Assembly (NCBI GenBank): GCA_002319075.1
Contig: NVQB01000001.1
Span: 4,464,001 to 4,528,000 of the forward strand
Length of the DNA stretch: 64,000 nt
Source of the DNA: Sphingobacteriaceae bacterium
GTDB lineage: Bacteria > Bacteroidota > Bacteroidia > B-17B0 > Aurantibacillaceae
Direction: 5' to 3'
In this document: positions 1-64,000 of the stretch, one piece after another
How the letters are laid out: the number at the start of each line of letters is the position of its first letter
Position numbering within the stretch: the first letter of the stretch is position 1
Notes under the pieces: generated by a model
The model's input: the letters and a program-made list of their open reading frames with translations, nothing else
Database searches by the model: none
What the model was told of the DNA's origin: nothing
Translations under genes and position numbers: made by a program

Positions 1-738
1 CAAAGTGTAGTGGATCAAACCTACACAAAATGGGAGTGTCTTATAATAGATGATGGCTCAAAAGACAACACAGCCGAAGTGGCAAAACAGCTTGCTGAAA
101 AACATACAGGTGTTTATTATCATTACAAAGATAATGGCGGACTTTCCTCTGCCCGCAATTATGGTATCGAACGCGCTAAAGGTAGTTTTATCTGTTTTCT
201 CGATGCAGATGATTTACTCGACAAAAATAAGCTTCTTAAACAAGTCGATTGTTTTACGCAAAATCCTAATGCGGATATTGTTTACGGTAAGGCAATGTTT
301 TTTGAGACCTCCGACCCTTCAAAAATTTATGGAAATAAATTGAAATCAAAAGAGTCTTCCCTGCCCACTTTTAGTGGTAAAGGAACTAAATTGATAGCTT
401 TATTAACTGAACAAAATTTAACTGTGGTAAGTTCGCCCCTGTTGCGTATACAGGTTTTCGCAAAAACAGGAAATTTTGATCCTGCTTATAAGTCCTACGA
501 AGACTGGCATTTCTGGATAAGATGTGCCCTTGCGGGAATCGAATTTAAGTATTGCGGGCAGCCGGCAGTTTCTACATACATTAGATTTGGTCACGAAAGT
601 ATGATGTCCGACAAACGTAAGCTAATTCTTGCAGGAGTTCAGCTTCGAAAATTTATGGCAAAAAATTTGCCTCTGCGTTTTAAAGTATATAATTTTTATA
701 GGCTTACCAGATCAAGACTTAAATTATTTATTTCATGA
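1..738 (+). CDS. Glycosyltransferase family 2, 5' truncated
   Basis: This is a GT-A fold glycosyltransferase of family 2 that would transfer a sugar from a nucleotide-sugar donor during surface polysaccharide assembly in the cytoplasm. The reading frame is open to base 1 and encodes QSVVDQTY before the first GTG at position 10. That matches the usual SVLxQTY segment about 20 residues into GT2 proteins, so the true start lies outside the window and the GTG is internal. IIDDGSKD (donor binding), FLDADD (the DxD metal site) and YEDWHFW (the late acidic motif near the catalytic base) are all visible. The stop overlaps the next gene by 4 bp (ATGA), so the two are probably translationally coupled. 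Sugar specificity cannot be read from the sequence. Confidence 0.9.
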   Translation, partial: QSVVDQTYTKWECLIIDDGSKDNTAEVAKQLAEKHTGVYYHYKDNGGLSSARNYGIERAKGSFICFLDADDLLDKNKLLKQVDCFTQNPNADIVYGKAMFFETSDPSKIYGNKLKSKESSLPTFSGKGTKLIALLTEQNLTVVSSPLLRIQVFAKTGNFDPAYKSYEDWHFWIRCALAGIEFKYCGQPAVSTYIRFGHESMMSDKRKLILAGVQLRKFMAKNLPLRFKVYNFYRLTRSRLKLFIS

Positions 739-1667
739 AGTATACAGCTATTTTGGTTATAAACTGGAATGGTGGCGCCGATACTATCCGCTGCCTTGAA
801 TCATTACTCCCCACTTTAACGCCAACAGAGTTTTTATTTTTAATCGACAATGGTTCAACGGATACTTCGGTTACAGACATCAAATCTTTCTTTACTGCGA
901 AAGGGCTCACGTTGAGGTCTACGCACCGGGAAAACTTCGTTCAGAATTTTGATCTCCAGCAAAAATGGTATTTGGTAACAAATTCAGAAAACCTGGGCTT
1001 CGGTGCCGGAAATAATGTTGTTCTTAAATATCTGAAAGATCTGGATAAAAATTTTGAGTTCGCCTGGCTCTTAAATAATGATGCTGTGCCTGAGCAGAAG
1101 GCTCTGGCGCTTTTAAAGCAAAAGCTTTCACAAGACCCAACAATTGGAGCAGCAGGCTCTCTCTTGCTAAACTATCCAGACAATGGATTGATTCAGTGCA
1201 CAGGAGTTAAACATTATAAGTTTTTCGGAGTTTCAAAACTTATAAATAAAAATAAGCCTTATAAAGAGCTGGACAGAAAACACGAGATAAACTTTGATTA
1301 TTTAAATGGAGCCAGCTTGCTGCTTAATCTTGGCGCACTTGAAAAAACCGGCTATTTTGACGAAAGGTTTTTTCTGTATTCAGAGGAGCTGGATCTTGAA
1401 TTACGGTTGCAGCAAAACAATTACCGGCTCGTGCTGGACCTCGACAGTACAGTGTACCACAAGCTGGGCGGGGGCACAAACAGAAAAAAATACCTTTTTT
1501 ACTACTATTATAATACTTCAGCGGTGCTGTTAAGCAGAAAGCATTATGGCGTGTTTTATACCACCTGTGCAATTGTTAACTTACTTGCCATCACCTGTAT
1601 TCGAACATTTCCATCTTTTAAAAGTTTTAAATGGGGAATAAAAGGTATTTTAACCGGACTTAAGTGA
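735..1667 (+). CDS. Glycosyltransferase family 2 (rhamnosyltransferase-like)
   Basis: This is a 310-residue GT2 enzyme of the WcaA/rhamnosyltransferase type. LVINWNGG at the N-terminus, IDNGSTDTS, the acidic LLNNDA motif and the YSEELDLELRL segment (with its ED pair) are the family hallmarks. The hydrophobic stretch near residues 270-300 probably makes a membrane-associated C-terminus. It overlaps the upstream gene by 4 bp (ATGA) and the downstream WecG-like gene by 4 bp (GTGA), which indicates one operon. It is expected to extend a lipid-linked oligosaccharide at the inner face of the cytoplasmic membrane. The rhamnose assignment comes from family resemblance only. Confidence 0.9.
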   Translation: MKYTAILVINWNGGADTIRCLESLLPTLTPTEFLFLIDNGSTDTSVTDIKSFFTAKGLTLRSTHRENFVQNFDLQQKWYLVTNSENLGFGAGNNVVLKYLKDLDKNFEFAWLLNNDAVPEQKALALLKQKLSQDPTIGAAGSLLLNYPDNGLIQCTGVKHYKFFGVSKLINKNKPYKELDRKHEINFDYLNGASLLLNLGALEKTGYFDERFFLYSEELDLELRLQQNNYRLVLDLDSTVYHKLGGGTNRKKYLFYYYYNTSAVLLSRKHYGVFYTTCAIVNLLAITCIRTFPSFKSFKWGIKGILTGLK

Positions 1668-2443
1668 AATTTACTACAAACATATTTGGATATAATTTTA
1701 TTTGCGACACTAGCTACGAAGCTTTGTCAGATGAAATTATTGCTGAAATAAGTTCAGGTACTTTAGGCATTAGCAATTTTATTACGCCAAATGCTCACGG
1801 CATTAATATGTACGCCAAATATCCTGAACTGAACGAATTTTGTAAACACTCAAAATATGTTTTACCAGATGGACAACCCCTTGTATGGTTGAGTAAATTT
1901 ACAAAGCATCCCATAAAAAAGCGTTTAACAGGCAGTGATTTCTTTCCCGTTATTTTTAATAAAGTAAAAACGAGAGACTTTAGATGTCTTTTTATTTTGA
2001 GTAAAGAGTCTCTGAAAGAAAAATTTTTATCAGAAAAACCTGATGCTTCTTTTATAATACCGGAGTTTTTTGAAATGAATGAACCTGCTAAATTGAATGC
2101 AGTAGGGGATCTTATGGTTTCAGAAATTGTAAGCCGAAATTTAAATTACGTTTTTATTGGAATATCAGAACCTAAACAAGGAGCTCTTGCTAAAAATGTT
2201 ACTGAAAAACTTCAGGCGCTGAATTATAAAAGTTCGTGTTTGTTCTTTTTTCTCGGGGCTTCTTATGAATTTTATTTTGGAATTAAAAAAAGAGCTCCGG
2301 CTATTTTTCAAAAAACCGGAATGGAATGGTTTTACCGCTTATTGAGCGAACCCAAAAGAATGTATAAACGTTACATTTTTGGGAATTTTATATTTATACT
2401 GAAAGCTATAAAATGGCTGCTAACAAAAAAATCTGAATTATAA
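1664..2443 (+). CDS. WecG/TagA/CpsF family glycosyltransferase (GT26)
   Basis: This 259-residue protein matches GT26, whose members transfer N-acetylmannosamine-type sugars to undecaprenyl-linked intermediates (WecG, TagA, CpsF). The diagnostic features are ITPNAHGINMYAKYPE near residue 40, VLPDGQPLVW (the conserved DG pair) and RLTGSDFFPVI. The FIGISEPKQG and FFLGASYEFYFG segments correspond to the C-terminal conserved half, and the protein ends with GMEWFYRLLSEPKRMYKRY, as is usual in the family. Translation starts at a GTG that overlaps the previous stop (GTGA). It probably adds an early sugar to the lipid carrier of this locus, but the exact sugar is not determinable. Confidence 0.92.
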   Translation: MKFTTNIFGYNFICDTSYEALSDEIIAEISSGTLGISNFITPNAHGINMYAKYPELNEFCKHSKYVLPDGQPLVWLSKFTKHPIKKRLTGSDFFPVIFNKVKTRDFRCLFILSKESLKEKFLSEKPDASFIIPEFFEMNEPAKLNAVGDLMVSEIVSRNLNYVFIGISEPKQGALAKNVTEKLQALNYKSSCLFFFLGASYEFYFGIKKRAPAIFQKTGMEWFYRLLSEPKRMYKRYIFGNFIFILKAIKWLLTKKSEL

Positions 2444-2449
2444 ATTGTT

Positions 2450-3769
2450 TTGAAATCCCTGCATTTAAAATATAAAGAAATCGTTTCGCAGTTTAAAAGT
2501 TATTCTGCCCTGCAAAATATCCAGCTCTTGCTGCTACTTATTTTCACGGTATCCTTAACCTTAAGTCAAAAACTGAACAGTCTGGCTTTATTTGTTTTTT
2601 TGTTCACGCTTTTATTCAGCCTCAGATTTATAAACCTGAGAAGGAATATCATTCCCGTTCTCATATTTACTCTTTGCTTTTTTATTTCTGTATTTTCTTT
2701 ATACTACAGCTCTAATAAGCCTGAAGGGTATCGTGTTCTTGAACGTCAGCTGGCTCTTTTGTTTATTCCAGTAATTGGCTTCACGGCTTTTAAAATAGAT
2801 GGATTTAAATTTCACCTGGTCATTCGCATGTTCTTCATTTCTATCGTAATGGTGAGCGCATATTTACTCGAGTATTCTGCTGAAAAATTTATGATCATGC
2901 GCGTTCCTCTTGAAGAGTGGTTTGTGCAGGGGAACATGTATCATGCTTTTGCCAGGCCTGTTGGTATGCATGCAACATACCTTTCTCTTTATGTAGGCTT
3001 GGGAATTTTTATTGGCTTCGACTGGATTGTGAAGAAGAATAACTGGAAGATTAAAGTTCTGGTGTTCTTAGGCAACATTGTCCTTCTGGCAACCCTCTTA
3101 CTGCTCTCTTCCCGAATGGTAATCTCTTCGGTGGTGGCCATTCTGTTTTTGATTTATCCTTTTTTTATAGGGCGACTCAGATATATTATAGTGCTGGCAA
3201 TGGCCGGTGTAGTTATCTGTTCTATATCCATCTTTTTATTGAGGGAAAGTAATTTTATAAAAGACCGCTTCTTAGATGATATCAGCGATGAGATCAAATT
3301 AAAACCTTTTCTTAAAGCAGACTCTACCTATAAACCGGAGTATGGCGGAGAAACACGTGCTGACAGATGGTTTTGCGCCATTGAAATAATTAAAGAAAAA
3401 CCAGGATTGGGTTGCGGTACCGGGAGCGAAAAAGAAGTGCTGATGCAGAAATATCAAAAGTACAATCTTAAGAATGCTGAAATAAATAATTACGATGCCC
3501 ATAATCAATACCTGGCATTCGGTATTAAATCTGGAATAATAGGAATAACCGCGTTTCTTATCTCAATACTTTATGCAATTTACACGGCTTTAAAAAACAG
3601 AAACTTCCTTTACCTGGCTTTCACATTGCTTTTTTCTGTAAGTTGTATTACAGAAAATGTTCTTGAAAGTAATAAGGGCATTTTTTTCTACGCCTTTTTT
3701 AATTTTTTATTTTGTTCTTTTTGTCTATTTAAAAAGGATGAAATTGTATCCGGATCCCCAAAGGTTTAA
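2450..3769 (+). CDS. O-antigen ligase/polymerase-like membrane protein
   Basis: This is a 439-residue polytopic membrane protein with about ten to twelve hydrophobic segments and one large exoplasmic loop (roughly residues 270-350). The loop holds ETRADRWFCAIEIIKEKP, GLGCGTGSE and DAHNQYL, the pattern of the Wzy_C / O-antigen ligase superfamily (WaaL, Wzy, exopolysaccharide polymerases). The Arg and His in these motifs are those normally required for glycan transfer in the periplasm. The start is TTG, 6 bp after the previous stop. Because the locus also carries an ABC exporter, it could be a ligase attaching finished chains to lipid A-core, or a polymerase. Sequence alone does not separate the two. 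Confidence 0.88.
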   Translation: MKSLHLKYKEIVSQFKSYSALQNIQLLLLLIFTVSLTLSQKLNSLALFVFLFTLLFSLRFINLRRNIIPVLIFTLCFFISVFSLYYSSNKPEGYRVLERQLALLFIPVIGFTAFKIDGFKFHLVIRMFFISIVMVSAYLLEYSAEKFMIMRVPLEEWFVQGNMYHAFARPVGMHATYLSLYVGLGIFIGFDWIVKKNNWKIKVLVFLGNIVLLATLLLLSSRMVISSVVAILFLIYPFFIGRLRYIIVLAMAGVVICSISIFLLRESNFIKDRFLDDISDEIKLKPFLKADSTYKPEYGGETRADRWFCAIEIIKEKPGLGCGTGSEKEVLMQKYQKYNLKNAEINNYDAHNQYLAFGIKSGIIGITAFLISILYAIYTALKNRNFLYLAFTLLFSVSCITENVLESNKGIFFYAFFNFLFCSFCLFKKDEIVSGSPKV

Positions 3770-3817
3770 GTTCTGAGGTTTGTTCTGCCCGAAAAGGCAT
3801 TTAGGTAAGTAGAGTTT

Positions 3818-4951
3818 ATGCGCAGCGAAAAAAAGAGAAAGGTTTTGTTCATTATGCAACTTCCGCCACCTGTGCATGGCGTGTCTGTTATGAGTAAGAT
3901 CATAAAAGAGAGTAAACTATTAAATGAACAGTTTCAGTGCGACTATATTAATCTGGCAACGTCGTCGCAAATCAGCGATCTGCAGAAATCTTCCCCTGCT
4001 AAGTTCTTGAGAACTTTTAAAATTATTTTTGAAGTTCTTGCTAAGTTGATGTTTAAGCGGTACGACAAGGTTTACATAACGATCTTTCCATTTGGATTCT
4101 CTTTTTTTAAAGATGCTGGCGTGGTTTTTATTTGCAAGCTGTTTAACTACAAACCTCTTCTGCACTTGCATACCTATGGGTTTAAAAAAGCAGCACGAAC
4201 CTCCGCATGGCGATTTAAGCTTTACAAATATGTGTTCAAAAAAGTACAGGTTATTTGTTTGTCAGAACGCTTAATTGAAGATGTTGAGGAGATCTATCAT
4301 GGAGAGGTACTTGTTTTGCCAAATGGAATTCCACAAGTGAATTTTGTAAATACTTACAGTTTAAAAACTGAACCCATCCAGCTTTTATATCTTTCTAATC
4401 TTGTAACTGGCAAGGGTATTCTTATTTTACTCGATGCTTTAAGCCTGATAAAGAATGCCGGCTTGCAATTTCATCTGCGGATAGCGGGCGCAGAAAATGA
4501 CATTACCTATCCGATGCTTCAGACTATTCTCAATGAAAAAGGACTTTCCTCGCAGGTAACGCTTGTTGGACCAAAATTCGGAGTGGACAAATACCTTGAG
4601 CTAAAAAATGCAGACATCTTTATTTTGCCGACTAATTACGATACGTTCGGGCTTGTATTGCTCGAGGCTATGCAATTCGGGCTTCCCTGCATTTCTACCT
4701 CTGTTGGAGCAATTCCCGAGGTTTTAGCAGACGGTAGGGGACTTGTTCTTAAAAGTATAACTCCGGCCGAACTCTGTAACACAATTGTGTATTTAATCGA
4801 AAATCCTGCCCTAAGACTGAACATGAGCGTAAAGTCTTTCGAGTATTTTAAAATGCATTTTACCAGTGCTGTATTCGAGAAAAACCTTGCGGCCATACTT
4901 AATAACCAACCTTTTAATGTAGATCATCGTCTTGTAACTAAGAAGGTCTGA
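3818..4951 (+). CDS. Glycosyltransferase family 4
   Basis: This 377-residue GT-B fold enzyme is of family 4. The N-terminal Rossmann half opens with VLFIMQLPPPVHGVSVMS, which carries the glycine-containing acceptor loop. The C-terminal half has ILPTNYDTFGLVLLEAMQFG, containing the E-x7-E type motif that binds the nucleotide-sugar diphosphate, followed by PCISTSVGAIPEVL. It lies 48 bp after the ligase-like gene and 49 bp before the next GT, so it is probably still in the same transcript. It acts as a retaining transferase in the cytoplasm at the membrane surface; donor and acceptor are unknown. Confidence 0.9.
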   Translation: MRSEKKRKVLFIMQLPPPVHGVSVMSKIIKESKLLNEQFQCDYINLATSSQISDLQKSSPAKFLRTFKIIFEVLAKLMFKRYDKVYITIFPFGFSFFKDAGVVFICKLFNYKPLLHLHTYGFKKAARTSAWRFKLYKYVFKKVQVICLSERLIEDVEEIYHGEVLVLPNGIPQVNFVNTYSLKTEPIQLLYLSNLVTGKGILILLDALSLIKNAGLQFHLRIAGAENDITYPMLQTILNEKGLSSQVTLVGPKFGVDKYLELKNADIFILPTNYDTFGLVLLEAMQFGLPCISTSVGAIPEVLADGRGLVLKSITPAELCNTIVYLIENPALRLNMSVKSFEYFKMHFTSAVFEKNLAAILNNQPFNVDHRLVTKKV

Positions 4952-5000
4952 AACAGAAGTATATAAAAACAATAATATCTTTAGACTATAAAAATCAGGT

Positions 5001-6104
5001 ATGAGAATTGGAATTATAGGAACACGAGGAATTCCAAACAATTATGGAGGATTTGAGCAGCTGGCTCAGCATCTTTCGGTGGGTTTAAAAAACCTGGGTC
5101 ATGAGGTTTATGTTTATAATTCACACACACATTTTTATAAGGCTAAAACCTGGCAGGGTGTAAATATTATTCATCAATTCGATCCGGAAAATTTTCTGGG
5201 TGCAACAGGGCAATTTGTTTACGATTTTAATTGTATTCTCAATGCAAGAAAACAAAATCTCGATGTTATTCTTAACCTCGGTTATACCAGTAGTTCTGTC
5301 TGGTTAAGATTATTCCCGAAAAAATCGTTCGTTATCACAAATATGGATGGTTTAGAATGGAAACGCAGTAAATACAGCAAAAAAATCCAGGGCTTTTTAA
5401 AATATGCTGAAAAGCTTGCCGTGCACCACTCAGACCTGCTGGTGGCAGATTCGCATTTTATTCAAACTTACATTACCCAAAAATACGGCGTCCGTCCTGA
5501 ATTTATTGCTTATGGTGCCGAGCTTTTCGATTCGCCGGATGCTGCTGCACTCAAACCGTTTAATGTGCAGCCTTTTAACTACAATATGATAGTAGCCAGG
5601 ATGGAGCCGGAAAATAATATCGAAATGATACTGGACGGCATTGATCTGTCACGATCTGACATGATCTTTTTTGTGGTTGGAAATACCAGAAATAAATTTG
5701 GAACGTACCTTAAAAATAAATTCAGAAATAACAAAGCAATTGTGTTTACCGAGGCTATCTACGACTCCAATATTCTGAATAGCCTCAGGTACTATTCAAA
5801 ATTTTATTTTCATGGACATTCTGTTGGCGGCACAAATCCTTCCTTACTGGAAGCCATGGGTTGCCAGGCTTTTATAATTGCCCACGATAACGAATTTAAC
5901 AGAAGTGTTTTAGGAGAGGATACTTTTTACTTTAATAAAGTAGAAGATATTGCCTCGCTGCTGCTAAACTGCGACAGAATGTCCAGTGAATCGAAAAGAA
6001 AAATCAGGAACAATTACGAGAGAATATCCGAAAATTATTCCTGGAATAAAATTATAAAACAGTACGAGCAATTGATGATAGAGCATAGTCGCAAGTCGAT
6101 GTAA
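5001..6104 (+). CDS. DUF1972-type glycosyltransferase (GT4)
   Basis: This 367-residue protein begins with RIGIIGTRGIPNNYGGFEQ, the signature of the DUF1972 N-terminal domain found in a subgroup of GT4 enzymes often annotated as rhamnosyltransferases. The conserved NMDGLEWKRSKYS block follows near residue 115, and the C-terminal half contains HGHSVGGTNPSLLEAMG, the donor-binding motif. Length is typical of the subgroup. The gene is 49 bp downstream of another GT4 and 81 bp upstream of the ABC permease gene. A rhamnosyl or related deoxysugar transfer is plausible from the family, but it is inferred. Confidence 0.9.
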   Translation: MRIGIIGTRGIPNNYGGFEQLAQHLSVGLKNLGHEVYVYNSHTHFYKAKTWQGVNIIHQFDPENFLGATGQFVYDFNCILNARKQNLDVILNLGYTSSSVWLRLFPKKSFVITNMDGLEWKRSKYSKKIQGFLKYAEKLAVHHSDLLVADSHFIQTYITQKYGVRPEFIAYGAELFDSPDAAALKPFNVQPFNYNMIVARMEPENNIEMILDGIDLSRSDMIFFVVGNTRNKFGTYLKNKFRNNKAIVFTEAIYDSNILNSLRYYSKFYFHGHSVGGTNPSLLEAMGCQAFIIAHDNEFNRSVLGEDTFYFNKVEDIASLLLNCDRMSSESKRKIRNNYERISENYSWNKIIKQYEQLMIEHSRKSM

Positions 6105-6185
6105 GAGCTTCACAAGTTTCGTTCCAGAGGGCCCAAATTCACGCAAAATCTTATTTTTAATGTATATTTACAATCTCTAAATTAA

Positions 6186-7010
6186 ATGAAGACTGTAATA
6201 ACAAGCGATGATAGATCCTTCCTGAACATCGGGGAATTAAAGCGTTACGGCAGCCTGTTCAATAACCTGGCACGACGCGATTTCCTTATCCGCTACAAAC
6301 AAGCTTTTGCGGGTATTCTTTGGGCACTTATAAAGCCTCTGGTCAATATCCTGGTGTTTGGATACATTTCCAGCAAAGTAAATAGCGGCGAGAGTACAAT
6401 CAACAACTTTATTTATGTAGCCGCCGCAATGGTTTTATGGCAACTGTTCTCAAACGTTTTTAATGATGTTAGCAATTCAATAGTTGGAAATTCTAATTTG
6501 TTTTCCAAAGTTTATTTTCCAAAGGTCATTATCCCAATAAGTGCCACCTTTGTTTGTCTTATTGATTTTTTAATTTCTCTCGTTATCCTGGTGGTTCTCT
6601 TTGTTATTTCCGGACAAAGCCTCCACTGGCAAATAATTTTTGCGCCGCTTTTCATCCTCCTTACCTTGATTAACGGATTTGGTTTAGGTCTTTATTTTGC
6701 CACTATCAATGTAAAATACAGAGATATTAAATTTATTGTTCCTGTAATGATTCAGTTTGGTATGTATGTAACTCCTGTTATTTTCTCATCCAGTTATTAT
6801 CTTGAAAGACTTCCAACGAGTCTTCACTGGCTGTTTTGTCTCAATCCTATGGTAGCTGCTATAGATGGGTTTAAGTACGCTTTGTTCACAACCCCCTTAA
6901 ACTACAATCCGCTCTATTTCGTTTTGTCTTTAATCTCTTCCTTCGTTTTTCTTATAGTAGGCATCCGTTATTTTTACAAGTTTGAGAAAGACTTTGTAGA
7001 TTATATCTAG
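6186..7010 (+). CDS. wzm: Polysaccharide ABC exporter permease (Wzm-like)
   Basis: This is a 274-residue ABC-2 type permease with six hydrophobic segments. The N-terminal cytoplasmic stretch has FNNLARRDFLIRYKQ followed by AFAGILWALIKPL, the conserved region of the Wzm/TagG/KpsM family, and the C-terminus ends with KFEKDFVDYI, like the usual ExxFxDxI tail. With the ATPase encoded at 7197-8426 it should form the inner-membrane channel that flips and exports undecaprenyl-linked polysaccharide to the periplasm. A 186-bp gap separates it from its ATPase gene, longer than usual for such pairs. The assignment to family is secure; the specific substrate is unknown. Confidence 0.93.
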   Translation: MKTVITSDDRSFLNIGELKRYGSLFNNLARRDFLIRYKQAFAGILWALIKPLVNILVFGYISSKVNSGESTINNFIYVAAAMVLWQLFSNVFNDVSNSIVGNSNLFSKVYFPKVIIPISATFVCLIDFLISLVILVVLFVISGQSLHWQIIFAPLFILLTLINGFGLGLYFATINVKYRDIKFIVPVMIQFGMYVTPVIFSSSYYLERLPTSLHWLFCLNPMVAAIDGFKYALFTTPLNYNPLYFVLSLISSFVFLIVGIRYFYKFEKDFVDYI

Positions 7011-7196
7011 CCTGAGATTTCGCGCAAATTATTAAATCCCGAGCGTTTATAAACTGGCTTATCAGGCCTTTAAAAATAGAGGTAAATCCCTTTTTTTGTG
7101 TTAATTTTAAGGGTTGAAAAAATGAACGGGAATGTTCTCCCGCGCGCGTTTCAAATCTATACGAAAGATTATTTTAAATACTAGATACAGAATTGA
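7011..7196. other. Intergenic region inside wzm-wzt pair
   Basis: The 186 bp between the permease and the ATPase contain no convincing ORF. A short hairpin lies at 7127-7142 (CGGGA and TCCCG arms with a 6-nt loop), and no T-run follows it, so it does not look like a terminator. I see no good TAnnTTTG box. It may be a processing or attenuation site. Confidence 0.4.
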
Positions 7197-8426
7197 ATGG
7201 GTGAAAATTCTATTATTAAAGTAGAAGGATTAAGTAAAAAATACTTGATCAGTAAAAACACGTCTCAAAAAACAGATACGTTATATGGATCTGTGCTAAA
7301 CTCGTTCAAAAATGCAAAGGCTTTTACTAAAAAAACGGTAAAAGAAGAATTCTGGGCATTGAAAGATGTGTCCTTCGAAATACAAAAAGGAGATAGGGTA
7401 GGAATTATCGGACGCAACGGAGCAGGCAAATCGACCTTACTAAAAATACTTTCACGTATTACGCCTCCCACATCCGGAAAAATCGAATATACCGGAAGAA
7501 TGGCATCTTTACTGGAAGTAGGTACAGGATTTCATGGCGATTTAACCGGGCGCGAAAATATTTATCTCAACGGTTCTATACTCGGAATGTCGAAAGGGGA
7601 GATTGACCGTAAGTTTGATGAGATTGTAAGTTTTTCTGAAGTAGAAAGATTTATAGATACTCCTGTAAAGCGTTATAGCAGTGGTATGTATGTTCGCCTC
7701 GCATTTTCAGTTGCCGCGCATCTCGACCAGGAAATATTAATTTTGGATGAAGTACTGGCCGTTGGCGATTCGGTGTTTCAAAAAAAATGTATTGATAAAC
7801 TCAACTCCATTTCCAGAGAGGGCAGAACTGTTCTATTTGTATCGCATAATTTTGCAGCTATAGAATCTTTATGCAACACAGCTATCCTGCTGGAAAAAGG
7901 CAAGTTGATTCTACAGGGCGCCGTTACCGAGGTCTTTAATAATTACAACAGTAACTATAAAATGAGCGAGACTTCTTTTAATTTACTGGATATTGAAAGA
8001 ACCGATCACGCCAGAGAAATAATTTACAGTAAAATTGTTTTTGATGAGATGCCTGTAAAGTTTGGCGCACCAATAAGTTTTTACGTGCAGTTTAAATCTT
8101 TTATCTCTAAAACCTTTAAAGATATTGACATAGGTATTAATATTTGTAACCAGAATTATCAAACAGTTTATCACGCCAGTAACAGGTTCGTTGACGCGCG
8201 GTTCGACCATGACAGCGACGACAGCAAATACAGAATAGAGATAGAAAATAATCTAAAGCCAGGCGATTATTATCTGGTTCTTTTTTTAAGGGCGGAAGAT
8301 GTAATACAGGATTTTCTTTTATACACTATAAGTTTTGAAGTTCTTGATGGAAATCCTTATGGGTTCAATGATACAGGGCAGATTCAGGGAATGGTGTTGC
8401 CACGTTTTACAATAACAAAAAAATAA
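7197..8426 (+). CDS. wzt: Polysaccharide ABC exporter ATPase with Wzt C-domain
   Basis: This 409-residue protein powers the Wzm channel. The nucleotide-binding domain (about 5-255) has Walker A GRNGAGKST at 72-80, the ABC signature RYSSGMY at 159-165 and Walker B LILDE at 181-185, then SHNF for the switch histidine. A C-terminal beta-rich extension of about 145 residues (265-409) corresponds to the Wzt_C carbohydrate-binding module. In O8/O9a-type systems that module recognises the modified non-reducing end of the chain before export. Its presence suggests that export here depends on a terminal modification. The next gene starts directly after the stop (8427). Confidence 0.94.
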   Translation: MGENSIIKVEGLSKKYLISKNTSQKTDTLYGSVLNSFKNAKAFTKKTVKEEFWALKDVSFEIQKGDRVGIIGRNGAGKSTLLKILSRITPPTSGKIEYTGRMASLLEVGTGFHGDLTGRENIYLNGSILGMSKGEIDRKFDEIVSFSEVERFIDTPVKRYSSGMYVRLAFSVAAHLDQEILILDEVLAVGDSVFQKKCIDKLNSISREGRTVLFVSHNFAAIESLCNTAILLEKGKLILQGAVTEVFNNYNSNYKMSETSFNLLDIERTDHAREIIYSKIVFDEMPVKFGAPISFYVQFKSFISKTFKDIDIGINICNQNYQTVYHASNRFVDARFDHDSDDSKYRIEIENNLKPGDYYLVLFLRAEDVIQDFLLYTISFEVLDGNPYGFNDTGQIQGMVLPRFTITKK

Positions 8427-9278
8427 ATGTTTAGTACTCCCATATTATTTATCATATTTAATCGTCCTGACCACACAGAAAAGGTAATTGAAAATTTCAG
8501 AAGGGTAAAGCCCGCGCGTGTATATGTTGCTGCAGATGGCCCCCGCGAGGGTAATGCAAAGGACAAGGAATTGTGCGAAAGAACAAGAAGCCTCATCGAT
8601 ACGATTGACTGGCCATGCGAGGTGAAAAAATTATATCGCACGGCTAACCTTGGTTGCGGAAAGGCTGTGAGTCAGGCAATATCCTGGTTTTTCGATAATG
8701 AAGAAATGGGTATTGTACTGGAAGACGATATCTTACCCGACCTTTCATTTTATAGTTATTGTGCTGACCTGCTTGACCGTTATAAAAATGATGAGCAAAT
8801 TATGCATATTAACGGATGTAATTTTCAGCAGGGCGTTGTAAGAGGAGAGGGTTCTTATTATTTTAGTGCATTTCCTCACGTTTGGGGATGGGCCGGCTGG
8901 AGGAGGGCTTGGAAGAAGTATGAGTTTAATCTGTCGGACATCAATTATTTCTATAACTTAGATAAGTTGAATTATTACTTTAACAATAAAAAAGCGAAAG
9001 CGAGTTGGTACGAGATTTTTTTTAAGATGAATCAGAAAATGATCGATACCTGGGACTATCAGTGGAATTATGCGATCTGGAAAAATCAGGGTAAAGTAAT
9101 TACTCCCAACGTCAACCTGATTAGTAATATTGGCTTTGGCGCTAACGCCACCCACACTTTTGACTCAGACAATAAATTTTCAAATCTCGCAACTTCTTTT
9201 TTAAAAATAACTACGCATCCTAAAGAGAGGCGTATTGATTCAGAAGCAGATAAATTTACCATTGAATACACAAGTTGA
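8427..9278 (+). CDS. GNT-I-like nucleotide-diphospho-sugar transferase
   Basis: This 283-residue protein opens with TPILFIIFNRPDHTEKV, then VYVAADGPR, RTANLGCGKAVSQAISWFF and GIVLEDDILPD. This is the layout of bacterial proteins related to N-acetylglucosaminyltransferase I (GT13-like GT-A fold), with EDD as the metal-binding motif. FPHVWGWAGWRRAW and DTWDYQWNYA are also typical of the group. Older annotations call these HlpA or hemolysin-like, which is not informative. The gene starts immediately after the Wzt stop and ends 4 bp before the methyltransferase start. Transfer of a HexNAc-type sugar is a reasonable guess, not a demonstrated activity. Confidence 0.82.
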   Translation: MFSTPILFIIFNRPDHTEKVIENFRRVKPARVYVAADGPREGNAKDKELCERTRSLIDTIDWPCEVKKLYRTANLGCGKAVSQAISWFFDNEEMGIVLEDDILPDLSFYSYCADLLDRYKNDEQIMHINGCNFQQGVVRGEGSYYFSAFPHVWGWAGWRRAWKKYEFNLSDINYFYNLDKLNYYFNNKKAKASWYEIFFKMNQKMIDTWDYQWNYAIWKNQGKVITPNVNLISNIGFGANATHTFDSDNKFSNLATSFLKITTHPKERRIDSEADKFTIEYTS

Positions 9279-9282
9279 AAAT

Positions 9283-10110
9283 ATGATTAATTGCAAAATT
9301 TGTAATAGTACAACCGATAAATTTTATAGTACCACGGTGCTTCAAAAATATGAGGCTGATTATTATAAATGCAGCTCTTGTGGGTTCATCCAGACTTCGG
9401 AACCCGTGTGGATTAAAGAGGCGTATTCTTCGGCAATCACTTCGTTAGACATTGGTTTGATACAAAGAAACCTGGAACTTAAAGTTCAGGTAGCCAATAT
9501 CATAGACCGTGTTTTTGCCGACAGTACAGTTATGATAGATTATGGAGGGGGTTACGGCTTGTTCGTAAGGATGATGCGTGATTTGGGTTATAATTTTTAC
9601 CGTCAGGATATTTACTGTGAAAATCTTTTCGCAAAGTGTTTCGACCTTGAAGATCTCCCGGCTAAAACTAAGTTCGACCTGCTCACCACTTTTGAGGTTT
9701 TTGAACACCTTATTAATCCAGTGGAAGAGATTGCCAAAATGTTGACTTTATCCGAAACATTAATTTTTAGCACTGTTCTGGCGCCTGATACCACTGCAGA
9801 TTTTAAAACATGGTGGTATGTTTCTCCCTTAACAGGTCAACACGTTGCATTCTATAGCTTCAGAACTTTAGAGTTTCTTGCTAAAAAATTCAATAAGCAG
9901 CTCTATTCTAACGGCGTTAATCTGCATATTTTGACGGCTAAAGTGATCGATAAAACAACGTTAGACGCTGTATTTTCAGGTGAGAAAAAATCTTTTTCAG
10001 AAAAACTAATACGACGTATTTTTAATAAGCCGGTACAAGAAGCCAAAAAGCAATCGTTGCTGCCTCAGGATTATGCTTTCATTGAAAAAAAGCTTTTATC
10101 TAAGTCTTAG
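9283..10110 (+). CDS. Class I SAM-dependent methyltransferase with zinc-ribbon-like N-terminus
   Basis: I place the start at ATG 9283 (275 residues). A TTG at 9235 would overlap the upstream gene by 44 bp and add no conserved sequence. The N-terminus has two CxxC pairs (CKIC and CSSC, about 20 residues apart), as in Zn-binding methyltransferases of sugar pathways. Motif I is IDYGGGYGLFVRMM, DLLTTFEVFEHL contains the post-I acidic region, and GQHVAFYS follows. Next to a Wzt with a carbohydrate-binding domain, a methyltransferase could cap the glycan's non-reducing end, but this one resembles small-molecule or sugar C/O-methyltransferases and the role is inferred. Confidence 0.85.
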   Translation: MINCKICNSTTDKFYSTTVLQKYEADYYKCSSCGFIQTSEPVWIKEAYSSAITSLDIGLIQRNLELKVQVANIIDRVFADSTVMIDYGGGYGLFVRMMRDLGYNFYRQDIYCENLFAKCFDLEDLPAKTKFDLLTTFEVFEHLINPVEEIAKMLTLSETLIFSTVLAPDTTADFKTWWYVSPLTGQHVAFYSFRTLEFLAKKFNKQLYSNGVNLHILTAKVIDKTTLDAVFSGEKKSFSEKLIRRIFNKPVQEAKKQSLLPQDYAFIEKKLLSKS

Positions 10111-10116
10111 TTTGCT

Positions 10117-11259
10117 TTGAGTTTACTTCAAAAAATACATACGTATCAAAATAGAATTTTGAGTAAAATACTCTCAAAGGCTGAAACTTTATTGTTCAGC
10201 AAAAAGACAGTTCGTACAAAAAAAAAATCACTTTTACTTTTACGATTAGATTCTATAGGCGATTATGTGATCTTCCGTAATTTTATTGATTCCTTAAAAA
10301 GTTCTTCCCGTTACCAGAACTATGAAATTACTCTATGTGGGAACATCTGGTGGAAAGAACTTTCTGAAAAACTGGATTCACAGACAGTAAGCTCATTCAT
10401 CTGGATTGATTACATGAAAATGGCAGACCCTTTGTACAGGTTCAAAGTACTCAGGAAAATTCATAACCGGGGATTTGAAATACTTATTCATCCTACCTAT
10501 TCACGTGATTCAGTTGGTGACCTCATAGTAGCAAACAGCGGTGCAGAAATTAAAATTGGTTTTTCAGGCGATCTTGTTAATCTTACTTTGTCTCAAAAGG
10601 AAAACAATAATCGGGCTTACTCTGAACTTATAGAATCTCCTTCAGAATGTATGTTTGAGTTTTACCGGAATAAACTTTTTTTTGAAAGTATTCTTGCCGA
10701 AAAAATCAGCCTTTCACGACCATCTATTACATCTGAGAACCAGCTGGAAAATAAAATTATTATTTGTCCCGGAGCAAAGGATTCTTTCAGACGCTGGTCA
10801 CCCTTTAATTTTGCTGCCTTGTGCGATAAATTAAAAATTGATTTCCCTGAAAAAGATTTTGTGATCTGCGGATCGGCTGCCGATAGTGTTTTCGCAAAAG
10901 AAATTATAAGAAATTCTACGGTGCATTTTCAGGACTCCACAGGCGAGCTCGGACTTAATGAACTGCTTTCTGTATTTTCAAATGCAAAGTTGATTGTAAC
11001 AAACGATTCAGGACCTTTTCATATTGCGGTGGCACTCGGTAAAAAAGCCGTCTGCATCTCTAACGGAAATAACTATGGACGCTTCACGCCGTATCCAGCA
11101 GAAATGCAGACATCCAGCGCGGTAATTTATCCCGATGAACTTTTAAATCTTCCCTCCGAAGAAGAGAAATGGGAAAAGTACTGTAAACACGGATCGCCAC
11201 TTGATATTAATAGTATCGGCGTTGCAAAGGTATATGAAACCATTAAAAAATTAGTATAG
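10117..11259 (+). CDS. Glycosyltransferase family 9 (heptosyltransferase-like)
   Basis: This 380-residue protein of the ADP-heptose:LPS heptosyltransferase family (GT9) is GT-B fold. LLLLRLDSIGDYVIFRNFI near residue 40 is the N-terminal glycine-rich loop with the conserved Asp. IIICPGA begins the C-terminal Rossmann half, and VTNDSGPFHIAVALGK is the family donor-binding motif (D-S/T-G-x-x-H). The start is TTG at 10117, 6 bp after the previous stop, because no ATG fits before the conserved region. In Gram-negative bacteria GT9 enzymes usually build the LPS core, which suggests that this locus makes a lipid A-linked glycan. Confidence 0.9.
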   Translation: MSLLQKIHTYQNRILSKILSKAETLLFSKKTVRTKKKSLLLLRLDSIGDYVIFRNFIDSLKSSSRYQNYEITLCGNIWWKELSEKLDSQTVSSFIWIDYMKMADPLYRFKVLRKIHNRGFEILIHPTYSRDSVGDLIVANSGAEIKIGFSGDLVNLTLSQKENNNRAYSELIESPSECMFEFYRNKLFFESILAEKISLSRPSITSENQLENKIIICPGAKDSFRRWSPFNFAALCDKLKIDFPEKDFVICGSAADSVFAKEIIRNSTVHFQDSTGELGLNELLSVFSNAKLIVTNDSGPFHIAVALGKKAVCISNGNNYGRFTPYPAEMQTSSAVIYPDELLNLPSEEEKWEKYCKHGSPLDINSIGVAKVYETIKKLV

Positions 11260-11263
11260 CAGA

Positions 11264-12082
11264 ATGAAAAAAATATCTGTTATAACAATTAATTATAATA
11301 ATGCTGCGGGGCTTGAAAAGACCATAAAAAGTGTTATTGGACAAACTTTTAAGGATAGGCTCGAATATATTGTCATTGATGGCGGATCAAGCGATGGAAG
11401 CAAAGATATTCTTGCAAAATATGCCAACGAACTCGATTATTCAGTTTCTGAAAGAGATAGCGGTATTTATAATGCCATGAACAAAGGCATTGCAAAGGCC
11501 AATGGAGAGTATTGCCTTTTTTTAAACAGCGGTGATTACTTATCTGAAAAGGAGGTGTTGTCTCAAGTGGCTGTACACCTGGATGGAACGGATATTGTGT
11601 ACGGTGATATTTATACGGAAGAGGCTTCAAATAAACGGTCTTACATCCGTTCACAAGATAATTTAGATTTTAGGCATTTTGTAGTTTCCACTTTATGGCA
11701 TCCTGCCTCTTTTATCAAACGAGAACTATTTGCAAAATACGGATGCTATGATGAAGGTTATAAAATAGCCGCAGACTATGGATTTTTTGTAAAAACTGTG
11801 GTAAAGTACAAGGTGAGTGCAAAACATATTCCACTCGCCATCGCTGTCTTTAATCTGGATGGAGTTAGTAATAATTCAGCATCATTTCAACTAATGGTGG
11901 ACGAAAGAAAAAAAATTCAGGCGCTTTTTTTTAGCCCCGAGCAATTAAAGGATGCTGAACTTTTGGAAATAAGGAATCTGGGACGAAACTCGGTTTTTTA
12001 TAAGTTTATTCCAGCAATAGAATGGATAAATGTAGCCTACGATAAATTTTATTATCATTGGTATAAGAGACGAACAAGTTAA
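11264..12082 (+). CDS. Glycosyltransferase family 2 (WcaE/PGL-like)
   Basis: This 272-residue GT2 protein has ISVITINYNNAAGLEKTI, YIVIDGGSSDGS, SERDSGIYNAMNKGI and LFLNSGD. The SGIYDAMNKG block and LNxGD in place of the usual DxD are typical of the WcaE-like subgroup of colanic-acid and capsule transferases. It begins 4 bp after the GT9 gene and is followed 5 bp later by a GT4, so it is part of the same operon. Substrate unknown. Confidence 0.9.
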   Translation: MKKISVITINYNNAAGLEKTIKSVIGQTFKDRLEYIVIDGGSSDGSKDILAKYANELDYSVSERDSGIYNAMNKGIAKANGEYCLFLNSGDYLSEKEVLSQVAVHLDGTDIVYGDIYTEEASNKRSYIRSQDNLDFRHFVVSTLWHPASFIKRELFAKYGCYDEGYKIAADYGFFVKTVVKYKVSAKHIPLAIAVFNLDGVSNNSASFQLMVDERKKIQALFFSPEQLKDAELLEIRNLGRNSVFYKFIPAIEWINVAYDKFYYHWYKRRTS

Positions 12083-12087
12083 AAGGA

Positions 12088-13179
12088 ATGAAATCAGGTA
12101 AAAAGCATATTCTTTTTATAACACCTTCTTTGGCCAGCACCGGTTCTGAGGTCTTGTTATTTCACTTCATCAATTTTATTGCAAAGCAGTATGCTGTTTC
12201 TGTTATTTGTTTTAATCATGGAAACCTAATAAGCGCGCTCGACAAATCGGTAAAAGTTCATAGTTTAAAAATTGGTAATCCTGCAACCATTCCGGCAAAA
12301 ATCATCAGGCGATTTAAAATTCACATAGCATTGCCTTTTCTTTTGAAGCGTTATAAAAAACACTTATGGTATGTAAATACTATTATTCTTCCTATACCTG
12401 TTAAATACGCTGTTGACAATAAGATCGACTTTTGCCTGCATGTACATGAATTAAAGCACATGTACTCTGTTTTATCGGCACTACAGCTGGATTTTGCTCT
12501 CAATAAATCCACGCGCTTAATAGCAAATTCTAAAATCACAAAACAACATTTGATAGAAGCAGGATCAAAAAAAGAAATTGATGTACTGCCGCCCTTTATT
12601 GATGTAGATTTGATTGACTCTTTAAAAGTGGAAAAAGAGACGAGGCAATCAGCAAAAACTACCTGGGTTATGGCTGGTTCTATTGATAGAAATAAAAATC
12701 CTCTGCTATTTATTGAAATTGCCCGGGAGACAAAAAAACAAAATTTACCCTACAATTTTGTATGGCTCTACAATTCCAAATCAGAACCAGACTTGTTTTC
12801 GGAAATAAGCGCTATACTGAAGAAAGAAGATCTTCCTGTAAACTTTATCCAAACGCAAAATTATAACGATTATATTCGAAAATTTTCTTCCTGTGACGGG
12901 TTTTTACTTACTTCAAGTTATGAATCTTTTTCCATGGCTACCCTTGAAGCATTGGCACTTGGGCTGTCTTTGGTGGTAAATGACTGCGGTGGAGTTGCCG
13001 AATTTTTAAATAACAACCTGGCCTCTATCATTGCTTTAGGCAGTTTGCCGGAGAGTTATTTGAAACAGATGCAGTTCGAATTACAGCGGGCTGAAAATAA
13101 CAAATCAGCGAAATATGCCTTGGCCATGTCTTTTAACAAGCCACAAATTCTTGAAAACTGGGAGAAATTATTACATTAA
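12088..13179 (+). CDS. Glycosyltransferase family 4
   Basis: This 363-residue GT-B protein has HILFITPSLASTGSEVLL as the N-terminal acceptor loop and SSYESFSMATLEALALGLS as the C-terminal E-x7-E donor site, followed by NDCGGVAEFL. The VMAGSIDRNKNP segment is the usual start of the second Rossmann domain. It sits between a GT2 and the RgpF-like gene with gaps of 5 and 10 bp. Retaining sugar transfer at the cytoplasmic face is expected; donor unknown. Confidence 0.88.
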   Translation: MKSGKKHILFITPSLASTGSEVLLFHFINFIAKQYAVSVICFNHGNLISALDKSVKVHSLKIGNPATIPAKIIRRFKIHIALPFLLKRYKKHLWYVNTIILPIPVKYAVDNKIDFCLHVHELKHMYSVLSALQLDFALNKSTRLIANSKITKQHLIEAGSKKEIDVLPPFIDVDLIDSLKVEKETRQSAKTTWVMAGSIDRNKNPLLFIEIARETKKQNLPYNFVWLYNSKSEPDLFSEISAILKKEDLPVNFIQTQNYNDYIRKFSSCDGFLLTSSYESFSMATLEALALGLSLVVNDCGGVAEFLNNNLASIIALGSLPESYLKQMQFELQRAENNKSAKYALAMSFNKPQILENWEKLLH

Positions 13180-13189
13180 TGTTTGAAAG

Positions 13190-14053
13190 ATGAAATCAAT
13201 CTGCCTGTTTGCCTCCTATTTTCCTAGTGAAGAGATTCCTTACTACGTTACTGTTTATTTAAAGGAACTAAAAAAACAGTTTGGAGAAGTACTACTATTG
13301 GTAGCCAAAGAAAAATTAGCGGCATCTGGTTATGAGTTTTTAAAAAAAGAAGGAATTCAGGTGGATTTACAAAAGGAAAATAAGGGTTTTGATTTTGGAC
13401 TTTGGTACAACGCTTTTCAGACTTTAGATTTAGATGCTTATGATGAAATAGCTTTGGTAAATGATTCAAGCGTTTTGTTTAAATCCCTCGATGGGTTCAC
13501 AAAATGGAGCAGAAGCAATGGATCTGATCTTAAGGGGATTACTTATTCAGATGCCATTTATCCTCACATACAATCTTATTTTTTAGTTTTAAATCGCGCC
13601 GCTGTTAAACTTACAGCAGACTATTTTCAAAAGCATAAAGTTTTAAATACCATTTCTGAAGTGATTTCTACTTACGAAGTTGGATTAAGTAAATATCTGC
13701 AGGAAGGAGGCTTAAAGATTGCGGCCTTTATAGACAATAACGGTTATAGTGGTGAGTTTAGCCCTTATTACCATTGCATTGATTATCATATTTACAAAGG
13801 TGTACCCATGATCAAAAAGAAGATAATGTTTGCTTCTTACAGAAAAACGGAACTTTTTACTTTGGCGAGAATGAACTTTAATATTGATCGCAATTATTAT
13901 TTGGATCTTATAAAAAGAACAAGCCCGGATTTAATTATTGATTTAGATAAATTAAAAGATCAAAAAGAGGAAATGAATCTTTTAGATAAGTTAAAATATC
14001 AGAGTTCAAGAACTTTAATCCGAATGTATAAACTAATAAAAAAGAACAGGTAG
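13190..14053 (+). CDS. RgpF-like rhamnan synthesis protein
   Basis: This 287-residue protein resembles the RgpF family (rhamnan synthesis F), a glycosyltransferase-like family first seen in streptococcal rhamnose-glucose polysaccharide loci. Supporting blocks are NKGFDFGLWYNAFQ, IALVNDSSVLF, and ITYSDAIYPHIQSYFLVLNR, where the HIQSYF pattern is characteristic. It is shorter than stand-alone streptococcal RgpF proteins and contains only this one domain. Together with the DUF1972 transferase it hints at a rhamnose-containing glycan. No rhamnose (rml) biosynthesis genes are in the window. Confidence 0.78.
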   Translation: MKSICLFASYFPSEEIPYYVTVYLKELKKQFGEVLLLVAKEKLAASGYEFLKKEGIQVDLQKENKGFDFGLWYNAFQTLDLDAYDEIALVNDSSVLFKSLDGFTKWSRSNGSDLKGITYSDAIYPHIQSYFLVLNRAAVKLTADYFQKHKVLNTISEVISTYEVGLSKYLQEGGLKIAAFIDNNGYSGEFSPYYHCIDYHIYKGVPMIKKKIMFASYRKTELFTLARMNFNIDRNYYLDLIKRTSPDLIIDLDKLKDQKEEMNLLDKLKYQSSRTLIRMYKLIKKNR

Positions 14054-14059
14054 TTTTAC

Positions 14060-15055
14060 GTGGAAATCATGACAGAACCTTTTGTAAGCATATGTATTCC
14101 AACGTATAACGGTGAAGCCTGGCTTAAGCAGTGTCTTGATTCCTGTTTGAACCAAAGTTATACGAATTATGAACTCGTTATTTGCGATGATGGGTCAACG
14201 GATACTTCAGCTTTGATCATAGAAGAGTATCGCACTAAATACAAAAACATAAGTTTCTTTAAGAATGAAAAAAATCTGGGACTTGTTGCAAACTGGAATC
14301 GCTGCGTACAACTATCAAAAGGAGAGTGGATCAAGTTTGTTTTCCAGGATGATTACATTACGCAGAATTGTTTACAGCGGTTTGTACAAACTGTAAATCC
14401 TTCTGTTCCAATAAGTGTGTGCGCCAGGAATTTTATTCTACCGGAAAATGCTTCAAAGGACTATATTGATTATTATACAAAGGTGGTCAGGACCCTCGAA
14501 AATACAAGTACTCACAAAGACACCCATTATCCTGCTGAACTTATCGCGAAAATTGCAGTAGAAAATATGTGCATGAACTTTATCGGAGAACCGAGTCTTA
14601 TCTTCTTTAAAAAATCAATAACCCAGGAACTCGGTTTTTTTAACGCTGACCTGAAACAAATTTGTGATCTTGAATTTGCCCTGAGAGTCTCAGGGAAATA
14701 CGGACTGACATATATTCCTGAAAAACTTTGTGCTTTTCGTATTCATAATCAATCTACAACTACAACTAACGTTACACAGAACTATTTTCAGCTGCATTAT
14801 ATTGAACCCATGGTGTTTGCGTGGTTATTGCTTTTCGACAAAGTTTATATGATCTTCCGGTCTCACTTATCCATAAAGCTCAGCTTTAAATTAAATTTTT
14901 ACTTTCAATGGAAATGTTACCAGGCCTACCAGGTCAATCTAAAAGAAAACCGTCAGCATAATTTGTTTCTGGAAGAACAAACGAAGTTTAAGGAAATTCA
15001 CCAGTATAAAAACGGAACACCCTGGGTAAGGCTTCTGTCAAGGCTTAAGAAATAA
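14060..15055 (+). CDS. Glycosyltransferase family 2
   Basis: This 331-residue GT2 enzyme has VSICIPTYNGEAWLKQCL, LVICDDGSTDTS and FVFQDDYI (DxD site), with QICDLEFALRVS as the later acidic motif. The GTG at 14060 and an ATG three codons later (14069) are both possible starts; the conserved core begins after either. Its 3' end overlaps by 11 bp the 3' end of the convergent GT4 gene on the other strand, so transcription from the two directions meets inside coding sequence with no room for a separate terminator. Confidence 0.9.
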   Translation: MEIMTEPFVSICIPTYNGEAWLKQCLDSCLNQSYTNYELVICDDGSTDTSALIIEEYRTKYKNISFFKNEKNLGLVANWNRCVQLSKGEWIKFVFQDDYITQNCLQRFVQTVNPSVPISVCARNFILPENASKDYIDYYTKVVRTLENTSTHKDTHYPAELIAKIAVENMCMNFIGEPSLIFFKKSITQELGFFNADLKQICDLEFALRVSGKYGLTYIPEKLCAFRIHNQSTTTTNVTQNYFQLHYIEPMVFAWLLLFDKVYMIFRSHLSIKLSFKLNFYFQWKCYQAYQVNLKENRQHNLFLEEQTKFKEIHQYKNGTPWVRLLSRLKK

Positions 15056-16190
15056 GCGCCAGCAATTTATCAGTATAGTTTTTCCAGCTGAAGTCCTTTA
15101 CCCTTGCATGTGAATTCAGCGCCATTCTTTGGTAAATTTCGGGAGAACAAGAAAGCATCTTTTCTAAAATGTCTGCCAGCTCAGCACTTGCGCCACTGTT
15201 AACATACGTTCCAAAGTCTATTTTGTCGCCGTAAGTTTTTACAAATTCGCTATAAGCACTTGTTATTACAGGTGTGTAGTAATACATGGCTTCTGTCATG
15301 GCAGAAAAAGCCCCCCATCCCTGAGTGGTATTCACAATGCAGCGTGCAGAGGAAAGCAATTCGTAGTACTGTTTGTTTTCTGAAACTGTTCCTTTATCCA
15401 GGTAGCCATAATAGAAGATGTCTTTTCCTGTCACGCCTGTAACCGCACTTTCGAGGCCAATCAAATGCAATTGAGCAAGACTGCATTTTTTCTTGAGCTC
15501 AGTAAATGCAGCAATCAGATCCATGGCACCCTGCAGATATTTTTTATTACCGATGAAGAGTAGCGACTGACTTTTCGATTTCAACTCAAGCAGTTTTTCT
15601 TCGTTAATTACGTTTTCAGAATTGATAACGTTTCCAAGATAAAAACAGTTTGCCGCCGGGTAATTATTTTTATTAAATTCAAGCGATCCTGGAAATAAGC
15701 TTAGAGCAAGGTCTGCAGACTCTATAATTTTTTTTTCCCGCTTCAGGGCTTTTTTCTCAAACCAATAAGGATCACGGTTAAAAAGATTCCGGATTCTGTA
15801 CAAATAACTCCAATCGCTGAAAAGTACACAATTTTCAGAGCTTGTTTGTTTACCACAAAAACTGTAAGTCAGAAAGATAAAAGCATCAGACGTTGCGTGT
15901 TTTTTCTTTGCAGATTTAATCTTAAGATTCGTGAGAAAATAATTTAATCCAGAACGAAAATAAGTGTGATCAGAATTCCTGTAAAAAATTTTCAAAACGG
16001 CGAAAACAGAATATTTATAGAGAATTTTTAAAGAAACATTCTCTTCAATATTCACCCTGTTAACTTTAATATTTTTTTCTTCGAAACTTTTAGTGAAAAA
16101 ATAAGGAACATTCGACCACGCACTTAGCTCACTGGCATCTCCTACTGTAAATACAGTTATTTCTTTCAGGTCTGCCAACTTAGTTAACAA
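15045..16190 (-). CDS. Glycosyltransferase family 4, inverted within the locus
   Basis: This 381-residue GT-B protein on the minus strand carries LLFIGNKKYLQGAMDLIAAF at the start of the C-terminal Rossmann domain and TQGWGAFSAMTEAMYYYTP near the donor site. The N-terminal domain is divergent, with no obvious glycine loop beyond VFTVGDASE. Its start overlaps the stop of the upstream minus-strand GT2 gene by 11 bp. The two minus-strand genes form a small operon opposed to the rest of the locus. Function as a polysaccharide glycosyltransferase is likely; substrate unknown. Confidence 0.82.
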   Translation of the reverse strand: MLTKLADLKEITVFTVGDASELSAWSNVPYFFTKSFEEKNIKVNRVNIEENVSLKILYKYSVFAVLKIFYRNSDHTYFRSGLNYFLTNLKIKSAKKKHATSDAFIFLTYSFCGKQTSSENCVLFSDWSYLYRIRNLFNRDPYWFEKKALKREKKIIESADLALSLFPGSLEFNKNNYPAANCFYLGNVINSENVINEEKLLELKSKSQSLLFIGNKKYLQGAMDLIAAFTELKKKCSLAQLHLIGLESAVTGVTGKDIFYYGYLDKGTVSENKQYYELLSSARCIVNTTQGWGAFSAMTEAMYYYTPVITSAYSEFVKTYGDKIDFGTYVNSGASAELADILEKMLSCSPEIYQRMALNSHARVKDFSWKNYTDKLLALIS

Positions 16191-16938
16191 GCATTCTTTT
16201 TAAAATTCTCAGGCGGAGAAAAAGTCCAAGCTTCGAAAAAAATCTCCCCCCATAAAGCTGGTTGATTTTTAACTGTTCTTTAAGAAAACGGTAATCCTGG
16301 CTTCCAGACTTAGATGTTTTATAATACCTGAAATAAGAAACGTTAGCGTCGACTTTTGCAACCTTGGCGTCATTTTTAAGACATCTTAAAATATATTCGT
16401 AGTCAAAAGCAAAATGAAAGGAAGATAGTTCTCCGATGGTATCTGTAAATTGTTTGCGAAAAAACGAACCTGGTTGACTTATAGAAGCATCATCAAAAAC
16501 GAGCTTTTCAAGCGTCAATTCGCCAGTACTTGATTCTTTATGAAATTTAGAATGTTCGTCAATATAGGCCACATTACCATAAATGTAGTCGATGTTAGTA
16601 CGCAGATCCAAATACTGTGTGATCTTAAAAAAACCATCAATATCGATAAGGTCGTCGGTGTTTAGCCAGGTCCAGTATGTTCCTTTAACTAGCTTCAAGC
16701 CTTTATTGATAGCGTCGAACTGACCTTTATCTTTTTCAATTACAAGGTTATTTATAACGTCTTTATAAGAATTAATTATTCTTAAAGTGGGAGCATTAGA
16801 ACAATTGTCAACAACAATAATCTGGATAACAATATTGGTACTCTCAGCTTTTTTCTTAAGTTCGGCAAGATTAGCGAGCGTTTGCTCAATAAATGTTTCC
16901 TGATTGTAAGAGGGTACGATTATGGAATAGGTTGCCAC
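16180..16938 (-). CDS. Glycosyltransferase family 2, inverted within the locus
   Basis: This 252-residue GT2 protein has YSIIVPSYNQETFIEQTL, IIVVDNCSN, GQFDAINKGLKLVKG and TWLNTDDLID, where TDD is the metal-binding motif. The start at 16938 is the only one that precedes the conserved N-terminal strand. A TATATTTG box (16950 to 16943, minus strand) lies only five bases upstream of the start codon, so the transcript may have almost no leader. It is first gene of the two-gene inverted operon with the GT4 at 15045-16190. Confidence 0.88.
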   Translation of the reverse strand: MATYSIIVPSYNQETFIEQTLANLAELKKKAESTNIVIQIIVVDNCSNAPTLRIINSYKDVINNLVIEKDKGQFDAINKGLKLVKGTYWTWLNTDDLIDIDGFFKITQYLDLRTNIDYIYGNVAYIDEHSKFHKESSTGELTLEKLVFDDASISQPGSFFRKQFTDTIGELSSFHFAFDYEYILRCLKNDAKVAKVDANVSYFRYYKTSKSGSQDYRFLKEQLKINQLYGGRFFSKLGLFLRLRILKRMLVN

Positions 16939-16942
16939 ATTA

Positions 16943-16950
16943 CAAATATA
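16943..16950 (-). promoter_or_regulatory. -7 box of Bacteroidota type upstream of inverted GT2
   Basis: CAAATATA on the plus strand reads TATATTTG on the minus strand, an exact TAnnTTTG match. No TTG lies at the right distance for a -33 element. The start codon follows after only five bases, implying a leaderless or near-leaderless transcript if the box is used. Confidence 0.4.
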
Positions 16951-17056
16951 AGCTTTATGATCGCTATCTATAAACTTAATTCGGTAAGGCCCCTTATTTG
17001 CTCAAAAATCACCTGAAAAATAGCTACTTATTCTGATAAATATTTATCTTTATTAA

Positions 17057-17064
17057 TATCTTTG
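17057..17064 (+). promoter_or_regulatory. -7 box upstream of the GT4/FemAB operon
   Basis: TATCTTTG fits TAnnTTTG and lies 60 bp before the start of the GT4 gene at 17125, in the 186-bp intergenic gap after the divergent GT2 gene. No clear -33 TTTG accompanies it. It is the best candidate for a promoter of the 17125-21130 gene group. Confidence 0.4.
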
Positions 17065-17124
17065 GCGCTTTATAAAGAAATACAATGCTATCACTATTTT
17101 CCTAAATCAATCGTATTTTTTTAA

Positions 17125-18219
17125 ATGAAAATCCTGCTTTTATCTGACACGTACAGTGAACATACCGAAAAATGGGCGCTTGGACTTGCCAATAAGGGTG
17201 TAGAAGTAGGTTTGTTTAGTTTTAATAAAGCCTCTTACGAATGGTACGCACATCCAAATATTACTGTTTTTTTTGAACCTGAGCAGAAGATCAATGCTGA
17301 AAGCACACTTACAAAGCTGGCCTATCTGAAATATGTGACAATTCTTAAAAAAATCATCAAACATTTTAAGCCTGACGTTCTACATGCGCACTATGCTACA
17401 AGTTATGGCCTGGTGGGGGCACTCAGCCATTTTCATCCTTACGTTATTTCCAGCTGGGGCACCGATGTGATGAAATTTCCAAATAAGAATTTTGTCGCTA
17501 AATCTCTTCTCAAATATAATTTTAAAAGTGCCGATGTATTATGCGCTACTTCTGAAACTATCAGGAAGTGTATTCATGAAGTCATTCAAAAAGACGTTAG
17601 TGTAGTTCCCTTTGGGGTGGATGTGGCAAACTTTGCTCCGCGAAAAGTAACCTCCTTATTTGAAGAAGGTGACTTTGTTCTTGGCAGTATTAAGCCTTTA
17701 GAGGAATTGTATAATATTGATATTTTAATTAAGAGCTTCGCAGCATTAAGATCAAAATATCCGCAGCTTAAGTTGTTAATTGCAGGAGAAGGTTCTGCAG
17801 AAAAGGAGCTGAGAAATCTTGCCAGCGGTTTAAATGCCGCAGATGCCATAATCTTTGCAGGAAGAATTCCATTTAAAGAGATTCATAAATATTATAATAT
17901 GATCGATGTGCTCGTTAACATAAGCGAATACGAAAGTTTTGGCGTTTCTGTAATTGAAGCCATGGCCTGCGAAAAGCCTGTTATTGTTACAAATGTAGGT
18001 GGTTTAAAAGATATTGTAAAGGACGATAGTCTGGGACTTAAGGTTGAGGTACGCAATGTTGAGCAAACAATAACTGCAATGGATGCTTTAATAAGTGATA
18101 AAGATGCTTATAACCGCATTGCAAAAAATTCGAGAAAACATGTGATTGAAAATTATAGCTGGAATGGAAACCTCGATCAGATGATGCAAATTTATTCAGA
18201 CTTAACCGAAAAGAAGTGA
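17125..18219 (+). CDS. Glycosyltransferase family 4
   Basis: This 364-residue GT4 protein begins ILLLSDTYSEHTEKWALGLANKG. The middle has VLHAHYATSYGLVG and SSWGTDVM, both common in GT4 enzymes of O-antigen loci, and the C-terminal half contains SEYESFGVSVIEAMACEKP (E-x7-E) and NVGGLKDIV. It appears to be first in a new plus-strand group. Its stop overlaps the GTG start of the first FemAB-like gene by 4 bp (GTGA), so the enzymes are probably made together. Confidence 0.9.
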   Translation: MKILLLSDTYSEHTEKWALGLANKGVEVGLFSFNKASYEWYAHPNITVFFEPEQKINAESTLTKLAYLKYVTILKKIIKHFKPDVLHAHYATSYGLVGALSHFHPYVISSWGTDVMKFPNKNFVAKSLLKYNFKSADVLCATSETIRKCIHEVIQKDVSVVPFGVDVANFAPRKVTSLFEEGDFVLGSIKPLEELYNIDILIKSFAALRSKYPQLKLLIAGEGSAEKELRNLASGLNAADAIIFAGRIPFKEIHKYYNMIDVLVNISEYESFGVSVIEAMACEKPVIVTNVGGLKDIVKDDSLGLKVEVRNVEQTITAMDALISDKDAYNRIAKNSRKHVIENYSWNGNLDQMMQIYSDLTEKK

Positions 18220-19175
18220 TACTTAAAACTATAACAAGAGAAGTTTACACTGAAAAAGCAGAAGCATCTATAGGTGTTTTTGGCAGCGCTAAATGGCTTT
18301 CAGCCTATGAAGAGTCTCTTGATTTTATTGGAATATTTAAAGATGAACACCAGATGATTGGTGGGTTTTATTTGATGAAAACTACAAAGTTTGGTTTTGC
18401 CTTTATAAAACTACCTCCTTACACGCCGCATTGCGGTTTGTTTTTTACTTCAGAAAGCAAAAATCAGTCTTCTGTAAATAGTTTTTCTAAAGAAGTAATT
18501 TCAGAAGTCTGCACTTATATTTCTCAGCAGAAAGCTGCTTTAACGGTTCTGGCCTTTCCAAGTTCTGTTGTGGATATGCAACCTTTTATCTGGGAGAAGT
18601 ATAAAGTTATTCCAAACTACACTTATAGAATTGATCTTCAAAAATCCATGGAAGAGATCAAAGGAAATTTTGATTCAAAAAACAGAAATGTCATAAATAA
18701 AGCTATTAAAGAGGAAGTTGTTGTATCGAAAAACACTTTGAACAAACAAAATCTCTATGATTTTTTCGTGAATTCCTTAAGCACAACGGGTGCCAATATT
18801 TACACAAAGGAATTAAAAAATGTTTTTTTAAAATTTTCAGATAATTCCAATTCCTTTAGTCTGGAGGCTAAAAAGAACAATGAGCTTTTAGGCGTGGTTT
18901 TCTGTGTTTTTGATAAAACGTCCTGCTACTACCTGCTCGGAGGCGTGAATAAAACAGCCGGGGTGGGAGGGATTAATAATATCTTAGTACAACGTGCTAT
19001 TGAAACAGCAAAAGAATTAAATTGCCGGATTTTTGATTTTGAAGGCTCTATGTTGAAAGGCGTAGAGAAATTTTTCAGGGGTTTTGGTCCTGAATTATTT
19101 CCGTATTACACGGTTAATAAAGGAAATATGCCATTGGAAATACTGCTGAAATTTAAAAAACGTGAATTGTTTTAA
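18216..19175 (+). CDS. FemAB-like GNAT-fold acyltransferase (copy 1)
   Basis: This 319-residue protein has the FemAB/BioF2-like layout, a tandem GNAT fold used by enzymes that attach amino acids or acyl groups to peptidoglycan or glycans. Visible elements are the YRIDLQKSMEEIKGNF segment with a following SKNRNVINKA helix, the NELLGVVFCVFDKTSCYYLLGG strands, and the RIFDFEGSM motif near the C-terminus, all typical of the family. The start is GTG, overlapping the GT4 stop. It is immediately followed by a second protein of the same type (TAATG overlap). In polysaccharide loci such enzymes probably acylate sugars, often via aminoacyl or CoA donors; substrate unknown. Confidence 0.82.
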   Translation: MILKTITREVYTEKAEASIGVFGSAKWLSAYEESLDFIGIFKDEHQMIGGFYLMKTTKFGFAFIKLPPYTPHCGLFFTSESKNQSSVNSFSKEVISEVCTYISQQKAALTVLAFPSSVVDMQPFIWEKYKVIPNYTYRIDLQKSMEEIKGNFDSKNRNVINKAIKEEVVVSKNTLNKQNLYDFFVNSLSTTGANIYTKELKNVFLKFSDNSNSFSLEAKKNNELLGVVFCVFDKTSCYYLLGGVNKTAGVGGINNILVQRAIETAKELNCRIFDFEGSMLKGVEKFFRGFGPELFPYYTVNKGNMPLEILLKFKKRELF

Positions 19176-20077
19176 TGTCAAACCTTGCATACATAAAACA
19201 TAAGGACATTGATTTTAAAAAATGGGATGAAACTATTTTGCATTCTGAATTCCCTACAGTATTCGCCCAATCGTATTATTTGAATGCAACCAGTCCTGGC
19301 TGGGATGCCCTCGTGATAAACAATTACGAAAGTATTTTTCCGCTGACCTGGAAAAATAAACTTGGGATCACTTATCTTCCTCAGCCTTATTTTACTTCGC
19401 AATTAGGAGCTTTTGGAAAAGTAAATCCCCAAATCGAAAAAGAATTTAGAGACTTTATTGAAAAAAAATACAAGCTAATAGAAATTGAATTAAATGTTTC
19501 TAATCAACTTGATTCAACTTACAACCGTCCAAAAAATACGTTTGTTATAAAGTATGCCAATCAATTTAAATACAATCAGAATACCACAAGGAATATTGCA
19601 AAAGCTAGAGCCAGCGGATTGGTTGTAAAACAGGTTCCTGATCTGGAGATTTTAGATCTTTCTGAAAAATTATTAAACCCATTCTTATTAGAGGAACTTA
19701 AATTACCAAAGAACGAAGTGGCAAAATTTGGCAGTTTATTGGTGAACTGTATGGAAAACCACTCTTTGCTAACATTCAAAACTGTTAATGAAACGAATGA
19801 GATTAAAGCGATGGGACATTTTGTTTTTAACAAAAGATATGCGCTATTTTTAAAAGGTACAACCATCGATAAGCAAGACAATTCCGGCAGTATGCATATT
19901 CTTATAAGTTACGCTATTGATTATTTTAAAGATAAATGCGAAATTTTTGACTTCGGTGGCGGCTCTTTGAACGCTGGACTGGCTGGCTTTTATAAAGGGC
20001 TGGGAGGAACACAACTTAATTATTATTTTTTACGGATAAATAATCTGAACCCATTACTTAAACTTTTAAAAAAATAG
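19175..20077 (+). CDS. FemAB-like GNAT-fold acyltransferase (copy 2)
   Basis: This 300-residue protein is the second of two adjacent FemAB-like acyltransferases. It shares layout but little obvious identity with its neighbour: QNTTRNIAKARASG corresponds to the helix after the first GNAT core, KRYALFLKGTTIDKQDNSGSMHILISYAI to the acceptor-site strands, and CEIFDFGGGSLNAGLAGFYKGLGG to the C-terminal motif. The start ATG overlaps the preceding TAA by one base (TAATG). Adjacency suggests successive modification steps or a heterodimer, as in the Fem proteins that add interpeptide bridges in Firmicutes, but no substrate can be assigned. Confidence 0.8.
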   Translation: MSNLAYIKHKDIDFKKWDETILHSEFPTVFAQSYYLNATSPGWDALVINNYESIFPLTWKNKLGITYLPQPYFTSQLGAFGKVNPQIEKEFRDFIEKKYKLIEIELNVSNQLDSTYNRPKNTFVIKYANQFKYNQNTTRNIAKARASGLVVKQVPDLEILDLSEKLLNPFLLEELKLPKNEVAKFGSLLVNCMENHSLLTFKTVNETNEIKAMGHFVFNKRYALFLKGTTIDKQDNSGSMHILISYAIDYFKDKCEIFDFGGGSLNAGLAGFYKGLGGTQLNYYFLRINNLNPLLKLLKK

Positions 20078-20096
20078 TTTACAGATCATAGAACTA

Positions 20097-20327
20097 ATGA
20101 AAAAATTACTCAGCACTATAAAGCAGGAAATTTTTCACACTTTAAAAGTGTATCCTGCCTGTAAACTTATTCAAAAAATAAACCAACACTTTCCCTTAAA
20201 AGGAACTGGGGCGCTGGAAGCATTTGCTTCCACCCGCGCTCTTCAAACCGGGGCTTATAAACACTATTATTTTCAACAACACACTTTAATTTATTACCTG
20301 GTGTTACATTTAAAAAAAAATAAATGA
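20097..20327 (+). CDS. Small hypothetical protein (76 aa)
   Basis: This is a short basic protein whose stop overlaps the next start as ATGA, which supports real translation within the operon. It begins KKLLSTIKQEIFHTLKVYP and contains LKGTGALEAFASTRALQTGAY, reminiscent of the N-terminal region of larger methyltransferase-like proteins. It ends in a lysine-rich tail encoded by a run of nine A residues just before the stop. It may therefore be a remnant of a longer gene shortened at the A-run, or a genuine small protein. I do not recognise a family. Confidence 0.5.
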   Translation: MKKLLSTIKQEIFHTLKVYPACKLIQKINQHFPLKGTGALEAFASTRALQTGAYKHYYFQQHTLIYYLVLHLKKNK

Positions 20328-21130
20328 AGGCTATAATCTCGCATGATATAGACCACATAACTGTCTGGGAACATTTATTCAGGGATACCATTATTCCCAA
20401 GTACCTGGCGCGAATGCATATTGAATTGTTCGCCGGAAAAATTTCCACGCGTGAATATACTTTGCGCTGGTCCGATTTTTTTAAAAATAAATGGCAGAAT
20501 ATTGATGAGCTTATTACATTCAATAATATCAATAATGTGCCTTCTTCTTTTTTTATTGCGGTTAATAAAGGTATCGGTCTAAATTATTCTAATGAGGCGG
20601 CACTCCTGTGGATCGAACAAATGAAACTTCGCAATTGCGAAATTGGACTTCATGGTATAGCTTACGATAGTCCGGAGATGATCAAAGCGGAATTTGATCT
20701 CTTTAAAAACTTAACGCAATCTGAAAATTTTGGTATTCGTATGCATTATGTGCGCAATACGGAAAGCACTTATAAACTGCTCTCCGGAGCCGGTTACAGC
20801 TACGACAGTACCGAACATGCATTTAAAAATCCATATAAAATTGGAAACATGTGGGAGTTCCCATTTCAGATCATGGATGGCTGGATCATAGAGAATTATA
20901 AAAAATGGCAGTCTTTGAACCTTCTTCAGGCAAAGGAAAATACCATACGGATGATTGATAAAGCCTTTGAAAATAAGTTGAACTACCTTGGCATTGATTT
21001 TCACGACCGTTATTTTTCACACAGCTTTAAAACCTGGCTCGATTGGTACATATGGCTTGTAGACTACTTAAAAACAAACGATATTGAGTGTCTTAACTTT
21101 AACCAGGCTATTAAAGAACTTGAAAAATAA
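20324..21130 (+). CDS. Polysaccharide deacetylase-like protein (NodB fold)
   Basis: This 268-residue protein starts MKAIISHDIDH, the metal-binding and catalytic Asp motif typical of NodB-fold (carbohydrate esterase 4-like) proteins in polysaccharide loci. GLHG near residue 110 and IRMHYVRN near 140 correspond to the later His-containing motifs, and LNYLGIDFHDRYFS is near the C-terminus. No signal peptide is present, so it acts in the cytoplasm on a precursor, or is a non-catalytic relative. The ATG overlaps the stop of the small ORF upstream. It is the last gene that clearly belongs to the polysaccharide locus. Deacetylation of a HexNAc residue is likely but unproven. Confidence 0.8.
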   Translation: MKAIISHDIDHITVWEHLFRDTIIPKYLARMHIELFAGKISTREYTLRWSDFFKNKWQNIDELITFNNINNVPSSFFIAVNKGIGLNYSNEAALLWIEQMKLRNCEIGLHGIAYDSPEMIKAEFDLFKNLTQSENFGIRMHYVRNTESTYKLLSGAGYSYDSTEHAFKNPYKIGNMWEFPFQIMDGWIIENYKKWQSLNLLQAKENTIRMIDKAFENKLNYLGIDFHDRYFSHSFKTWLDWYIWLVDYLKTNDIECLNFNQAIKELEK

Positions 21131-21165
21131 AATAAAACCGACGAAGACTAAATTTAAAGGAAATA

Positions 21166-21651
21166 ATGAATAGTGGCTTGAAATATTTTATAATGCTATT
21201 GCTTACTTTTTTTATTTTTTGCTCTAAAGCTCAAAAGAAAAAGGAAATAAAAAAGTATGGTGTGAAAACTATAACAAGCACAAAAACGCTGGGCGCAAGG
21301 ATACTCAGGGATGAAAAACTTACCTATAACAGTGCGGGACTTTTAATTGAAGAAATAAAATACAATAACGACGGAAACCTGGCATCAATACTTCGTTATA
21401 AGTACAACAGCGATGAAGATGTTATTGAAGAAACGGAATATAATGAGAAGAATGTGCTGAAAGAGAAGAGGACGATGGTGTACAATGTTTTGGCTCAAAA
21501 GACAGAAGAACGTGTTGTGAATGGTGGCGGTAAACAAATCAAACGTTTTGTCTATACTTACAATTCAAAAGGTCTGAGAACCGAAAAAAAGACTTACGAT
21601 GCAGCCAATGTTCTGGTTACGACAAAAAAAATAGTTTACGGATATAAATAA
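21166..21651 (+). CDS. Secreted protein with YD-like short repeats
   Basis: This 161-residue protein starts with a signal peptide (hydrophobic stretch at about 8-20, ending FIFCSKAQ). The mature part is made of repeating 20-22 residue units of the form YNSxGLLIEExxYNxxG, such as LTYNSAGLLIEEIKYNNDG, LRYKYNSDEDVIEETEYN and FVYTYNSKGLRTEKKTYD. These look like RHS/YD-type beta-strand repeats common in secreted Bacteroidota proteins. It sits 35 bp after the deacetylase gene and 9 bp before DUF4956. Function is unknown; a periplasmic or outer-surface location is likely. Confidence 0.65.
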   Translation: MNSGLKYFIMLLLTFFIFCSKAQKKKEIKKYGVKTITSTKTLGARILRDEKLTYNSAGLLIEEIKYNNDGNLASILRYKYNSDEDVIEETEYNEKNVLKEKRTMVYNVLAQKTEERVVNGGGKQIKRFVYTYNSKGLRTEKKTYDAANVLVTTKKIVYGYK

Positions 21652-21660
21652 ATTTAGATT

Positions 21661-22311
21661 ATGATTTTTCTTTCCTTGCTTCAGATTGCGGATGAGCCGG
21701 TAGTAACCGGGATAGATGCTTTGCAGAAAATATCTTTTAAACTCTTTTACCGCCTGCTAATAGATTTTGTTTCTGTATTTGTTTTAATTCGTGGGGTGTA
21801 TTATCACGTTTACAAACGATTGGAATTATTTTTCACCTTTTTTATTTTTAATCTCGTTATCTTCCTTATCTGCTTTTTACTAAATAAAGTCGATCTCAGT
21901 ATGGGCGCAGCATTTGGACTTTTTGCGGTATTCAGTATGTTGCGTTACAAAACTGAAGATATCAGCATCAAAGACATGTCGTACCTTTTTCTGGTAATAG
22001 CGATCGGATTAATCAGCGCTGTTACCAAAATTAAAAATGCGGAGGATTCTTTTGAGTATGTTTTTCTTATTCTTATAAACGGAACTATTATTTTACTTGC
22101 CTACTTACTTGAAAGTAAAATCCTCTTTAAAAAAGAAGCCATTCAGGTAATTAATTACGATAACATGGAACTTGTACGTCAGGCGGATCAGACTTTATTG
22201 ATAGAGGATATCAAACAACGCACGGGCATTAACGCACACCGTATTTCAATTAATAAAATAGATCTGATAAAACCTTCTGTGCAAATTAAGGTTTATTACT
22301 TTGAAGAATAG
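21661..22311 (+). CDS. DUF4956 family membrane protein
   Basis: This 216-residue protein has four hydrophobic segments (about 30-48, 58-76, 85-105 and 110-150) and a soluble C-terminal tail of about 65 residues. The block MGAAFGLFAVFSMLRYKTEDISIKDM is the DUF4956 signature. In many bacteria DUF4956 genes are paired with a VTC-domain polyphosphate polymerase gene, with possible links to polyphosphate or spore-coat-like CotH kinases. No such partner is present here: the next genes are a small beta-rich protein and a stress protein on the other strand. Function unknown. Confidence 0.82.
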   Translation: MIFLSLLQIADEPVVTGIDALQKISFKLFYRLLIDFVSVFVLIRGVYYHVYKRLELFFTFFIFNLVIFLICFLLNKVDLSMGAAFGLFAVFSMLRYKTEDISIKDMSYLFLVIAIGLISAVTKIKNAEDSFEYVFLILINGTIILLAYLLESKILFKKEAIQVINYDNMELVRQADQTLLIEDIKQRTGINAHRISINKIDLIKPSVQIKVYYFEE

Positions 22312-22315
22312 CTGT

Positions 22316-22645
22316 CTAAATTCCTTCGTAAACTAAAACAAGTTCTGATCCTATAGCTGCAGGCTTGTCGGTCTCAATGAAGCAGTAGTCGTAAGCTTTA
22401 TCGAGGCTGTTGTAAATTGGTTTGAAATTGAATTTCGACTTTTCAGGATCGGCCTTAAATTGAATGTAGGCCAGGTCATCAAAATTTCGGGTTTCCAGAT
22501 CTGTTTTTCCATAAGAAAAGTAAATTTTAATATCACCGGGTTTTGAGCTTCCTGCTAAATTTACAGTTAAGTGTTTGGCATGAAAAGCTTTTGGAATAAA
22601 GCTGATGATCTTAATGACTTCTCCAATTTTTAAACGAATTTCCAT
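22316..22645 (-). CDS. Hypothetical small beta-rich protein (109 aa)
   Basis: This 109-residue protein has no signal peptide and no Cys-rich motif. It is predicted by eye to be mainly beta-strand (alternating pattern LKIGEVIKIISFIP, HLTVNLAGS, DIKIYFSYG, AYIQFKADP). It ends 4 bp from the convergent DUF4956 stop. Codon use matches its neighbours, so it looks real. I do not recognise a family. Confidence 0.55.
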   Translation of the reverse strand: MEIRLKIGEVIKIISFIPKAFHAKHLTVNLAGSSKPGDIKIYFSYGKTDLETRNFDDLAYIQFKADPEKSKFNFKPIYNSLDKAYDYCFIETDKPAAIGSELVLVYEGI

Positions 22646-22728
22646 ATCCCTAAGGTCTGTATAAACAATTCAGTAATCTTTGTTTTAGTTTTATAAATAA
22701 ACTTACTTATCAACCAGTTGAAACGGGT

Positions 22729-23574
22729 TTAAACTTCATCGTCAAGATGCATGACCATCATGGGGAGTTGTGTTGACAACGCCATTTTTGCAGTAATACT
22801 CTTGTGGGTCAGATTCGCCCAAAAGTTACGGTGTTTGCTGGCAAAAGCCATAAGTTGAATGGTATTAGACGCGCAATAATTCTGCAATTCTGCAACCGTA
22901 TCGTTGCCGTAGACAGTCGATTTTTTATAAGCCAGGTTTGCCGGATAGCTTTGCAACAAACCGCTCCAGTCTATATCTTTTTGTTTAGGTTCAAGAATGG
23001 GATCATAATTTCGCACATTTACGAAGTGTACATTGGTATGAAGCGCCTGGGCAAATTCGGTGATCTTATTTACAAATACTGAGGTTAGCGAATCGTAATC
23101 GCTTGCAAACATCACCTGGCTTATTGCCTGCCATTTTGCATCCGATGGAACTAGGATAACGGGACAATGAGCCTGGTTAGAAATTTTGAGCGATGTTGAA
23201 CCAAGGAGCGTTGTCATTACCTTCGACAAACCTGTAGTTCCAAGAATAAGTATATCCGTACCCGTATTTTCAGGTAATTCACTAAGTGTAGAAACAGCGT
23301 TTCCCGTTAAAATTTTAATTTTAATTTCCTTTACTTTTTCTGTTGCTGAATTTTCCTGGGCGATAATTTTCTCTAGTTCTTTTACAAGACTTTCGTTGTC
23401 TTCTGGTGGGAAAGAAGGAATCATCACATCTGATACAATTACCGGACTCTCTTTCACATGCACTAACGTGAGTGAAGCATTAATACTCCTGGCAAAAGAT
23501 CGTGCATAGTGAAATGCATTTACAGAGTTTTCTGAGAAATCAATGCCTACCGTAATGTTATTTATTTTTTTCAT
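22729..23574 (-). CDS. Tandem universal stress protein (UspA domains)
   Basis: This 281-residue protein contains two UspA folds in tandem. The first starts NITVGIDFSENSVNAFHYA and has a complete ATP-binding motif at 112-127 (G-x2-G-x9-G-S/T: GTTG then GS). The second begins near VMFASDYDS around residue 155 and ends LPMMVMHLD, but lacks the G-x2-G-x9-G motif, so only the first domain is expected to bind nucleotide. Usp proteins act in the cytoplasm during starvation, oxidative or low-oxygen stress. A 56-residue proline-rich gene lies 17 bp upstream on the same strand. Confidence 0.93.
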   Translation of the reverse strand: MKKINNITVGIDFSENSVNAFHYARSFARSINASLTLVHVKESPVIVSDVMIPSFPPEDNESLVKELEKIIAQENSATEKVKEIKIKILTGNAVSTLSELPENTGTDILILGTTGLSKVMTTLLGSTSLKISNQAHCPVILVPSDAKWQAISQVMFASDYDSLTSVFVNKITEFAQALHTNVHFVNVRNYDPILEPKQKDIDWSGLLQSYPANLAYKKSTVYGNDTVAELQNYCASNTIQLMAFASKHRNFWANLTHKSITAKMALSTQLPMMVMHLDDEV

Positions 23575-23591
23575 ACTTAGTTTGAACCTTT

Positions 23592-23762
23592 TTATTTTTT
23601 TGGGTGCTTTATGTCGGGTGGCAGGAACGGCTCAATCTCAGGTACAACAGGTATTTCGGGAACTTTTTCAGTTTGCGGACCTATCTCTGGTTTCTGAGGA
23701 ATAACCGGATTTGTTTCGGGCTCGGGACGAATTGTAGGTTTTTCTTTTGGTGAATTTTTCAT
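23592..23762 (-). CDS. Proline-rich small protein (56 aa)
   Basis: This short minus-strand ORF runs from ATG 23762 to TAA 23592 and encodes about 56 residues starting MKNSPKEKPTIRPEPETNP. About a quarter of the residues are proline, mainly in P-E and x-P-E-I repeats, with no hydrophobic core. The usp gene begins 17 bp downstream, so the two are probably co-transcribed. It resembles the small disordered PEP-repeat proteins seen in many Bacteroidota genomes, whose function is unknown. Low complexity means it could be a chance ORF, but an ATG and the operon position favour a gene. Confidence 0.55.
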   Translation of the reverse strand: MKNSPKEKPTIRPEPETNPVIPQKPEIGPQTEKVPEIPVVPEIEPFLPPDIKHPKK

Positions 23763-23951
23763 AGTTTAAAATTTAACGATCACGAAATTGCGTTCGATAA
23801 ATGAATGCAAATTTCAAACCTCTTTTAAATCACGCTTTCAAATTCACAAGCAGGTCATACGGTGCGGCTTGAGACGATAGGTGCATCGCTTTTAGATGCA
23901 CATAATGGGAAGGTTGAAGAAACTATCCCGATTTGGGGCGTACAAAATGGC

Positions 23952-25010
23952 TTAAGCCTTCACAGCCCATCTAAGCTTCGCCGATTTAGCACGTGGATTC
24001 GTAAAACATTCTTCCGCCGAGGCACGTATAGGATCTGGAGCAATTGAACTGTAAGCACCTTCCCTGAAATGATGTTGAAACCACTTCTTTACACGACGAT
24101 CTTCCCCCGAATGAAATGTAAGAATAGCAACGCGACCCCCGGAGGCCAATGCATCAGGAAGTTTTTCTAAAAATTGATCAAGTACTCCAAACTCATTATT
24201 TACCTCAATACGCAAAGCCTGAAAGCACCGTTGACAAGATTTTTTAATGTCTTCTTTACTTGTTTTAGGTGAAAAAGAAGTAATTGCTTTTGTTATAAGG
24301 TCTTTTAGTTGAATGGTAGTTTCAAGAGGTTGCTTCTTGTCAATTGCTGTTATAATAGCATCCGATATTTGTTGGTAGAAAGGTTCGTCAGAGTTTTCAT
24401 CCAAAATAGTTTCTAAGTGTTCGGGTGAAATAGTTTTTAAGAGCGCGGCGGCAGACTTACCGTTTTTGGGATTTAATCGCAGATCTAATGGGCCTTCAAA
24501 CTTAAAAGTAAATCCTCTTTCAGGATTATCAATCTGCATGGAGGAAACGCCAAGGTCAGCCAGCACAAAATTTAACGGCCCCGATTCGTAAACAATCCGG
24601 TCGATTCCTGAAAAATTCATTTGTCTCAAAACCAAATAGTCTTCGGTATAACCGAGATTCTGCAAGCGCTCTCTCGTACGTGGCAGTTCAAAGGGATCAA
24701 CGTCTGTTGCGAACAATCGTCCTTCTTTATTTAGCGCTTTTAAAATTTCAAGACTATGACCTCCGTATCCCAAAGTAGCGTCCAAACCTGTTTCACCGGG
24801 TGCCACTTTCAGTATATCCATTATTTCTTTCACACAAATCGAACGGTGCATGCCGGCAGGAGTCCGGCCTTGTTGCATCACTTTTGCAACGTCTTCAGAA
24901 TACAGTTCGGGCTGTTGTTCCTTGTATTTTTCGGTAAACTCTTTTGGATGCGAACCCTTGTAGCGCTCGCGACGCACGTGTTTTGGCTTTTGATCATCTT
25001 CCATGCTCAT
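23952..25010 (-). CDS. RsmH-like 16S rRNA m4C methyltransferase paralogue
   Basis: This 352-residue protein belongs to the RsmH (MraW) family of SAM-dependent methyltransferases, whose canonical member N4-methylates C1402 in 16S rRNA. Motif I is DATLGYGGHS at 77-86, with ATDVDP at 101-106, FVLADLGVSSMQID, RGFTFKFEGPLDLR, and the C-terminal EVNNEFGVLDQFL and LTFHSGEDRRVKKWF blocks. It differs from canonical RsmH in the first 60 residues: a charged extension and then TPAGMHRSICVKEIMDIL in place of YHxPVLxxE. The gene is not in a division (dcw) cluster. A second, canonical rsmH presumably exists elsewhere in the genome, so this may modify another site. Confidence 0.85.
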   Translation of the reverse strand: MSMEDDQKPKHVRRERYKGSHPKEFTEKYKEQQPELYSEDVAKVMQQGRTPAGMHRSICVKEIMDILKVAPGETGLDATLGYGGHSLEILKALNKEGRLFATDVDPFELPRTRERLQNLGYTEDYLVLRQMNFSGIDRIVYESGPLNFVLADLGVSSMQIDNPERGFTFKFEGPLDLRLNPKNGKSAAALLKTISPEHLETILDENSDEPFYQQISDAIITAIDKKQPLETTIQLKDLITKAITSFSPKTSKEDIKKSCQRCFQALRIEVNNEFGVLDQFLEKLPDALASGGRVAILTFHSGEDRRVKKWFQHHFREGAYSSIAPDPIRASAEECFTNPRAKSAKLRWAVKA

Positions 25011-25329
25011 AGGTATTTGGAATGTTTCTCGAATCAGACGATTGATTCTCAGATAGCTGTTTTAATAGACGCTTTTACGCTACTAAATTAGGTAAAAGTC
25101 GTGTTTTTACTAATTTTTAATAATGGTTGCAAATACAATTAAATACTGTACCTTACGATGACCTGATTAAGTTACAACACAAGTCAAAACAAAAGAGTGA
25201 TTCTTTAGACCTGTGAAACGGAAAGTCGTTTAAACCCCCTTAAAATCTTCAGTGGAAAAAGCCATTTGGCACTGCTGAAAACTGAAATGCAAATTCAATT
25301 AAATAAATAACAAATAAAAAACAACAACA
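25011..25329 (+). promoter_or_regulatory. Long leader region of the cold-shock gene
   Basis: The 319 bp between the divergent rsmH-like gene and the csp gene contain no ORF. A possible promoter is TTG at 25127-25129, a 19-bp spacer and TACCTTAC at 25149-25156, which matches only part of TAnnTTTG. That would give a 5' leader of about 165 nt. The leader can fold locally at about 25250-25285 (TTCAG and CTGAA arms enclosing GCC-ATTT-GGC). A long structured leader fits the thermosensitive leaders known for cspA-type mRNAs, but this is inference. Confidence 0.35.
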
Positions 25330-25521
25330 ATGAAAAAAGGTAAAGTAAAATTTTTTAACGACGCTAAAGGTTTCGGATTTATACTAGGCGACGATGGACA
25401 AGAAGTATTTGTGCATGCATCTGCTCTAAAACAAGACATTCGTGAAAATGATGAAGTAACTTATGATACTGAAAACGGTAAAAAAGGTTTAAACGCCATT
25501 AACGTTTCTTTGGTAAACTAA
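25330..25521 (+). CDS. Cold-shock protein (CspA family)
   Basis: This 63-residue single cold-shock domain protein has RNP1 (KGFGFI, 13-18) and RNP2 (VFVHAS, 26-31), which bind single-stranded RNA and DNA. The family acts as RNA chaperones that melt secondary structure, at low temperature or during growth transitions. Length is close to the family standard of 65-70. A strong terminator follows directly, so it is monocistronic. The long leader upstream suggests post-transcriptional control. Confidence 0.95.
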   Translation: MKKGKVKFFNDAKGFGFILGDDGQEVFVHASALKQDIRENDEVTYDTENGKKGLNAINVSLVN

Positions 25522-25539
25522 TTAGATTTACAAAAAAAA

Positions 25540-25572
25540 AGAGCTGCATCATAACGATGCGGCTCTTTTTTG
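25540..25572 (+). terminator. Rho-independent terminator of the csp gene
   Basis: The arms GAGCTGCATC and GATGCGGCTC (one G-T pair) enclose ATAAC, with an A-run before and a T-run after. The A-run also lets it work for the convergent glutathione peroxidase gene. Confidence 0.9.
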
Positions 25573-25591
25573 TTTCAAAGGGGTAGATTTT

Positions 25592-26149
25592 TTATTTTTT
25601 ATTCAACCAGTTTATGATTTTTTTTGAATCTGGCTTTTTAAGAGGTGGCACCATATCTACGAGGTATCCCTGTTCGTCAATCATGTACTTTTGAAAGTTC
25701 CATTTCACATGAGAGTTCATCACACCGTTTTCAGATTTAGAAGTAAGCCATTTGTAAATTGGATGGATGCTGTCTCCCTTTACTGTTATTTTTTCCATCA
25801 TTAAAAAGCTTACACCGTAATTGCGCTCGCAAAATGATTTTATTTCCGTGTTGGTTCCTGGATCCTGGTGTTTAAAATCATTAGCCGGAAAACCAATGAT
25901 CATAAGGCCTTTATCCTTATAGGCATCATAAACTTCCTGCAATTGCTTAAACTGTGGGGTTAATCCACATTCGCTTGCCGTGTTAACGATCAAAAGTTTT
26001 TTCCCTTTAAAAGTTGACAGGTCCACTGTTTTTCCTTCTATGCTGTTAGCGGTAAACTGATGTATACTGCTCGTAGGCTGCCCTTTAAAAAGCGCAGGAA
26101 AGTTTAAAAATTGTAACATCAGAAATAGTTTAAGGTGTAGTGATTTCAA
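25592..26149 (-). CDS. Secreted glutathione peroxidase family protein
   Basis: This 185-residue thiol peroxidase of the glutathione peroxidase family carries an N-terminal signal peptide (about 1-23), so it probably works in the periplasm. The peroxidatic Cys is Cys61 in NTASECGLTPQ, and the Trp-Asn pair of the catalytic tetrad is at 150-151 (WNFQKY). The fourth tetrad residue, normally Gln in FPxNQF, is Asp91 here (FPANDFKHQDPG). Bacterial members usually use thioredoxin as reductant. It would detoxify hydrogen or lipid peroxides. The gene diverges from the thioesterase gene with only 40 bp between start codons. Confidence 0.92.
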   Translation of the reverse strand: MKSLHLKLFLMLQFLNFPALFKGQPTSSIHQFTANSIEGKTVDLSTFKGKKLLIVNTASECGLTPQFKQLQEVYDAYKDKGLMIIGFPANDFKHQDPGTNTEIKSFCERNYGVSFLMMEKITVKGDSIHPIYKWLTSKSENGVMNSHVKWNFQKYMIDEQGYLVDMVPPLKKPDSKKIINWLNKK

Positions 26150-26189
26150 AGCGAATGTTTAAATTTAAGCCTATTATTTTTATTTACCT

Positions 26190-26618
26190 ATGAGTATCTG
26201 GAATGGAGAAGTAACCACTGAGTTAATTAACAACCTTGGAAAGGGAAGCCTCGGTGAGTTTTTTGAGATCAATTTCACGGAAGTTGGCCCCGATTTTTTA
26301 AAAGCTACAATGCCTGTAAATCATAAAACCAAACAACCTTTCGGACTTTTGCATGGCGGTGCTTCCGTTGCCCTGGCTGAAACCATAGGGAGTGTGGCAA
26401 GCTGGTGCTCCGTAAACCGCGACTTGTTTATTGGAGTGGGAGTGGAGATCAATGCGAATCACATAAAATCGGTTACTGAAGGACTTGTTACCGCAGTGTG
26501 CACTCCCATTAAAGTAGGAGGTAAAATACATGTATGGGATATTCGCATAACCGATCATAAAAACGAAGTGTGTTGCGTGTGCAGGTTTACATGCATGGTG
26601 GTACCCATGCGTAAATAG
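26190..26618 (+). CDS. Hotdog-fold acyl-CoA thioesterase (PaaI/MenI type)
   Basis: This 142-residue single hotdog-domain thioesterase is of the PaaI/YbdB/MenI group. LLHGGASVALAETIGS at 53-68 contains the HGG turn and the catalytic Glu64, and the later strands GVEINANHIKSV and GKIHVWDIRI are typical. MenI hydrolyses 1,4-dihydroxy-2-naphthoyl-CoA in menaquinone synthesis. Bacteroidota use menaquinone, so that role is plausible, but other aryl- or acyl-CoA substrates are equally compatible. No menaquinone genes flank it in this window. Confidence 0.88.
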   Translation: MSIWNGEVTTELINNLGKGSLGEFFEINFTEVGPDFLKATMPVNHKTKQPFGLLHGGASVALAETIGSVASWCSVNRDLFIGVGVEINANHIKSVTEGLVTAVCTPIKVGGKIHVWDIRITDHKNEVCCVCRFTCMVVPMRK

Positions 26619-26712
26619 TAGGGAACCAAGCCTGAGAAAAAACGCTGCAAGCTTAAGCTTTTAAGAGGTGATTTTCAGCTTTATAGCTGGCTTTTTGCGC
26701 ATAAAAATAACA

Positions 26713-26741
26713 TTGGTATTTCAAAAATTAAGTTATTTTTG
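26713..26741 (+). promoter_or_regulatory. Bacteroidota promoter of the lipoprotein gene
   Basis: TTG at 26713-26715, an 18-bp spacer and TATTTTTG at 26734-26741 match the TTG / TAnnTTTG consensus with a typical spacing. The start codon at 26765 leaves a leader of about 17 nt. This is one of the clearest promoters in the window. Confidence 0.75.
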
Positions 26742-26764
26742 TCCATCTAAAATTAAAAACTCAA

Positions 26765-27628
26765 ATGACATTATCACACAAATTTATGGCCTTTGGTGCT
26801 GCGGCTTTATTGTTAAGCGCTTGCGGTGGGGCAAAAGAAACAGATGCAACTGCTGAGAATGCTGATTCTACAGTTGTAGTGCAAGACACAACGCCGGTAA
26901 CGGTTGACGATACCACGAAATTTAAATTTGATTTTGCTATTGCAAATATACCTTCCCCTGCTAACGCTATGCAGGAGCTTGGGCAATGGGGTGTTACCTA
27001 CGATAACGCAATTCTGAATAACCCGAAAAATGCTTCAAAATATACCACTGAATACCAGAGAAGTATTAACCTTGGAGTTTATAATATTGACATGGCTTAT
27101 GCCATGATGAATGAAAAAGGTCCGGATGTTTTACAATACATGAAAGACATTTTAATTCTTAGCGATGCATTGGGCTTAAAAGGTGCAGTAGATCAAATGA
27201 TTGGCAAAAGAGCTGAGTCTAACTTAAATAGTAAAGACAGCTTATTCAAAATTTTGGATGAGATCTTTATCAGAAGCGATTCCTATCTTAAAACAAATGA
27301 ACGTGTTTACACCGCAGCAACGGTATTTGCCGGAAGCTGGTTAGAAAGTCTTTATTTAACCTGTAAAATCAATGAACAGGTAACAGACCCTGCTTTAAAA
27401 GAAAAAGCCCGCAAACACTTATGGGAACAACGTTTCCATTTAGGAAATCTTATTAATTTATTGGGTGACTATAAAGACAAAAAAGAATGCGCTGAATTAA
27501 TCAAGGACCTTAAATCTATTCATGAGGAAATTGTTGCGGTGAAAGATCCGAAAGAAATGAACGATGCGAAATTCAAAGCGATCTCGGATAAAGTGGTTGT
27601 CTTAAGAAATAAGTTGACTAACAACTAA
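26765..27628 (+). CDS. Hypothetical lipoprotein
   Basis: This 287-residue protein has a lipoprotein signal with lipobox LLSAC (Cys20), so it should be anchored to the outer or inner membrane facing the periplasm. A short Thr/Asp-rich linker (about 25-52) is followed by an all-alpha domain (about 55-287) with segments such as IANIPSPANAMQELGQWG, RSINLGVYNIDMAYAM and SWLESLYLTC. Regularly spaced Asn and Glu suggest a helical-repeat fold. It has a strong promoter and terminator, so it is a stand-alone gene. I recognise it as a conserved Bacteroidota hypothetical without known function. Confidence 0.75.
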   Translation: MTLSHKFMAFGAAALLLSACGGAKETDATAENADSTVVVQDTTPVTVDDTTKFKFDFAIANIPSPANAMQELGQWGVTYDNAILNNPKNASKYTTEYQRSINLGVYNIDMAYAMMNEKGPDVLQYMKDILILSDALGLKGAVDQMIGKRAESNLNSKDSLFKILDEIFIRSDSYLKTNERVYTAATVFAGSWLESLYLTCKINEQVTDPALKEKARKHLWEQRFHLGNLINLLGDYKDKKECAELIKDLKSIHEEIVAVKDPKEMNDAKFKAISDKVVVLRNKLTNN

Positions 27629-27651
27629 TCAAAAATTGTAAAATAAAAAAG

Positions 27652-27679
27652 GAGGGTTATTTCTAACCCTCTTTTTTTT
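27652..27679. terminator. Bidirectional terminator
   Basis: GAGGGTTA and TAACCCTC form a perfect 8-bp stem with a TTTC loop, A-rich on the left and T-rich on the right. It sits between the convergent lipoprotein and TIGR02757 genes and can serve both strands. Confidence 0.9.
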
Positions 27680-27685
27680 ATGCCT

Positions 27686-28456
27686 TTACTTTAAAAATTT
27701 ATCTACTCCCAAACCAAACAAAGCAAAATCGTATTTCACAGGATCTTTAGGATCCATACTTCTCAAAACGCTTGTGATTTCTTCTACAGCCTGCCAATCG
27801 TTTTGTTTTCTTGTCAATAAACCAAGGCCTCTGCTTACATTGCCGGTATGCACATCCAGCGGCAAACACAGTTGTGAGGGAGAAATGTTTTTCCAAATAC
27901 CAAAGTCTACCCCCTTTTTATCTTTCCGCACCATCCACCTTAAATACATGCACAAACGTTTGGCGCTCGATTTTTGAAGCGGATTTGAAATATGCTTTTC
28001 CGCCCGCTTTAGATGCTCAGCCTCCAAAAATACAGTTCTGAATTGTGTAATATTATCTATAAGTCCTGCGCTGTTCACTTTTGTGAAAGCACTTTCAAGA
28101 CCGTTATGATTCGTGTAAATATTCTGAAGAGACTCTATAAAAAAAATGCAATCCGATCCGTTAAAGGTGCGGTGTACAAATTTCTCGAAAACTTTTCTGT
28201 CCTTTTTTTTATGATGTAAAATAAATTCATGAGGCGAATGATCCATCCAGTTCATGAGCTTCATGCCATTGTTAATGATAGATTTCCGGTTTCCCCAGGC
28301 GATAGTAGCGGCAAGAAACCCTGCAATTTCACGGTCTTCCTTTTTTGTAAAAAGATGAGGTATGCTTACGGGGTCCAGTTCAATAAAATCTTTAGAGTTA
28401 TAATGAAAATATTTTTCATCTAAAAACTCCTTAATAGTTTTGTCGTCTGTATGCAT
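27686..28456 (-). CDS. TIGR02757 (DUF2400) family protein
   Basis: This 256-residue protein matches the TIGR02757/DUF2400 family, widespread in Bacteroidota and proteobacteria. Typical blocks are REIAGFLAATIAWGNRKSI, FVHRTFNGSDCIFFIESL, LCMYLRWMVRKDK, LCLPLDVHTGNVSRGLGLL and DPVKYDFALFGLGV. The fold has been compared with helix-hairpin-helix DNA glycosylases, but no activity is established to my knowledge. It is monocistronic, with a TATCTTTG box only nine bases upstream of the start. Confidence 0.9.
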   Translation of the reverse strand: MHTDDKTIKEFLDEKYFHYNSKDFIELDPVSIPHLFTKKEDREIAGFLAATIAWGNRKSIINNGMKLMNWMDHSPHEFILHHKKKDRKVFEKFVHRTFNGSDCIFFIESLQNIYTNHNGLESAFTKVNSAGLIDNITQFRTVFLEAEHLKRAEKHISNPLQKSSAKRLCMYLRWMVRKDKKGVDFGIWKNISPSQLCLPLDVHTGNVSRGLGLLTRKQNDWQAVEEITSVLRSMDPKDPVKYDFALFGLGVDKFLK

Positions 28457-28464
28457 GGATTATA

Positions 28465-28472
28465 CAAAGATA
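28465..28472 (-). promoter_or_regulatory. -7 box of the TIGR02757 gene
   Basis: CAAAGATA on the plus strand reads TATCTTTG on the minus strand, an exact TAnnTTTG. It ends nine bases before the start codon at 28456, so the leader is very short or absent. I see no well-placed -33 element. Confidence 0.4.
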
Positions 28473-28483
28473 CAGCCTATGCC

Positions 28484-28523
28484 TTAAAAAAGAATCCCAT
28501 TTCCTGTTAAAGAAATGGGATTC
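28484..28523 (-). terminator. Rho-independent terminator of the Ig-repeat T9SS gene
   Basis: GAATCCCATTTC (28492-28503) and GAAATGGGATTC (28512-28523) form a perfect 12-bp stem with an 8-nt loop. The A-run at 28486-28491 gives the T-run on the minus strand. Confidence 0.9.
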
Positions 28524-28559
28524 ATTCTGGTTTTTATTAAGGTAATTCTATAGTTGGGA

Positions 28560-30593
28560 TTATTTAGCCACAACTATTTTTTGACGAATTTGCTGATTAT
28601 CTTTTTCACCACTTAAGAAATAAATTCCTTTTGATAAGTCACTTACAGAAACTTTGTAATCATTAGCTCCGGATAATTCAATACTACGAATGAGTTGACC
28701 TAAATCATTTACAAGCGTTAATTTTAAGTTACCTGCAGATTTAATTACAAATTCTCCGTTGCTAGGATTAGGATAAACATTTAAACCAATATTTACAGCG
28801 TTTAATTCGCCAACACCAACGCAGGCAGAAACTTTTACCTGAACCGTCATAGTATTCTCGCAGCTATTTGCATCCTGACCAGTTACAGTATAATTCGTAT
28901 TAACAGTAGGAGATACAGCAACAACTTGTCCAACATCACCAGTATTCCATACATAACTTACACCTCCGTCAGCAGTAAGATCAACAGATTCGCCAGAGCA
29001 AATAGGTGTTCTTTGAGCAACCGCAGTAATTGTAGGGTTAAAATAGATACTTACATCAATGGTTCTTGTAGTAATACAGTTTTGAGCACTTCCGGTGCTT
29101 GTACTTGCTACCAAAGTGTATTGTGCTGTAGCGGTAAGCGATCCGATAGTAAGTCCGGAGTTAGTGCTTGTAGGGCTGCTACTGCCTGGAACAGTATACC
29201 ATTTATAAGCTTGCCCGCCGGTTCCTCCGTTTGCAAAAAGAGATAAGCCTTTACCGATACATGTAGCAGTAGGGCCTGTAACAGAGATGGTAGGAATAAA
29301 CACTGCCACTGCCACCGTAGCTTCAGATTGACATGTTGTAATGGTATTAGTTCCGCTCACTGTGTAGACAACCGGGCCTGTAACCGAGCTTGCAGGATTT
29401 ACAACAGTTGTTGGTGTAAGTGCACCAGTACTCCATGTGTAGGAATGTACCGCAAATCCACCGCTACCAGAATTAGCGCCAATGGAAGTACTACCACCTG
29501 AACACACCATAGTTTTTGTGCCAACAATGCTGGCTGTGATAGTTGGTATAGGAGACACTACTACGATCTGATTATAGGTAGTATAACAGTTAAAAGAATT
29601 TACTCCTGTTATGGCGTATGAAGTGGCCTGGGTAAGTGTTTGCGTAAAAGGCACAGAAGTAAGAGTCTGGTTTGGATTAGAAGAAGATACAATGGTAAAG
29701 TTGTTACTTCCAAAAGCATTAATAGTAACAGAATTGCCCGAACAAATTGTAGATGGAGTAGCTGATGCAGTAATCGTTGGATTAGGATTAGTAAGCAATT
29801 CTACGGTAGTTGTATTAACACAGGTTCCATCATGCGCAGCAACTGTATAAATTGTGTTTACCGGTGGAAACACCTGGGCAGTAGCTCCTCCAAAAGTAAA
29901 CGAGGCCACTGAAGGTGGGTTTCCTGGAGAAGTCCAGGTATAAGTTTGACCACCTGCAACCGTTACCTGTGCTGGTTTTCCTGCACAAACAATGGTAGGA
30001 CTAACGATGGCAAAAACGGTTGGTAATGCGTTTACAATAAGGATACGCTGGGCAGTACTGGTACAGCCCGAAATGGCTCTTGTTACTGTAAAGTTATTAA
30101 TTCCTGCAGGAGGAGTAACAAGGTAAGTGTTTGTATTGGCAGATGCAGAGCCACCGGTCCAGGTATAAGTTGTACCTGCAGCACCTGTAGCAGTAAGTAC
30201 CGCCGATTTACCTTCACATATCATCGAAGGAGTTGCCGTTGGGGCAAGAGTTGGAGTTAACACAACGCTAACCGTTACCACAGCTGTACTCGGACAATTA
30301 GCCGCACTCATGGCGCTTAAAGTATAAGTTGTTGTAACTGTTGGTGAAACGATCAGAGCCGCTGAAATAGAATTTCCAGGACTCCATGAATAATTACTGA
30401 TGGCATCGCTTGTAATAGTTACGCTGTTTCCACTGCAGAGCACGCTATTGGTATTTAATCCGCTAACAGTAAGATTAATAGTGCATTGAGCATTACTTGT
30501 TGTTGCTAATCCTGATAAGAGAAGCAAGTTAAAAAGGGGATTTTTCAAACATGTTTTAAAAACATTTTTAAGTCCGAGGTAGATGTTCTTCAT
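28560..30593 (-). CDS. T9SS-secreted surface protein with seven Ig-like repeats
   Basis: This 677-residue protein starts with a cleavable signal peptide (about 1-36, ending TTSNAQ). Seven repeats of about 80-90 residues follow, each opening with a xxCxGxSVxLTAxG motif (for example VLCSGNSVTI, MICEGKSAVL, PICSGESVDLTADGG) and a YxW strand, the pattern of Ig-like/PKD-like domains in adhesins. The last 75 residues are a type A T9SS sorting domain (VYPNPSNGEF, LVNDLGQLI, LSKGIYFL, KIVVAK), so it is exported by the Por/Gld system and probably attached to the surface through A-LPS. It is transcribed divergently from htpG. An adhesin or extracellular-matrix role is inferred. Confidence 0.88.
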   Translation of the reverse strand: MKNIYLGLKNVFKTCLKNPLFNLLLLSGLATTSNAQCTINLTVSGLNTNSVLCSGNSVTITSDAISNYSWSPGNSISAALIVSPTVTTTYTLSAMSAANCPSTAVVTVSVVLTPTLAPTATPSMICEGKSAVLTATGAAGTTYTWTGGSASANTNTYLVTPPAGINNFTVTRAISGCTSTAQRILIVNALPTVFAIVSPTIVCAGKPAQVTVAGGQTYTWTSPGNPPSVASFTFGGATAQVFPPVNTIYTVAAHDGTCVNTTTVELLTNPNPTITASATPSTICSGNSVTINAFGSNNFTIVSSSNPNQTLTSVPFTQTLTQATSYAITGVNSFNCYTTYNQIVVVSPIPTITASIVGTKTMVCSGGSTSIGANSGSGGFAVHSYTWSTGALTPTTVVNPASSVTGPVVYTVSGTNTITTCQSEATVAVAVFIPTISVTGPTATCIGKGLSLFANGGTGGQAYKWYTVPGSSSPTSTNSGLTIGSLTATAQYTLVASTSTGSAQNCITTRTIDVSIYFNPTITAVAQRTPICSGESVDLTADGGVSYVWNTGDVGQVVAVSPTVNTNYTVTGQDANSCENTMTVQVKVSACVGVGELNAVNIGLNVYPNPSNGEFVIKSAGNLKLTLVNDLGQLIRSIELSGANDYKVSVSDLSKGIYFLSGEKDNQQIRQKIVVAK

Positions 30594-31019
30594 TTGTTTT
30601 TTTTTGTTAGGTTTTAAGATTAAAGATTAGTTGTGTCTGGTTTGTTTAATTTTAACTTCGATTTTATAAATTTATTGCAGAACTCTCGATTTCACAAGGG
30701 TTCAACGTATTTATCCATGCTCTTTATAAATTTTTGGCAATCCAGGAGAGTCATTTAACACGTCCACCCGTTTTATATGCCTTCACATTCAATTTATCAC
30801 CTGTATAATAGCATCTAAATATACAAAAAAAATTAGTTTTTTGCCTTGTACACACCGCTTATGCTACAAATAGGCGAGATACTGCCTAAACCAATTTTAA
30901 ATAAAACCTAATTTGATTTTTAAGGAAACTTTACCATTTCTGATTAAATTTTGACATTTTGGCACAATTGATCGGATGGCCCTATATTTGTTGGTATCAA
31001 GCGAAATCAAAAAATCACC
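30594..31019. other. Divergent intergenic region before htpG
   Basis: The 426 bp between the divergent T9SS gene and htpG contain no ORF worth calling. It holds the htpG promoter at 30958-30990 and A/T-rich sequence toward the T9SS gene, where I see no clear TAnnTTTG box. I see no HrcA/CIRCE-type inverted repeat. Confidence 0.6.
30958..30990 (+). promoter_or_regulatory. Bacteroidota promoter of htpG
   Basis: TTTG at 30958-30961, a 21-bp spacer and TATATTTG at 30983-30990 match the -33/-7 consensus of Bacteroidota sigma-A. The start codon at 31020 leaves a leader of about 24 nt. This is housekeeping-type control rather than an obvious heat-shock promoter. Confidence 0.7.
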
Positions 31020-32918
31020 ATGAGCACGACAGGAAAAATAAACGTACAAACCGAAAACATCTTCCCGATTATTAAAAAATTTCTTTACAGCGATAACGAG
31101 ATTTTTTTAAGAGAATTAGTTAGTAATGCGGTAGATGCTACTCAGAAATTGAAAGCACTTGCCAGTATGGGCGAGGCAAAGGGCAATCTTGGCGACCTTA
31201 AAATTGAGGTAGAAGTTAATAAAGAAGCTAAAACCATTACCATTAAAGATAAAGGTATTGGTATGACTAAAGAGGATGTTGAAAAATACATCGCACAAAT
31301 TGCATTTAGCGGGGCAGAAGAATTCGTAAATAAATACAAAGATAAAGTTGACAAAAATGTAGTAATAGGTCATTTTGGCTTAGGGTTTTATTCCGCATTT
31401 ATGGTAGCCCAAAAAGTGGAGATCTTTTCTTTATCTTACAAAGACGGATCTAAAGCTGTGCGTTGGGAATGTGACGGAAGTCCTGAATACCAGATTGAAG
31501 AAGTCGATACTAAAAAAGAAAGAGGAACCGATATCGTTCTTCATATTGCAGACGACTGTGAAGAGTATCTTGAAAAGTTTAAAATTGAAGAGCTCTTAAA
31601 TAAATATTGTAAGTTTTTACCTGTAGAAATTAAGTTTGGAATGCGTAAAGACCGCATCACCCCTGAACCTAAAGAAGGTCAAAAACCTGAAGATGTAAAA
31701 ACGGAAGAGATTGAGGTGGACAATATCATTAACAATCCCACTCCGGCATGGACTAAAAAGCCTGCAGATTTAAAAGACGAAGATTACAAAAGTTTTTACA
31801 GGGAGTTATATCCTATGCAGTTTGATGAACCCTTATTCTGGATTCATTTAAATGTGGATTTTCCGTTTAACCTTACGGGTATTTTATATTTTCCAAAACT
31901 TAGCAATAAACTCGAAATGCCTAAGGACAGGATACAATTGTATTCCAACCAGGTATTTGTAACAGATAACGTAGAAAATATCGTTCCCGACTTTTTAACC
32001 TTATTACGTGGAGTAATTGATAGCCCGGATATTCCATTAAATGTTAGCCGGAGTTATTTACAGGCCGATGGGAACGTGAAAAAAATTGCAAGTCACATCA
32101 CCAAAAAAGTAGCAGATAAACTGGAAGAACTTTATAAAAAAGAACGCGCAGATTTTGAAGCCAAATGGGACGATATTAAAATATTTGTGCAGTATGGAAT
32201 GATCAGCGACGAAAAGTTTTACGAAAAAGCCGTAAAGTTCGCACTCTTCAAAACAACTGAAAATAAGTACTTTACTTTCGAAGAATTTGAAAATCATGTA
32301 AAGCCTTTACAAACTAATAAAGAGAACAAACTGGTTTATTTGTATGCCACCAATGTAAATGAACAACATGCCTATATCGACGCTGCTAAAAATCGTGGTT
32401 ACGAGGTGCTGTTGATGGAAACTATGTTGGATCCGCATTACATTAATCAATTGGAAAGTAAATTAAATGTTTCTTTTGTGCGTGTTGACGCTGATACTAT
32501 TGATAAACTCATCAGCAAAGACGAAAACACGGTAAGTAAGATCAGTGAAGAAGAACAAAAAACACTTCAACCTATTATTGAAGAAGTGGTGAGCAAAGAT
32601 CAATTTAGTGTGGTGTTTGAAAATCTCAGCGAGAAAGACTCGCCAATGATCATTACCCGTCCTGAATTTATGCGTCGTATGAAAGACATGAATCAAATGG
32701 GTGGAGGCGCTGCGGGCTTTTATGGATCAATGCCTGACATGTACAACCTCGTGGTAAATTCAAATCACCCTTTGATCTCAAAAATTTTAGCCGAAGGCGA
32801 TAAAGAAAAACAAAGTACACTTGCTAAACAAGCGGCTGACTTAGCTTTATTATCTCAGGGCTTATTGAAAGGTGAAAAACTCACTAACTTTATTAAACGT
32901 AGTCTAGAGATGATCTGA
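31020..32918 (+). CDS. htpG: Molecular chaperone HtpG (Hsp90)
   Basis: This 632-residue protein is bacterial Hsp90. The N-terminal GHKL ATPase domain shows FLRELVSNAVDATQKL, the IGMTKEDV block and GHFGLGFYSAFMV. The middle domain includes SKNRIQLYSNQVFV-like sequence (LEMPKDRIQLYSNQVFV) and SPDIPLNVSRSYLQ with the catalytic-loop Arg, and the C-terminal dimerisation domain ends near LTNFIKRSLEMI. HtpG folds and remodels client proteins in the cytoplasm with DnaK during stress. It is monocistronic, with a clear promoter and terminator. Length is typical. Confidence 0.97.
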   Translation: MSTTGKINVQTENIFPIIKKFLYSDNEIFLRELVSNAVDATQKLKALASMGEAKGNLGDLKIEVEVNKEAKTITIKDKGIGMTKEDVEKYIAQIAFSGAEEFVNKYKDKVDKNVVIGHFGLGFYSAFMVAQKVEIFSLSYKDGSKAVRWECDGSPEYQIEEVDTKKERGTDIVLHIADDCEEYLEKFKIEELLNKYCKFLPVEIKFGMRKDRITPEPKEGQKPEDVKTEEIEVDNIINNPTPAWTKKPADLKDEDYKSFYRELYPMQFDEPLFWIHLNVDFPFNLTGILYFPKLSNKLEMPKDRIQLYSNQVFVTDNVENIVPDFLTLLRGVIDSPDIPLNVSRSYLQADGNVKKIASHITKKVADKLEELYKKERADFEAKWDDIKIFVQYGMISDEKFYEKAVKFALFKTTENKYFTFEEFENHVKPLQTNKENKLVYLYATNVNEQHAYIDAAKNRGYEVLLMETMLDPHYINQLESKLNVSFVRVDADTIDKLISKDENTVSKISEEEQKTLQPIIEEVVSKDQFSVVFENLSEKDSPMIITRPEFMRRMKDMNQMGGGAAGFYGSMPDMYNLVVNSNHPLISKILAEGDKEKQSTLAKQAADLALLSQGLLKGEKLTNFIKRSLEMI

Positions 32919-32941
32919 TCTTTGTCTAGATTATAAATTGT

Positions 32942-32976
32942 AAAACGCCTGCAAGAAATTGTAGGCGTTTTTTTTG
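32942..32976 (+). terminator. Rho-independent terminator of htpG
   Basis: AAAACGCCTGCAA and TTGTAGGCGTTTT pair over 13 bp (one G-T) around a GAAA loop and run into eight T residues. Confidence 0.93.
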
Positions 32977-33054
32977 ATTTTGAATCGTCCTGATGGTGTG
33001 ATTTTTACATACTCAAAACTGCCACACGGCGTAGCTCCTTCACTTAACTATCTC

Positions 33055-33453
33055 TCATCTATCAAGAAGTGTGTTAGCACTTTTGGCCATTACCGAGTTG
33101 GTGAAGGTTTGGACAGAAATTGGTGTTATCTTTAATGCCTTATGAGTATCTACAGATGTCGAATCTTTTATAAAAACATCTAAGTACTTCATGTTATAGG
33201 CATTTATCTCACTTTCAATAAATAGGTGTCGTCTGGATGAGTCTGTGCAAACTTTCTTACAGTTTTGCACGATGACAGCGGATATTTGAGGAGATTGCTG
33301 AAGAACTAATTCCATCTCATTTGAATTTTCATATTTCCGGAGTTTGATCTTACCAAAAACAGAAACTTCTTTTTCAATGCCGTCATTTTCAAAATACCCA
33401 CAATCTGTCAAAAAAATACTACAAAAAAGTAGAATAGGAAAAATGTTCTTCAT
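33055..33453 (-). CDS. Hypothetical lipoprotein (132 aa)
   Basis: This 132-residue protein has a short signal with a lipobox-like LTDC (Cys18). The mature part contains a beta-rich segment (EKEVSVFGKIKLRKYEN, QISAVIVQNCKKVC) and two Cys about five residues apart. It lies 23 bp downstream of the giant SPOR protein gene on the same strand, so the two are probably co-transcribed and the lipoprotein may be an envelope partner. I do not recognise the family. Transcription would have to read through from the large gene, as no separate promoter is evident. Confidence 0.6.
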   Translation of the reverse strand: MKNIFPILLFCSIFLTDCGYFENDGIEKEVSVFGKIKLRKYENSNEMELVLQQSPQISAVIVQNCKKVCTDSSRRHLFIESEINAYNMKYLDVFIKDSTSVDTHKALKITPISVQTFTNSVMAKSANTLLDR

Positions 33454-33476
33454 GAATATCTGATAGGTCTTGCGGC

Positions 33477-36400
33477 TTACCGTAAATAATTCTCCGCTTC
33501 AGGACCATACAATTTTTTACCGTCACGGTAAACCGTTACAAATGCATCTGTAATTCCTAATCGTACAGCTTCGTCTTTTAAACGTTTTGCGTTGTTAGCA
33601 TCGCCAAAATTTCCAATGTTGTAAATAAATAAACCATTGATCTGTTTATTGTCAACCGGCCAGTTGCGGATAGCCGAAAACTTCGCTGCTACATCATCTG
33701 GCACTTGTTTACTGAAAGCGCCGATTTGAACCTTGTAAGTTATTCCTTCTTCGTTCGTTTTAACGCCATTTTCGGCGGTTGGAGCAGGGTAGTTACTAAC
33801 CTCGTTTTTAAACGGAGTAACCGGACTCACTAATAATTTTTCCAGAGGGTCAGCCACAAATGTAGAATTAGACGAAGGAAAAACAATTGGATTCTCAGCC
33901 TGTACTTTTAACGTTGCGTCGTTCGAAGCTTGTCTGTCTCTGGCCTCAGCAAACGGAACGCGCTTACCATTTAAATACGCCGATACAAAAGCGTCGCGAA
34001 TGCCCATATTCACAACTCTGCTTTTATCTGCTAATAATTTTTCAGGATTGTTATAGATCCCGGCAGTATATCTGTAAAGTCCGTTTTTAAGTTGCTCTCT
34101 GAAAATAGGACGCAGACTTAATATTTGTGACTTAGTAATTTCTTTTGTATAAACACCAATCTGAATCGTGTAAAGAAGTCCGTCTGTTTGTTCCAACTCT
34201 TTACTTACCGTAACACTTTCAAGCATTACAGGGTTGGCGGCAGCTTTCGGAACATTTACATTGGATGTTATGCCGGCAGTTTGTGGTGCATTAGGATCTA
34301 CTGACTTACCTTGTTTTTCTAGTTCTGCTAGTGCTTCAGCAAGGCTAATCCTTTTTCCGTTAAAGTAAACAACTACAAAAGCATCCCTGTATCCCAGGTT
34401 ACGAAGATCATTTTTTACGGCATTTGCATTCTCCACCTTCACGAAATTACCGGCGGTGTAACGAATATACCCGTTGCCGGCCGTTTCTCCGTTTAGCGGA
34501 CTTAATCCTTTAAAAGCATTATTTGGTAAAGGCGTTTTAAACGCACCTATCTGAACTCTGAATATCAGGCCGCTTTCCATTGGGGCATCCATAGGAATTG
34601 GATTAGATGCAGAGTAAGCGTTCCCTCGCGTAACTTCCAGGCCGTCAATTTTAATGGCACCTTCACCCTGATTTCTTTTAGGTGTATTCGCCTTGTTTGG
34701 TTTTGATGGAACATCCGAATTGGATTTACTGATATTCTCTCCAATTGTTTCCAGATCATCAAAGTCACCACGATTTTTTGTAGCTGGAGTAAATTTAGGC
34801 AGCACTTTGTTTAATTTTTCAACGGCAGCATTTCCAGATTTCGCAGCAAGAGTTAAGAGTTTAATTTTTTCATTCTCATTTTTAGTCTGAGAAGATTGAA
34901 TCAATAAACGTTTTGATTCAGCATTTAATTCGTCGGCATTAGCCTTAACAGCTTGTTGATCAGCATTGAGTTTACCCGGAACATTAGTTTTAGAAGATTC
35001 ATATTCAAGACTTAAACCATTTGTCAGATTCGTAAGTTCTGAATATTGTTTTTCGCGCAACTGCGATTTTTTTTGCTGAAGATCTGCCGTTTTTTCTTCC
35101 GGACTTTGGTTGCTTTGCGCGGCAGCATAATCTGGATATTTTTTCTTTAACTCCGAAAGCAATACATTTTGTTTTTGTATGAGCTCAAGTTCTTTTTCTT
35201 CTGCGTTACTAATTGCCCCCAGCTTAGCCGCCTTATTACTCAAAGCATTGGCTTCACTTCTCAGATTGCTGATCTGTGTTTTTAAAGGCGATAATTCATC
35301 ACGCCTTGCCTCAATATCTGAAGCCATAGCGGGATCGTCAGATTTTAGTTTTGCAAGAAGCTCAGAAATGGAACTCGTGTTAGCCCTGTATTCGCCTTCA
35401 TTGGCTTGCTGCTTGAAATCCGCAGCTTCTATCATTTTATCCTGACTTTGGGTCTCTAATTCTTTTGACTGAGTAAGTAAAGCCTCTTTTTCAGTACCCT
35501 CCTTACCTTCGGCTTCCTTCTTTAATGCAAAAGATTTTCCGCTCAATGTCTCTGCTTCATCCCATAACACGTCGGCTCTGGTGTTTAATTCCTGTGTATT
35601 AACAGCAGCTTCAGAAGGAGCTTCTGATTCACTACCCACCTTACTTAAGGCATTATCAAGAGTTGCTTCCTGGGCTTCAATATCTTTTAGCTGACTTAGC
35701 GATGTTTTTACGCTAGAACTTGCCTGGGGATTTCTTAAAGTAACATTAGAATTATCAAAATAAGATAATACCTGTCCTGTAGTCGTATCTTTTTCCGCCA
35801 GTTGCGAGACTTCTATCTTTCTTGTATCTACTTCTGAAAGTAAACCAAGCTCATCTGTTACAAAAGTTTCAGTGGCTGTTGCTGCTGCGGTAGGAGTGGC
35901 AGGACTATCATTAAAAAAAAGATCATCCGGATTAGTAGTGGTAGTTTCGGTAACCGCTATGCCTGTGTCTACTTTAGAGGTTACTGCCACGTTTGCCGGA
36001 GCAGAACTAACATTGAGAGAAACTTTTATAGCATTAAGTTGTTTAATGGCCTCTGTTTGTTTCTTATTAGAGGCTATAAGACCGTTTAATTTTTCATTTG
36101 GATTAGCGCTGTTGTCAGAGGTCTGCTTCAAAGTTTTAGCGGCTTCCACTTTATTAGTTGCTGAAATAAAATCCGTTTTTACGCTGGGAGTATTGTTCGC
36201 GGAATTTTGATTGGCATTTATTTCGCTTACTAATTGATCAATTTCAGCTGTGTTGGCTTCGTAAAGTTTTTGGTACGATTCAATTTTTATGGCAGCAAGA
36301 TCTGTAAGCCCGCTATTTACTGTTTGCAACTTAGAAAGAACGTCGGCACTGCTACCGGCATTTTCGGTGGGAGCAGAAGAACTTGTAATAGCTGTTTTTA

Positions 36401-39400
36401 ATTGTAAGGTTGTATTCGATTTGGTTAGAATATCAAGAGCCTGTTGTTGTTTCTGAATAGCCTCCGCTTCTTTTTCTTCGGCATTGCTAAAACTACCAAG
36501 TTTGGCGCCGGCAGTGCTTAAAGAATTGCCTTCTACACGAATATCTGACGCTTTTTTGAATGCAATCTTAGCTTCTTCATTCAGTTTTTTTGCTTTTTCC
36601 ACTTCGGCATCAGATGATTTTCCGTCGTTGATAAGGTTTTGAATATTTTCCTGATTTGCAGCTACAATGGCACTATTGTCAGCACGCGTAACATCTGCCG
36701 CTTCAATAAACTTTGTATTGGCTTTTTCTTCCAGGTTTTTCGCTTCACTTAGCAGCTTTTCTTTCTCAGCGCCTTTACTGCCTTTTGCTTCGTTATTTAG
36801 TTTTTGAGATTGCGTTAAATACTCATCACCTTCTTTACTCAGCTGCTCAGAGCTAAGCGTTTGGCCACTTTTTTGAAGCTCTTGTTTAGAGGTACTTATA
36901 TCTTCTTTTAGTTTTTTCTGTTTAGCTATAGCATCGTTTATTTTTGCATCTGCCTCAATTTTTAAATTCTGTGCGGCAACATTTTGATAACCGTTATAAT
37001 CAAAATTCTCATTATCAGTAGCAATTAACTGCGTACTCAGATTATCGAGTTTGCTAACAGCCTCGCTGCTGTTTTCTGCTGTTATAGGATCGAAGGTGTT
37101 TTTAACGGCTTCTGCATTAGGAAGCTTGTTCAGTTCTGTGAGCCTGGCATTATTAGCTGCAATTTGTGATGTATTTTGTTTTTTGCTTGCTTCTGCTTTT
37201 TTTATTTCTGCATTTAACTTCGCTTTTGAATCGGGATTTCTCGTTTTAGATACTTCCGTTTTGTTTTTGCTGATCAGCTGGTCAAGTTCTCTGTTAAAGT
37301 TGTTTAGCTGCAAGGTGCTCTCTTCTACATTCGACCGGCTATTCGGATCAGTGATAGCAGTTGTGTTTTTGTATTTTTCTTCTAAACTTGTTGTAGAAAT
37401 TTTTTCAGAAACAGCAGGAGTAGTAACCGGAACAGCAGCATTTACATGTTCTGTGGTAATTTTGGTAGCCACGTCCAGTTGATTTTTAGAAACTGTCAGA
37501 TCTTCATTTAATGTTTTCAGTTCTGCATCGTTAGAGGCAATTTGTTTCAGCTTCTCATCCTGCTCGGTTTTTAATCCGTCTATCTGAGTAGTTAGTTCTT
37601 TTTTAGCCGCCTTCTTTTTCGTCTTATCCAGTTCTGTTTCCTTTTCAGTGATTGCCGTTTTAATTTCTTCGAGACTTGTTTTCGCTATGGTATTTGACTG
37701 CTCTACATCAGCAATTTGTTTTTCTTTCTGTTCAATGTCGGCCTTAATTTCTTTAACTAAATTTTCTGAGGCATTTGTTTTATTGGGAAGTGCGGAAATT
37801 TGTTTTTGAAGATCGGCCAGTTTTTCGGGCGAGGCTTTTGGATCTTTTTTAATTGTTTTCTCCAACTCGTTTGCATACTGAGTATTTAGTTTTGCTTCCT
37901 TTTCCTTAGTCTTAGCGTCTTCGTCGAGTGATTGCGCCAACTTTAATATTTTAGCAGCTGTTGCCTGATCATTCTCTGCAGCGAGCTTCAACACATTGGC
38001 ATTGTCGACTGCTATTTTTCTCTCAGCGGGATCAGAAATAGTTTCGGCCTTAAACAATGCATCGCTGGCCTCTACTGCTTTTTTATCTGCTTCCTCTTTT
38101 TGTTTTAAACCGGTTTCATTTGCTGCCACAAAGTCTCTGTGTAATTGGCCGGCTTCCTGCAACGATTCATCCGCATCCTGCCGCGCCATACTCGCTAATT
38201 GTTTATTATCCATGCCTGACGCGCGTTCTGGGGTGGCAGTAGTTGGTGTAACTGCAGTTTCAGTTGCAGTTTCAGGATTTGTTTTTGAAGCAGATTCAGG
38301 TGTTACCTCAGGGTTGCTGGTGTTTACTGCTAGAGGAGCTGCAGGGCTTTCTGCTGTGACATCAAGTTTTGCTTTCTTTTCAATAACGGAGAGGTATTGT
38401 AAATAAGAATTGTCATTTACTGCTTCATCAAAATAATTCAGAATTTTCAATTTGCCTTTATCGTAGGAAATGGTTTGTTTAAAGTTTTTAGCAGCAGAGG
38501 CCAGTGGGATAGAGACCTGGGCAGATTGGGTTTCCAGTCCCGGGGTTTCAACGGTAAAGAGAAGCTTCCCGCCATTTGGCAATTCCATGCTATAGCTTCC
38601 GTCTTCTTCTGAACTATAGGTGCCTAGTTCGTTTTGAGTGAACACATCTTTAACATTGATGGTACTTCTTAATCCATATTCCGGCGATCCTGGAATGATG
38701 CTGCCCTTGAGCGCAACCACATCAATTGGTCGGCGTTTGGTCTTAACTTTCAAAACATCAATTTTCCCCGGAGGACTCTGTCTGCCAGTACTGAAGTAGG
38801 CCATGGTTTCGAGAGAATCGGTTACAAAAAGAAAATCATCGTCGGGCGAGTTGATCGGAAATTCAAGATTTACCGGGCTACCCCAGCTTTTAGTGTCTTC
38901 ATTGTAAACCGATTTAAAGATATCGTAGCCACCCATACTATTATGGCCTTTGCTGGCAAAGTACAGCGTCTTACCATCTGGATGAAGAAAAGGGTAATCC
39001 TCATCGAACTCTGTATTAATTCCACCTACTTTTTCGCCCTTACTGAAAGTACCGTTAGCCTGCTTCGAAGCGCTGTAAATATCCCTGCCGGTTTCTGAAT
39101 TTTCGCCAAAGCTACTGTAGTAAACAACGTCGCTACCGTTAGGAAGAAAAATCACTGATTTTTCTTTTTTCTTTTTATCCGCAGGCGTTTTAAATTCGTC
39201 TGGCTTTACGAGAAGTTTGCCACCTACTTTTTTATAATTACGAAAATAATCGTTTTCAGAAAGCTCAGTTTTACTAAGCACTTCAAGGTCGGTAAGATTG
39301 CTTAGAAGATGTTTTCCATAGGAACAGGCCTTGATCTCCCGGTCTACCTCCAGTTTTTTTATCTGAGAAGCGGAGGCATTGAGCTTATAGGCGTTGTAAT

Positions 39401-39797
39401 TTTTTATGGCATCGTCAAACCGGTAGTTAATGTGATACCCCTTACCAAGATAAAACAGCACATCTTTAAGTTCTTTGTTTTCGGAATTAGCAGCAGCGAA
39501 TTTTAAATAAGGAAGACACTTTTTTTTATCAGGTTCGCTGTAAATCATGCAAACGCCCAGTCTGAAGTTGTAAACCGGGTCTTTAGGGAAATTTGAAACG
39601 AGCTGTGAATAAAGTTTATAGGCCTTTGAATAATCTTCTTCTTCGAATAATTTATTGGCCTGTTTTTTAAGATCTTCGTTAGAGGAGGGGCTTTGAGAAT
39701 AGGTGTTACTTGCTAAAAGCAATAGTAATACGACTAAAGGCTTCTTAGCAAACTTTAGGGTAGCACAACATACTAAGGCAAAAAACCTTAAACTCAT
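33477..39797 (-). CDS. Giant PorE-like envelope protein: TPR, PD40, CRD, coiled coil, three SPOR domains
   Basis: I place the start at ATG 39797 (about 2,106 residues); the frame is open further upstream to 39866 but that part is not signal-like. Residue numbers below count from 39866. The signal peptide ends near LLASNTYSQ (about 57). TPR repeats cover about 64-165, a PD40/WD40-like propeller about 235-375 (YPFLHPDGKTLYFAS, GGYDIF) and a carboxypeptidase-regulatory-like domain about 383-460. A 1,200-residue Ala/Lys/Glu/Ser-rich coiled coil follows (about 500-1,700), with at least one internal duplication ending in KLGSFSNAEEKE and KLGAISNAEEKE. Three SPOR domains close it (about 1763-1845, 1890-1970 and 2035-2129; FRVQIGAF, YTIQIGVY, YKVQIGAF). 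SPOR domains bind glycan strands stripped of stem peptides. The N-terminal layout is that of PorE, minus its OmpA domain. I infer a periplasm-spanning, peptidoglycan-bound role. Confidence 0.85.
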   Translation of the reverse strand: MSLRFFALVCCATLKFAKKPLVVLLLLLASNTYSQSPSSNEDLKKQANKLFEEEDYSKAYKLYSQLVSNFPKDPVYNFRLGVCMIYSEPDKKKCLPYLKFAAANSENKELKDVLFYLGKGYHINYRFDDAIKNYNAYKLNASASQIKKLEVDREIKACSYGKHLLSNLTDLEVLSKTELSENDYFRNYKKVGGKLLVKPDEFKTPADKKKKEKSVIFLPNGSDVVYYSSFGENSETGRDIYSASKQANGTFSKGEKVGGINTEFDEDYPFLHPDGKTLYFASKGHNSMGGYDIFKSVYNEDTKSWGSPVNLEFPINSPDDDFLFVTDSLETMAYFSTGRQSPPGKIDVLKVKTKRRPIDVVALKGSIIPGSPEYGLRSTINVKDVFTQNELGTYSSEEDGSYSMELPNGGKLLFTVETPGLETQSAQVSIPLASAAKNFKQTISYDKGKLKILNYFDEAVNDNSYLQYLSVIEKKAKLDVTAESPAAPLAVNTSNPEVTPESASKTNPETATETAVTPTTATPERASGMDNKQLASMARQDADESLQEAGQLHRDFVAANETGLKQKEEADKKAVEASDALFKAETISDPAERKIAVDNANVLKLAAENDQATAAKILKLAQSLDEDAKTKEKEAKLNTQYANELEKTIKKDPKASPEKLADLQKQISALPNKTNASENLVKEIKADIEQKEKQIADVEQSNTIAKTSLEEIKTAITEKETELDKTKKKAAKKELTTQIDGLKTEQDEKLKQIASNDAELKTLNEDLTVSKNQLDVATKITTEHVNAAVPVTTPAVSEKISTTSLEEKYKNTTAITDPNSRSNVEESTLQLNNFNRELDQLISKNKTEVSKTRNPDSKAKLNAEIKKAEASKKQNTSQIAANNARLTELNKLPNAEAVKNTFDPITAENSSEAVSKLDNLSTQLIATDNENFDYNGYQNVAAQNLKIEADAKINDAIAKQKKLKEDISTSKQELQKSGQTLSSEQLSKEGDEYLTQSQKLNNEAKGSKGAEKEKLLSEAKNLEEKANTKFIEAADVTRADNSAIVAANQENIQNLINDGKSSDAEVEKAKKLNEEAKIAFKKASDIRVEGNSLSTAGAKLGSFSNAEEKEAEAIQKQQQALDILTKSNTTLQLKTAITSSSAPTENAGSSADVLSKLQTVNSGLTDLAAIKIESYQKLYEANTAEIDQLVSEINANQNSANNTPSVKTDFISATNKVEAAKTLKQTSDNSANPNEKLNGLIASNKKQTEAIKQLNAIKVSLNVSSAPANVAVTSKVDTGIAVTETTTTNPDDLFFNDSPATPTAAATATETFVTDELGLLSEVDTRKIEVSQLAEKDTTTGQVLSYFDNSNVTLRNPQASSSVKTSLSQLKDIEAQEATLDNALSKVGSESEAPSEAAVNTQELNTRADVLWDEAETLSGKSFALKKEAEGKEGTEKEALLTQSKELETQSQDKMIEAADFKQQANEGEYRANTSSISELLAKLKSDDPAMASDIEARRDELSPLKTQISNLRSEANALSNKAAKLGAISNAEEKELELIQKQNVLLSELKKKYPDYAAAQSNQSPEEKTADLQQKKSQLREKQYSELTNLTNGLSLEYESSKTNVPGKLNADQQAVKANADELNAESKRLLIQSSQTKNENEKIKLLTLAAKSGNAAVEKLNKVLPKFTPATKNRGDFDDLETIGENISKSNSDVPSKPNKANTPKRNQGEGAIKIDGLEVTRGNAYSASNPIPMDAPMESGLIFRVQIGAFKTPLPNNAFKGLSPLNGETAGNGYIRYTAGNFVKVENANAVKNDLRNLGYRDAFVVVYFNGKRISLAEALAELEKQGKSVDPNAPQTAGITSNVNVPKAAANPVMLESVTVSKELEQTDGLLYTIQIGVYTKEITKSQILSLRPIFREQLKNGLYRYTAGIYNNPEKLLADKSRVVNMGIRDAFVSAYLNGKRVPFAEARDRQASNDATLKVQAENPIVFPSSNSTFVADPLEKLLVSPVTPFKNEVSNYPAPTAENGVKTNEEGITYKVQIGAFSKQVPDDVAAKFSAIRNWPVDNKQINGLFIYNIGNFGDANNAKRLKDEAVRLGITDAFVTVYRDGKKLYGPEAENYLR

Positions 39798-39991
39798 AGA
39801 CACAATTGCTGTAAATTTAATAATATTTAAAAATCGATAAAACTTTTTAATTTTAAATATGAACACTTTGTTTCTAATAAGATGCTATATGTCCTCAAAT
39901 TCCATACTGAGGGTTTTGCAGCGTTTTTGGAATAAACAATCGCCTTTTAAGAATTTGCATAAGAATATGCTAAATCAAGGATTTTTTTTCA

Positions 39992-39999
39992 TATTTTTG
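39992..39999 (+). promoter_or_regulatory. -7 box of the first tandem T9SS gene
   Basis: TATTTTTG is an exact TAnnTTTG match 32 bp before the start codon at 40032. The nearest upstream TTTG is too far to serve as -33. The same box occurs before the tandem partner (41536-41543) and before pdhB. Confidence 0.45.
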
Positions 40000-40031
40000 A
40001 GAAAACCAAATTAAAACCTAAAAGTATAAAG

Positions 40032-41462
40032 ATGAAAAAACTACTACTTGCCACTGCCCTCTTTGTGTCCTGTTTTGCTGGGAACGCTCAGGCGCAAGGT
40101 CTTTCAAAAACAACTTCAACAAATTCAATGGTTGTTAATGACGTATTACATTACTATCTTAATAAGCACTATTTTAAAACCGGACAAACTGATCTAAAAA
40201 CCTATCCGTTTTTTATAACTAACGCAACTGCCTTAGCATCGAGTACTGCTGTCACATTTTGTGGGGCTAAATTTGAAGTGCCGGCCGGTGAATCGGTTGT
40301 TATTACAGGATTAGAAGCGTATGCTACTAAATCGGTAACTACCGCAAACCTTCAGGTAAACGTAAAATTATATTTATTTAATGTTAGTCCTTCAACAGGC
40401 ATGCCTATTATGCCTCCTTTGGATTCTGTTAGTACAGTAGTTTCATCAACTGTACCGGTTCAGGTAGGTGGTAATTTTGATCCGCTTCACCCTGTAAGAA
40501 CTATGACAAACACTTATGCAGTAGCCATGAGAAATATGTCGCCTGTAAGTGGAGATTATGCTATGCTCCTGAGAACAGACGCAGTAACTCAAACAAATCC
40601 TAATGGGCCAAAACGTTACAGTGATGGTTTTGGATTTGTGCGTTACCTGGGTAATTTTTACAGCACTGCAGATTTTTCTTTAGCTCCGGGCTTTGGTGCC
40701 GGAACTTCGTATGAGTTTATGGTTGCACCCCGTGTAACTTACACCGCGCAGTTAAGCCAGGCTTTCCCTCAGGGAGTTGTTTCAGTAAATGATACAGTGA
40801 ATGTTGCAGATACCATGTGTACAAGAGGAGATCTCATTTACACCAACACTTCTTCAAAATTCTTTTCACACAGACAATATAACCTTAACTCTTTCTACAC
40901 AAAGTGGAACCTCTATGATCCATTGTATTTTCAGAGTTCTTTTTCTGCAGACTCTTCTATTACCTGGAGTTTTGAATATTACGACAACGTGCCTCCGGGA
41001 AATGATTCCCGTAAATTCCTTCCTTATGTAAACACAGGTACAATTAATGCTCCGACGGGTTACGCTGTTTATCCAAGCTGCTTTACTGACAATGAATTCA
41101 GAGGTCGATTAAAACCAATGGCTGCACAGGGTGTAGGAACTCAATTAGTTTTTAACGAGAAATTTATTGTGTGTTTAAGATATTGCAATGGTGATACAGT
41201 TGGGTTATCAAAATTAAACAACTACGAAAATCTGAAAGTTTATCCGAATCCATCCATAAATGGTAAAACAACTATTAGTGGTTTAACAGGTACAAACTCT
41301 ATACTGGTTTATAACATGCTTGGACAGGCCATTATAACTGAAACTACCGAAAGCAGTAATTTCGAAGTGAATCTTGCAAAACAGCCAAAAGGTACTTATT
41401 TGGTGAGGATTACTAATTCTCAAAATAATATCAAAGTGGTTAAAATATTAAACGAGCACTAA
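40032..41462 (+). CDS. T9SS-secreted protein, tandem paralogue 1
   Basis: This 476-residue secreted protein has a signal peptide (about 1-21, ending GNAQAQ) and a C-terminal type A sorting domain (VYPNPSINGKTTISGL, VYNMLGQAI, QPKGTYLV, KVVKILNEH). The central 380 residues have no domain I recognise. They include a Ser/Thr-rich beta-strand region, a SYEFMVAPRVTYTAQLSQ block, and a Cys-containing stretch (VADTMCTRGDLIY). It is followed at once by a paralogue (41567-43009) with the same layout and long nearly identical segments. A surface or released protein is expected; function unknown. Confidence 0.8.
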   Translation: MKKLLLATALFVSCFAGNAQAQGLSKTTSTNSMVVNDVLHYYLNKHYFKTGQTDLKTYPFFITNATALASSTAVTFCGAKFEVPAGESVVITGLEAYATKSVTTANLQVNVKLYLFNVSPSTGMPIMPPLDSVSTVVSSTVPVQVGGNFDPLHPVRTMTNTYAVAMRNMSPVSGDYAMLLRTDAVTQTNPNGPKRYSDGFGFVRYLGNFYSTADFSLAPGFGAGTSYEFMVAPRVTYTAQLSQAFPQGVVSVNDTVNVADTMCTRGDLIYTNTSSKFFSHRQYNLNSFYTKWNLYDPLYFQSSFSADSSITWSFEYYDNVPPGNDSRKFLPYVNTGTINAPTGYAVYPSCFTDNEFRGRLKPMAAQGVGTQLVFNEKFIVCLRYCNGDTVGLSKLNNYENLKVYPNPSINGKTTISGLTGTNSILVYNMLGQAIITETTESSNFEVNLAKQPKGTYLVRITNSQNNIKVVKILNEH

Positions 41463-41480
41463 ACGCATTTGTTAATTTTA

Positions 41481-41513
41481 AAGCCCTTCCGTGATCCGGA
41501 AGGGCTTTTTTAT
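41481..41513 (+). terminator. Terminator of tandem T9SS paralogue 1
   Basis: AAGCCCTTCCG and CGGAAGGGCTT form a perfect 11-bp stem with a TGATC loop and a T-run. A near-copy follows the second paralogue. Confidence 0.92.
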
Positions 41514-41535
41514 TTCCGTTTGTTTAATTTTTTTC

Positions 41536-41543
41536 TATTTTTG
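41536..41543 (+). promoter_or_regulatory. -7 box of the second tandem T9SS gene
   Basis: TATTTTTG matches TAnnTTTG 23 bp upstream of the start codon at 41567. The preceding TTTG is only 13 bp away, too close for a standard -33 element, so the promoter assignment rests on the -7 box and the terminator just upstream. Confidence 0.4.
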
Positions 41544-41566
41544 ATTAACCCTCTAACCCAAAACCC

Positions 41567-43009
41567 ATGAAAAAACTACAGCCTGTTTTCATCTTTTTGT
41601 TTTTTGCCTGTTTTATTAAAGCACAAACGCCGCCTTTTGCAAAGCCCGCTTCTACCAACTCTATGGTTATTCACGATACTTTGCATTATTACCTGAATAA
41701 ACATTATTTTAAAACAGGTGATACAAGCATGGCCAACTATCCTTACTATTATACTGATGCCACAGCAATGGCATCTTTCACCAACATTACTTACTGTGGG
41801 TCGATATTTGAAGTGCCCCCGGGAGAAACAGTTGTGGTGACCGGCTTAGAAGCCTTTGCCTCTAAAAATCTGCAAAATGGAAATCTTGGTGTGCCTGTAA
41901 AATTATATTTATTTAATATTGATGCTGCCACGGGTTTGCCCAAACCACTGATTGTTGATTCAGTATCAACCATTGTAGCCACTAATGGCCTTTACCCCAC
42001 AAAAGTTGGTGGCAATTTTACCAGTACGCTTACTTTAGCGGCCAGAACCATGACTTCTGCCTTTGGTGTCGCCGTGAGAAATATGGCACCTATTGCTGGA
42101 GATTTTGCAAGATTCTACAGAACAGATGCAGTAACCCCAAGCAACTGGAATGGTCCGAAACGTTACAGCGATGGTTACGGATTTGTGCGCTACAAAAGTA
42201 CATTTTACAGCACCGCTGACTTCACCTTAAATCCTGCATTTGGCACGGGAACCTCCTATGAATTCATGGTAGCCCCACGGGTTACGTATACGGCGCAATT
42301 GAGTCAAACCTTTCCTGCAGGTGTAGTTTCGGTAAATGATACAGAGAACGTTGCCGATACGATGTGTACGAGGGGAGACCTGATTTATACCAACACCTCT
42401 TCAAAGTTCTTTGAGCATAGGCAGTATAATCTTAACTCTTTCTACAGGAAATGGAATTTATACGATCCCTTATATTTCCCAAGTTACTTTTCAGCAGACT
42501 CTTCTATTACCTGGAGTTTTGAATATTACGACAATGTGCCTCCGGGAAACGACTCCCGTAAATTTCTTCCTTATGTTAACACCGGAACCATTAATGCACC
42601 CACGGGGTATGCTGTATATCCAGATTGTTTTACGGATAACGAATTCAGAGGCCGTCTAAAGCCTATGGGAGCAAAGGCAAGAGTTGCCCAATACGTTTTT
42701 AATGAAAAATTTATAGTGTGTTTAAGGTTTTGTAATGGTGATACTGTGGGACTTTCAAAATTGAACAATTACAACCATCTGAAAGTTTATCCTAATCCGG
42801 CAGCAGGCGGTAAAACAACTATTTCAGGGTTAACGGGCTCAAACTCCATCCTGGTATATAATATGCTTGGACAGGCCATTATAAAAGAGATTACCGAAAG
42901 CGCCAATTTCGAAGTAAACCTTGCAAAACAACCTAAAGGTACCTACGTAGTAAGAATTGCCAATTCTGAAAATAAAGTAAAAGTATTCAAAATTTTAAAC
43001 GACCACTAA
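41567..43009 (+). CDS. T9SS-secreted protein, tandem paralogue 2
   Basis: This 480-residue protein is a clear paralogue of the one encoded at 40032-41462. It has a signal peptide ending FIKAQ (about 1-20), the same TSYEFMVAPRVTYTAQLSQ and VADTMCTRGDLIYTNTSSKF blocks, and a C-terminal T9SS sorting domain (VYPNPAAGGKTTISGL, VYNMLGQAI, QPKGTYVV). Identity is highest over the last two thirds, with stretches of 40 or more identical bases. The N-terminal thirds differ more. Each copy has its own -7 box and terminator, so they are independently transcribed. Possible roles include surface antigens or adhesins; no catalytic motif is visible. Confidence 0.8.
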   Translation: MKKLQPVFIFLFFACFIKAQTPPFAKPASTNSMVIHDTLHYYLNKHYFKTGDTSMANYPYYYTDATAMASFTNITYCGSIFEVPPGETVVVTGLEAFASKNLQNGNLGVPVKLYLFNIDAATGLPKPLIVDSVSTIVATNGLYPTKVGGNFTSTLTLAARTMTSAFGVAVRNMAPIAGDFARFYRTDAVTPSNWNGPKRYSDGYGFVRYKSTFYSTADFTLNPAFGTGTSYEFMVAPRVTYTAQLSQTFPAGVVSVNDTENVADTMCTRGDLIYTNTSSKFFEHRQYNLNSFYRKWNLYDPLYFPSYFSADSSITWSFEYYDNVPPGNDSRKFLPYVNTGTINAPTGYAVYPDCFTDNEFRGRLKPMGAKARVAQYVFNEKFIVCLRFCNGDTVGLSKLNNYNHLKVYPNPAAGGKTTISGLTGSNSILVYNMLGQAIIKEITESANFEVNLAKQPKGTYVVRIANSENKVKVFKILNDH

Positions 43010-43030
43010 AAGGTTTTTATAAGAGCTAAG

Positions 43031-43064
43031 AAGCCCTTCCGCATGCCGGGAGGGCTTTTTTTAT
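43031..43064 (+). terminator. Terminator of tandem T9SS paralogue 2
   Basis: AAGCCCTTCCG and CGGGAGGGCTT pair over 11 bp (one T-G) with a short loop and a T-run. It closely resembles the terminator of paralogue 1, so the duplication included the 3' flank. Confidence 0.9.
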
Positions 43065-43117
43065 TTTGCTTTAGTCTCCTGGCATCGTTTGCGTGATTGT
43101 TTTTAGTCTTCATTTTC

Positions 43118-43152
43118 TTTGCACTAATTGTTGCTAATTATTCTTATTTTTG
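43118..43152 (+). promoter_or_regulatory. Candidate promoter of pdhB
   Basis: TTTG at 43118-43121, a 23-bp spacer and TATTTTTG at 43145-43152. The -7 box is exact; the spacing is at the upper end of what is accepted in Bacteroidota. The start codon is at 43172. Confidence 0.5.
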
Positions 43153-43171
43153 AGCCCTACAAATTACTACT

Positions 43172-44155
43172 ATGAGAGTTATAGAATTCAGAGAAGCACT
43201 TCGTGAAGCCATGTCAGAAGAGATGCGCCGCGACGATAAAATATTTTTAATGGGTGAGGAAGTTGCCGAATATAATGGCGCTTATAAAGTAAGTAAAGGC
43301 ATGCTGGCCGAATTTGGCGCAAAACGTGTAATTGATACTCCCATTGCTGAACTTGGTTTTGCAGGCATTGGAGTAGGTGCGGCTTCAAATGGCTTACGTC
43401 CTATTATCGAATTCATGACTTTTAATTTTAGTCTTGTAGCTATTGATCAGATCATTAACAGTGCTGCGAAAATGTATAGCATGAGCGGCGGACAATACAA
43501 TGTACCCATCGTTTTTCGTGGCCCTACTGCCAGCGCCGGAATGTTAAGCTCTCAGCACTCACAGGCATTCGAAAACTGGTTTGCCAATTGTCCGGGTTTA
43601 AAAGTGGTTGTACCAAGTAATCCTTACGATGCTAAAGGACTTTTAAAAAGTGCTATCCGTGACAACGATCCTGTAATTTTTATGGAGAGTGAGCAGATGT
43701 ATGGTGACAAAGCTGAGGTTCCGGAAGAAGAATACTTAATTCCAATAGGAGTAGCTGATATTAAAAAAGCAGGAACGGATGTAACCATTGTTTCATTTGG
43801 TAAAATTATGAAGGTAGCTATGGCCGCTGCTAAAGAATTAGAAGGTGAAGGCATCAGCGTTGAGGTGGTAGATCTAAGATCAGTAAGACCAATTGATTAT
43901 GCCACGGTTATTGAATCGGTGAAAAAAACAAATCGTCTAGTTATTGTAGAAGAAGCATGGCCGCTTGCCAGCATCTCCTCAGAAATAACCTTTAAGGTAC
44001 AAAAAGAAGCCTTTGATTATTTAGATGCTCCTATTTTAAGGGTAACTACTGCTGATACCCCATTACCCTACGCTCCAACTTTAATTGAAGCCAGCTTACC
44101 AAACGTTAGTCGCGTGGTTAAAGCGGTTAAAGAAGTAATGTACGTTAAAAAATAA
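43172..44155 (+). CDS. pdhB: Pyruvate dehydrogenase E1 component, beta subunit
   Basis: This 327-residue protein is the beta subunit of the thiamine diphosphate-dependent E1 of the pyruvate dehydrogenase complex. It has FREALREAMSEEM, FLMGEEVAEYNGAYKVS, IDTPIAELGFAGIGVG, EFMTFNFSLVAIDQI, and QHSQAFENWFANCPGLKVVVPS, which are conserved positions of the E1-beta active-site face. With the alpha subunit (not in the window) it decarboxylates pyruvate and transfers acetyl to E2. It stands alone here, which is common in Bacteroidota, where E1-alpha and E2 are encoded elsewhere. A 2-oxoisovalerate E1-beta is the main alternative. Confidence 0.92.
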   Translation: MRVIEFREALREAMSEEMRRDDKIFLMGEEVAEYNGAYKVSKGMLAEFGAKRVIDTPIAELGFAGIGVGAASNGLRPIIEFMTFNFSLVAIDQIINSAAKMYSMSGGQYNVPIVFRGPTASAGMLSSQHSQAFENWFANCPGLKVVVPSNPYDAKGLLKSAIRDNDPVIFMESEQMYGDKAEVPEEEYLIPIGVADIKKAGTDVTIVSFGKIMKVAMAAAKELEGEGISVEVVDLRSVRPIDYATVIESVKKTNRLVIVEEAWPLASISSEITFKVQKEAFDYLDAPILRVTTADTPLPYAPTLIEASLPNVSRVVKAVKEVMYVKK

Positions 44156-44250
44156 GGTGAGATGTAAGATGGGAAATGCAGAGAAAGTATAACCCTCCAT
44201 GTAATTTAAACCCATTTTTAATCTTTACTTTTCCATCATACCTATTCTAA

Positions 44251-45399
44251 ATGCGTGTAGCCCTTATTACAGATGGTATCTGGCCTTACGTACTAGGAGG
44301 GATGCAAAAGCATTCTTATTATCTTTGTAAATATCTTGCGCAGAAACAGGTTTATGTAGACTTGTTTCATTTTAACAGCAGCAACTACGACGTTACAAAA
44401 CTTGAGTTTTTTACAGAGGAAGAAAAAAAATTTATTACTTCCTACACGGTTCCTTTTCCTGCGAGTTTTCCTTTTCCCGGACATTACCTTTACAATTCTT
44501 ACCGGCATTCGAAACTCATTTATGAGCTGGTTAAAGATAAATTAGATACTTATGATCTCCTTTACACGAAGGGATTTACCGGTTGGTACCTGATTAACCA
44601 AAAATATAAAGGGAAAATTAAAGCACCGAAGATCGCCGTTAAATTTCATGGTTATGAAATGTTTCAGAAACCCCCGGATCTTAAAATTAAACTTCAGCAT
44701 ATTTTTTTACTGAGAAATCCTGTTAGAAGCCTTTCTAAAAAAGCAGACCTTGTGTATTCTTATGGTGGAAAAATAACAGAGATCATCAAGTCAATTGGTG
44801 TTGATCCCTCTAAGATCATAGAGCTTCCTTCAGGTGTAGAAGAATCTATCTTAGCAGGCAGCATTCATCCCGTTAAAGACAAACTAAAATTTGTTTTTCT
44901 TGGTCGTTACGAAAGAAGAAAAGGCATTGAAGAATTAAATACAGCCATTCAATTACTTTTTGCATCGGCACAGCCTGTGAATGCAGAATTTCATTTTATC
45001 GGGCCTATCCCTTCTGACAAAAGACTGCAAAATTCAAATGTTGTTTATCACGGAGAAATCCGCGACAAGGCCACTCTTCAAAATTTATTGCGCAGCTCCG
45101 ACATTCTTATTTGTCCCAGCTGGGCTGAAGGTATGCCAAACGTTATTCTCGAAGCCATGGCTAACGGCCTGGCTGTTGTGGCCACAGATGTTGGTGCTAC
45201 AAATGTGTTGGTAAGCGAAGCAACCGGCTGGCTTCTTAAAAATTCAGATGCCGGTGAAATAAGATCCGTGATAGATCTTATCCTGGCCACAGACCCGTCT
45301 GTGATCTCCTCTAAAAAACAAAAAGCACTTCAGCTTATGAAAGATCACTTTACCTGGGAAAAACTTATCGAATCTTTTCAAAAAGTCTTACAGGCATAA
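44251..45399 (+). CDS. Glycosyltransferase family 4
   Basis: This 382-residue GT4 protein starts RVALITDGIWPYVLGGMQKHS, with the N-terminal Gly-rich acceptor loop, and has AVKFHGYEMFQKP in the middle. The C-terminal half contains EGMPNVILEAMANGLAVVATDVG (E-x7-E). It is outside the polysaccharide locus, 95 bp downstream of pdhB, and its 3' neighbour is a haem lipoprotein gene only 22 bp away. Role in a cell-surface glycan or glycolipid is plausible; no direct context identifies it. Confidence 0.87.
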   Translation: MRVALITDGIWPYVLGGMQKHSYYLCKYLAQKQVYVDLFHFNSSNYDVTKLEFFTEEEKKFITSYTVPFPASFPFPGHYLYNSYRHSKLIYELVKDKLDTYDLLYTKGFTGWYLINQKYKGKIKAPKIAVKFHGYEMFQKPPDLKIKLQHIFLLRNPVRSLSKKADLVYSYGGKITEIIKSIGVDPSKIIELPSGVEESILAGSIHPVKDKLKFVFLGRYERRKGIEELNTAIQLLFASAQPVNAEFHFIGPIPSDKRLQNSNVVYHGEIRDKATLQNLLRSSDILICPSWAEGMPNVILEAMANGLAVVATDVGATNVLVSEATGWLLKNSDAGEIRSVIDLILATDPSVISSKKQKALQLMKDHFTWEKLIESFQKVLQA

Positions 45400-45421
45400 G
45401 TAGATTTTTTATCTTTAGGTA

Positions 45422-45898
45422 ATGAAGTTTATTTTTCCTTTCCTCATAGTGCTTATGGCATTGATTTGTTGTACAAAAGATCAGGGTAAAAACCCTTCTC
45501 TGGCTTATACTGATTACGCCTTGCTGGATAGCTGTAAACAAAACAGGCATTACTATTATAAGGATGATGCCACCACTTTGTTGTCTGGAGCGCATGGCCC
45601 GCATGGCACTTTTAAATTACGCTTTAATACCATCGCCTACAGGGCGCTTACAGATAAAGGTACTTTGCCTGTAGGAAATGTTTTTCCGGATGGTTCGCTG
45701 ATCATAAAAGATATTTATTCAGGGGGGGCTTTGAACCTTTACGCGCTCATGTATAAAAGATCAGGAACCTGGTTGTGGGCCGAAATAGAGCCAGGAGGCA
45801 ACATCCATCACAGTATTAATTCAGCAGAAAGTATTTGCACAGGGTGCCATAGTCAATCCGGCAACAGAGATCTTGCAGTCAGCTTTAATTTTTATTGA
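45422..45898 (+). CDS. Cytochrome P460-like haem c lipoprotein
   Basis: This 158-residue lipoprotein has a lipobox around LICC (Cys16 or Cys17). The mature part resembles the cytochrome P460 fold: YYYKDDAT, NVFPDGSLIIKDIY, LYALMYKRSGTWLWAEIEPGG, and a haem c attachment motif CTGCH at 139-143 followed by SQSGNRDLAVSF, close to the CxxCHxxxxxxD of P460. P460 proteins act on hydroxylamine or as soluble haem oxidases in nitrifiers and methane oxidisers. In heterotrophic Bacteroidota related proteins are of unknown role. Whether the special Lys or Cys cross-link is present cannot be judged by eye. A TATCTTTA box (45410-45417) lies four bases before the start. Confidence 0.72.
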   Translation: MKFIFPFLIVLMALICCTKDQGKNPSLAYTDYALLDSCKQNRHYYYKDDATTLLSGAHGPHGTFKLRFNTIAYRALTDKGTLPVGNVFPDGSLIIKDIYSGGALNLYALMYKRSGTWLWAEIEPGGNIHHSINSAESICTGCHSQSGNRDLAVSFNFY

Positions 45899-45916
45899 TC
45901 TTAAGAGTTTAGGAAA

Positions 45917-47800
45917 TTAGTCCATCACTAATTTTCCTGATCCTGAGCTTTTGGAGCGCGTTTTAAGTTGGTAATAATAAATTCCCCGCACCAAATTCGG
46001 CTTCACTTTTGTAGATTCATTTGCCAGCAATTCAGAATAAACCATCTGTCCGAGTGCATTAAACACTGTAAATTCGGAGTTCAAGTCTGCCTCGTTTATG
46101 CGGATGGTAAATTCTCCGTTGGCAGGATTAGGGAAAAGCGAATACTCAACAGCGTTGCTTGTTTTATCCATAGCAGTGCAAGCAAGCACCGTTTCGGTAA
46201 AGACTGCAGAGTACCTGCATCCTTTTGAATCTGCTGTTAAAACAGTGTAAGTGGTGCTAATGGAGGGAGCAATAACGTTGTATGACAGTATAGAAGTGTT
46301 GTTTAACCACAAATAATTAGTAGATCCTACAACCGTTAAAGAAGTAGATTCGCCAGCGCAAATAACACTATCGCGTGCCGTGATAGTCATGGTGATAGGA
46401 CTGATAAAACAATTTGTGTATTTCCATAAATCATTCAGATCGCCTGCACTACCTGAAGAGGTATACCCATAACCTCCAAAAAAGTATAGATCATTTTGCG
46501 AATCAATCCATCCTGCGTGAATACTTCTTGCCCCTGGATTGTTTGTGAACGCTGCTACGTTTTGCGTTCCATAGTTTGCTAATTGATTTAAAATTGCGCT
46601 GCCTTTGGTCCATATCCATTCACCTGTGTTTAGATTGTATCTCCAGAGATCATTCAGTGACCCCGCAGTTGTACCCGAAATAGGAAAGCCTTCTCCGGCA
46701 AATAACCAGAGGTTTCCTACCGCATCTTTCCAGCTGATGGCACCTGAGCGTGAACCAGGCATATTTGTGCTGCTGCTGATGCCTTGTGTGCCATATAAGC
46801 CCAGTTGTGAATTTGTATTTGTTCCGCCCACCCATGTCCATTGATTAGTTGCCATGTTGTATTTCCAAAGATCGTTTAATAAGGCGGAAGCGGATGTAGT
46901 AGTGGCATCCCAGCCATCCCCGCCAAACATCCAGAAATTTCCTGAACCATCCACCCATCCGCATGCGGACATACGGCTGCCCGGATTATTAGATATAGCG
47001 GTGGTTCCCAGCGTTCCGTAATTGCCATTTAAATTGAGTGTGGTGCTGCCTTTCATCCAGGTCCAGGCATTTGTACTTATATCGTATTGCCAAACATCGC
47101 TGATGTGCCCGGTACTGAGCGACGAAGTTGTAGTGCCTAAACCAGAAGATACCCAGAGATTACCATTGGGGCCTACCCAGCTTAGGGCACCCATTCTTCC
47201 GCCTGGAGTGTTTGTATTAGAGCCAATGCCAATTGTGCCATAAGTGCCGGGAGAATAAGCAACGGTGCTTCCGTTGGCATAAGTCCATTCGTTTGTGTTG
47301 GGATTGTATTTCCAGAGATCATTTAAATAGCCAATTCCCGCTGAGGAGTGTCCATATCCTCCAAAAAGCCAAAGGTTGCCTGAAACGTCTACCCATGTGG
47401 CGCAAGAACTTCTTCCACCTGGTTTAGCTGTTGCGGTAGAAACTCCCAGGGGACCGTAATCGGACAGTTGTGCAACAAAGTCGCTGCCTTTCATATAAGT
47501 CCATTGATTGGTAGTGACGCTGTATTTCCAAAGATCGCTTAAGAGGCCATAGTTTCCAATGTAGTCATACCCGTCTCCACCAAATAACCAGAAGTTTCCA
47601 CTGGCATCGGTCCATGTTACAGCGCCATCACGCGCTCCCGGACTAGTAGTTGATTGTGGAACTCCCATTTGGCCGTAGTGACCATTTTGCCCTGTAAGAT
47701 TACTTCCTTTAATCCAGGTAAAATCCTGGGCAAACGAGCTATTAAAAATTAAGAAAAAAGCGCAAAAAGCACTTAGTTTTTTAAGTAATGTTTTAGTCAT
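45917..47800 (-). CDS. T9SS-secreted kelch-repeat protein
   Basis: This 627-residue protein has a signal peptide (about 1-24, ending SSFAQ). Six kelch-type repeats of about 70 residues follow, each built from GxRxxxxxWxDxxGNxWLFGGxG, then LNDLWKYxxxTNxWTWMKGS, forming a six- or seven-bladed propeller of the galactose oxidase kind. After the propeller lie one Ig-like domain (VICAGESTSLTVVGSTNYLW) and a C-terminal T9SS sorting domain (LFPNPANGEFTIRI, VFNALGQMV, LVRGIYYYQL). Propellers of this sort usually bind proteins or glycans rather than catalyse. Some blade motifs are near-identical, which suggests recent internal expansion. Confidence 0.85.
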   Translation of the reverse strand: MTKTLLKKLSAFCAFFLIFNSSFAQDFTWIKGSNLTGQNGHYGQMGVPQSTTSPGARDGAVTWTDASGNFWLFGGDGYDYIGNYGLLSDLWKYSVTTNQWTYMKGSDFVAQLSDYGPLGVSTATAKPGGRSSCATWVDVSGNLWLFGGYGHSSAGIGYLNDLWKYNPNTNEWTYANGSTVAYSPGTYGTIGIGSNTNTPGGRMGALSWVGPNGNLWVSSGLGTTTSSLSTGHISDVWQYDISTNAWTWMKGSTTLNLNGNYGTLGTTAISNNPGSRMSACGWVDGSGNFWMFGGDGWDATTTSASALLNDLWKYNMATNQWTWVGGTNTNSQLGLYGTQGISSSTNMPGSRSGAISWKDAVGNLWLFAGEGFPISGTTAGSLNDLWRYNLNTGEWIWTKGSAILNQLANYGTQNVAAFTNNPGARSIHAGWIDSQNDLYFFGGYGYTSSGSAGDLNDLWKYTNCFISPITMTITARDSVICAGESTSLTVVGSTNYLWLNNTSILSYNVIAPSISTTYTVLTADSKGCRYSAVFTETVLACTAMDKTSNAVEYSLFPNPANGEFTIRINEADLNSEFTVFNALGQMVYSELLANESTKVKPNLVRGIYYYQLKTRSKSSGSGKLVMD

Positions 47801-48117
47801 AAGTGGAGATTGATTGTATTACGAATGTAAACAAAATCAGCAATAAATCTAAAAAAATAAGGGCTGAAAGTCTTAATAATTGGCTGTTTTAAGCAATATG
47901 TAGTTTTGAAGAAAACTTCATCAGTGTTTTTTGACCATTGGTCTAAAATGGATGCTTTTTTTCATAAAAAGACAAACCCGATTTTAGAAAAGGGAGTTCG
48001 GTTAATTTTTTTCCACTGTTAATTTCGGCAGGGAAGAAAAAATAAAGTTTAATTTTAAGGAAGACCCAACCCCAATGCCCTGTTAAGTGTTTATTAGTAA
48101 AAAGCCTGTTGTAACTT
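47801..48117. other. Intergenic region before the sigma-factor operon
   Basis: The 317 bp between the kelch gene and the divergent ECF sigma gene are A/T-rich and contain no ORF worth calling. I see no clear TAnnTTTG box on the plus strand. If the sigma factor regulates itself, a novel promoter motif may lie here, close upstream of 48118. Confidence 0.4.
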
Positions 48118-48672
48118 ATGGAGATTCATCCAGACCTGATTGCACGTTGTGCAAACGGCGATAGAAAGGCAGAAAATGAATTGTACAAGAATTTGTATGG
48201 TTTTCTCATGAGCATATGCAGGCGTTACATCCGCCAGGAAGAAAAAGCACGGGAAGTGTTGAATATTGGATTTTGCAGAGTGCTTTTAAACATTGGCAAG
48301 TATAAGCCGGTGGCGCCTTTTCAGTATTGGGCAAGAAGAATCATGGTAAATGTGCTTATTAACGAACATAAGAAGGAAAAACTGCACTACGGAAATTATA
48401 TGTATGTGGAAACTTTGCATGATGACGAAAAATATTCGGAAATAAATAATGCCATAGAAAAATTTAATGTGAATCGCATAGCGCTGATGATAGAAAAATT
48501 ACCCGCTGCCACCCGCCAGGTTTTTAATCTTTTTATTGTGGATGGGTATTCGCATCACGAAATATCAGAAATGTTGGATATCTCCGAAGGAACGTCCAAA
48601 TGGCATTTGAATGCGGCCAGGGAAAAATTAAAAGGAATGCTCGCTGAAAAAAAAATTAAACTAGAAATTTAA
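48118..48672 (+). CDS. ECF-type RNA polymerase sigma factor
   Basis: This 184-residue sigma-70 family protein is of the extracytoplasmic function (ECF) class. Region 2 runs about 20-85 (ELYKNLYGFLMSICRRYI, EVLNIGFCRVLLNIG, WARRIMVNVLINEHKK) and region 4 about 118-180 (IEKLPAATRQVFNLFIVDGYSHHEISEML, GTSKWHLNAAREKLK). It would direct RNA polymerase to its own regulon, probably including this operon. It starts an operon: the next gene begins two bases after its stop and encodes a membrane protein with an N-terminal cytoplasmic segment of the kind that holds ECF sigma factors. Confidence 0.92.
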   Translation: MEIHPDLIARCANGDRKAENELYKNLYGFLMSICRRYIRQEEKAREVLNIGFCRVLLNIGKYKPVAPFQYWARRIMVNVLINEHKKEKLHYGNYMYVETLHDDEKYSEINNAIEKFNVNRIALMIEKLPAATRQVFNLFIVDGYSHHEISEMLDISEGTSKWHLNAAREKLKGMLAEKKIKLEI

Positions 48673-48673
48673 A

Positions 48674-50239
48674 ATGAAGCAGGAAGATAAATTAAAGAAA
48701 ACTCTTCGTGAGTATTATGATAACCAGGAGGCATCTTTCTCAGAGAATGAGTGGGAGCGTGCCAGTGCTCATCTTGACCAGCAAAGAAAAAATGGCAGGA
48801 GGAGAAAACTGGCATTCATTTTAGTATTCCTGCTTGGTATTTCTGTTACACTTTTTAAAATTCTGACTCCCCAGGATACGCCCAAACATTTGGCAACAGG
48901 CATTTCCCGGCAGGGAGCACAAAATAGTCTTGAAGAACATGAGGTAGTTGTCGCCGAGCTTCCTCAGCCGAAAATGGCCGACTCAAAAAAAAGAAACAAA
49001 ATCAAAATTGTTGAACCTAAAGAAAATAATTTAAAAAAGAAGAGCTCCGTATTTTTTAATACACCTGTGGAAACTAAAACTACAGAGGCCAGTTCTGGAC
49101 AAGAAACAGGCCTGGTAAAATCCCCGGCTTCAACTAATAAAGTTGAAAAACAAATTCCTGGAATAGAAAATTATCCTGAACGAAAAGTCGAGCCGGCTAA
49201 AGAAGCCGCAACGCCTGAACCCGGATTAATACAAGAGAATGATGACGATCTGGTAGAGGCGAACTCAGGATCAGCAGTGAAGACAGAAGAACAGTCTGAT
49301 GCTGGTTCTGAAGCGAAAAGCAGCGCCACTAACAAGAGCAACTCTGCTAGCGTTGAGAATGTGAATAATGAAGAGCAAGAGAAAACCACTCAAGCAGAAA
49401 AACAAGAAGAACACATAAAAGGGGAATCGCAAAGCAGCCTGGTGGCGGAACAAAAACAGAATATAGGTGAAAATAACCATGTAGTCGCTGCAAATGAAGA
49501 AAAACTTCAACCCAATTCTACAGATGCTTCTTCTGTTGCTATTGCTGATTCAGAATCATCAGCTGAGATGGCATTTGCAGATACACTCTTGCCTTCGTAC
49601 GTTCCTCTTTCGGGCGAAGGACTGTTTTACGAACTTGGTGCCGTTGGTTACTATGGTTGGAAAGGGGCTAAACAACGCGATGCGCGCAGTGTTTCTCCTT
49701 TAACAGGAATTAATTATATGAATCGTCTTGGTAAAAAATCTGCTCTGTCTTTTGGTGTTCAGTATTTACAAGTTGGAAATTTAAGCAGCAGCAGTAAGAT
49801 GTCCCGCGTATCGACTTACAAATATGGAGAGCAAAGTAAGGTGACAGTAGTTACTCCAACAACCTTACATTATCTCGTGGCACCTTTACGCTTCCATTAT
49901 TTTGTGGATCAGAAAAATGCTTTTGGTGGCGGGGTTAATTTCGCTTATCTCTTAACTGTAGTTTCTAAGGTAACTACTTATGATGAAAAACCAGGAGTAA
50001 AGGAAAATTACAGCACTGTGAAACTAAGCGGCTATACAGATGGATTCTCCTGGTACGACAGCCAGGTTGCGGTCTTTTACAGAAGAAAATTCTTAAACTC
50101 GCTAGCGTTGCAAGCTGAGGTTCTTGTGGGACTTACGGACATTAAACAAGACGCGTTTTTTGGTGTGGATGGTAAGGAAAGAAATTCAGGACTGAAACTC
50201 TCGCTAATTTATTTTGCATTCAAAAAAGATAAAAGATGA
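48674..50239 (+). CDS. Inner-membrane anchored protein with C-terminal outer-membrane barrel-like domain (candidate anti-sigma)
   Basis: This 521-residue protein has an unusual layout. Residues 1-44 are charged and cytoplasmic, ending in RRRK, and 45-63 form one transmembrane helix (LAFILVFLLGISVTLF). Residues 66-305 are an acidic, Ser/Glu/Asn/Lys-rich low-complexity stretch, and about 315-521 form a beta-strand-rich domain resembling small outer-membrane barrels (GLFYELGAVGYYGWKG, SALSFGVQYLQV, LAPLRFHYFV-like strands, LSLIYFAFKKDKR). There is no signal peptide, so the helix probably anchors the N-terminus in the inner membrane and the linker would cross the periplasm. Placed directly after an ECF sigma factor, the cytoplasmic part is a likely anti-sigma segment. 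The stop overlaps the next gene by 4 bp. Confidence 0.72.
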   Translation: MKQEDKLKKTLREYYDNQEASFSENEWERASAHLDQQRKNGRRRKLAFILVFLLGISVTLFKILTPQDTPKHLATGISRQGAQNSLEEHEVVVAELPQPKMADSKKRNKIKIVEPKENNLKKKSSVFFNTPVETKTTEASSGQETGLVKSPASTNKVEKQIPGIENYPERKVEPAKEAATPEPGLIQENDDDLVEANSGSAVKTEEQSDAGSEAKSSATNKSNSASVENVNNEEQEKTTQAEKQEEHIKGESQSSLVAEQKQNIGENNHVVAANEEKLQPNSTDASSVAIADSESSAEMAFADTLLPSYVPLSGEGLFYELGAVGYYGWKGAKQRDARSVSPLTGINYMNRLGKKSALSFGVQYLQVGNLSSSSKMSRVSTYKYGEQSKVTVVTPTTLHYLVAPLRFHYFVDQKNAFGGGVNFAYLLTVVSKVTTYDEKPGVKENYSTVKLSGYTDGFSWYDSQVAVFYRRKFLNSLALQAEVLVGLTDIKQDAFFGVDGKERNSGLKLSLIYFAFKKDKR

Positions 50240-51345
50240 AAAACTTAAAATTGTCGGGGATATTACTTTTATGTTTGCTTGCAGCTGCCTGCGGGAAAAG
50301 AAAATACCCTGAGGAAAATGTTCAGTTAGAAAAAGAAGATATTTATGTTACAGGTTCTGTAGATGGAGAACCTGTAAATCTGAAAATAGGAGCAGACGGA
50401 TACTACTGCTATTCGTCTTATAAACAACGTACGGACAGCGTATATCTTTTTAGTGGAGAGCTTAGAAAGTTTGATTGTAATCCCTGCTCGAACGCTTTGC
50501 AGGTAGAATTATCAGATTCCAAAACACGTGCCCCGGGATCTTCTGTTGAGGTTGAATCTTCTTTTGGTAAAGGGTCACGCATTTTTATTCCGGGACTCGA
50601 GAAAATGAAAAGCATAAAGCTTGTGGCAAATTCTAATAAAGAAATTTCCGCGGTTCACTGGAATATCAGTACCGGTGCAAGTTCAGAAAGCACGGAGATG
50701 AATTGCGAATTTGGTCAGCCGGGAGTGCAAACCGTTTCTTTAACTGTGCGGACAAAAAACAATTGCGAGAGCAGGGTAGTGAATAAAATTTATGTGGATG
50801 CCAGTGGCTACTTTGCATGTGAGGTTAATGCCACTCTGATTCAAAATTTGACTTCAACATTTAAAGCCGTTATTCAGGGCGGTAAAGCGCCATATAGATT
50901 TGAGTGGAGTTTTGGCGATGGGGCAGTGAGCAGCGATAAATCTCCTGATCACACTTACCAATGGACAGGTAGTTACCCGGTAACAGTGAAGGTATGGGAT
51001 GCAGATAATCGTTTCTGTGAAACAAACTATATACACATTGCCGGAAATGATCCATCTTCGTGCTCGGCAAACATTACCTTATCTGATCTGGGCACACGTA
51101 ACCTGTTTTTAAATGGTGTTAAAATTCAGTGGAAAGATCAGGCAAACAGAGTTTTAAGATCTGATAGCATTACGCAACCCGCAGGAAGTTATTTTGAAGT
51201 TGTTGGTTCGGAGCCTTATGCAGAGAATGAAAGAGGCGAGTCGGGAAGGTTGTTGACTTTACGTTTTAATGTATTATTGTCGGGTGGCGGTCGCAAAGTT
51301 TGGTTTAAAAGTGATAATGCTGCAATAGCGGTAACTTATAAATAA
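50236..51345 (+). CDS. PKD-domain lipoprotein
   Basis: This 369-residue lipoprotein has lipobox LAAAC (Cys19). A PKD domain is visible at about 210-265 (YRFEWSFGDGAVSSDKSPDHTYQWTGSYPVTVKVWD), preceded by a beta-rich region with Cys pairs (FDCNPCSNALQVELSD, CESRVVNKIYV). It overlaps the previous gene by 4 bp and is followed 2 bp later by another PKD protein. Surface lipoproteins of this sort in Bacteroidota often face outward, so it may be a binding partner for the barrel-containing protein or for the T9SS protein. No enzymatic motif is visible. Confidence 0.8.
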   Translation: MKNLKLSGILLLCLLAAACGKRKYPEENVQLEKEDIYVTGSVDGEPVNLKIGADGYYCYSSYKQRTDSVYLFSGELRKFDCNPCSNALQVELSDSKTRAPGSSVEVESSFGKGSRIFIPGLEKMKSIKLVANSNKEISAVHWNISTGASSESTEMNCEFGQPGVQTVSLTVRTKNNCESRVVNKIYVDASGYFACEVNATLIQNLTSTFKAVIQGGKAPYRFEWSFGDGAVSSDKSPDHTYQWTGSYPVTVKVWDADNRFCETNYIHIAGNDPSSCSANITLSDLGTRNLFLNGVKIQWKDQANRVLRSDSITQPAGSYFEVVGSEPYAENERGESGRLLTLRFNVLLSGGGRKVWFKSDNAAIAVTYK

Positions 51346-51347
51346 GC

Positions 51348-53255
51348 ATGACAACAGTTTTTAAAATCATAATAGGCCTGCTTCTTGTTTTACTGTTTTT
51401 TCCGGCAGGAGCCCAGACCATTTCTATTTGCGCCGGTACCACTACCGTTATAAGCGCGCAGAATAGTCAGAATCTCACAAATGCTTCTTATTCACTGAAT
51501 CCGGGAGGACTTGTTTCTTCAAACCCTTCTTTTACTGTTTCTCCACTGGCCAGCACAGTATATACTTTGTATGTAACAGGCACGAATAGTAATTCGTTGC
51601 TTGTTACTACAATCAATAATGTATACGTACAGGTAAGTGGTGTAGCTTTCAACCTGGTTTCGCCCAACTCCTTTAGTTTGGGCTGTGGTACAAAGAGCGT
51701 TGGCATTATAAATATTGTGAATGCTCAAACAATTCCCATATCGGGTGGTCCGATTAGTTATACATTTCTGCCTCCCGGGAGTTCGTCAGTAATCCCCGGG
51801 GGACCATTGGGGTCTGTTGCAGCCCTAACTTTAACTACACCGGGTTTGTGGACTATTGTAGTAAGAGATAACACTAGTTTGTGTGAGTCGTGGAGTTCCG
51901 CAACTGTTACGCTCGATAACGCTGCACCCACAAATAGTATACAGGTGCCTAACAACGTGCTCAGTTGTGCAGTGCCGACGGTAACGCTCAGTACAAATGC
52001 AGTTTCGGGAGTTTCTTGTTATTGGCTCACAAGTAATGGTTCCGGACCTGTTTACGGAAACAGTCTGAATGCATCTGTTAACCTCGCAGCGCCCAGCCAG
52101 AGTATTTTAGGCACTTATACTTTAGTAGCAACCAAAACTAACAATACCTGTGAGTTCATGTCCTCAACACTCATTTACCAGAACATTTACAAACCTAATG
52201 CTGTGATTTATGCTCCCAATTTTAGTTTTTGCACACCTACGGTTGTATTAACTAATCAAAGTACAAGTGCTATTCCTCCGGGAATATTTCCCAAAAATTT
52301 GCCTGTAATTGTTCAACAGTGGCAGGGTCCGGCAGGCTCCGGCTCATCCACTACGGTGTTTGTGGCAAACACTTCAGGAACCTACACCATGGTTGTAGAA
52401 GATTCCAATAACGGCTGCATAAATGTTGCAACTGTGAGTGTCGTTCTTGGAGCTTCACCTGCCTTCGTTCATACTATTACGAGTGGTCAGGCCACATTTA
52501 ACGATGTCTCTATGAGTTCGAGTGTAAACGCTTCTTATTTCTGGGATTTCGGTGACGGGACAAGTTCTACCTTTCAAAACCCGACTCACACGTATTTAAA
52601 CACAGGAGCTTACCTGGTGAAGTTTAAAATCACGAACAGCATGTTGATGTGTTCTGACAGTGTAATTCAGTCGGTAAATATATCTGGTATTGCCTGCACA
52701 GCGAATTCTAATTTCTCATTGGTGCCAACAGCTACCGCGCAGGTATGGAATGTTATTCCCACATATCCCTGGAATGTAAGTGCTGCCACCTGGAGCTGGG
52801 GAGATGGATCAAGTTCAAACACGCTTTATACTTCGCACCAATACGCAGCAGCAGGTATGTACAGTATTTGCCTGACGGTAACAGTCTCCTGTGGTGATGT
52901 GTCTACCAGTTGCACCTCCTACAGTGTTTACAGAACTACAGAGGAAGCGAAAATTGTTTTTATAAACGTAATGAAGCCAGGCCTGGTGGCATGGCTGAGC
53001 GAAACCAGACAAGAAGCTCTTTCGTGGAGCATAGCGCCCAATCCGAATGCCGGTGAATTTACTTTGTTCAATAAGGGTGACGCGTCAGATGCTGCTCGGA
53101 TTTTTATTACAGATCTTACAGGCAGAGTGGTTTATGCTGAAAGAAACTTGCAGTTTAATTCTCTGATCAAAACCGGGCTTCCGCAAGGTGTTTATCTTGT
53201 AACACTCGAAACCCAGCAGGCCAGGGCAGTGAAGCGCATCGTTATCCTGCACTAA
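51348..53255 (+). CDS. T9SS-secreted PKD-domain surface protein
   Basis: This 635-residue protein starts with a signal peptide (about 1-24, FFPAGAQT). Several beta-rich Ig-like units follow, then two PKD domains, the first at about 385-445 (SYFWDFGDGTSSTFQNPTHTYLNTG) and the second at about 465-530 (ATWSWGDGSSSNTLYTSHQYAAAG). The C-terminus is a type A T9SS sorting domain (APNPNAGEFTLFNKG, ITDLTGRVVYAE, LPQGVYLVTL, RIVILH). It is the last gene of the sigma-factor operon, so the likely target or sensor of the system is a cell-surface PKD protein secreted by type IX export. Exact ligand unknown. Confidence 0.85.
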   Translation: MTTVFKIIIGLLLVLLFFPAGAQTISICAGTTTVISAQNSQNLTNASYSLNPGGLVSSNPSFTVSPLASTVYTLYVTGTNSNSLLVTTINNVYVQVSGVAFNLVSPNSFSLGCGTKSVGIINIVNAQTIPISGGPISYTFLPPGSSSVIPGGPLGSVAALTLTTPGLWTIVVRDNTSLCESWSSATVTLDNAAPTNSIQVPNNVLSCAVPTVTLSTNAVSGVSCYWLTSNGSGPVYGNSLNASVNLAAPSQSILGTYTLVATKTNNTCEFMSSTLIYQNIYKPNAVIYAPNFSFCTPTVVLTNQSTSAIPPGIFPKNLPVIVQQWQGPAGSGSSTTVFVANTSGTYTMVVEDSNNGCINVATVSVVLGASPAFVHTITSGQATFNDVSMSSSVNASYFWDFGDGTSSTFQNPTHTYLNTGAYLVKFKITNSMLMCSDSVIQSVNISGIACTANSNFSLVPTATAQVWNVIPTYPWNVSAATWSWGDGSSSNTLYTSHQYAAAGMYSICLTVTVSCGDVSTSCTSYSVYRTTEEAKIVFINVMKPGLVAWLSETRQEALSWSIAPNPNAGEFTLFNKGDASDAARIFITDLTGRVVYAERNLQFNSLIKTGLPQGVYLVTLETQQARAVKRIVILH

Positions 53256-53630
53256 GAGCAGTGTTAAGACTCCTGTGCAGCAGTGACAAGATCGTTCCCC
53301 AAAAACTGCACCTTTCCCTTTTTTGAGGCTTGCCCTGCGCGTTTGGCCATCCTTTAGTCCTGCTCAGGAGTTATAAAGGGCGCCTGAACGGGAGTGAGGT
53401 CGCCTGAGAGACTTGTTTATCACCTGGTATGGCAAAGCTGTTAACATAATACCCCTGCCTTTAGATCGTCTTGCATGTGCAGAGTACCGGGGCAGGTGGT
53501 TTCACGTGGATGTGTTAAAGGTACCAGGCAGGATACTGGTATTATAGAGGCAATATCCTGCTAATGTACTGCTATCTGGTATTTTGAGGGTTCAGGGCTA
53601 ATTGCTATCTTTAGTCTACTTTTTAAGCTC
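53256..53630. other. GC-richer structured intergenic region
   Basis: The 375 bp after the operon contain no ORF but several inverted repeats: ACTCCTG (about 53269) with CAGGAGT (about 53366), a perfect 8-bp pair GCAGGATA/TATCCTGC at 53528-53561, and CCTGCC/GGCAGG arms further left. Base composition is visibly more GC-rich than the surrounding sequence. It could hold a noncoding RNA or the remains of an inserted element. No homology can be claimed from sequence alone. Confidence 0.35.
53583..53613 (+). promoter_or_regulatory. Promoter of the conserved hypothetical at 53631
   Basis: TTTG at 53583-53586, a 19-bp spacer and TATCTTTA at 53606-53613. Only the last G of TAnnTTTG is missing. The start codon lies 18 bases downstream, giving a very short leader. 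Confidence 0.5.
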
Positions 53631-54407
53631 ATGGCAAAATTAGACGGCATTATAAAATTTACCGGAACGATAGACGGTATTACTTTTTATAACAGCAAGT
53701 ATGGCTGGCTGGCCCGCAAGAAGGGCGGACCGGACCCGGATAAAATGAAAACAGACAAAAGGTTTGTTCGCGTGAGAGAGAATGGAAAGGAATTCGGAGC
53801 TTGCGGAAAAGCTGCTGGTCAGGTGCGAAGAGCATTGGCCTTGTATCTTGGTACGAGGCGTGATCCACAGTTGATCGGGCGGCTCACTAAAAGTTTCATC
53901 AAAATTAAAAATATGGACACCGTATCGAAACGTGGTTTACGTTCGATAGAAGTGGGCTTAACTCAACAGGCAGCAAGAGATCTATTTAAGGGATTTAATT
54001 TTAACGGGTCGCTGGCACTCGCTGAGGTTTTAAAAGCCTCTTATACTTTTGATATGGCTGCAGGGACTTTTTCAGTGAAAGGCTTGCAGCCTAAACTACA
54101 CATAGTTGCCCCGAAAGGCGCGACGCACATTGTGTTTAAATCTATTTTAGTGTGCGTGGATGTAAGTAAAAATGCCACGGCTGTGCAGGAAAGTGAGGAA
54201 GTGCGCGTGAGTTTAAAAAGTACAAAAAGCAATTTACTCTTAGCCGCCGAGCCGCTGTTAATGAAACAAGGAATTCGCCTGTTGGTTTTAAAGTTGAGTT
54301 TTGAGCAAGAGATCAATAAAACCTTTTATCCTATTAAAAGCCTGAGTCACTCGGTATTGGAGCTGCTAGACACCGACGTTGTAAGCAAACCCCTGCGTTT
54401 AAAGTGA
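53631..54407 (+). CDS. Conserved Bacteroidota hypothetical protein (258 aa)
   Basis: This 258-residue protein opens with a motif I recognise from Bacteroidota hypothetical families: MAKLDGIIKFTGTIDGITFY followed by SKYGWLARKKGGPDPDKMKTD, where the GTIDGITFY and LARKKGG parts are shared across members. The remaining two thirds are beta-rich with no known domain, no signal peptide and no membrane helix. Such genes often appear in several copies per genome, which hints at mobility or a phage-related origin, but no function is known. It is preceded by a structured intergenic region and followed by the tRNA. Confidence 0.65.
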   Translation: MAKLDGIIKFTGTIDGITFYNSKYGWLARKKGGPDPDKMKTDKRFVRVRENGKEFGACGKAAGQVRRALALYLGTRRDPQLIGRLTKSFIKIKNMDTVSKRGLRSIEVGLTQQAARDLFKGFNFNGSLALAEVLKASYTFDMAAGTFSVKGLQPKLHIVAPKGATHIVFKSILVCVDVSKNATAVQESEEVRVSLKSTKSNLLLAAEPLLMKQGIRLLVLKLSFEQEINKTFYPIKSLSHSVLELLDTDVVSKPLRLK

Positions 54408-54476
54408 GTTTGCAGAAAGTTACTTCGGAAAAGTTTGCCCGAAGTGCCGGCTAATTTCAGAATTGTTAATAATTAA

Positions 54477-54508
54477 TTTGCATAGTACCGAAACTAGTAG
54501 TATATTTG
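54477..54508 (+). promoter_or_regulatory. Promoter of the initiator tRNA gene
   Basis: TTTG at 54477-54480, a 20-bp spacer and TATATTTG at 54501-54508 match the -33/-7 consensus well. The transcript would start near 54514, about 67 nt before the tRNA. The leader contains a 7-bp inverted repeat (CCGAATT and AATTCGG). Confidence 0.7.
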
Positions 54509-54580
54509 CACTCCGAATTTGATACCTCAATTATAATTCGGGACACACTAAGTTTGTAAATCACAAAATTTAAGATATAG

Positions 54581-54655
<75 letters not shown>

Positions 54656-54660
54656 AAGGA

Positions 54661-54690
54661 AACCTTTCAGCTTCGCTGAAAGGTTTTTTA
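54661..54690 (+). terminator. Terminator of the tRNA-fMet gene
   Basis: AACCTTTCAGC and GCTGAAAGGTT form a perfect 11-bp stem with a TTC loop, followed by a T-run. It starts six bases after the tRNA CCA. Confidence 0.92.
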
Positions 54691-54740
54691 ATTTTACATC
54701 AAGCCGCAAGCGAGCTTGCAGGTGAAGATGGAAAATTAAA

Positions 54741-54775
54741 AAACCAAGCCTTGCTCCTTCAGCAAGGCTTGGTTT
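54741..54775. repeat. Perfect 15-bp inverted repeat downstream of the tRNA
   Basis: AAACCAAGCCTTGCT and its exact complement enclose CCTTC. It may act as a terminator for minus-strand transcription (A-run on its left) or be part of a mobile or recombination structure between the two copies of the tRNA 3' end. Confidence 0.75.
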
Positions 54776-54812
54776 CATTTGGTAAAGCCCTTCCCTAAGG
54801 ATCAGCGAAGCT

Positions 54813-54829
54813 AATCCATCTCCCGCTAC
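54813..54829 (+). repeat. 17-bp copy of the tRNA-fMet 3' end (att-like)
   Basis: AATCCATCTCCCGCTAC is identical to 54637-54653, the T-arm and 3' acceptor half of the tRNA, in the same orientation. The two copies are 176 bp apart start to start. Direct repeats of a tRNA 3' end are the usual result of site-specific integration by tyrosine recombinases, or of deletion within a tandem tRNA array. An 11-bp inverted repeat (54669-54679 with 54802-54812) ends immediately before this copy. Confidence 0.8.
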
Positions 54830-54867
54830 TTGAAGGATAATGGCAGTTATTGGCCGGTATTGAAGAT

Positions 54868-54895
54868 AAAGTCACCTATTGGTGACCTTTTTTTA
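54868..54895 (+). terminator. Rho-independent terminator beyond the tRNA repeat
   Basis: AAAGTCACC and GGTGACCTTT pair over nine bases around TATT, followed by T residues. No gene directly precedes it on the plus strand except the tRNA region, so it may be the terminator of a lost gene. Confidence 0.8.
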
Positions 54896-54952
54896 TGAAT
54901 ATGATCTCATCAAAACTTCAGTTTCCTAAATTATTTTTCCAGTTCATGATTA

Positions 54953-55780
54953 TTATTTCAACCGATTCCTGTATTCACTCGGTGTCATCCCTAGTAGCTT
55001 TTTTACATATCTCGTAAAAAAAGACCGGGTGGAGAAATTCATCTCGTCTGCAATTTCCGAAATATTTAATTTCTCATTTTCAAGAAATCTTTTGATTCTT
55101 TCAATTGTGTGCCGTTGAATCCAATCTGATGCTGTGATTCCGGTATTTTGCTTACTAACATAGTTTAGATACTTTGGTGTAATATTCAATTTATCTGCGT
55201 AAAACTTAACTTCTCGGTTCCTTGTGCTGTGCTCAAGCATCAACTCCATAAACCTTTCATATAAAGTTCCGCTATGAACTGAGCGCTTCCTACGCTCATA
55301 ATTGTTTGCAAATGTGTGCCACATGTCAAGAATAAATAGCTGCATTTGACGTCGTAAAACTTCTTCATAGAACCGATGAGTCTTTTCTAAATAACGCTCA
55401 TTCAAAGATCGAAAATTCAAAAGGACTTTTTCTTGATCCTTTTCGTCGTCTAAATGCAACACCGGATTCTGACTGGAATATAAAAAAGCGTCCATGCTCA
55501 GCTTTTGATCAGGAATATTCTCATTTAGAAAATTCATTTCAACGAGCAGAACTTTTGCTTTGAAATTCTTAGAAAACCTGAAATCACTGGATTTGCTGTT
55601 CGCGAAGAAAAAAACAAATCCTCCACCTTCACATGTATATGGCCTGTCATTAAAAGTAAAACTGAATTTTCCTGCCAGACAAATAATATGTGTATGAAAC
55701 TGATGGGATAAATACCCTGGAAATTTTATATTCCTGTTCGCTTCTAAGACCAGTATTCTTGGCGAGGTTTCCTTATTCAT
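54953..55780 (-). CDS. AraC family transcriptional regulator
   Basis: This 275-residue regulator has an N-terminal cupin-like ligand-binding region (HQFHTHIICLAGKFSFTFNDRPYTCEGG) and a C-terminal double helix-turn-helix DNA-binding domain. The second helix-turn-helix reads NISEIADEMNFSTRSFFTRYVKK, followed by the conserved MTPSEYRNR motif. It is transcribed divergently from an acetyltransferase/hydrolase pair and probably regulates them, sensing a small organic ligand. The -7 box TATCTTTG (55805 to 55798, minus strand) is 18 bases upstream of the start. Confidence 0.9.
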   Translation of the reverse strand: MNKETSPRILVLEANRNIKFPGYLSHQFHTHIICLAGKFSFTFNDRPYTCEGGGFVFFFANSKSSDFRFSKNFKAKVLLVEMNFLNENIPDQKLSMDAFLYSSQNPVLHLDDEKDQEKVLLNFRSLNERYLEKTHRFYEEVLRRQMQLFILDMWHTFANNYERRKRSVHSGTLYERFMELMLEHSTRNREVKFYADKLNITPKYLNYVSKQNTGITASDWIQRHTIERIKRFLENEKLNISEIADEMNFSTRSFFTRYVKKLLGMTPSEYRNRLK

Positions 55781-55797
55781 GGATTAACAGACTTTCA

Positions 55798-55805
55798 CAA
55801 AGATA
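55798..55805 (-). promoter_or_regulatory. -7 box of the AraC regulator gene
   Basis: CAAAGATA on the plus strand reads TATCTTTG on the minus strand, an exact TAnnTTTG. GTCA and TGAC half-sites overlap and flank it at 55807-55818, a possible operator. Confidence 0.4.
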
Positions 55806-55888
55806 AGTCATTTGTGACATTATGTGCTCTTAAAGTGTAACTTATTACGCATTTAATCTCCCGATCTTCGTGTTAGAAAGTTAGAAAA

Positions 55889-56452
55889 ATGGAAATTCAG
55901 AAAAATATTTTTACGCGGCTACTTAGCGGGCAGTCGGTTCCGTTCACTGATCCCCATTATAGCAGCATTATAGAGAGTTGTAATGAAACCAGAAAGATCC
56001 TGATTCAGATGAACGCGGCAGCCACGCGACAAGAAATTCATCAGTTATTGAGCGACATAACAGGTTCCTCTATTGATGCCACGACAACGATTTTCCCTCC
56101 GTTTCAAATAAATTACGGAAAGCATACCAAAATTGGAAAGAATGTATTTATCAATTTTGATTGCACATTCCTGGATTTAGGTGGCATTGTTATAGAGGAT
56201 AATGTGATGATCGCTCCTAAAGTAAGTCTATTAACTGAAGGACACCCTACAGGAATTAAAGATAGACAGATGCTGACTGTAGGTAAAATTATAATAAGAA
56301 AGAATGCGTGGATTGGAGCTAACGCAACTATTTTGCAGGGAGTAACTATCGGTGAAAACTCAGTTGTTGCGGCAGGAGCAGTAGTATCGGAGGATGTTCC
56401 CAGTAATACGATTGTAGGTGGAATTCCTGCAAAAATTTTAAAAACAATTTAA
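55889..56452 (+). CDS. Sugar O-acetyltransferase (hexapeptide repeat, MaaT/LacA type)
   Basis: This 187-residue trimeric left-handed parallel beta-helix acetyltransferase is of the maltose/galactoside acetyltransferase group. The helix is encoded by hexapeptide repeats including [35 protein letters not shown], and [33 protein letters not shown]. The His of LTEGHP is the expected catalytic base. Members acetylate sugars or small hydroxylated compounds with acetyl-CoA. It lies 10 bp upstream of a hydrolase gene and is divergent from the AraC regulator, suggesting a small regulated module. Confidence 0.9.
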
Positions 56453-56462
56453 ACACAAGTAA

Positions 56463-57503
56463 ATGAAAAAAGCTTTGGTAATTGCAGTGGCGTTTCTAAT
56501 AGTAGGGAGCACATCTGCACAAAATGTAAAATCAAAATCTGAAAAAATGAATAAAGAAGAGCATTACACTTTTACGTTAAGTGATAAAGTAACCCGTCAA
56601 AAAGTTAAATTTAAGAACCGTTATGGGATTGAACTTTCTGGTGACTTATATATGCCTAAAAATAGTGATGAAAAAAAACTTCCTGCTCTGGCAATTAGCG
56701 GGCCTTTTGGCGCGGTAAAAGAACAGTCGTCAGGGCTCTATGCTAATCAAATGGCAGAACGAGGATTTATTGCGATCGCTTTTGACCCCTCTTATACCGG
56801 TGAAAGTAGTGGTGAACCTCGTAATGTGGCTTCTCCAGATATTAATACGGAAGATTTTAGTGCTGCTGTAGATTTTATAGGTCTTCAAAAAAATGTGGAC
56901 AGAGAGAAAATTGGGATTATAGGTATCTGTGGTTTTGGCGGTTTTGCATTAAACGCAACAGCGGTTGACAAGCGAGTAAAAGCTGTTGTTGCTTCTAATA
57001 TGTATGATATGACAAGGGTAATGTCTAAAGGATATAATGATGCTGTAAATTTAGAACAACGCACCCAAACTCTAAAACAATTAGGGCAGCAGAGGTGGAA
57101 AGATGCTGAAAATGGCACATTTGCTTATGGACCAGAGGGCAATAAAGCATTGAAAGGTGATGAACCACAATTTTTAAAAGAGTATTATGATTATTATCGT
57201 ACGCCACGAGGTTTTCATAAGCGTTCGGTAAATTCTGGAAATTCCTGGACATCAACTACGCCTTTATCGTTTATGAACATGCCTATCTTAACCTACATAA
57301 AAGAAATATCACCCAGACCGGTTTTAATTATTGCAGGAGAAAAAGCACACTCACTATATTTTAGCGAAACAGCTTTTGCTGATGCAAACGAGCCAAAAGA
57401 ACTAATGATCATTCCGAATGCAGTTCACACAGATTTATATGATAAGGTAGATGTTATTCCCTTTGATAAGTTAGCTACATTCTTTAATCAAAATTTGAAA
57501 TAA
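56463..57503 (+). CDS. Secreted alpha/beta hydrolase, YcjY/dienelactone hydrolase-like
   Basis: This 346-residue alpha/beta hydrolase has a signal peptide (about 1-20, ending STSAQN). The nucleophile elbow is GICGFGG around Cys156, so a Cys replaces the usual Ser, as in dienelactone hydrolases. The catalytic His is probably in PNAVHTDLYD near residue 325, and the acid may be the Glu of IIAGEKAHS. The block GPFGAVKEQSSGLYANQMAERGF is typical of the YcjY group. It should act in the periplasm on an ester or lactone; substrate unknown. Likely controlled by the AraC regulator. Confidence 0.85.
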   Translation: MKKALVIAVAFLIVGSTSAQNVKSKSEKMNKEEHYTFTLSDKVTRQKVKFKNRYGIELSGDLYMPKNSDEKKLPALAISGPFGAVKEQSSGLYANQMAERGFIAIAFDPSYTGESSGEPRNVASPDINTEDFSAAVDFIGLQKNVDREKIGIIGICGFGGFALNATAVDKRVKAVVASNMYDMTRVMSKGYNDAVNLEQRTQTLKQLGQQRWKDAENGTFAYGPEGNKALKGDEPQFLKEYYDYYRTPRGFHKRSVNSGNSWTSTTPLSFMNMPILTYIKEISPRPVLIIAGEKAHSLYFSETAFADANEPKELMIIPNAVHTDLYDKVDVIPFDKLATFFNQNLK

Positions 57504-57582
57504 GTGGAACATTCTATAAAGGCAGGTCACTTGTTGTTCTTCTTTTATTTTTTGAAAAATCAAAATAAATCCTGTGCAACAA

Positions 57583-57776
57583 ATGAACAATAAAATAATA
57601 TTTAGCATAGTGATGTTTTCATTGCTATCATTAGGATGTAAAGAAAAAACTTCAGATGAAAATACAAATCTGGAAGGCTCTATTTTTCCACTTATACCTC
57701 TAAAAATACGATTTCAATGACAACCAACAAGGACGTTTTCCCGGATCGTAGTTGGGGGTCTGCAAAAGAATTGTAA
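57583..57776 (+). pseudogene. Lipoprotein gene remnant
   Basis: ATG 57583 opens a lipoprotein-like signal (MNNKIIFSIVMFSLLSLGC, lipobox Cys) that ends at TGA 57718 after 45 codons. A second frame overlaps it and reads on to TAA 57774 with a plausible continuation (TTNKDVFPDRSWGSAKEL). A single frameshift would join them, so this appears to be a truncated, frameshifted lipoprotein gene. It lies in the otherwise empty 345 bp after the hydrolase gene. What it encoded cannot be said. Confidence 0.4.
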
Positions 57777-57827
57777 GGAGTCTTATAATCATTTTTATAA
57801 TAACATAAGTATTCTGAAGCAAATTTT

Positions 57828-57835
57828 TATATTTG
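57828..57835 (+). promoter_or_regulatory. -7 box of the MNT-HEPN gene
   Basis: TATATTTG is an exact TAnnTTTG match 13 bases before the start codon at 57849, which would give a very short leader. No paired TTTG lies at a normal -33 distance. Confidence 0.4.
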
Positions 57836-57848
57836 CTCTGCAAACCTT

Positions 57849-58715
57849 ATGAAAACCGACCTTACCCATCTTCCGGAACACAAGCAGGCCGAGCTTAAAG
57901 CTATCCGGGATGCAATTATCCCCAGGTATGGAGAGATCGAAATGATCATTCTGTTTGGAAGCTATGCGCGGGGTAACTATGTGGAAGATAAATACGAGGA
58001 CAAGGGCATTACTTACGAATACAAATCAGATTACGATCTACTAATAATCACAACAAAAAATGCTCAGGCGGATAGCGACAGCCTGACGAATTCCATAAGC
58101 GGTAAACTGGAAGAACTTAATTTGCCTACGCCTGTGAATCCAATCTTTCATGGGATTGATTTTGTAAATAAAGAACTCCGCGACGGTAATTATTTTTTTG
58201 ATGAAATAAAAAGGGATGGTGTGCAGATCTTCACTTCTAACCGTTATCAGCTGGACGAAAAGCAACCGAAGAGTGCGGAAGAACAAAGAGAAAAAGCACA
58301 AAAGTATTTTGATGGTTGGTTTGAAAGCGCTGATGGTTTTTATACTTTTTTTGAACACGGGATGCGTGACGGAAATTTGAAGGGAGCCGCATTCCAATTA
58401 CACCAAGCTACAGAACGATACTTAGGCACGATTCAATTGGTGTTTACTGGCTACAAGCCGAAAACTCACGACATTGAAGTTCTTAGCAGATTTGCAAAAG
58501 CGGTTGACATGGAATTCGGAAAAGTGTTCCCCCGTGCAACTATTGAAGAACGTCGCCGGTTTACGCTTTTGAGGAAAGCTTATGTGGAAGCCCGTTATAA
58601 CATGGATTACAACATTGGCAAAGCTGATTTGGAGTATTTGAGTGAGCGGGTGCAATTACTTAAGAACTTAACAGAACAAATTTGTAAACGTAAAATAGAA
58701 AGCTTTACCAAATAA
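57849..58715 (+). CDS. Nucleotidyltransferase-HEPN fusion protein
   Basis: This 288-residue protein fuses a minimal nucleotidyltransferase (MNT) domain with a C-terminal HEPN domain. The MNT part has GSYARG at 37-42 and SDYDLLI at 60-66 (catalytic Asp pair), typical of the polymerase-beta-like fold. The HEPN part (about 145-285) is helical and includes FQLHQATERYLGTIQLVF and KAYVEARYNMDYN, but I do not see a clear RxxxxH ribonuclease motif, so RNase activity is uncertain. In MNT/HEPN toxin-antitoxin systems the MNT adenylylates the HEPN toxin, but those are separate genes; a single-chain fusion of this size occurs in many Bacteroidota and may be regulatory. Confidence 0.85.
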   Translation: MKTDLTHLPEHKQAELKAIRDAIIPRYGEIEMIILFGSYARGNYVEDKYEDKGITYEYKSDYDLLIITTKNAQADSDSLTNSISGKLEELNLPTPVNPIFHGIDFVNKELRDGNYFFDEIKRDGVQIFTSNRYQLDEKQPKSAEEQREKAQKYFDGWFESADGFYTFFEHGMRDGNLKGAAFQLHQATERYLGTIQLVFTGYKPKTHDIEVLSRFAKAVDMEFGKVFPRATIEERRRFTLLRKAYVEARYNMDYNIGKADLEYLSERVQLLKNLTEQICKRKIESFTK

Positions 58716-58761
58716 TTTTTCAGTGGTTGATCCTGATTGTTAAATCAAACCAATCAACTTT

Positions 58762-59238
58762 ATGAAAAATAAAAGCGACCTAATTACCGCAAAAGATATT
58801 GCTTCTCTTAAAACCAAGGCAGCAAAGGTTCTTTTTACACCCATTTTAAGTCCACTGGAACTGACCGCTCTCAATAAAAAGTGGCAACCCTTCACTTACA
58901 AAATTGCCGATCTGAAAATCTACATTTCAGCCCTGCATTGTAAGCATCTTTTAATTTCCACATTACACAAACTGCAGCGGCTAAATGCGGCAGTAACTAA
59001 AGACAAGTTAAGCCAAGGAATTCCTATTAAGCTGCGGGAAACATTTGACGATCCCAAGATAGTTCTTTCACTAATTCCTCCTTTACGCAATAAACTTTGT
59101 AAACTGGAGTGCTACACCCTTTTTTCTATTATGCAAAAAGGAAAAGCGTTTTTCGAACAACATAAATTTAGCGCCGCGAATATTGCGGCGCTTGAAAATC
59201 TGTTTATGAAATACAGTTGCTCTAAACTATTTAAGTAG
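58762..59238 (+). CDS. Hypothetical protein (158 aa)
   Basis: This 158-residue basic, helix-rich protein has no signal peptide or membrane segment. It opens KNKSDLITAKDIASLKTKA and contains ADLKIYISALHCKHLLISTLHKLQRL and the Cys-containing KLCKLECYTLFSIMQKGKAFF. I recognise no family. It lies 46 bp after the MNT-HEPN gene on the same strand and before an array of short direct repeats, so it may be co-transcribed with MNT-HEPN. Confidence 0.45.
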   Translation: MKNKSDLITAKDIASLKTKAAKVLFTPILSPLELTALNKKWQPFTYKIADLKIYISALHCKHLLISTLHKLQRLNAAVTKDKLSQGIPIKLRETFDDPKIVLSLIPPLRNKLCKLECYTLFSIMQKGKAFFEQHKFSAANIAALENLFMKYSCSKLFK

Positions 59239-59240
59239 GC

Positions 59241-59276
59241 CAATAACGCTCAATAACCGCCAATAACGTCAATAAC
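59241..59276 (+). repeat. Four phased CAATAAC direct repeats
   Basis: CAATAAC occurs at 59241, 59251, 59261 and 59270, spaced about one helical turn apart. Such phasing would put all copies on one face of the DNA and is typical of iterons or cooperative protein binding sites. It directly precedes a terminator, so it could also be an mRNA 3' element of the 58762 gene. Confidence 0.65.
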
Positions 59277-59278
59277 TG

Positions 59279-59305
59279 AAGGTTCCGGCAACGGAGCCTT
59301 TTTTG
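59279..59305 (+). terminator. Rho-independent terminator after the 58762 gene
   Basis: AAGGTTCCG and CGGAGCCTT pair over nine bases (one T-G) with a GCAA loop and a T-run. It probably ends transcription of the MNT-HEPN/hypothetical unit. Confidence 0.8.
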
Positions 59306-59377
59306 CTTTCTACCTTTGATGCCGGATTCGTTTTACTGCTTTTGGATTCGACGATCTTTGACGTATTGATATGAATG

Positions 59378-59396
59378 CCCTGCTCTTTGAGCAGGG
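59378..59396. repeat. Perfect 8-bp hairpin
   Basis: CCCTGCTC and GAGCAGGG enclose TTT. Few T residues follow, so it is a weak terminator at best. Confidence 0.6.
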
Positions 59397-59560
59397 TTTA
59401 CTTTTAAGATTGAAAGAAAATAATTAGATTTGAAGCATGACTGCGTAATTTTTTTGCTTTGGTATTTTTGAAAACTGCCATCCGGCGGACTTTTTTTTCA
59501 TGCACATCCGTTGCTATTGTACCTAAGATTTTCCTATTAATAATTTTAAAAATTACGACA

Positions 59561-60007
59561 ATGAAAAAAATAACAATAATTAAGATTGAATCACCCAAGT
59601 CTCTGCCCAGTTGTGCCGAGGTGTTAGTTAACGCTTACAACTCAGAGCCGTGGAATGATGAGTGGACGAAAGATAAAGCGCTCGAAAAATTGATGTGCTT
59701 TTATAACTCTCCTAAATTTCTGGGTTGGATGGCATATGAAAACGACAAACTTTTAGGTTGTTGTGTTGGTAATATTGAACCTTATTTTTCTGGTGATTAC
59801 TTTTACCTGAAAGAAATGTTTGTTTCCTTCGATGCGCAGCACAAAGGTATAGGACGGGAACTTATGAACGTTCTCACAGCTGAGTTAGAACGAATTAATA
59901 TCAACGCAATTATTCTTTTTACGTCATCAGAATTCTTTCCGTTCGAATTTTACAATAAAGTAGGATTTAACGAAATGGAAGGAATGAAGATGATGCATCG
60001 GGGTTGA
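59561..60007 (+). CDS. GNAT family N-acetyltransferase
   Basis: I start this at ATG 59561 (148 residues). The frame continues upstream to 59459, but that extra 34-residue part is hydrophobic and unlike a GNAT N-terminus. The core motif is SFDAQHKGIGRELMNVL, the acetyl-CoA pyrophosphate-binding Q/RxxGxG/A loop, with the preceding strand DYFYLKEMFV and the C-terminal FPFEFYNKVGF. It is a single-domain cytoplasmic acetyltransferase, with substrates ranging from small molecules to proteins or antibiotics. A shared terminator separates it from convergent parB. Confidence 0.85.
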   Translation: MKKITIIKIESPKSLPSCAEVLVNAYNSEPWNDEWTKDKALEKLMCFYNSPKFLGWMAYENDKLLGCCVGNIEPYFSGDYFYLKEMFVSFDAQHKGIGRELMNVLTAELERININAIILFTSSEFFPFEFYNKVGFNEMEGMKMMHRG

Positions 60008-60038
60008 CTATAAAATCAGCTACCTTTATTACCTAGTA

Positions 60039-60066
60039 AAGCCCTGCGGTACGGCAGGGCTTCTAT
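60039..60066. terminator. Terminator between convergent GNAT and parB genes
   Basis: AAGCCCTGC and GCAGGGCTT form a perfect 9-bp stem around GGTACG. A and T residues flank it only sparsely, so the strength is moderate. It sits between the two stop codons and can serve both genes. Confidence 0.75.
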
Positions 60067-60082
60067 TTATCCTTGGCGTTGG

Positions 60083-61030
60083 TTATTTTTTCTTAGCTAT
60101 TTTTTTAGCAGCTACTTTTTTTGGCGCTGTCTTCGCTGGAGATTTTTTGGTACTTACAGCTTTAGAAGGTTCTATAGTAACTTTCGTTTTGTCGATAAAG
60201 TAGCGCTTGGCAACATCCTTAGCAGGTTGGCCGTTTTCATAGGCAACCATTACAGAAGAAATTACATCTTCCTTTTCTTTGTAAGTTGCTTTCTGTCCTG
60301 CTATAATATTTAAAATCTCCTCTACAAATTTGTAAAATTTACCGTGCGATGCTCCTTTTACTTTTTGGTTCTTCACGTGTTTAGGAGTAGCTTTTTCTTT
60401 ACCTGCTTCCTTTGCGGCTTTGATGGCGTCTTCAACTTCCTCCAGCATTTTGGCTTCATCACCTTTAATAGCTTGAATAATTTGTATTACGGCATGTGCA
60501 CTGATCTTTCCGCTTTTGATGTAGTCCCTTATCTTTGCAGGGGCGTTCGCTAATAAGATCAGGTTTTCAATGTAGCCTCTTGCTTTTCCCGTCCGAGCCA
60601 CCACCTCGGTAACCTTCAGTCCGAAATTTATCAGTTGTTTAATCACTTCCGATTGTTCTAACATTGTGAATGGCTTGCCGTCATTGTTGATCAGGAACTC
60701 CAACGTGCGCTCTTCCTCGCTCATTTTGCGTTCATCAAGTATCACCGGAATGCGCTCTATTTTTTTGCCTTCTTTCAATGCAAGGTTTACCGCTCTCATT
60801 CTTCGGAAGCCCTCACGTAAATATATTTTACCATCCTTATCGGTAAAAGCTTTTACAGGGTTGCGTACTCCGTTCTGAACTATCGAGTTCATTAGTTCTT
60901 CGATGTTCCCGTACTCTTCACGGATGTTTTTCTTTTCATCTACGATCAAAGAGCTTGGCGCCATCATCACATAGTTTTTTTGTTGTACTGTAGCTAGTAC
61001 TTTGCTTTCTGAGTTTTTTGTTGTTTTCAT
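60083..61030 (-). CDS. Solo ParB/RepB-family DNA-binding protein with lysine-rich tail
   Basis: This 315-residue protein has a ParB N-terminal domain (about 25-115; LIVDEKKNIREEYGNIEEL, then LREGFRRMRAVNLA at 71-84, the counterpart of the ParB GERRxRA CTP-binding box) and a helix-turn-helix region (about 123-165; EQSEVIKQLINFGLKVTEVVARTG). The last 30 residues are a Lys/Ala-rich tail (APKKVAAKKIAKKK) like a histone H1 tail, suited to nonspecific DNA binding. No ParA partner is nearby. Chromosomal, plasmid and phage ParB proteins all have this fold, and the solo state and tail favour a mobile or nucleoid-associated role. An inverted repeat lies 23 bp upstream of the start. Confidence 0.87.
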   Translation of the reverse strand: MKTTKNSESKVLATVQQKNYVMMAPSSLIVDEKKNIREEYGNIEELMNSIVQNGVRNPVKAFTDKDGKIYLREGFRRMRAVNLALKEGKKIERIPVILDERKMSEEERTLEFLINNDGKPFTMLEQSEVIKQLINFGLKVTEVVARTGKARGYIENLILLANAPAKIRDYIKSGKISAHAVIQIIQAIKGDEAKMLEEVEDAIKAAKEAGKEKATPKHVKNQKVKGASHGKFYKFVEEILNIIAGQKATYKEKEDVISSVMVAYENGQPAKDVAKRYFIDKTKVTIEPSKAVSTKKSPAKTAPKKVAAKKIAKKK

Positions 61031-61052
61031 TTTTTAATGATTTTTAAATTTT

Positions 61053-61074
61053 GTGTACGATGTGGATCATACAC
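61053..61074. repeat. Near-perfect inverted repeat upstream of parB
   Basis: GTGTACGAT and ATCATACAC (eight of nine bases match) flank GTGG, 23 bp upstream of the parB start. It could be a parS-like binding site or a ParB autoregulatory operator. Canonical parS is different, so no binding claim is made. Confidence 0.6.
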
Positions 61075-61219
61075 TGTGCCACGAATCTCTTGTCAGGAAA
61101 GGATTTCACGTCAAATGGCTACTTTTGTCTTTTGGCAGTCAGTGTTTCGGACTTTGTGTCCGCAAATGCGTCGTAAAACATTGGCCAATGGCAAATTAAA
61201 ATAATTAGTATTTTTATAC

Positions 61220-61957
61220 ATGGCTTCAAACATTAAGAAAACCAAAGCAGGTTTTGTATATATTCTTGCTAATTCTATTAATACAGATGTGATTAAGGTT
61301 GGCGAGGCGAACAATGCGGAGGAAAGGGCAGAACTACTTTCGCGTCAGACTGGATCGATGGGCGAGTACTCTGTAATTTGGAAGCATAAAATTGAGGATG
61401 ACAATCAATCGGTTGAAAAAGCACTTCATTATAAACTGCGTGAATATCACTTAAACAAAGAGTACTTTAAAATTGATAAAAAGAAAGCTATAAAGATAGC
61501 TGCGCAGTTAATGAAAGATATTAAGCCTTTAAAAAATCCAAAGGCAAAAAGAGTTGAAGCGTTTAAGAAGGATAATAATTCTAAAGAATATAAATTAGCT
61601 TCGAAAACTGAATGGAAAGAAGTTTCACGAGCAACATCCAAAGAATTTATAAAGGAAGCTATTATGCTTTGCCTGAAAGAAGGGAAGGTTGGTCAACCTC
61701 AATACAGGCGGTTTTCGGCAATTAGAAATTCAGCGTTTACAACAATAGGTGGATTTGATCTTTATGTAATGAATCAGCATTTAAGAGTGGGAGTAACATT
61801 CGATTCCAAAGTAAAGGCAAAAAAACTTATTAAGGCGAAGATTGGAAGCCAGGTTAATACAAAAGATTGGGAGGGTGGTGTTACTTTTATTATTAGTAAT
61901 CAGAAAGAGTTTAACGCAATGAAAAGATGGTTGAGGCTGGGGCAAAAACAATCCTAG
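61220..61957 (+). CDS. GIY-YIG / T5orf172-type nuclease domain protein
   Basis: This 245-residue protein starts with a T5orf172-like GIY-YIG domain: GFVYILANSINTDVIKVGEA at about 11-30 contains the GIY-YIG strands (here FVY and KVG), followed by a helix EERAELLSRQ and KALHYKLREYHLNKEYFKI. The catalytic Arg and Glu of the family appear to be present in altered form, so activity is uncertain. Residues 130-245 form a second basic domain with VGVTFDSKVKAKKLIKAKIG and GGVTFIISNQKEF. T5orf172 proteins occur in phages, integrative elements and defence loci. It is divergent from parB and convergent with the KAP NTPase gene. Confidence 0.75.
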   Translation: MASNIKKTKAGFVYILANSINTDVIKVGEANNAEERAELLSRQTGSMGEYSVIWKHKIEDDNQSVEKALHYKLREYHLNKEYFKIDKKKAIKIAAQLMKDIKPLKNPKAKRVEAFKKDNNSKEYKLASKTEWKEVSRATSKEFIKEAIMLCLKEGKVGQPQYRRFSAIRNSAFTTIGGFDLYVMNQHLRVGVTFDSKVKAKKLIKAKIGSQVNTKDWEGGVTFIISNQKEFNAMKRWLRLGQKQS

Positions 61958-61978
61958 GATAATACCCTCAAAGAAACG

Positions 61979-61990
61979 TACCACGTGGTA
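61979..61990. repeat. Perfect 12-bp palindrome between convergent genes
   Basis: TACCACGTGGTA lies between the stops of the GIY-YIG gene and the KAP NTPase gene. No T-run follows, so it is not a typical terminator. It is a perfect palindrome containing CACGTG. Confidence 0.6.
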
Positions 61991-62088
61991 AGCCCTAAAG
62001 TGACAACATACTAATCGCCTTTCTATTTTATTATAAGAATAGAATAAAAGACACTGGATCTAAGGGCTTGAGAATTATTAATATTTAA

Positions 62089-64000
62089 TCAATTAATTTG
62101 CAATTTCGCAAACACGAACGGAATGTAAGAATTCCCGGAGCTCCTCAATGCGTCCTCAAAAACAACAAATTCTTGGACAAAATCGAGCTCCTTGTATTTC
62201 GATTTTTTTAGTTCTAAAACAAATTTTTCAATACTTCCAAAAACAGTATCCACGATACCACTGACACTATATTGTTTATCATCGGATCTTCGGTCTATAT
62301 TGGTAATAGATTGTAAATAACCTTTTAATATTTTCGAGTTCTTAAACACGAACTCAATTTGAATTTTTCTCGCGCCATCTAATATTTTATTTTCTAGAGA
62401 CCCAGATGGTCCAGTAACTTTTTCAATGCAGTTGTGAAACAGGGCCCAAAAAAGTTGTTCAAATTCTTGTCTTTCGTTACAGTATTTTTGAAAATAGTAT
62501 AAAAGGTACTTTTCTACTTCTGTTTGACCAAGAATGAAATCGCTACTAAATGTCCCGGACAAAAAACTTAGGAACTCTGATTCATTGTAATAGGGAAACT
62601 TTGCTGAATCAAGAGTACGCAACAAAAAATTCTTGTAATCTACAATCTGTCCATCGTAAAATTTATTAGCGATTGATTTCTGGTAGTACAATTTATTGAA
62701 TAGTTCCCTTGAAGGAAATTCATGATACTCTTTTTTTGAACCGCTTGGAATATTGCCCAAGTAAAACATACTTGTGATGACCTTTTCAAAATCTTCCTTT
62801 GAATTACAGTCTTCAGTAGTATTAAAGTGAGTAAATTTTTCAACTAATGCCCGTCTCTTCCCTCCGTTGACTAGCTCGGTCATTTCTGTATTAACTTCGG
62901 ATAGACTTTTATTCAATAGTATTCTAAAATCTCTATAACTCAAATCTATTTCTGAGTCTGTTTCTCTGAAATAAGCATTAATATTATTTATACGTTTTAT
63001 AGACTTAATAGGAACTTTAGAGTGCACAGGCGAAACAACGAACAATGTCCTAAGTAACTCAAATAACTTTTGCTTATCAGCCAGATCTATTTGCAGGGTG
63101 CTCGAATTTTCTTCGATGTAATTAAATAGAATCAATTGTTCAGGCTTTCCATTTACTGCGGTCAAGGTACTAACACCGTTATCTGTTTCAATGAAGAATG
63201 ATTCTCGACTAAAATATAGTCGCCTTAACAATGTTGGATAGCGAAGTTGTAAGATCGAGTAGTTAATATAATCAGTAAGATCAATTTCTTCGTGTCTTTT
63301 GTTGTAAGTTGATAAAAAATTGTTTGCGAATCTCTTAACGTCTCTAAGATTCACTAAAAAATGCTTCACATGCGTGGTTCTAGAAAAAACCGGTTTAATT
63401 TTATCAATTGTTGGAAGAGCGGAAGGTATTATGTTTTCACTTAAAATTTTTAAGATGGCTGCTTCGATTGCCGTTGAACCTACGGGAGACAGCGAATGTT
63501 CATATAGAATTATTTTTTCAAGATAAGCGGTGAAATTGTATTCATTGATAGTCTTAAGTGCACTTAACAAATAGCCACGATCATATGCAAGAACGAATTT
63601 AAGATTGTAAAAATCTGCCGTATTCCTAACAAGTTTTACAATATCGGCAATTTCATTTGATGCAAGTCGATCCAAATCGTCAATGAAAACTATAAAACTT
63701 CGATCGATTTTTCTTAGCGCGCGGTTGATTTCTTCGTGTTGCTCTTCAAGAGAATCTGGGATGAAGAGATTAGTACCTACACTTACGATAGACTCCAAAA
63801 AGTTATCTTTAGAACTCGCCAAAGTGTCGCTATACTTCTTAAGATCTACACGCAATAAATCACTTTGCTTTCCTACTGCTTCACTTAAACAAATAAAGAA
63901 ATCGTTGTATAACGCACTTTGCCTGTACCCTCTCCAAGGATTAAAGTCGAGAATTACTGCTCGGCGATCATTATTCAACTTATCCTTCATCATTTGTGTA
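62089..64000 (-). CDS. KAP family P-loop NTPase, N-terminally truncated by the window edge
   Basis: The frame is open to base 64000, so the true N-terminus, including Walker A, lies outside. The visible 634 residues contain VILDFNPWRG (14-22, the conserved KAP 'NPW' motif), Walker B-like FIVFIDDLDRL at 100-110, and a sensor region about 115-160 (LKFVLAYDRGYLLSALKTI). KAP ATPases are STAND-like signalling NTPases, often anchored to membranes by inserted helices, and are over-represented in bacterial accessory regions and defence islands. The C-terminal 350 residues are helical and divergent, with no recognised effector domain. It is next to a GIY-YIG protein and a solo ParB. Confidence 0.9.
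   Translation of the reverse strand, partial: TQMMKDKLNNDRRAVILDFNPWRGYRQSALYNDFFICLSEAVGKQSDLLRVDLKKYSDTLASSKDNFLESIVSVGTNLFIPDSLEEQHEEINRALRKIDRSFIVFIDDLDRLASNEIADIVKLVRNTADFYNLKFVLAYDRGYLLSALKTINEYNFTAYLEKIILYEHSLSPVGSTAIEAAILKILSENIIPSALPTIDKIKPVFSRTTHVKHFLVNLRDVKRFANNFLSTYNKRHEEIDLTDYINYSILQLRYPTLLRRLYFSRESFFIETDNGVSTLTAVNGKPEQLILFNYIEENSSTLQIDLADKQKLFELLRTLFVVSPVHSKVPIKSIKRINNINAYFRETDSEIDLSYRDFRILLNKSLSEVNTEMTELVNGGKRRALVEKFTHFNTTEDCNSKEDFEKVITSMFYLGNIPSGSKKEYHEFPSRELFNKLYYQKSIANKFYDGQIVDYKNFLLRTLDSAKFPYYNESEFLSFLSGTFSSDFILGQTEVEKYLLYYFQKYCNERQEFEQLFWALFHNCIEKVTGPSGSLENKILDGARKIQIEFVFKNSKILKGYLQSITNIDRRSDDKQYSVSGIVDTVFGSIEKFVLELKKSKYKELDFVQEFVVFEDALRSSGNSYIPFVFAKLQIN

Follow-up and report, generated by a model that had tools for sequence, protein, structure and literature searches.

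The window, by which we mean the whole 64,000-nt stretch of DNA analysed here from a Sphingobacteriaceae bacterium, contains a set of four genes lying on one strand (+) at positions 48118-53255. The first encodes an ECF sigma factor of 184 aa (48118..48672), the second a Dma-type trans-envelope protein of 521 aa that is a putative anti-sigma factor (48674..50239), the third a PKD lipoprotein of 369 aa (50236..51345), and the fourth a 635-aa PKD surface protein with a type A sorting tail of the type IX secretion system (T9SS) (51348..53255). The genes are joined by a 1-nt gap, a 4-nt overlap and a 2-nt gap, and all the coordinates, as well as the order and the spacing (1, -4 and 2 nt), are as the first-pass annotation of this DNA had given them. 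A predicted ECF promoter, recognised in an alignment of upstream regions, is located 52 nt 5' of the sigma ATG (48066..48091, +). General scans around the operon for sigma-70 promoters (13 vs 11.4 in shuffles) and for intrinsic terminators (1 vs 5.3 in shuffles) gave results not above chance. The first gene product is identified as an ECF sigma factor by Pfam (PF08281, 5e-13; PF04542, 5e-9), by the NCBIfam model TIGR02937, whose cut-off it exceeds, and by the family alignment; TIGR02985 (Sig70_bacteroi1) scored 73 bits, below its cut-off of 126, and PADLOC returned only two weak DNA-binding matches on the locus, both to the sigma gene.

The second protein has no significant Pfam match of its own and none in NCBIfam, and 12 of 39 members of its family match the outer-membrane barrel PF13568. 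AlphaFold2 predicts a helix at residues 3-16, followed by a helix at 24-64 that includes the transmembrane (TM) segment, and the hydrophobic stretch at ~46-63 read from the sequence falls within this second helix. Residues ~72-306 are modelled mostly with pLDDT below 50 and without secondary structure, while the strands of a barrel span residues 316 to 515 with 10-residue mean pLDDT of 79 to 98. The chain can accordingly be divided into a cytoplasmic part (1-45), a TM helix (~46-63), a tether (~65-312) and an OmpA-like barrel (~313-517). The top Foldseek match is an OmpA barrel (9fzd, E 6.5e-7), and VIA-align 2 superimposes the barrel on NspA (1p4t; Z 15.7, rmsd 2.9, 154 aligned), OmpA (9fzc; Z 15.0, rmsd 4.0, 163 aligned) and OmpW (Z 14.7, rmsd 3.6, 164 aligned), these NspA/OmpA/OmpW-type matches all being confined to residues 311-517. 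From this modelled fold we infer that the C-terminal barrel would be placed in the outer membrane. The layout proposed in the first-pass annotation, namely a short cytoplasmic segment, one TM helix, a linker of ~240 residues and a barrel, is thus supported by structure prediction and the family alignment; the prediction that it had suggested as a check yields a cytoplasmic helix, a single TM and a barrel as the C-terminal fold. Trp27 of the cytoplasmic segment is invariant in all 39 family members. In one relative (L040), the cytoplasmic motif occurs twice, as might be expected of a separable unit.

By architecture and gene context alone, this protein is filed as Dma/Reo-type. Dma (dual membrane-spanning anti-sigma), which partners the Das/ECF21 sigma factors in Bacteroides thetaiotaomicron, has the same domain order in one chain, i.e., an anti-sigma part, a TM helix, a disordered tether and a barrel, and its gene adjoins an ECF sigma gene with co-regulated gene(s) in the operon, as here (PMC13088901). 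Reo has been described with a like architecture, and in the EcfO-Reo system of Bacteroides and Phocaeicola an ECF sigma gene is likewise followed by that of an anti-sigma factor reaching from the cytoplasm to an outer-membrane barrel (PMC9308784, PMC13114119). Proteins of both kinds act genetically as anti-sigma factors (PMC13088901, PMC9308784). The companions and the outputs differ: in B. thetaiotaomicron, dma2 stands with DUF4943/DUF4858 genes and dma1 with its target nigD1, and the output consists of vesiculation and polysaccharide loci, whereas here the companions are a PKD lipoprotein and often a T9SS PKD protein, and the predicted output is T9SS cargo (PMC13088901). EcfO-Reo has been proposed to sense envelope stress and has a regulon that includes surface lipoproteins (NigD); unlike for the present locus, neither a PKD lipoprotein nor T9SS cargo is mentioned for it in the accessible text of those accounts (PMC9308784, PMC13114119). 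The first-pass annotation allowed that similar fusions may follow ECF sigma factors in other Bacteroidota and knew of no described system holding this whole set. The trans-envelope anti-sigma factor has in fact been described, as Dma and Reo (PMC13088901, PMC9308784, PMC13114119); its association with a PKD lipoprotein and a T9SS PKD protein was not found in the available portions of the literature consulted.

The PKD lipoprotein comprises a lipobox with Cys19, an N-terminal domain, one or more PKD domains within ~124-271 and a conserved C-terminal beta region. Cys19 is invariant (39/39) and PKD_4 is matched by 38 of the 39 members; no NCBIfam model was matched above its cut-off. The structure model has a mean pLDDT of 89.5, and in a PDB comparison, mainly of the PKD part, residues 186-272 were found to adopt a PKD fold (Z ~12). 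Lipoprotein export signals of Bacteroidota are acidic after the cysteine, with types such as K-(D/E)2, SDDDD and SDDFE (PMC5080379). At positions +2..+6 after the Cys, the 39 members instead contain on average 0.62 acidic and 2.56 basic residues, and a pattern like a surface export signal was found in only one of them (L065). Basic rather than acidic residues at this site hint that the lipoprotein may reside at the periplasmic face, the signals compared being the known types and maybe not those of this lineage; such a position would in turn hint at contact with the Dma tether or the base of the barrel. The fourth protein carries PKD domains (PF18911) and a Por_Secre_tail (PF18962, E 8e-11), scores 43.8 bits against TIGR04183 (cut-off 23), and has its T9SS tail at residues 564-633 and a hydrophobic N-terminal leader ending in AGAQ, as read off the sequence.

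The conservation of the gene set was followed in two surveys, which overlap in that many genomes are common to both. A protein search found relatives of Dma in 35 of 60 genomes, the source genome counted, and no Dma match in the other 25; it listed 66 matches, in which some genes account for two rows. Forty stretches were fetched, 38 around listed Dma matches and two (L033, L034) around barrel matches in the source genome, in neither of which a Dma was called. The 38 and the window form a set of 39 loci, all selected for holding a Dma match. The sigma gene lies directly 5' of Dma in 38 of these, the exception (L055) beginning at a contig edge, and the PKD lipoprotein gene directly 3' of Dma in all 39, so that the trio of sigma factor, Dma and PKD lipoprotein is complete in 38. 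A gene resembling gene 4 comes next after the trio in 22 loci and not in the other 17. The source genome has three trios (the window, L031 and L032), and a fourth locus (L033) is a bare sigma/Dma-like pair that has no lipoprotein gene. The second survey, a sigma-alignment scan of named genome records, was read at the best 80 of at least 568 stretches encoding a relative; these 80 include MAGs of Sphingobacteriaceae, Saprospiraceae, Flavobacteriales and Cytophagales. Dma follows the sigma gene in 78, two of them (L220, L223) by weak partial matches, and both misses (L166, L237) end at a contig edge. The lipoprotein is present in 66 of the 80, one case (L222) being doubtful; of the 14 loci without it, six are at contig ends and eight are pairs whose contig continues (L216, L219, L221, L229, L234, L235, L239, L241). 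Absence of the gene order from related genomes, which would have spoken against the original proposal, was therefore not what we found, and both surveys retain it. Phylum-wide profile searches are left out of all these counts; among the matches they listed, those to the lipoprotein profile outside the source genome are mostly PKD-only stretches (positions ~124-270), and those to the Dma profile mostly N-terminal stretches. Evolutionary distances are correlated for sigma and Dma (0.78), sigma and lipoprotein (0.79), and Dma and lipoprotein (0.85), with 0 of 2000 permutations reaching the observed value in each case, as expected if the three were inherited jointly, common ancestry adding to the correlations. 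As a conserved set, the trio looks new here.

A disordered linker and an OmpA-like barrel, as modelled, would also suit a protein that serves mainly as a structural tether from the outer to the inner membrane, with the ECF factor controlled otherwise and the operon merely co-expressed. This we consider very improbable, in view of the invariance of Trp27 (39/39) in the conserved cytoplasmic segment that precedes the TM, the adjacency of sigma and Dma in 78 of the best 80 loci with both misses at contig ends, the doubled cytoplasmic motif of L040, and the anti-sigma action, in genetic terms, of Dma and Reo proteins of the same architecture (PMC13088901, PMC9308784).

Upstream of the sigma gene in the window, a -35 element CCAACC (48066-48071) and a weaker -10 element, TGTT (48088-48091), are separated by a 16-nt spacer, matching the pattern with 0 mismatches. 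An AAC-containing -35 element together with a GT-containing -10 element is typical of ECF factors. When up to 1 mismatch is allowed, the number of matches in the window was equalled or exceeded in 48 of 100 shuffled versions of it, so that the significance of the promoter rests on comparison across loci and not on the window alone. In this comparison, from which the unrelated sigma gene of L033 is excluded, 36 of 38 Dma-linked loci have CCAACY-N16-YGTW 5' of the sigma gene. The YGTA form accounts for 33 of the 38, with the element mostly 49-56 nt before the ATG, and the YGTT form for three (the window, L035, L068); the upstream regions of L065 and L067 do not fit the pattern. A looser version of the motif gave 65 matches in 41 sequences (665,050 bases), whereas 20 dinucleotide shuffles averaged 9.2 and reached at most 15. 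A second copy lies ~120 nt further upstream at L031, L036, L042, L050 and L052. Among the named records, 48 of the 49 nearer loci (L166-L214) have the motif close to the start of the sigma gene, as against 4 of the 31 more distant loci (L215-L245), where two of the four copies lie ~145 nt upstream. This indicates a promoter code bound to the lineage and not common to all holders of the trio. A conserved promoter of ECF type before the sigma gene, implying autoregulation, suggests that the sigma factor would control its own operon.

The motif also precedes genes other than those of the sigma factors. Within -160 to +60 of the start, it was found at 11 of 29 gene-4-like genes, defined by a resemblance to gene 4 of over 60 bits, vs 1 of 433 unlabelled genes in the fetched loci (Fisher, 9e-14); the other 18 of the 29 T9SS-PKD-like genes are without it, some of them standing close behind another operon gene. 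Across 40 genomes of the genus, CCCAACCWT-N14-TGTA has 56 matches vs 10 for reversed controls, and spacers changed by +2 or -2 nt give 19 and 12 matches (reversed controls 11 and 10). Read by eye, the 56 sites divide into 17 at sigma genes, 5 at operon T9SS genes and 34 elsewhere. We inspected 37 off-operon sites, consisting of 33 of these 34 and four source-genome sites from looser patterns; the 34th duplicates one of the inspected sites and is followed by no frame. Of the 37 sites, 13 are followed by a gene encoding a T9SS type A tail, and no such gene is found at the other 24. Pfam confirms the tail in all 11 scanned of the 13, L139 and L163 being outside that scan. Three further sites (L079, L149, L153) have a CHU_C T9SS tail behind them, three (L081, L156 and, by eye, L134) a lipoprotein-like gene, two (L136, L162) a secreted-looking gene, and one (L150) a PKD protein truncated where the contig ends; ten sites are without a frame and five have only a short or doubtful one. 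Among sites with a spacer changed by 2 nt, used as controls, 0 of 31 have a T9SS-like gene behind them, judged by the next frame alone (13/37 vs 0/31, Fisher p 1e-4), and 29 of 31 lie inside a stop-free frame of at least 100 codons, as compared with 14 of 38 motif rows. One control site (L253) precedes a short secreted-looking frame. In the source genome, there are at least 150 type A tails (150 of 284 candidates scored), or ~3-6% of genes if ~4,700 genes are assumed, and at a base rate of 6% the binomial probability of 13 in 37 is 1e-7. The window's own gene 4 has no separate motif site, and its operon has TGTT as the -10 element, so that here the link to T9SS is by the operon alone. A query with TGTTTA in the source genome returned two sites, of which one is the window promoter and the other precedes a T9SS type A gene (L165).

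The presence of the sigma promoter before many T9SS PKD genes bears on the direction of the relationship and favours the view that their products are outputs of the sigma factor; T9SS surface cargo as a predicted target of such a factor looks new here. The PKD proteins, both the lipoprotein and the T9SS protein, might instead be the sensed input, binding the barrel or tether and keeping the switch in its off or its on state; the cell would in this way gauge its T9SS export or the coat on its own surface, adjusting cargo synthesis by feedback. There is a precedent in Porphyromonas gingivalis, where a T9SS-tailed protein signals to an ECF factor through PorA-PorXY-SigP (PMC7712824), and the lipoprotein, found beside Dma in 39/39 loci and strongly co-inherited with it, seems bound to its neighbour more closely than a mere regulon member would need to be. 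The promoter before the T9SS genes is, however, explained by output alone, 17 of the 39 trios lack an adjoining gene-4-like gene, and 8 of the 80 named loci are pairs that lack the lipoprotein although the contig continues. We regard this reading as possible but rather unlikely.

The CGTA form of the motif constitutes a second variant. CCCAACYTT-N14-CGTA has 55 matches vs 7 for reversed controls, and 24 of the 40 genus genomes contain exactly one copy of a strict CGTA form, the reversed control giving 0 matches; those strict sites that can be compared with fetched loci stand before a trio sigma gene. Of 28 CGTA loci that were read, ten have trio sigma genes, four RpoD-like genes, four a one-TM protein gene and ten mixed contents. 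The RpoD-like sigma genes (L317, L328, L334, L342) encode 288 aa (289 aa in L342) and begin 46-61 nt behind the site. In L317 and L334, the proteins contain sigma-70 regions 1.2, 2, 3 and 4 and reach no NCBIfam RpoD cut-off; L328 and L342 were assigned by their shared N-terminus. The site of L328 sits in an overlapping frame. At L321, L322, L331 and L340, the CGTA site precedes the gene of a conserved one-TM (inner-membrane) protein, which also occurs after the trio in L061. On this sequence evidence, paralogous trios may serve different outputs; the CGTA targets, together with the 17 of 39 trios that are not followed by a gene-4-like gene, mean that not every member has T9SS cargo as its output. 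A division by which T9SS genes would be tied to the TGTA form only was rejected, as CGTA loci (L182, L188, L193, L207, L209) have such genes too.

Other ECF factors could share the CCAACY-N16-YGTW motif, and it may even belong to one or several of these, the enrichment before T9SS genes then reflecting a general T9SS regulator. The source genome does have the fourth, bare sigma/Dma-like pair (L033), the more distant trios are mostly without the motif, and in Flavobacterium psychrophilum a separate ECF/T9SS regulon, SM6, uses a CGT -10 box in promoters that lie 5' of an ECF/anti-sigma pair and of T9SS genes; the targets of SM6 are T9SS machine genes and others and, unlike here, include no trio or PKD cargo in the accessible part of that report (PMC9723704). 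We nevertheless judge this explanation decidedly unlikely. The motif stands at a fixed position before trio sigma genes, the usual sign of ECF autoregulation, and 24 of 40 genomes have a single copy of its strict CGTA form. Furthermore, 12 of the 13 T9SS-followed off-operon sites belong to genomes with a gene-4-carrying trio, the 13th (G021) being outside this comparison, although this is a weak argument, given that few trio-only genomes had sites.

Taken together, these observations lead us to propose, with a probability of roughly three in four, that the locus is an autoregulated envelope-signalling operon of the Dma type that controls T9SS surface cargo. The sigma factor would be held by the short cytoplasmic segment of the Dma/Reo-type putative anti-sigma factor, whose chain is predicted to cross the inner membrane, pass through the periplasm as a disordered tether and terminate in the outer membrane as an OmpA-like barrel. 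The barrel, with or via the PKD lipoprotein, would sense a change at that membrane, and the sigma factor would be released. Once free, it would transcribe its own operon from the CCAACY-N16-YGTW promoter, and also other genes bearing the motif, chiefly those of T9SS-exported surface proteins, many with PKD domains. Within this scheme, we infer the anti-sigma binding, the mechanism of release, the signal, the role of the lipoprotein and the use of the sites by this particular sigma factor. The fusion at the core of the switch is of a known type, while the added parts and predicted targets look new; a PKD lipoprotein partner or a regulon of T9SS cargo was not found in the mostly openly accessible literature on Dma/Reo and SigP. 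The nearest likeness with respect to secretion is PorXY-SigP/PorA of P. gingivalis, an autoregulated ECF factor tied to type IX secretion, with PorA as a T9SS-tailed surface protein that affects signalling (PMC7712824). That system is built on a two-component system, with no Dma-type anti-sigma factor described in the available text, and the SigP targets named there are components of the T9SS machine, in contrast to the Dma-type protein and T9SS cargo here (PMC7712824). A more far-reaching version, which we hold only tentatively and think unlikely, is that the trio forms a surface-to-genome feedback in one chain: the Dma barrel and the PKD lipoprotein would read the PKD coat deposited by T9SS, the sigma factor would adjust coat synthesis genome-wide, and the CGTA-reading paralogue would answer envelope stress, up to the primary sigma gene.

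Little is known in Bacteroidota about how signals pass from the outer surface to the genome, or about how type IX cargo, as opposed to the machine, is regulated. The locus offers a compact module, a lineage-conserved promoter code and a predicted list of targets, with which both questions can be directly tested. It also extends the Dma/Reo architecture beyond the gut Bacteroides in which it was worked out, and sets beside it a new partner that is always present, the PKD lipoprotein.

The operon in the window is adjoined by a divergently transcribed gene encoding a kelch-repeat protein with a T9SS tail (45917–47800, minus strand), upstream of which a copy of the ECF promoter motif was looked for and none was found. 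On its other side, 375 nt downstream, lies the gene for a 258-aa protein (53631–54407, plus strand), which has no match in Pfam or PADLOC and only an insignificant match in NCBIfam.

The fourth sigma/Dma-like pair of the window's genome (4531–6582 of stretch L033) is divergently oriented, is not accompanied by a PKD lipoprotein, and has no YGTW −10 element at the usual spacing. In the Dma relative of stretch L040 (8128–9681, minus strand), the cytoplasmic W-motif is tandemly duplicated ahead of the transmembrane segment. The ECF promoter motif itself occurs twice, about 120 nt apart, upstream of the sigma gene in L031, which holds another trio of the window's genome, and in stretches L036, L042, L050 and L052.

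A recurring neighbor of the CGTA form of the promoter is a conserved protein of ~175 aa (L061:8743–9264, L321:835–1362, L322:850–1398, L331:1665–2201 and L340:847–1368), for which Pfam gave no convincing family; it has a single hydrophobic helix at the N-terminus, and an IKPP close to its C-terminus is invariant. In four genomes (L317, L328, L334 and L342), pattern matching placed a CCCAACYTT-N14-CGTA site at about position 1501, and an RpoD-like primary sigma gene 46–61 nt downstream of it; this arrangement suggests that the housekeeping sigma gene is driven by an ECF factor.
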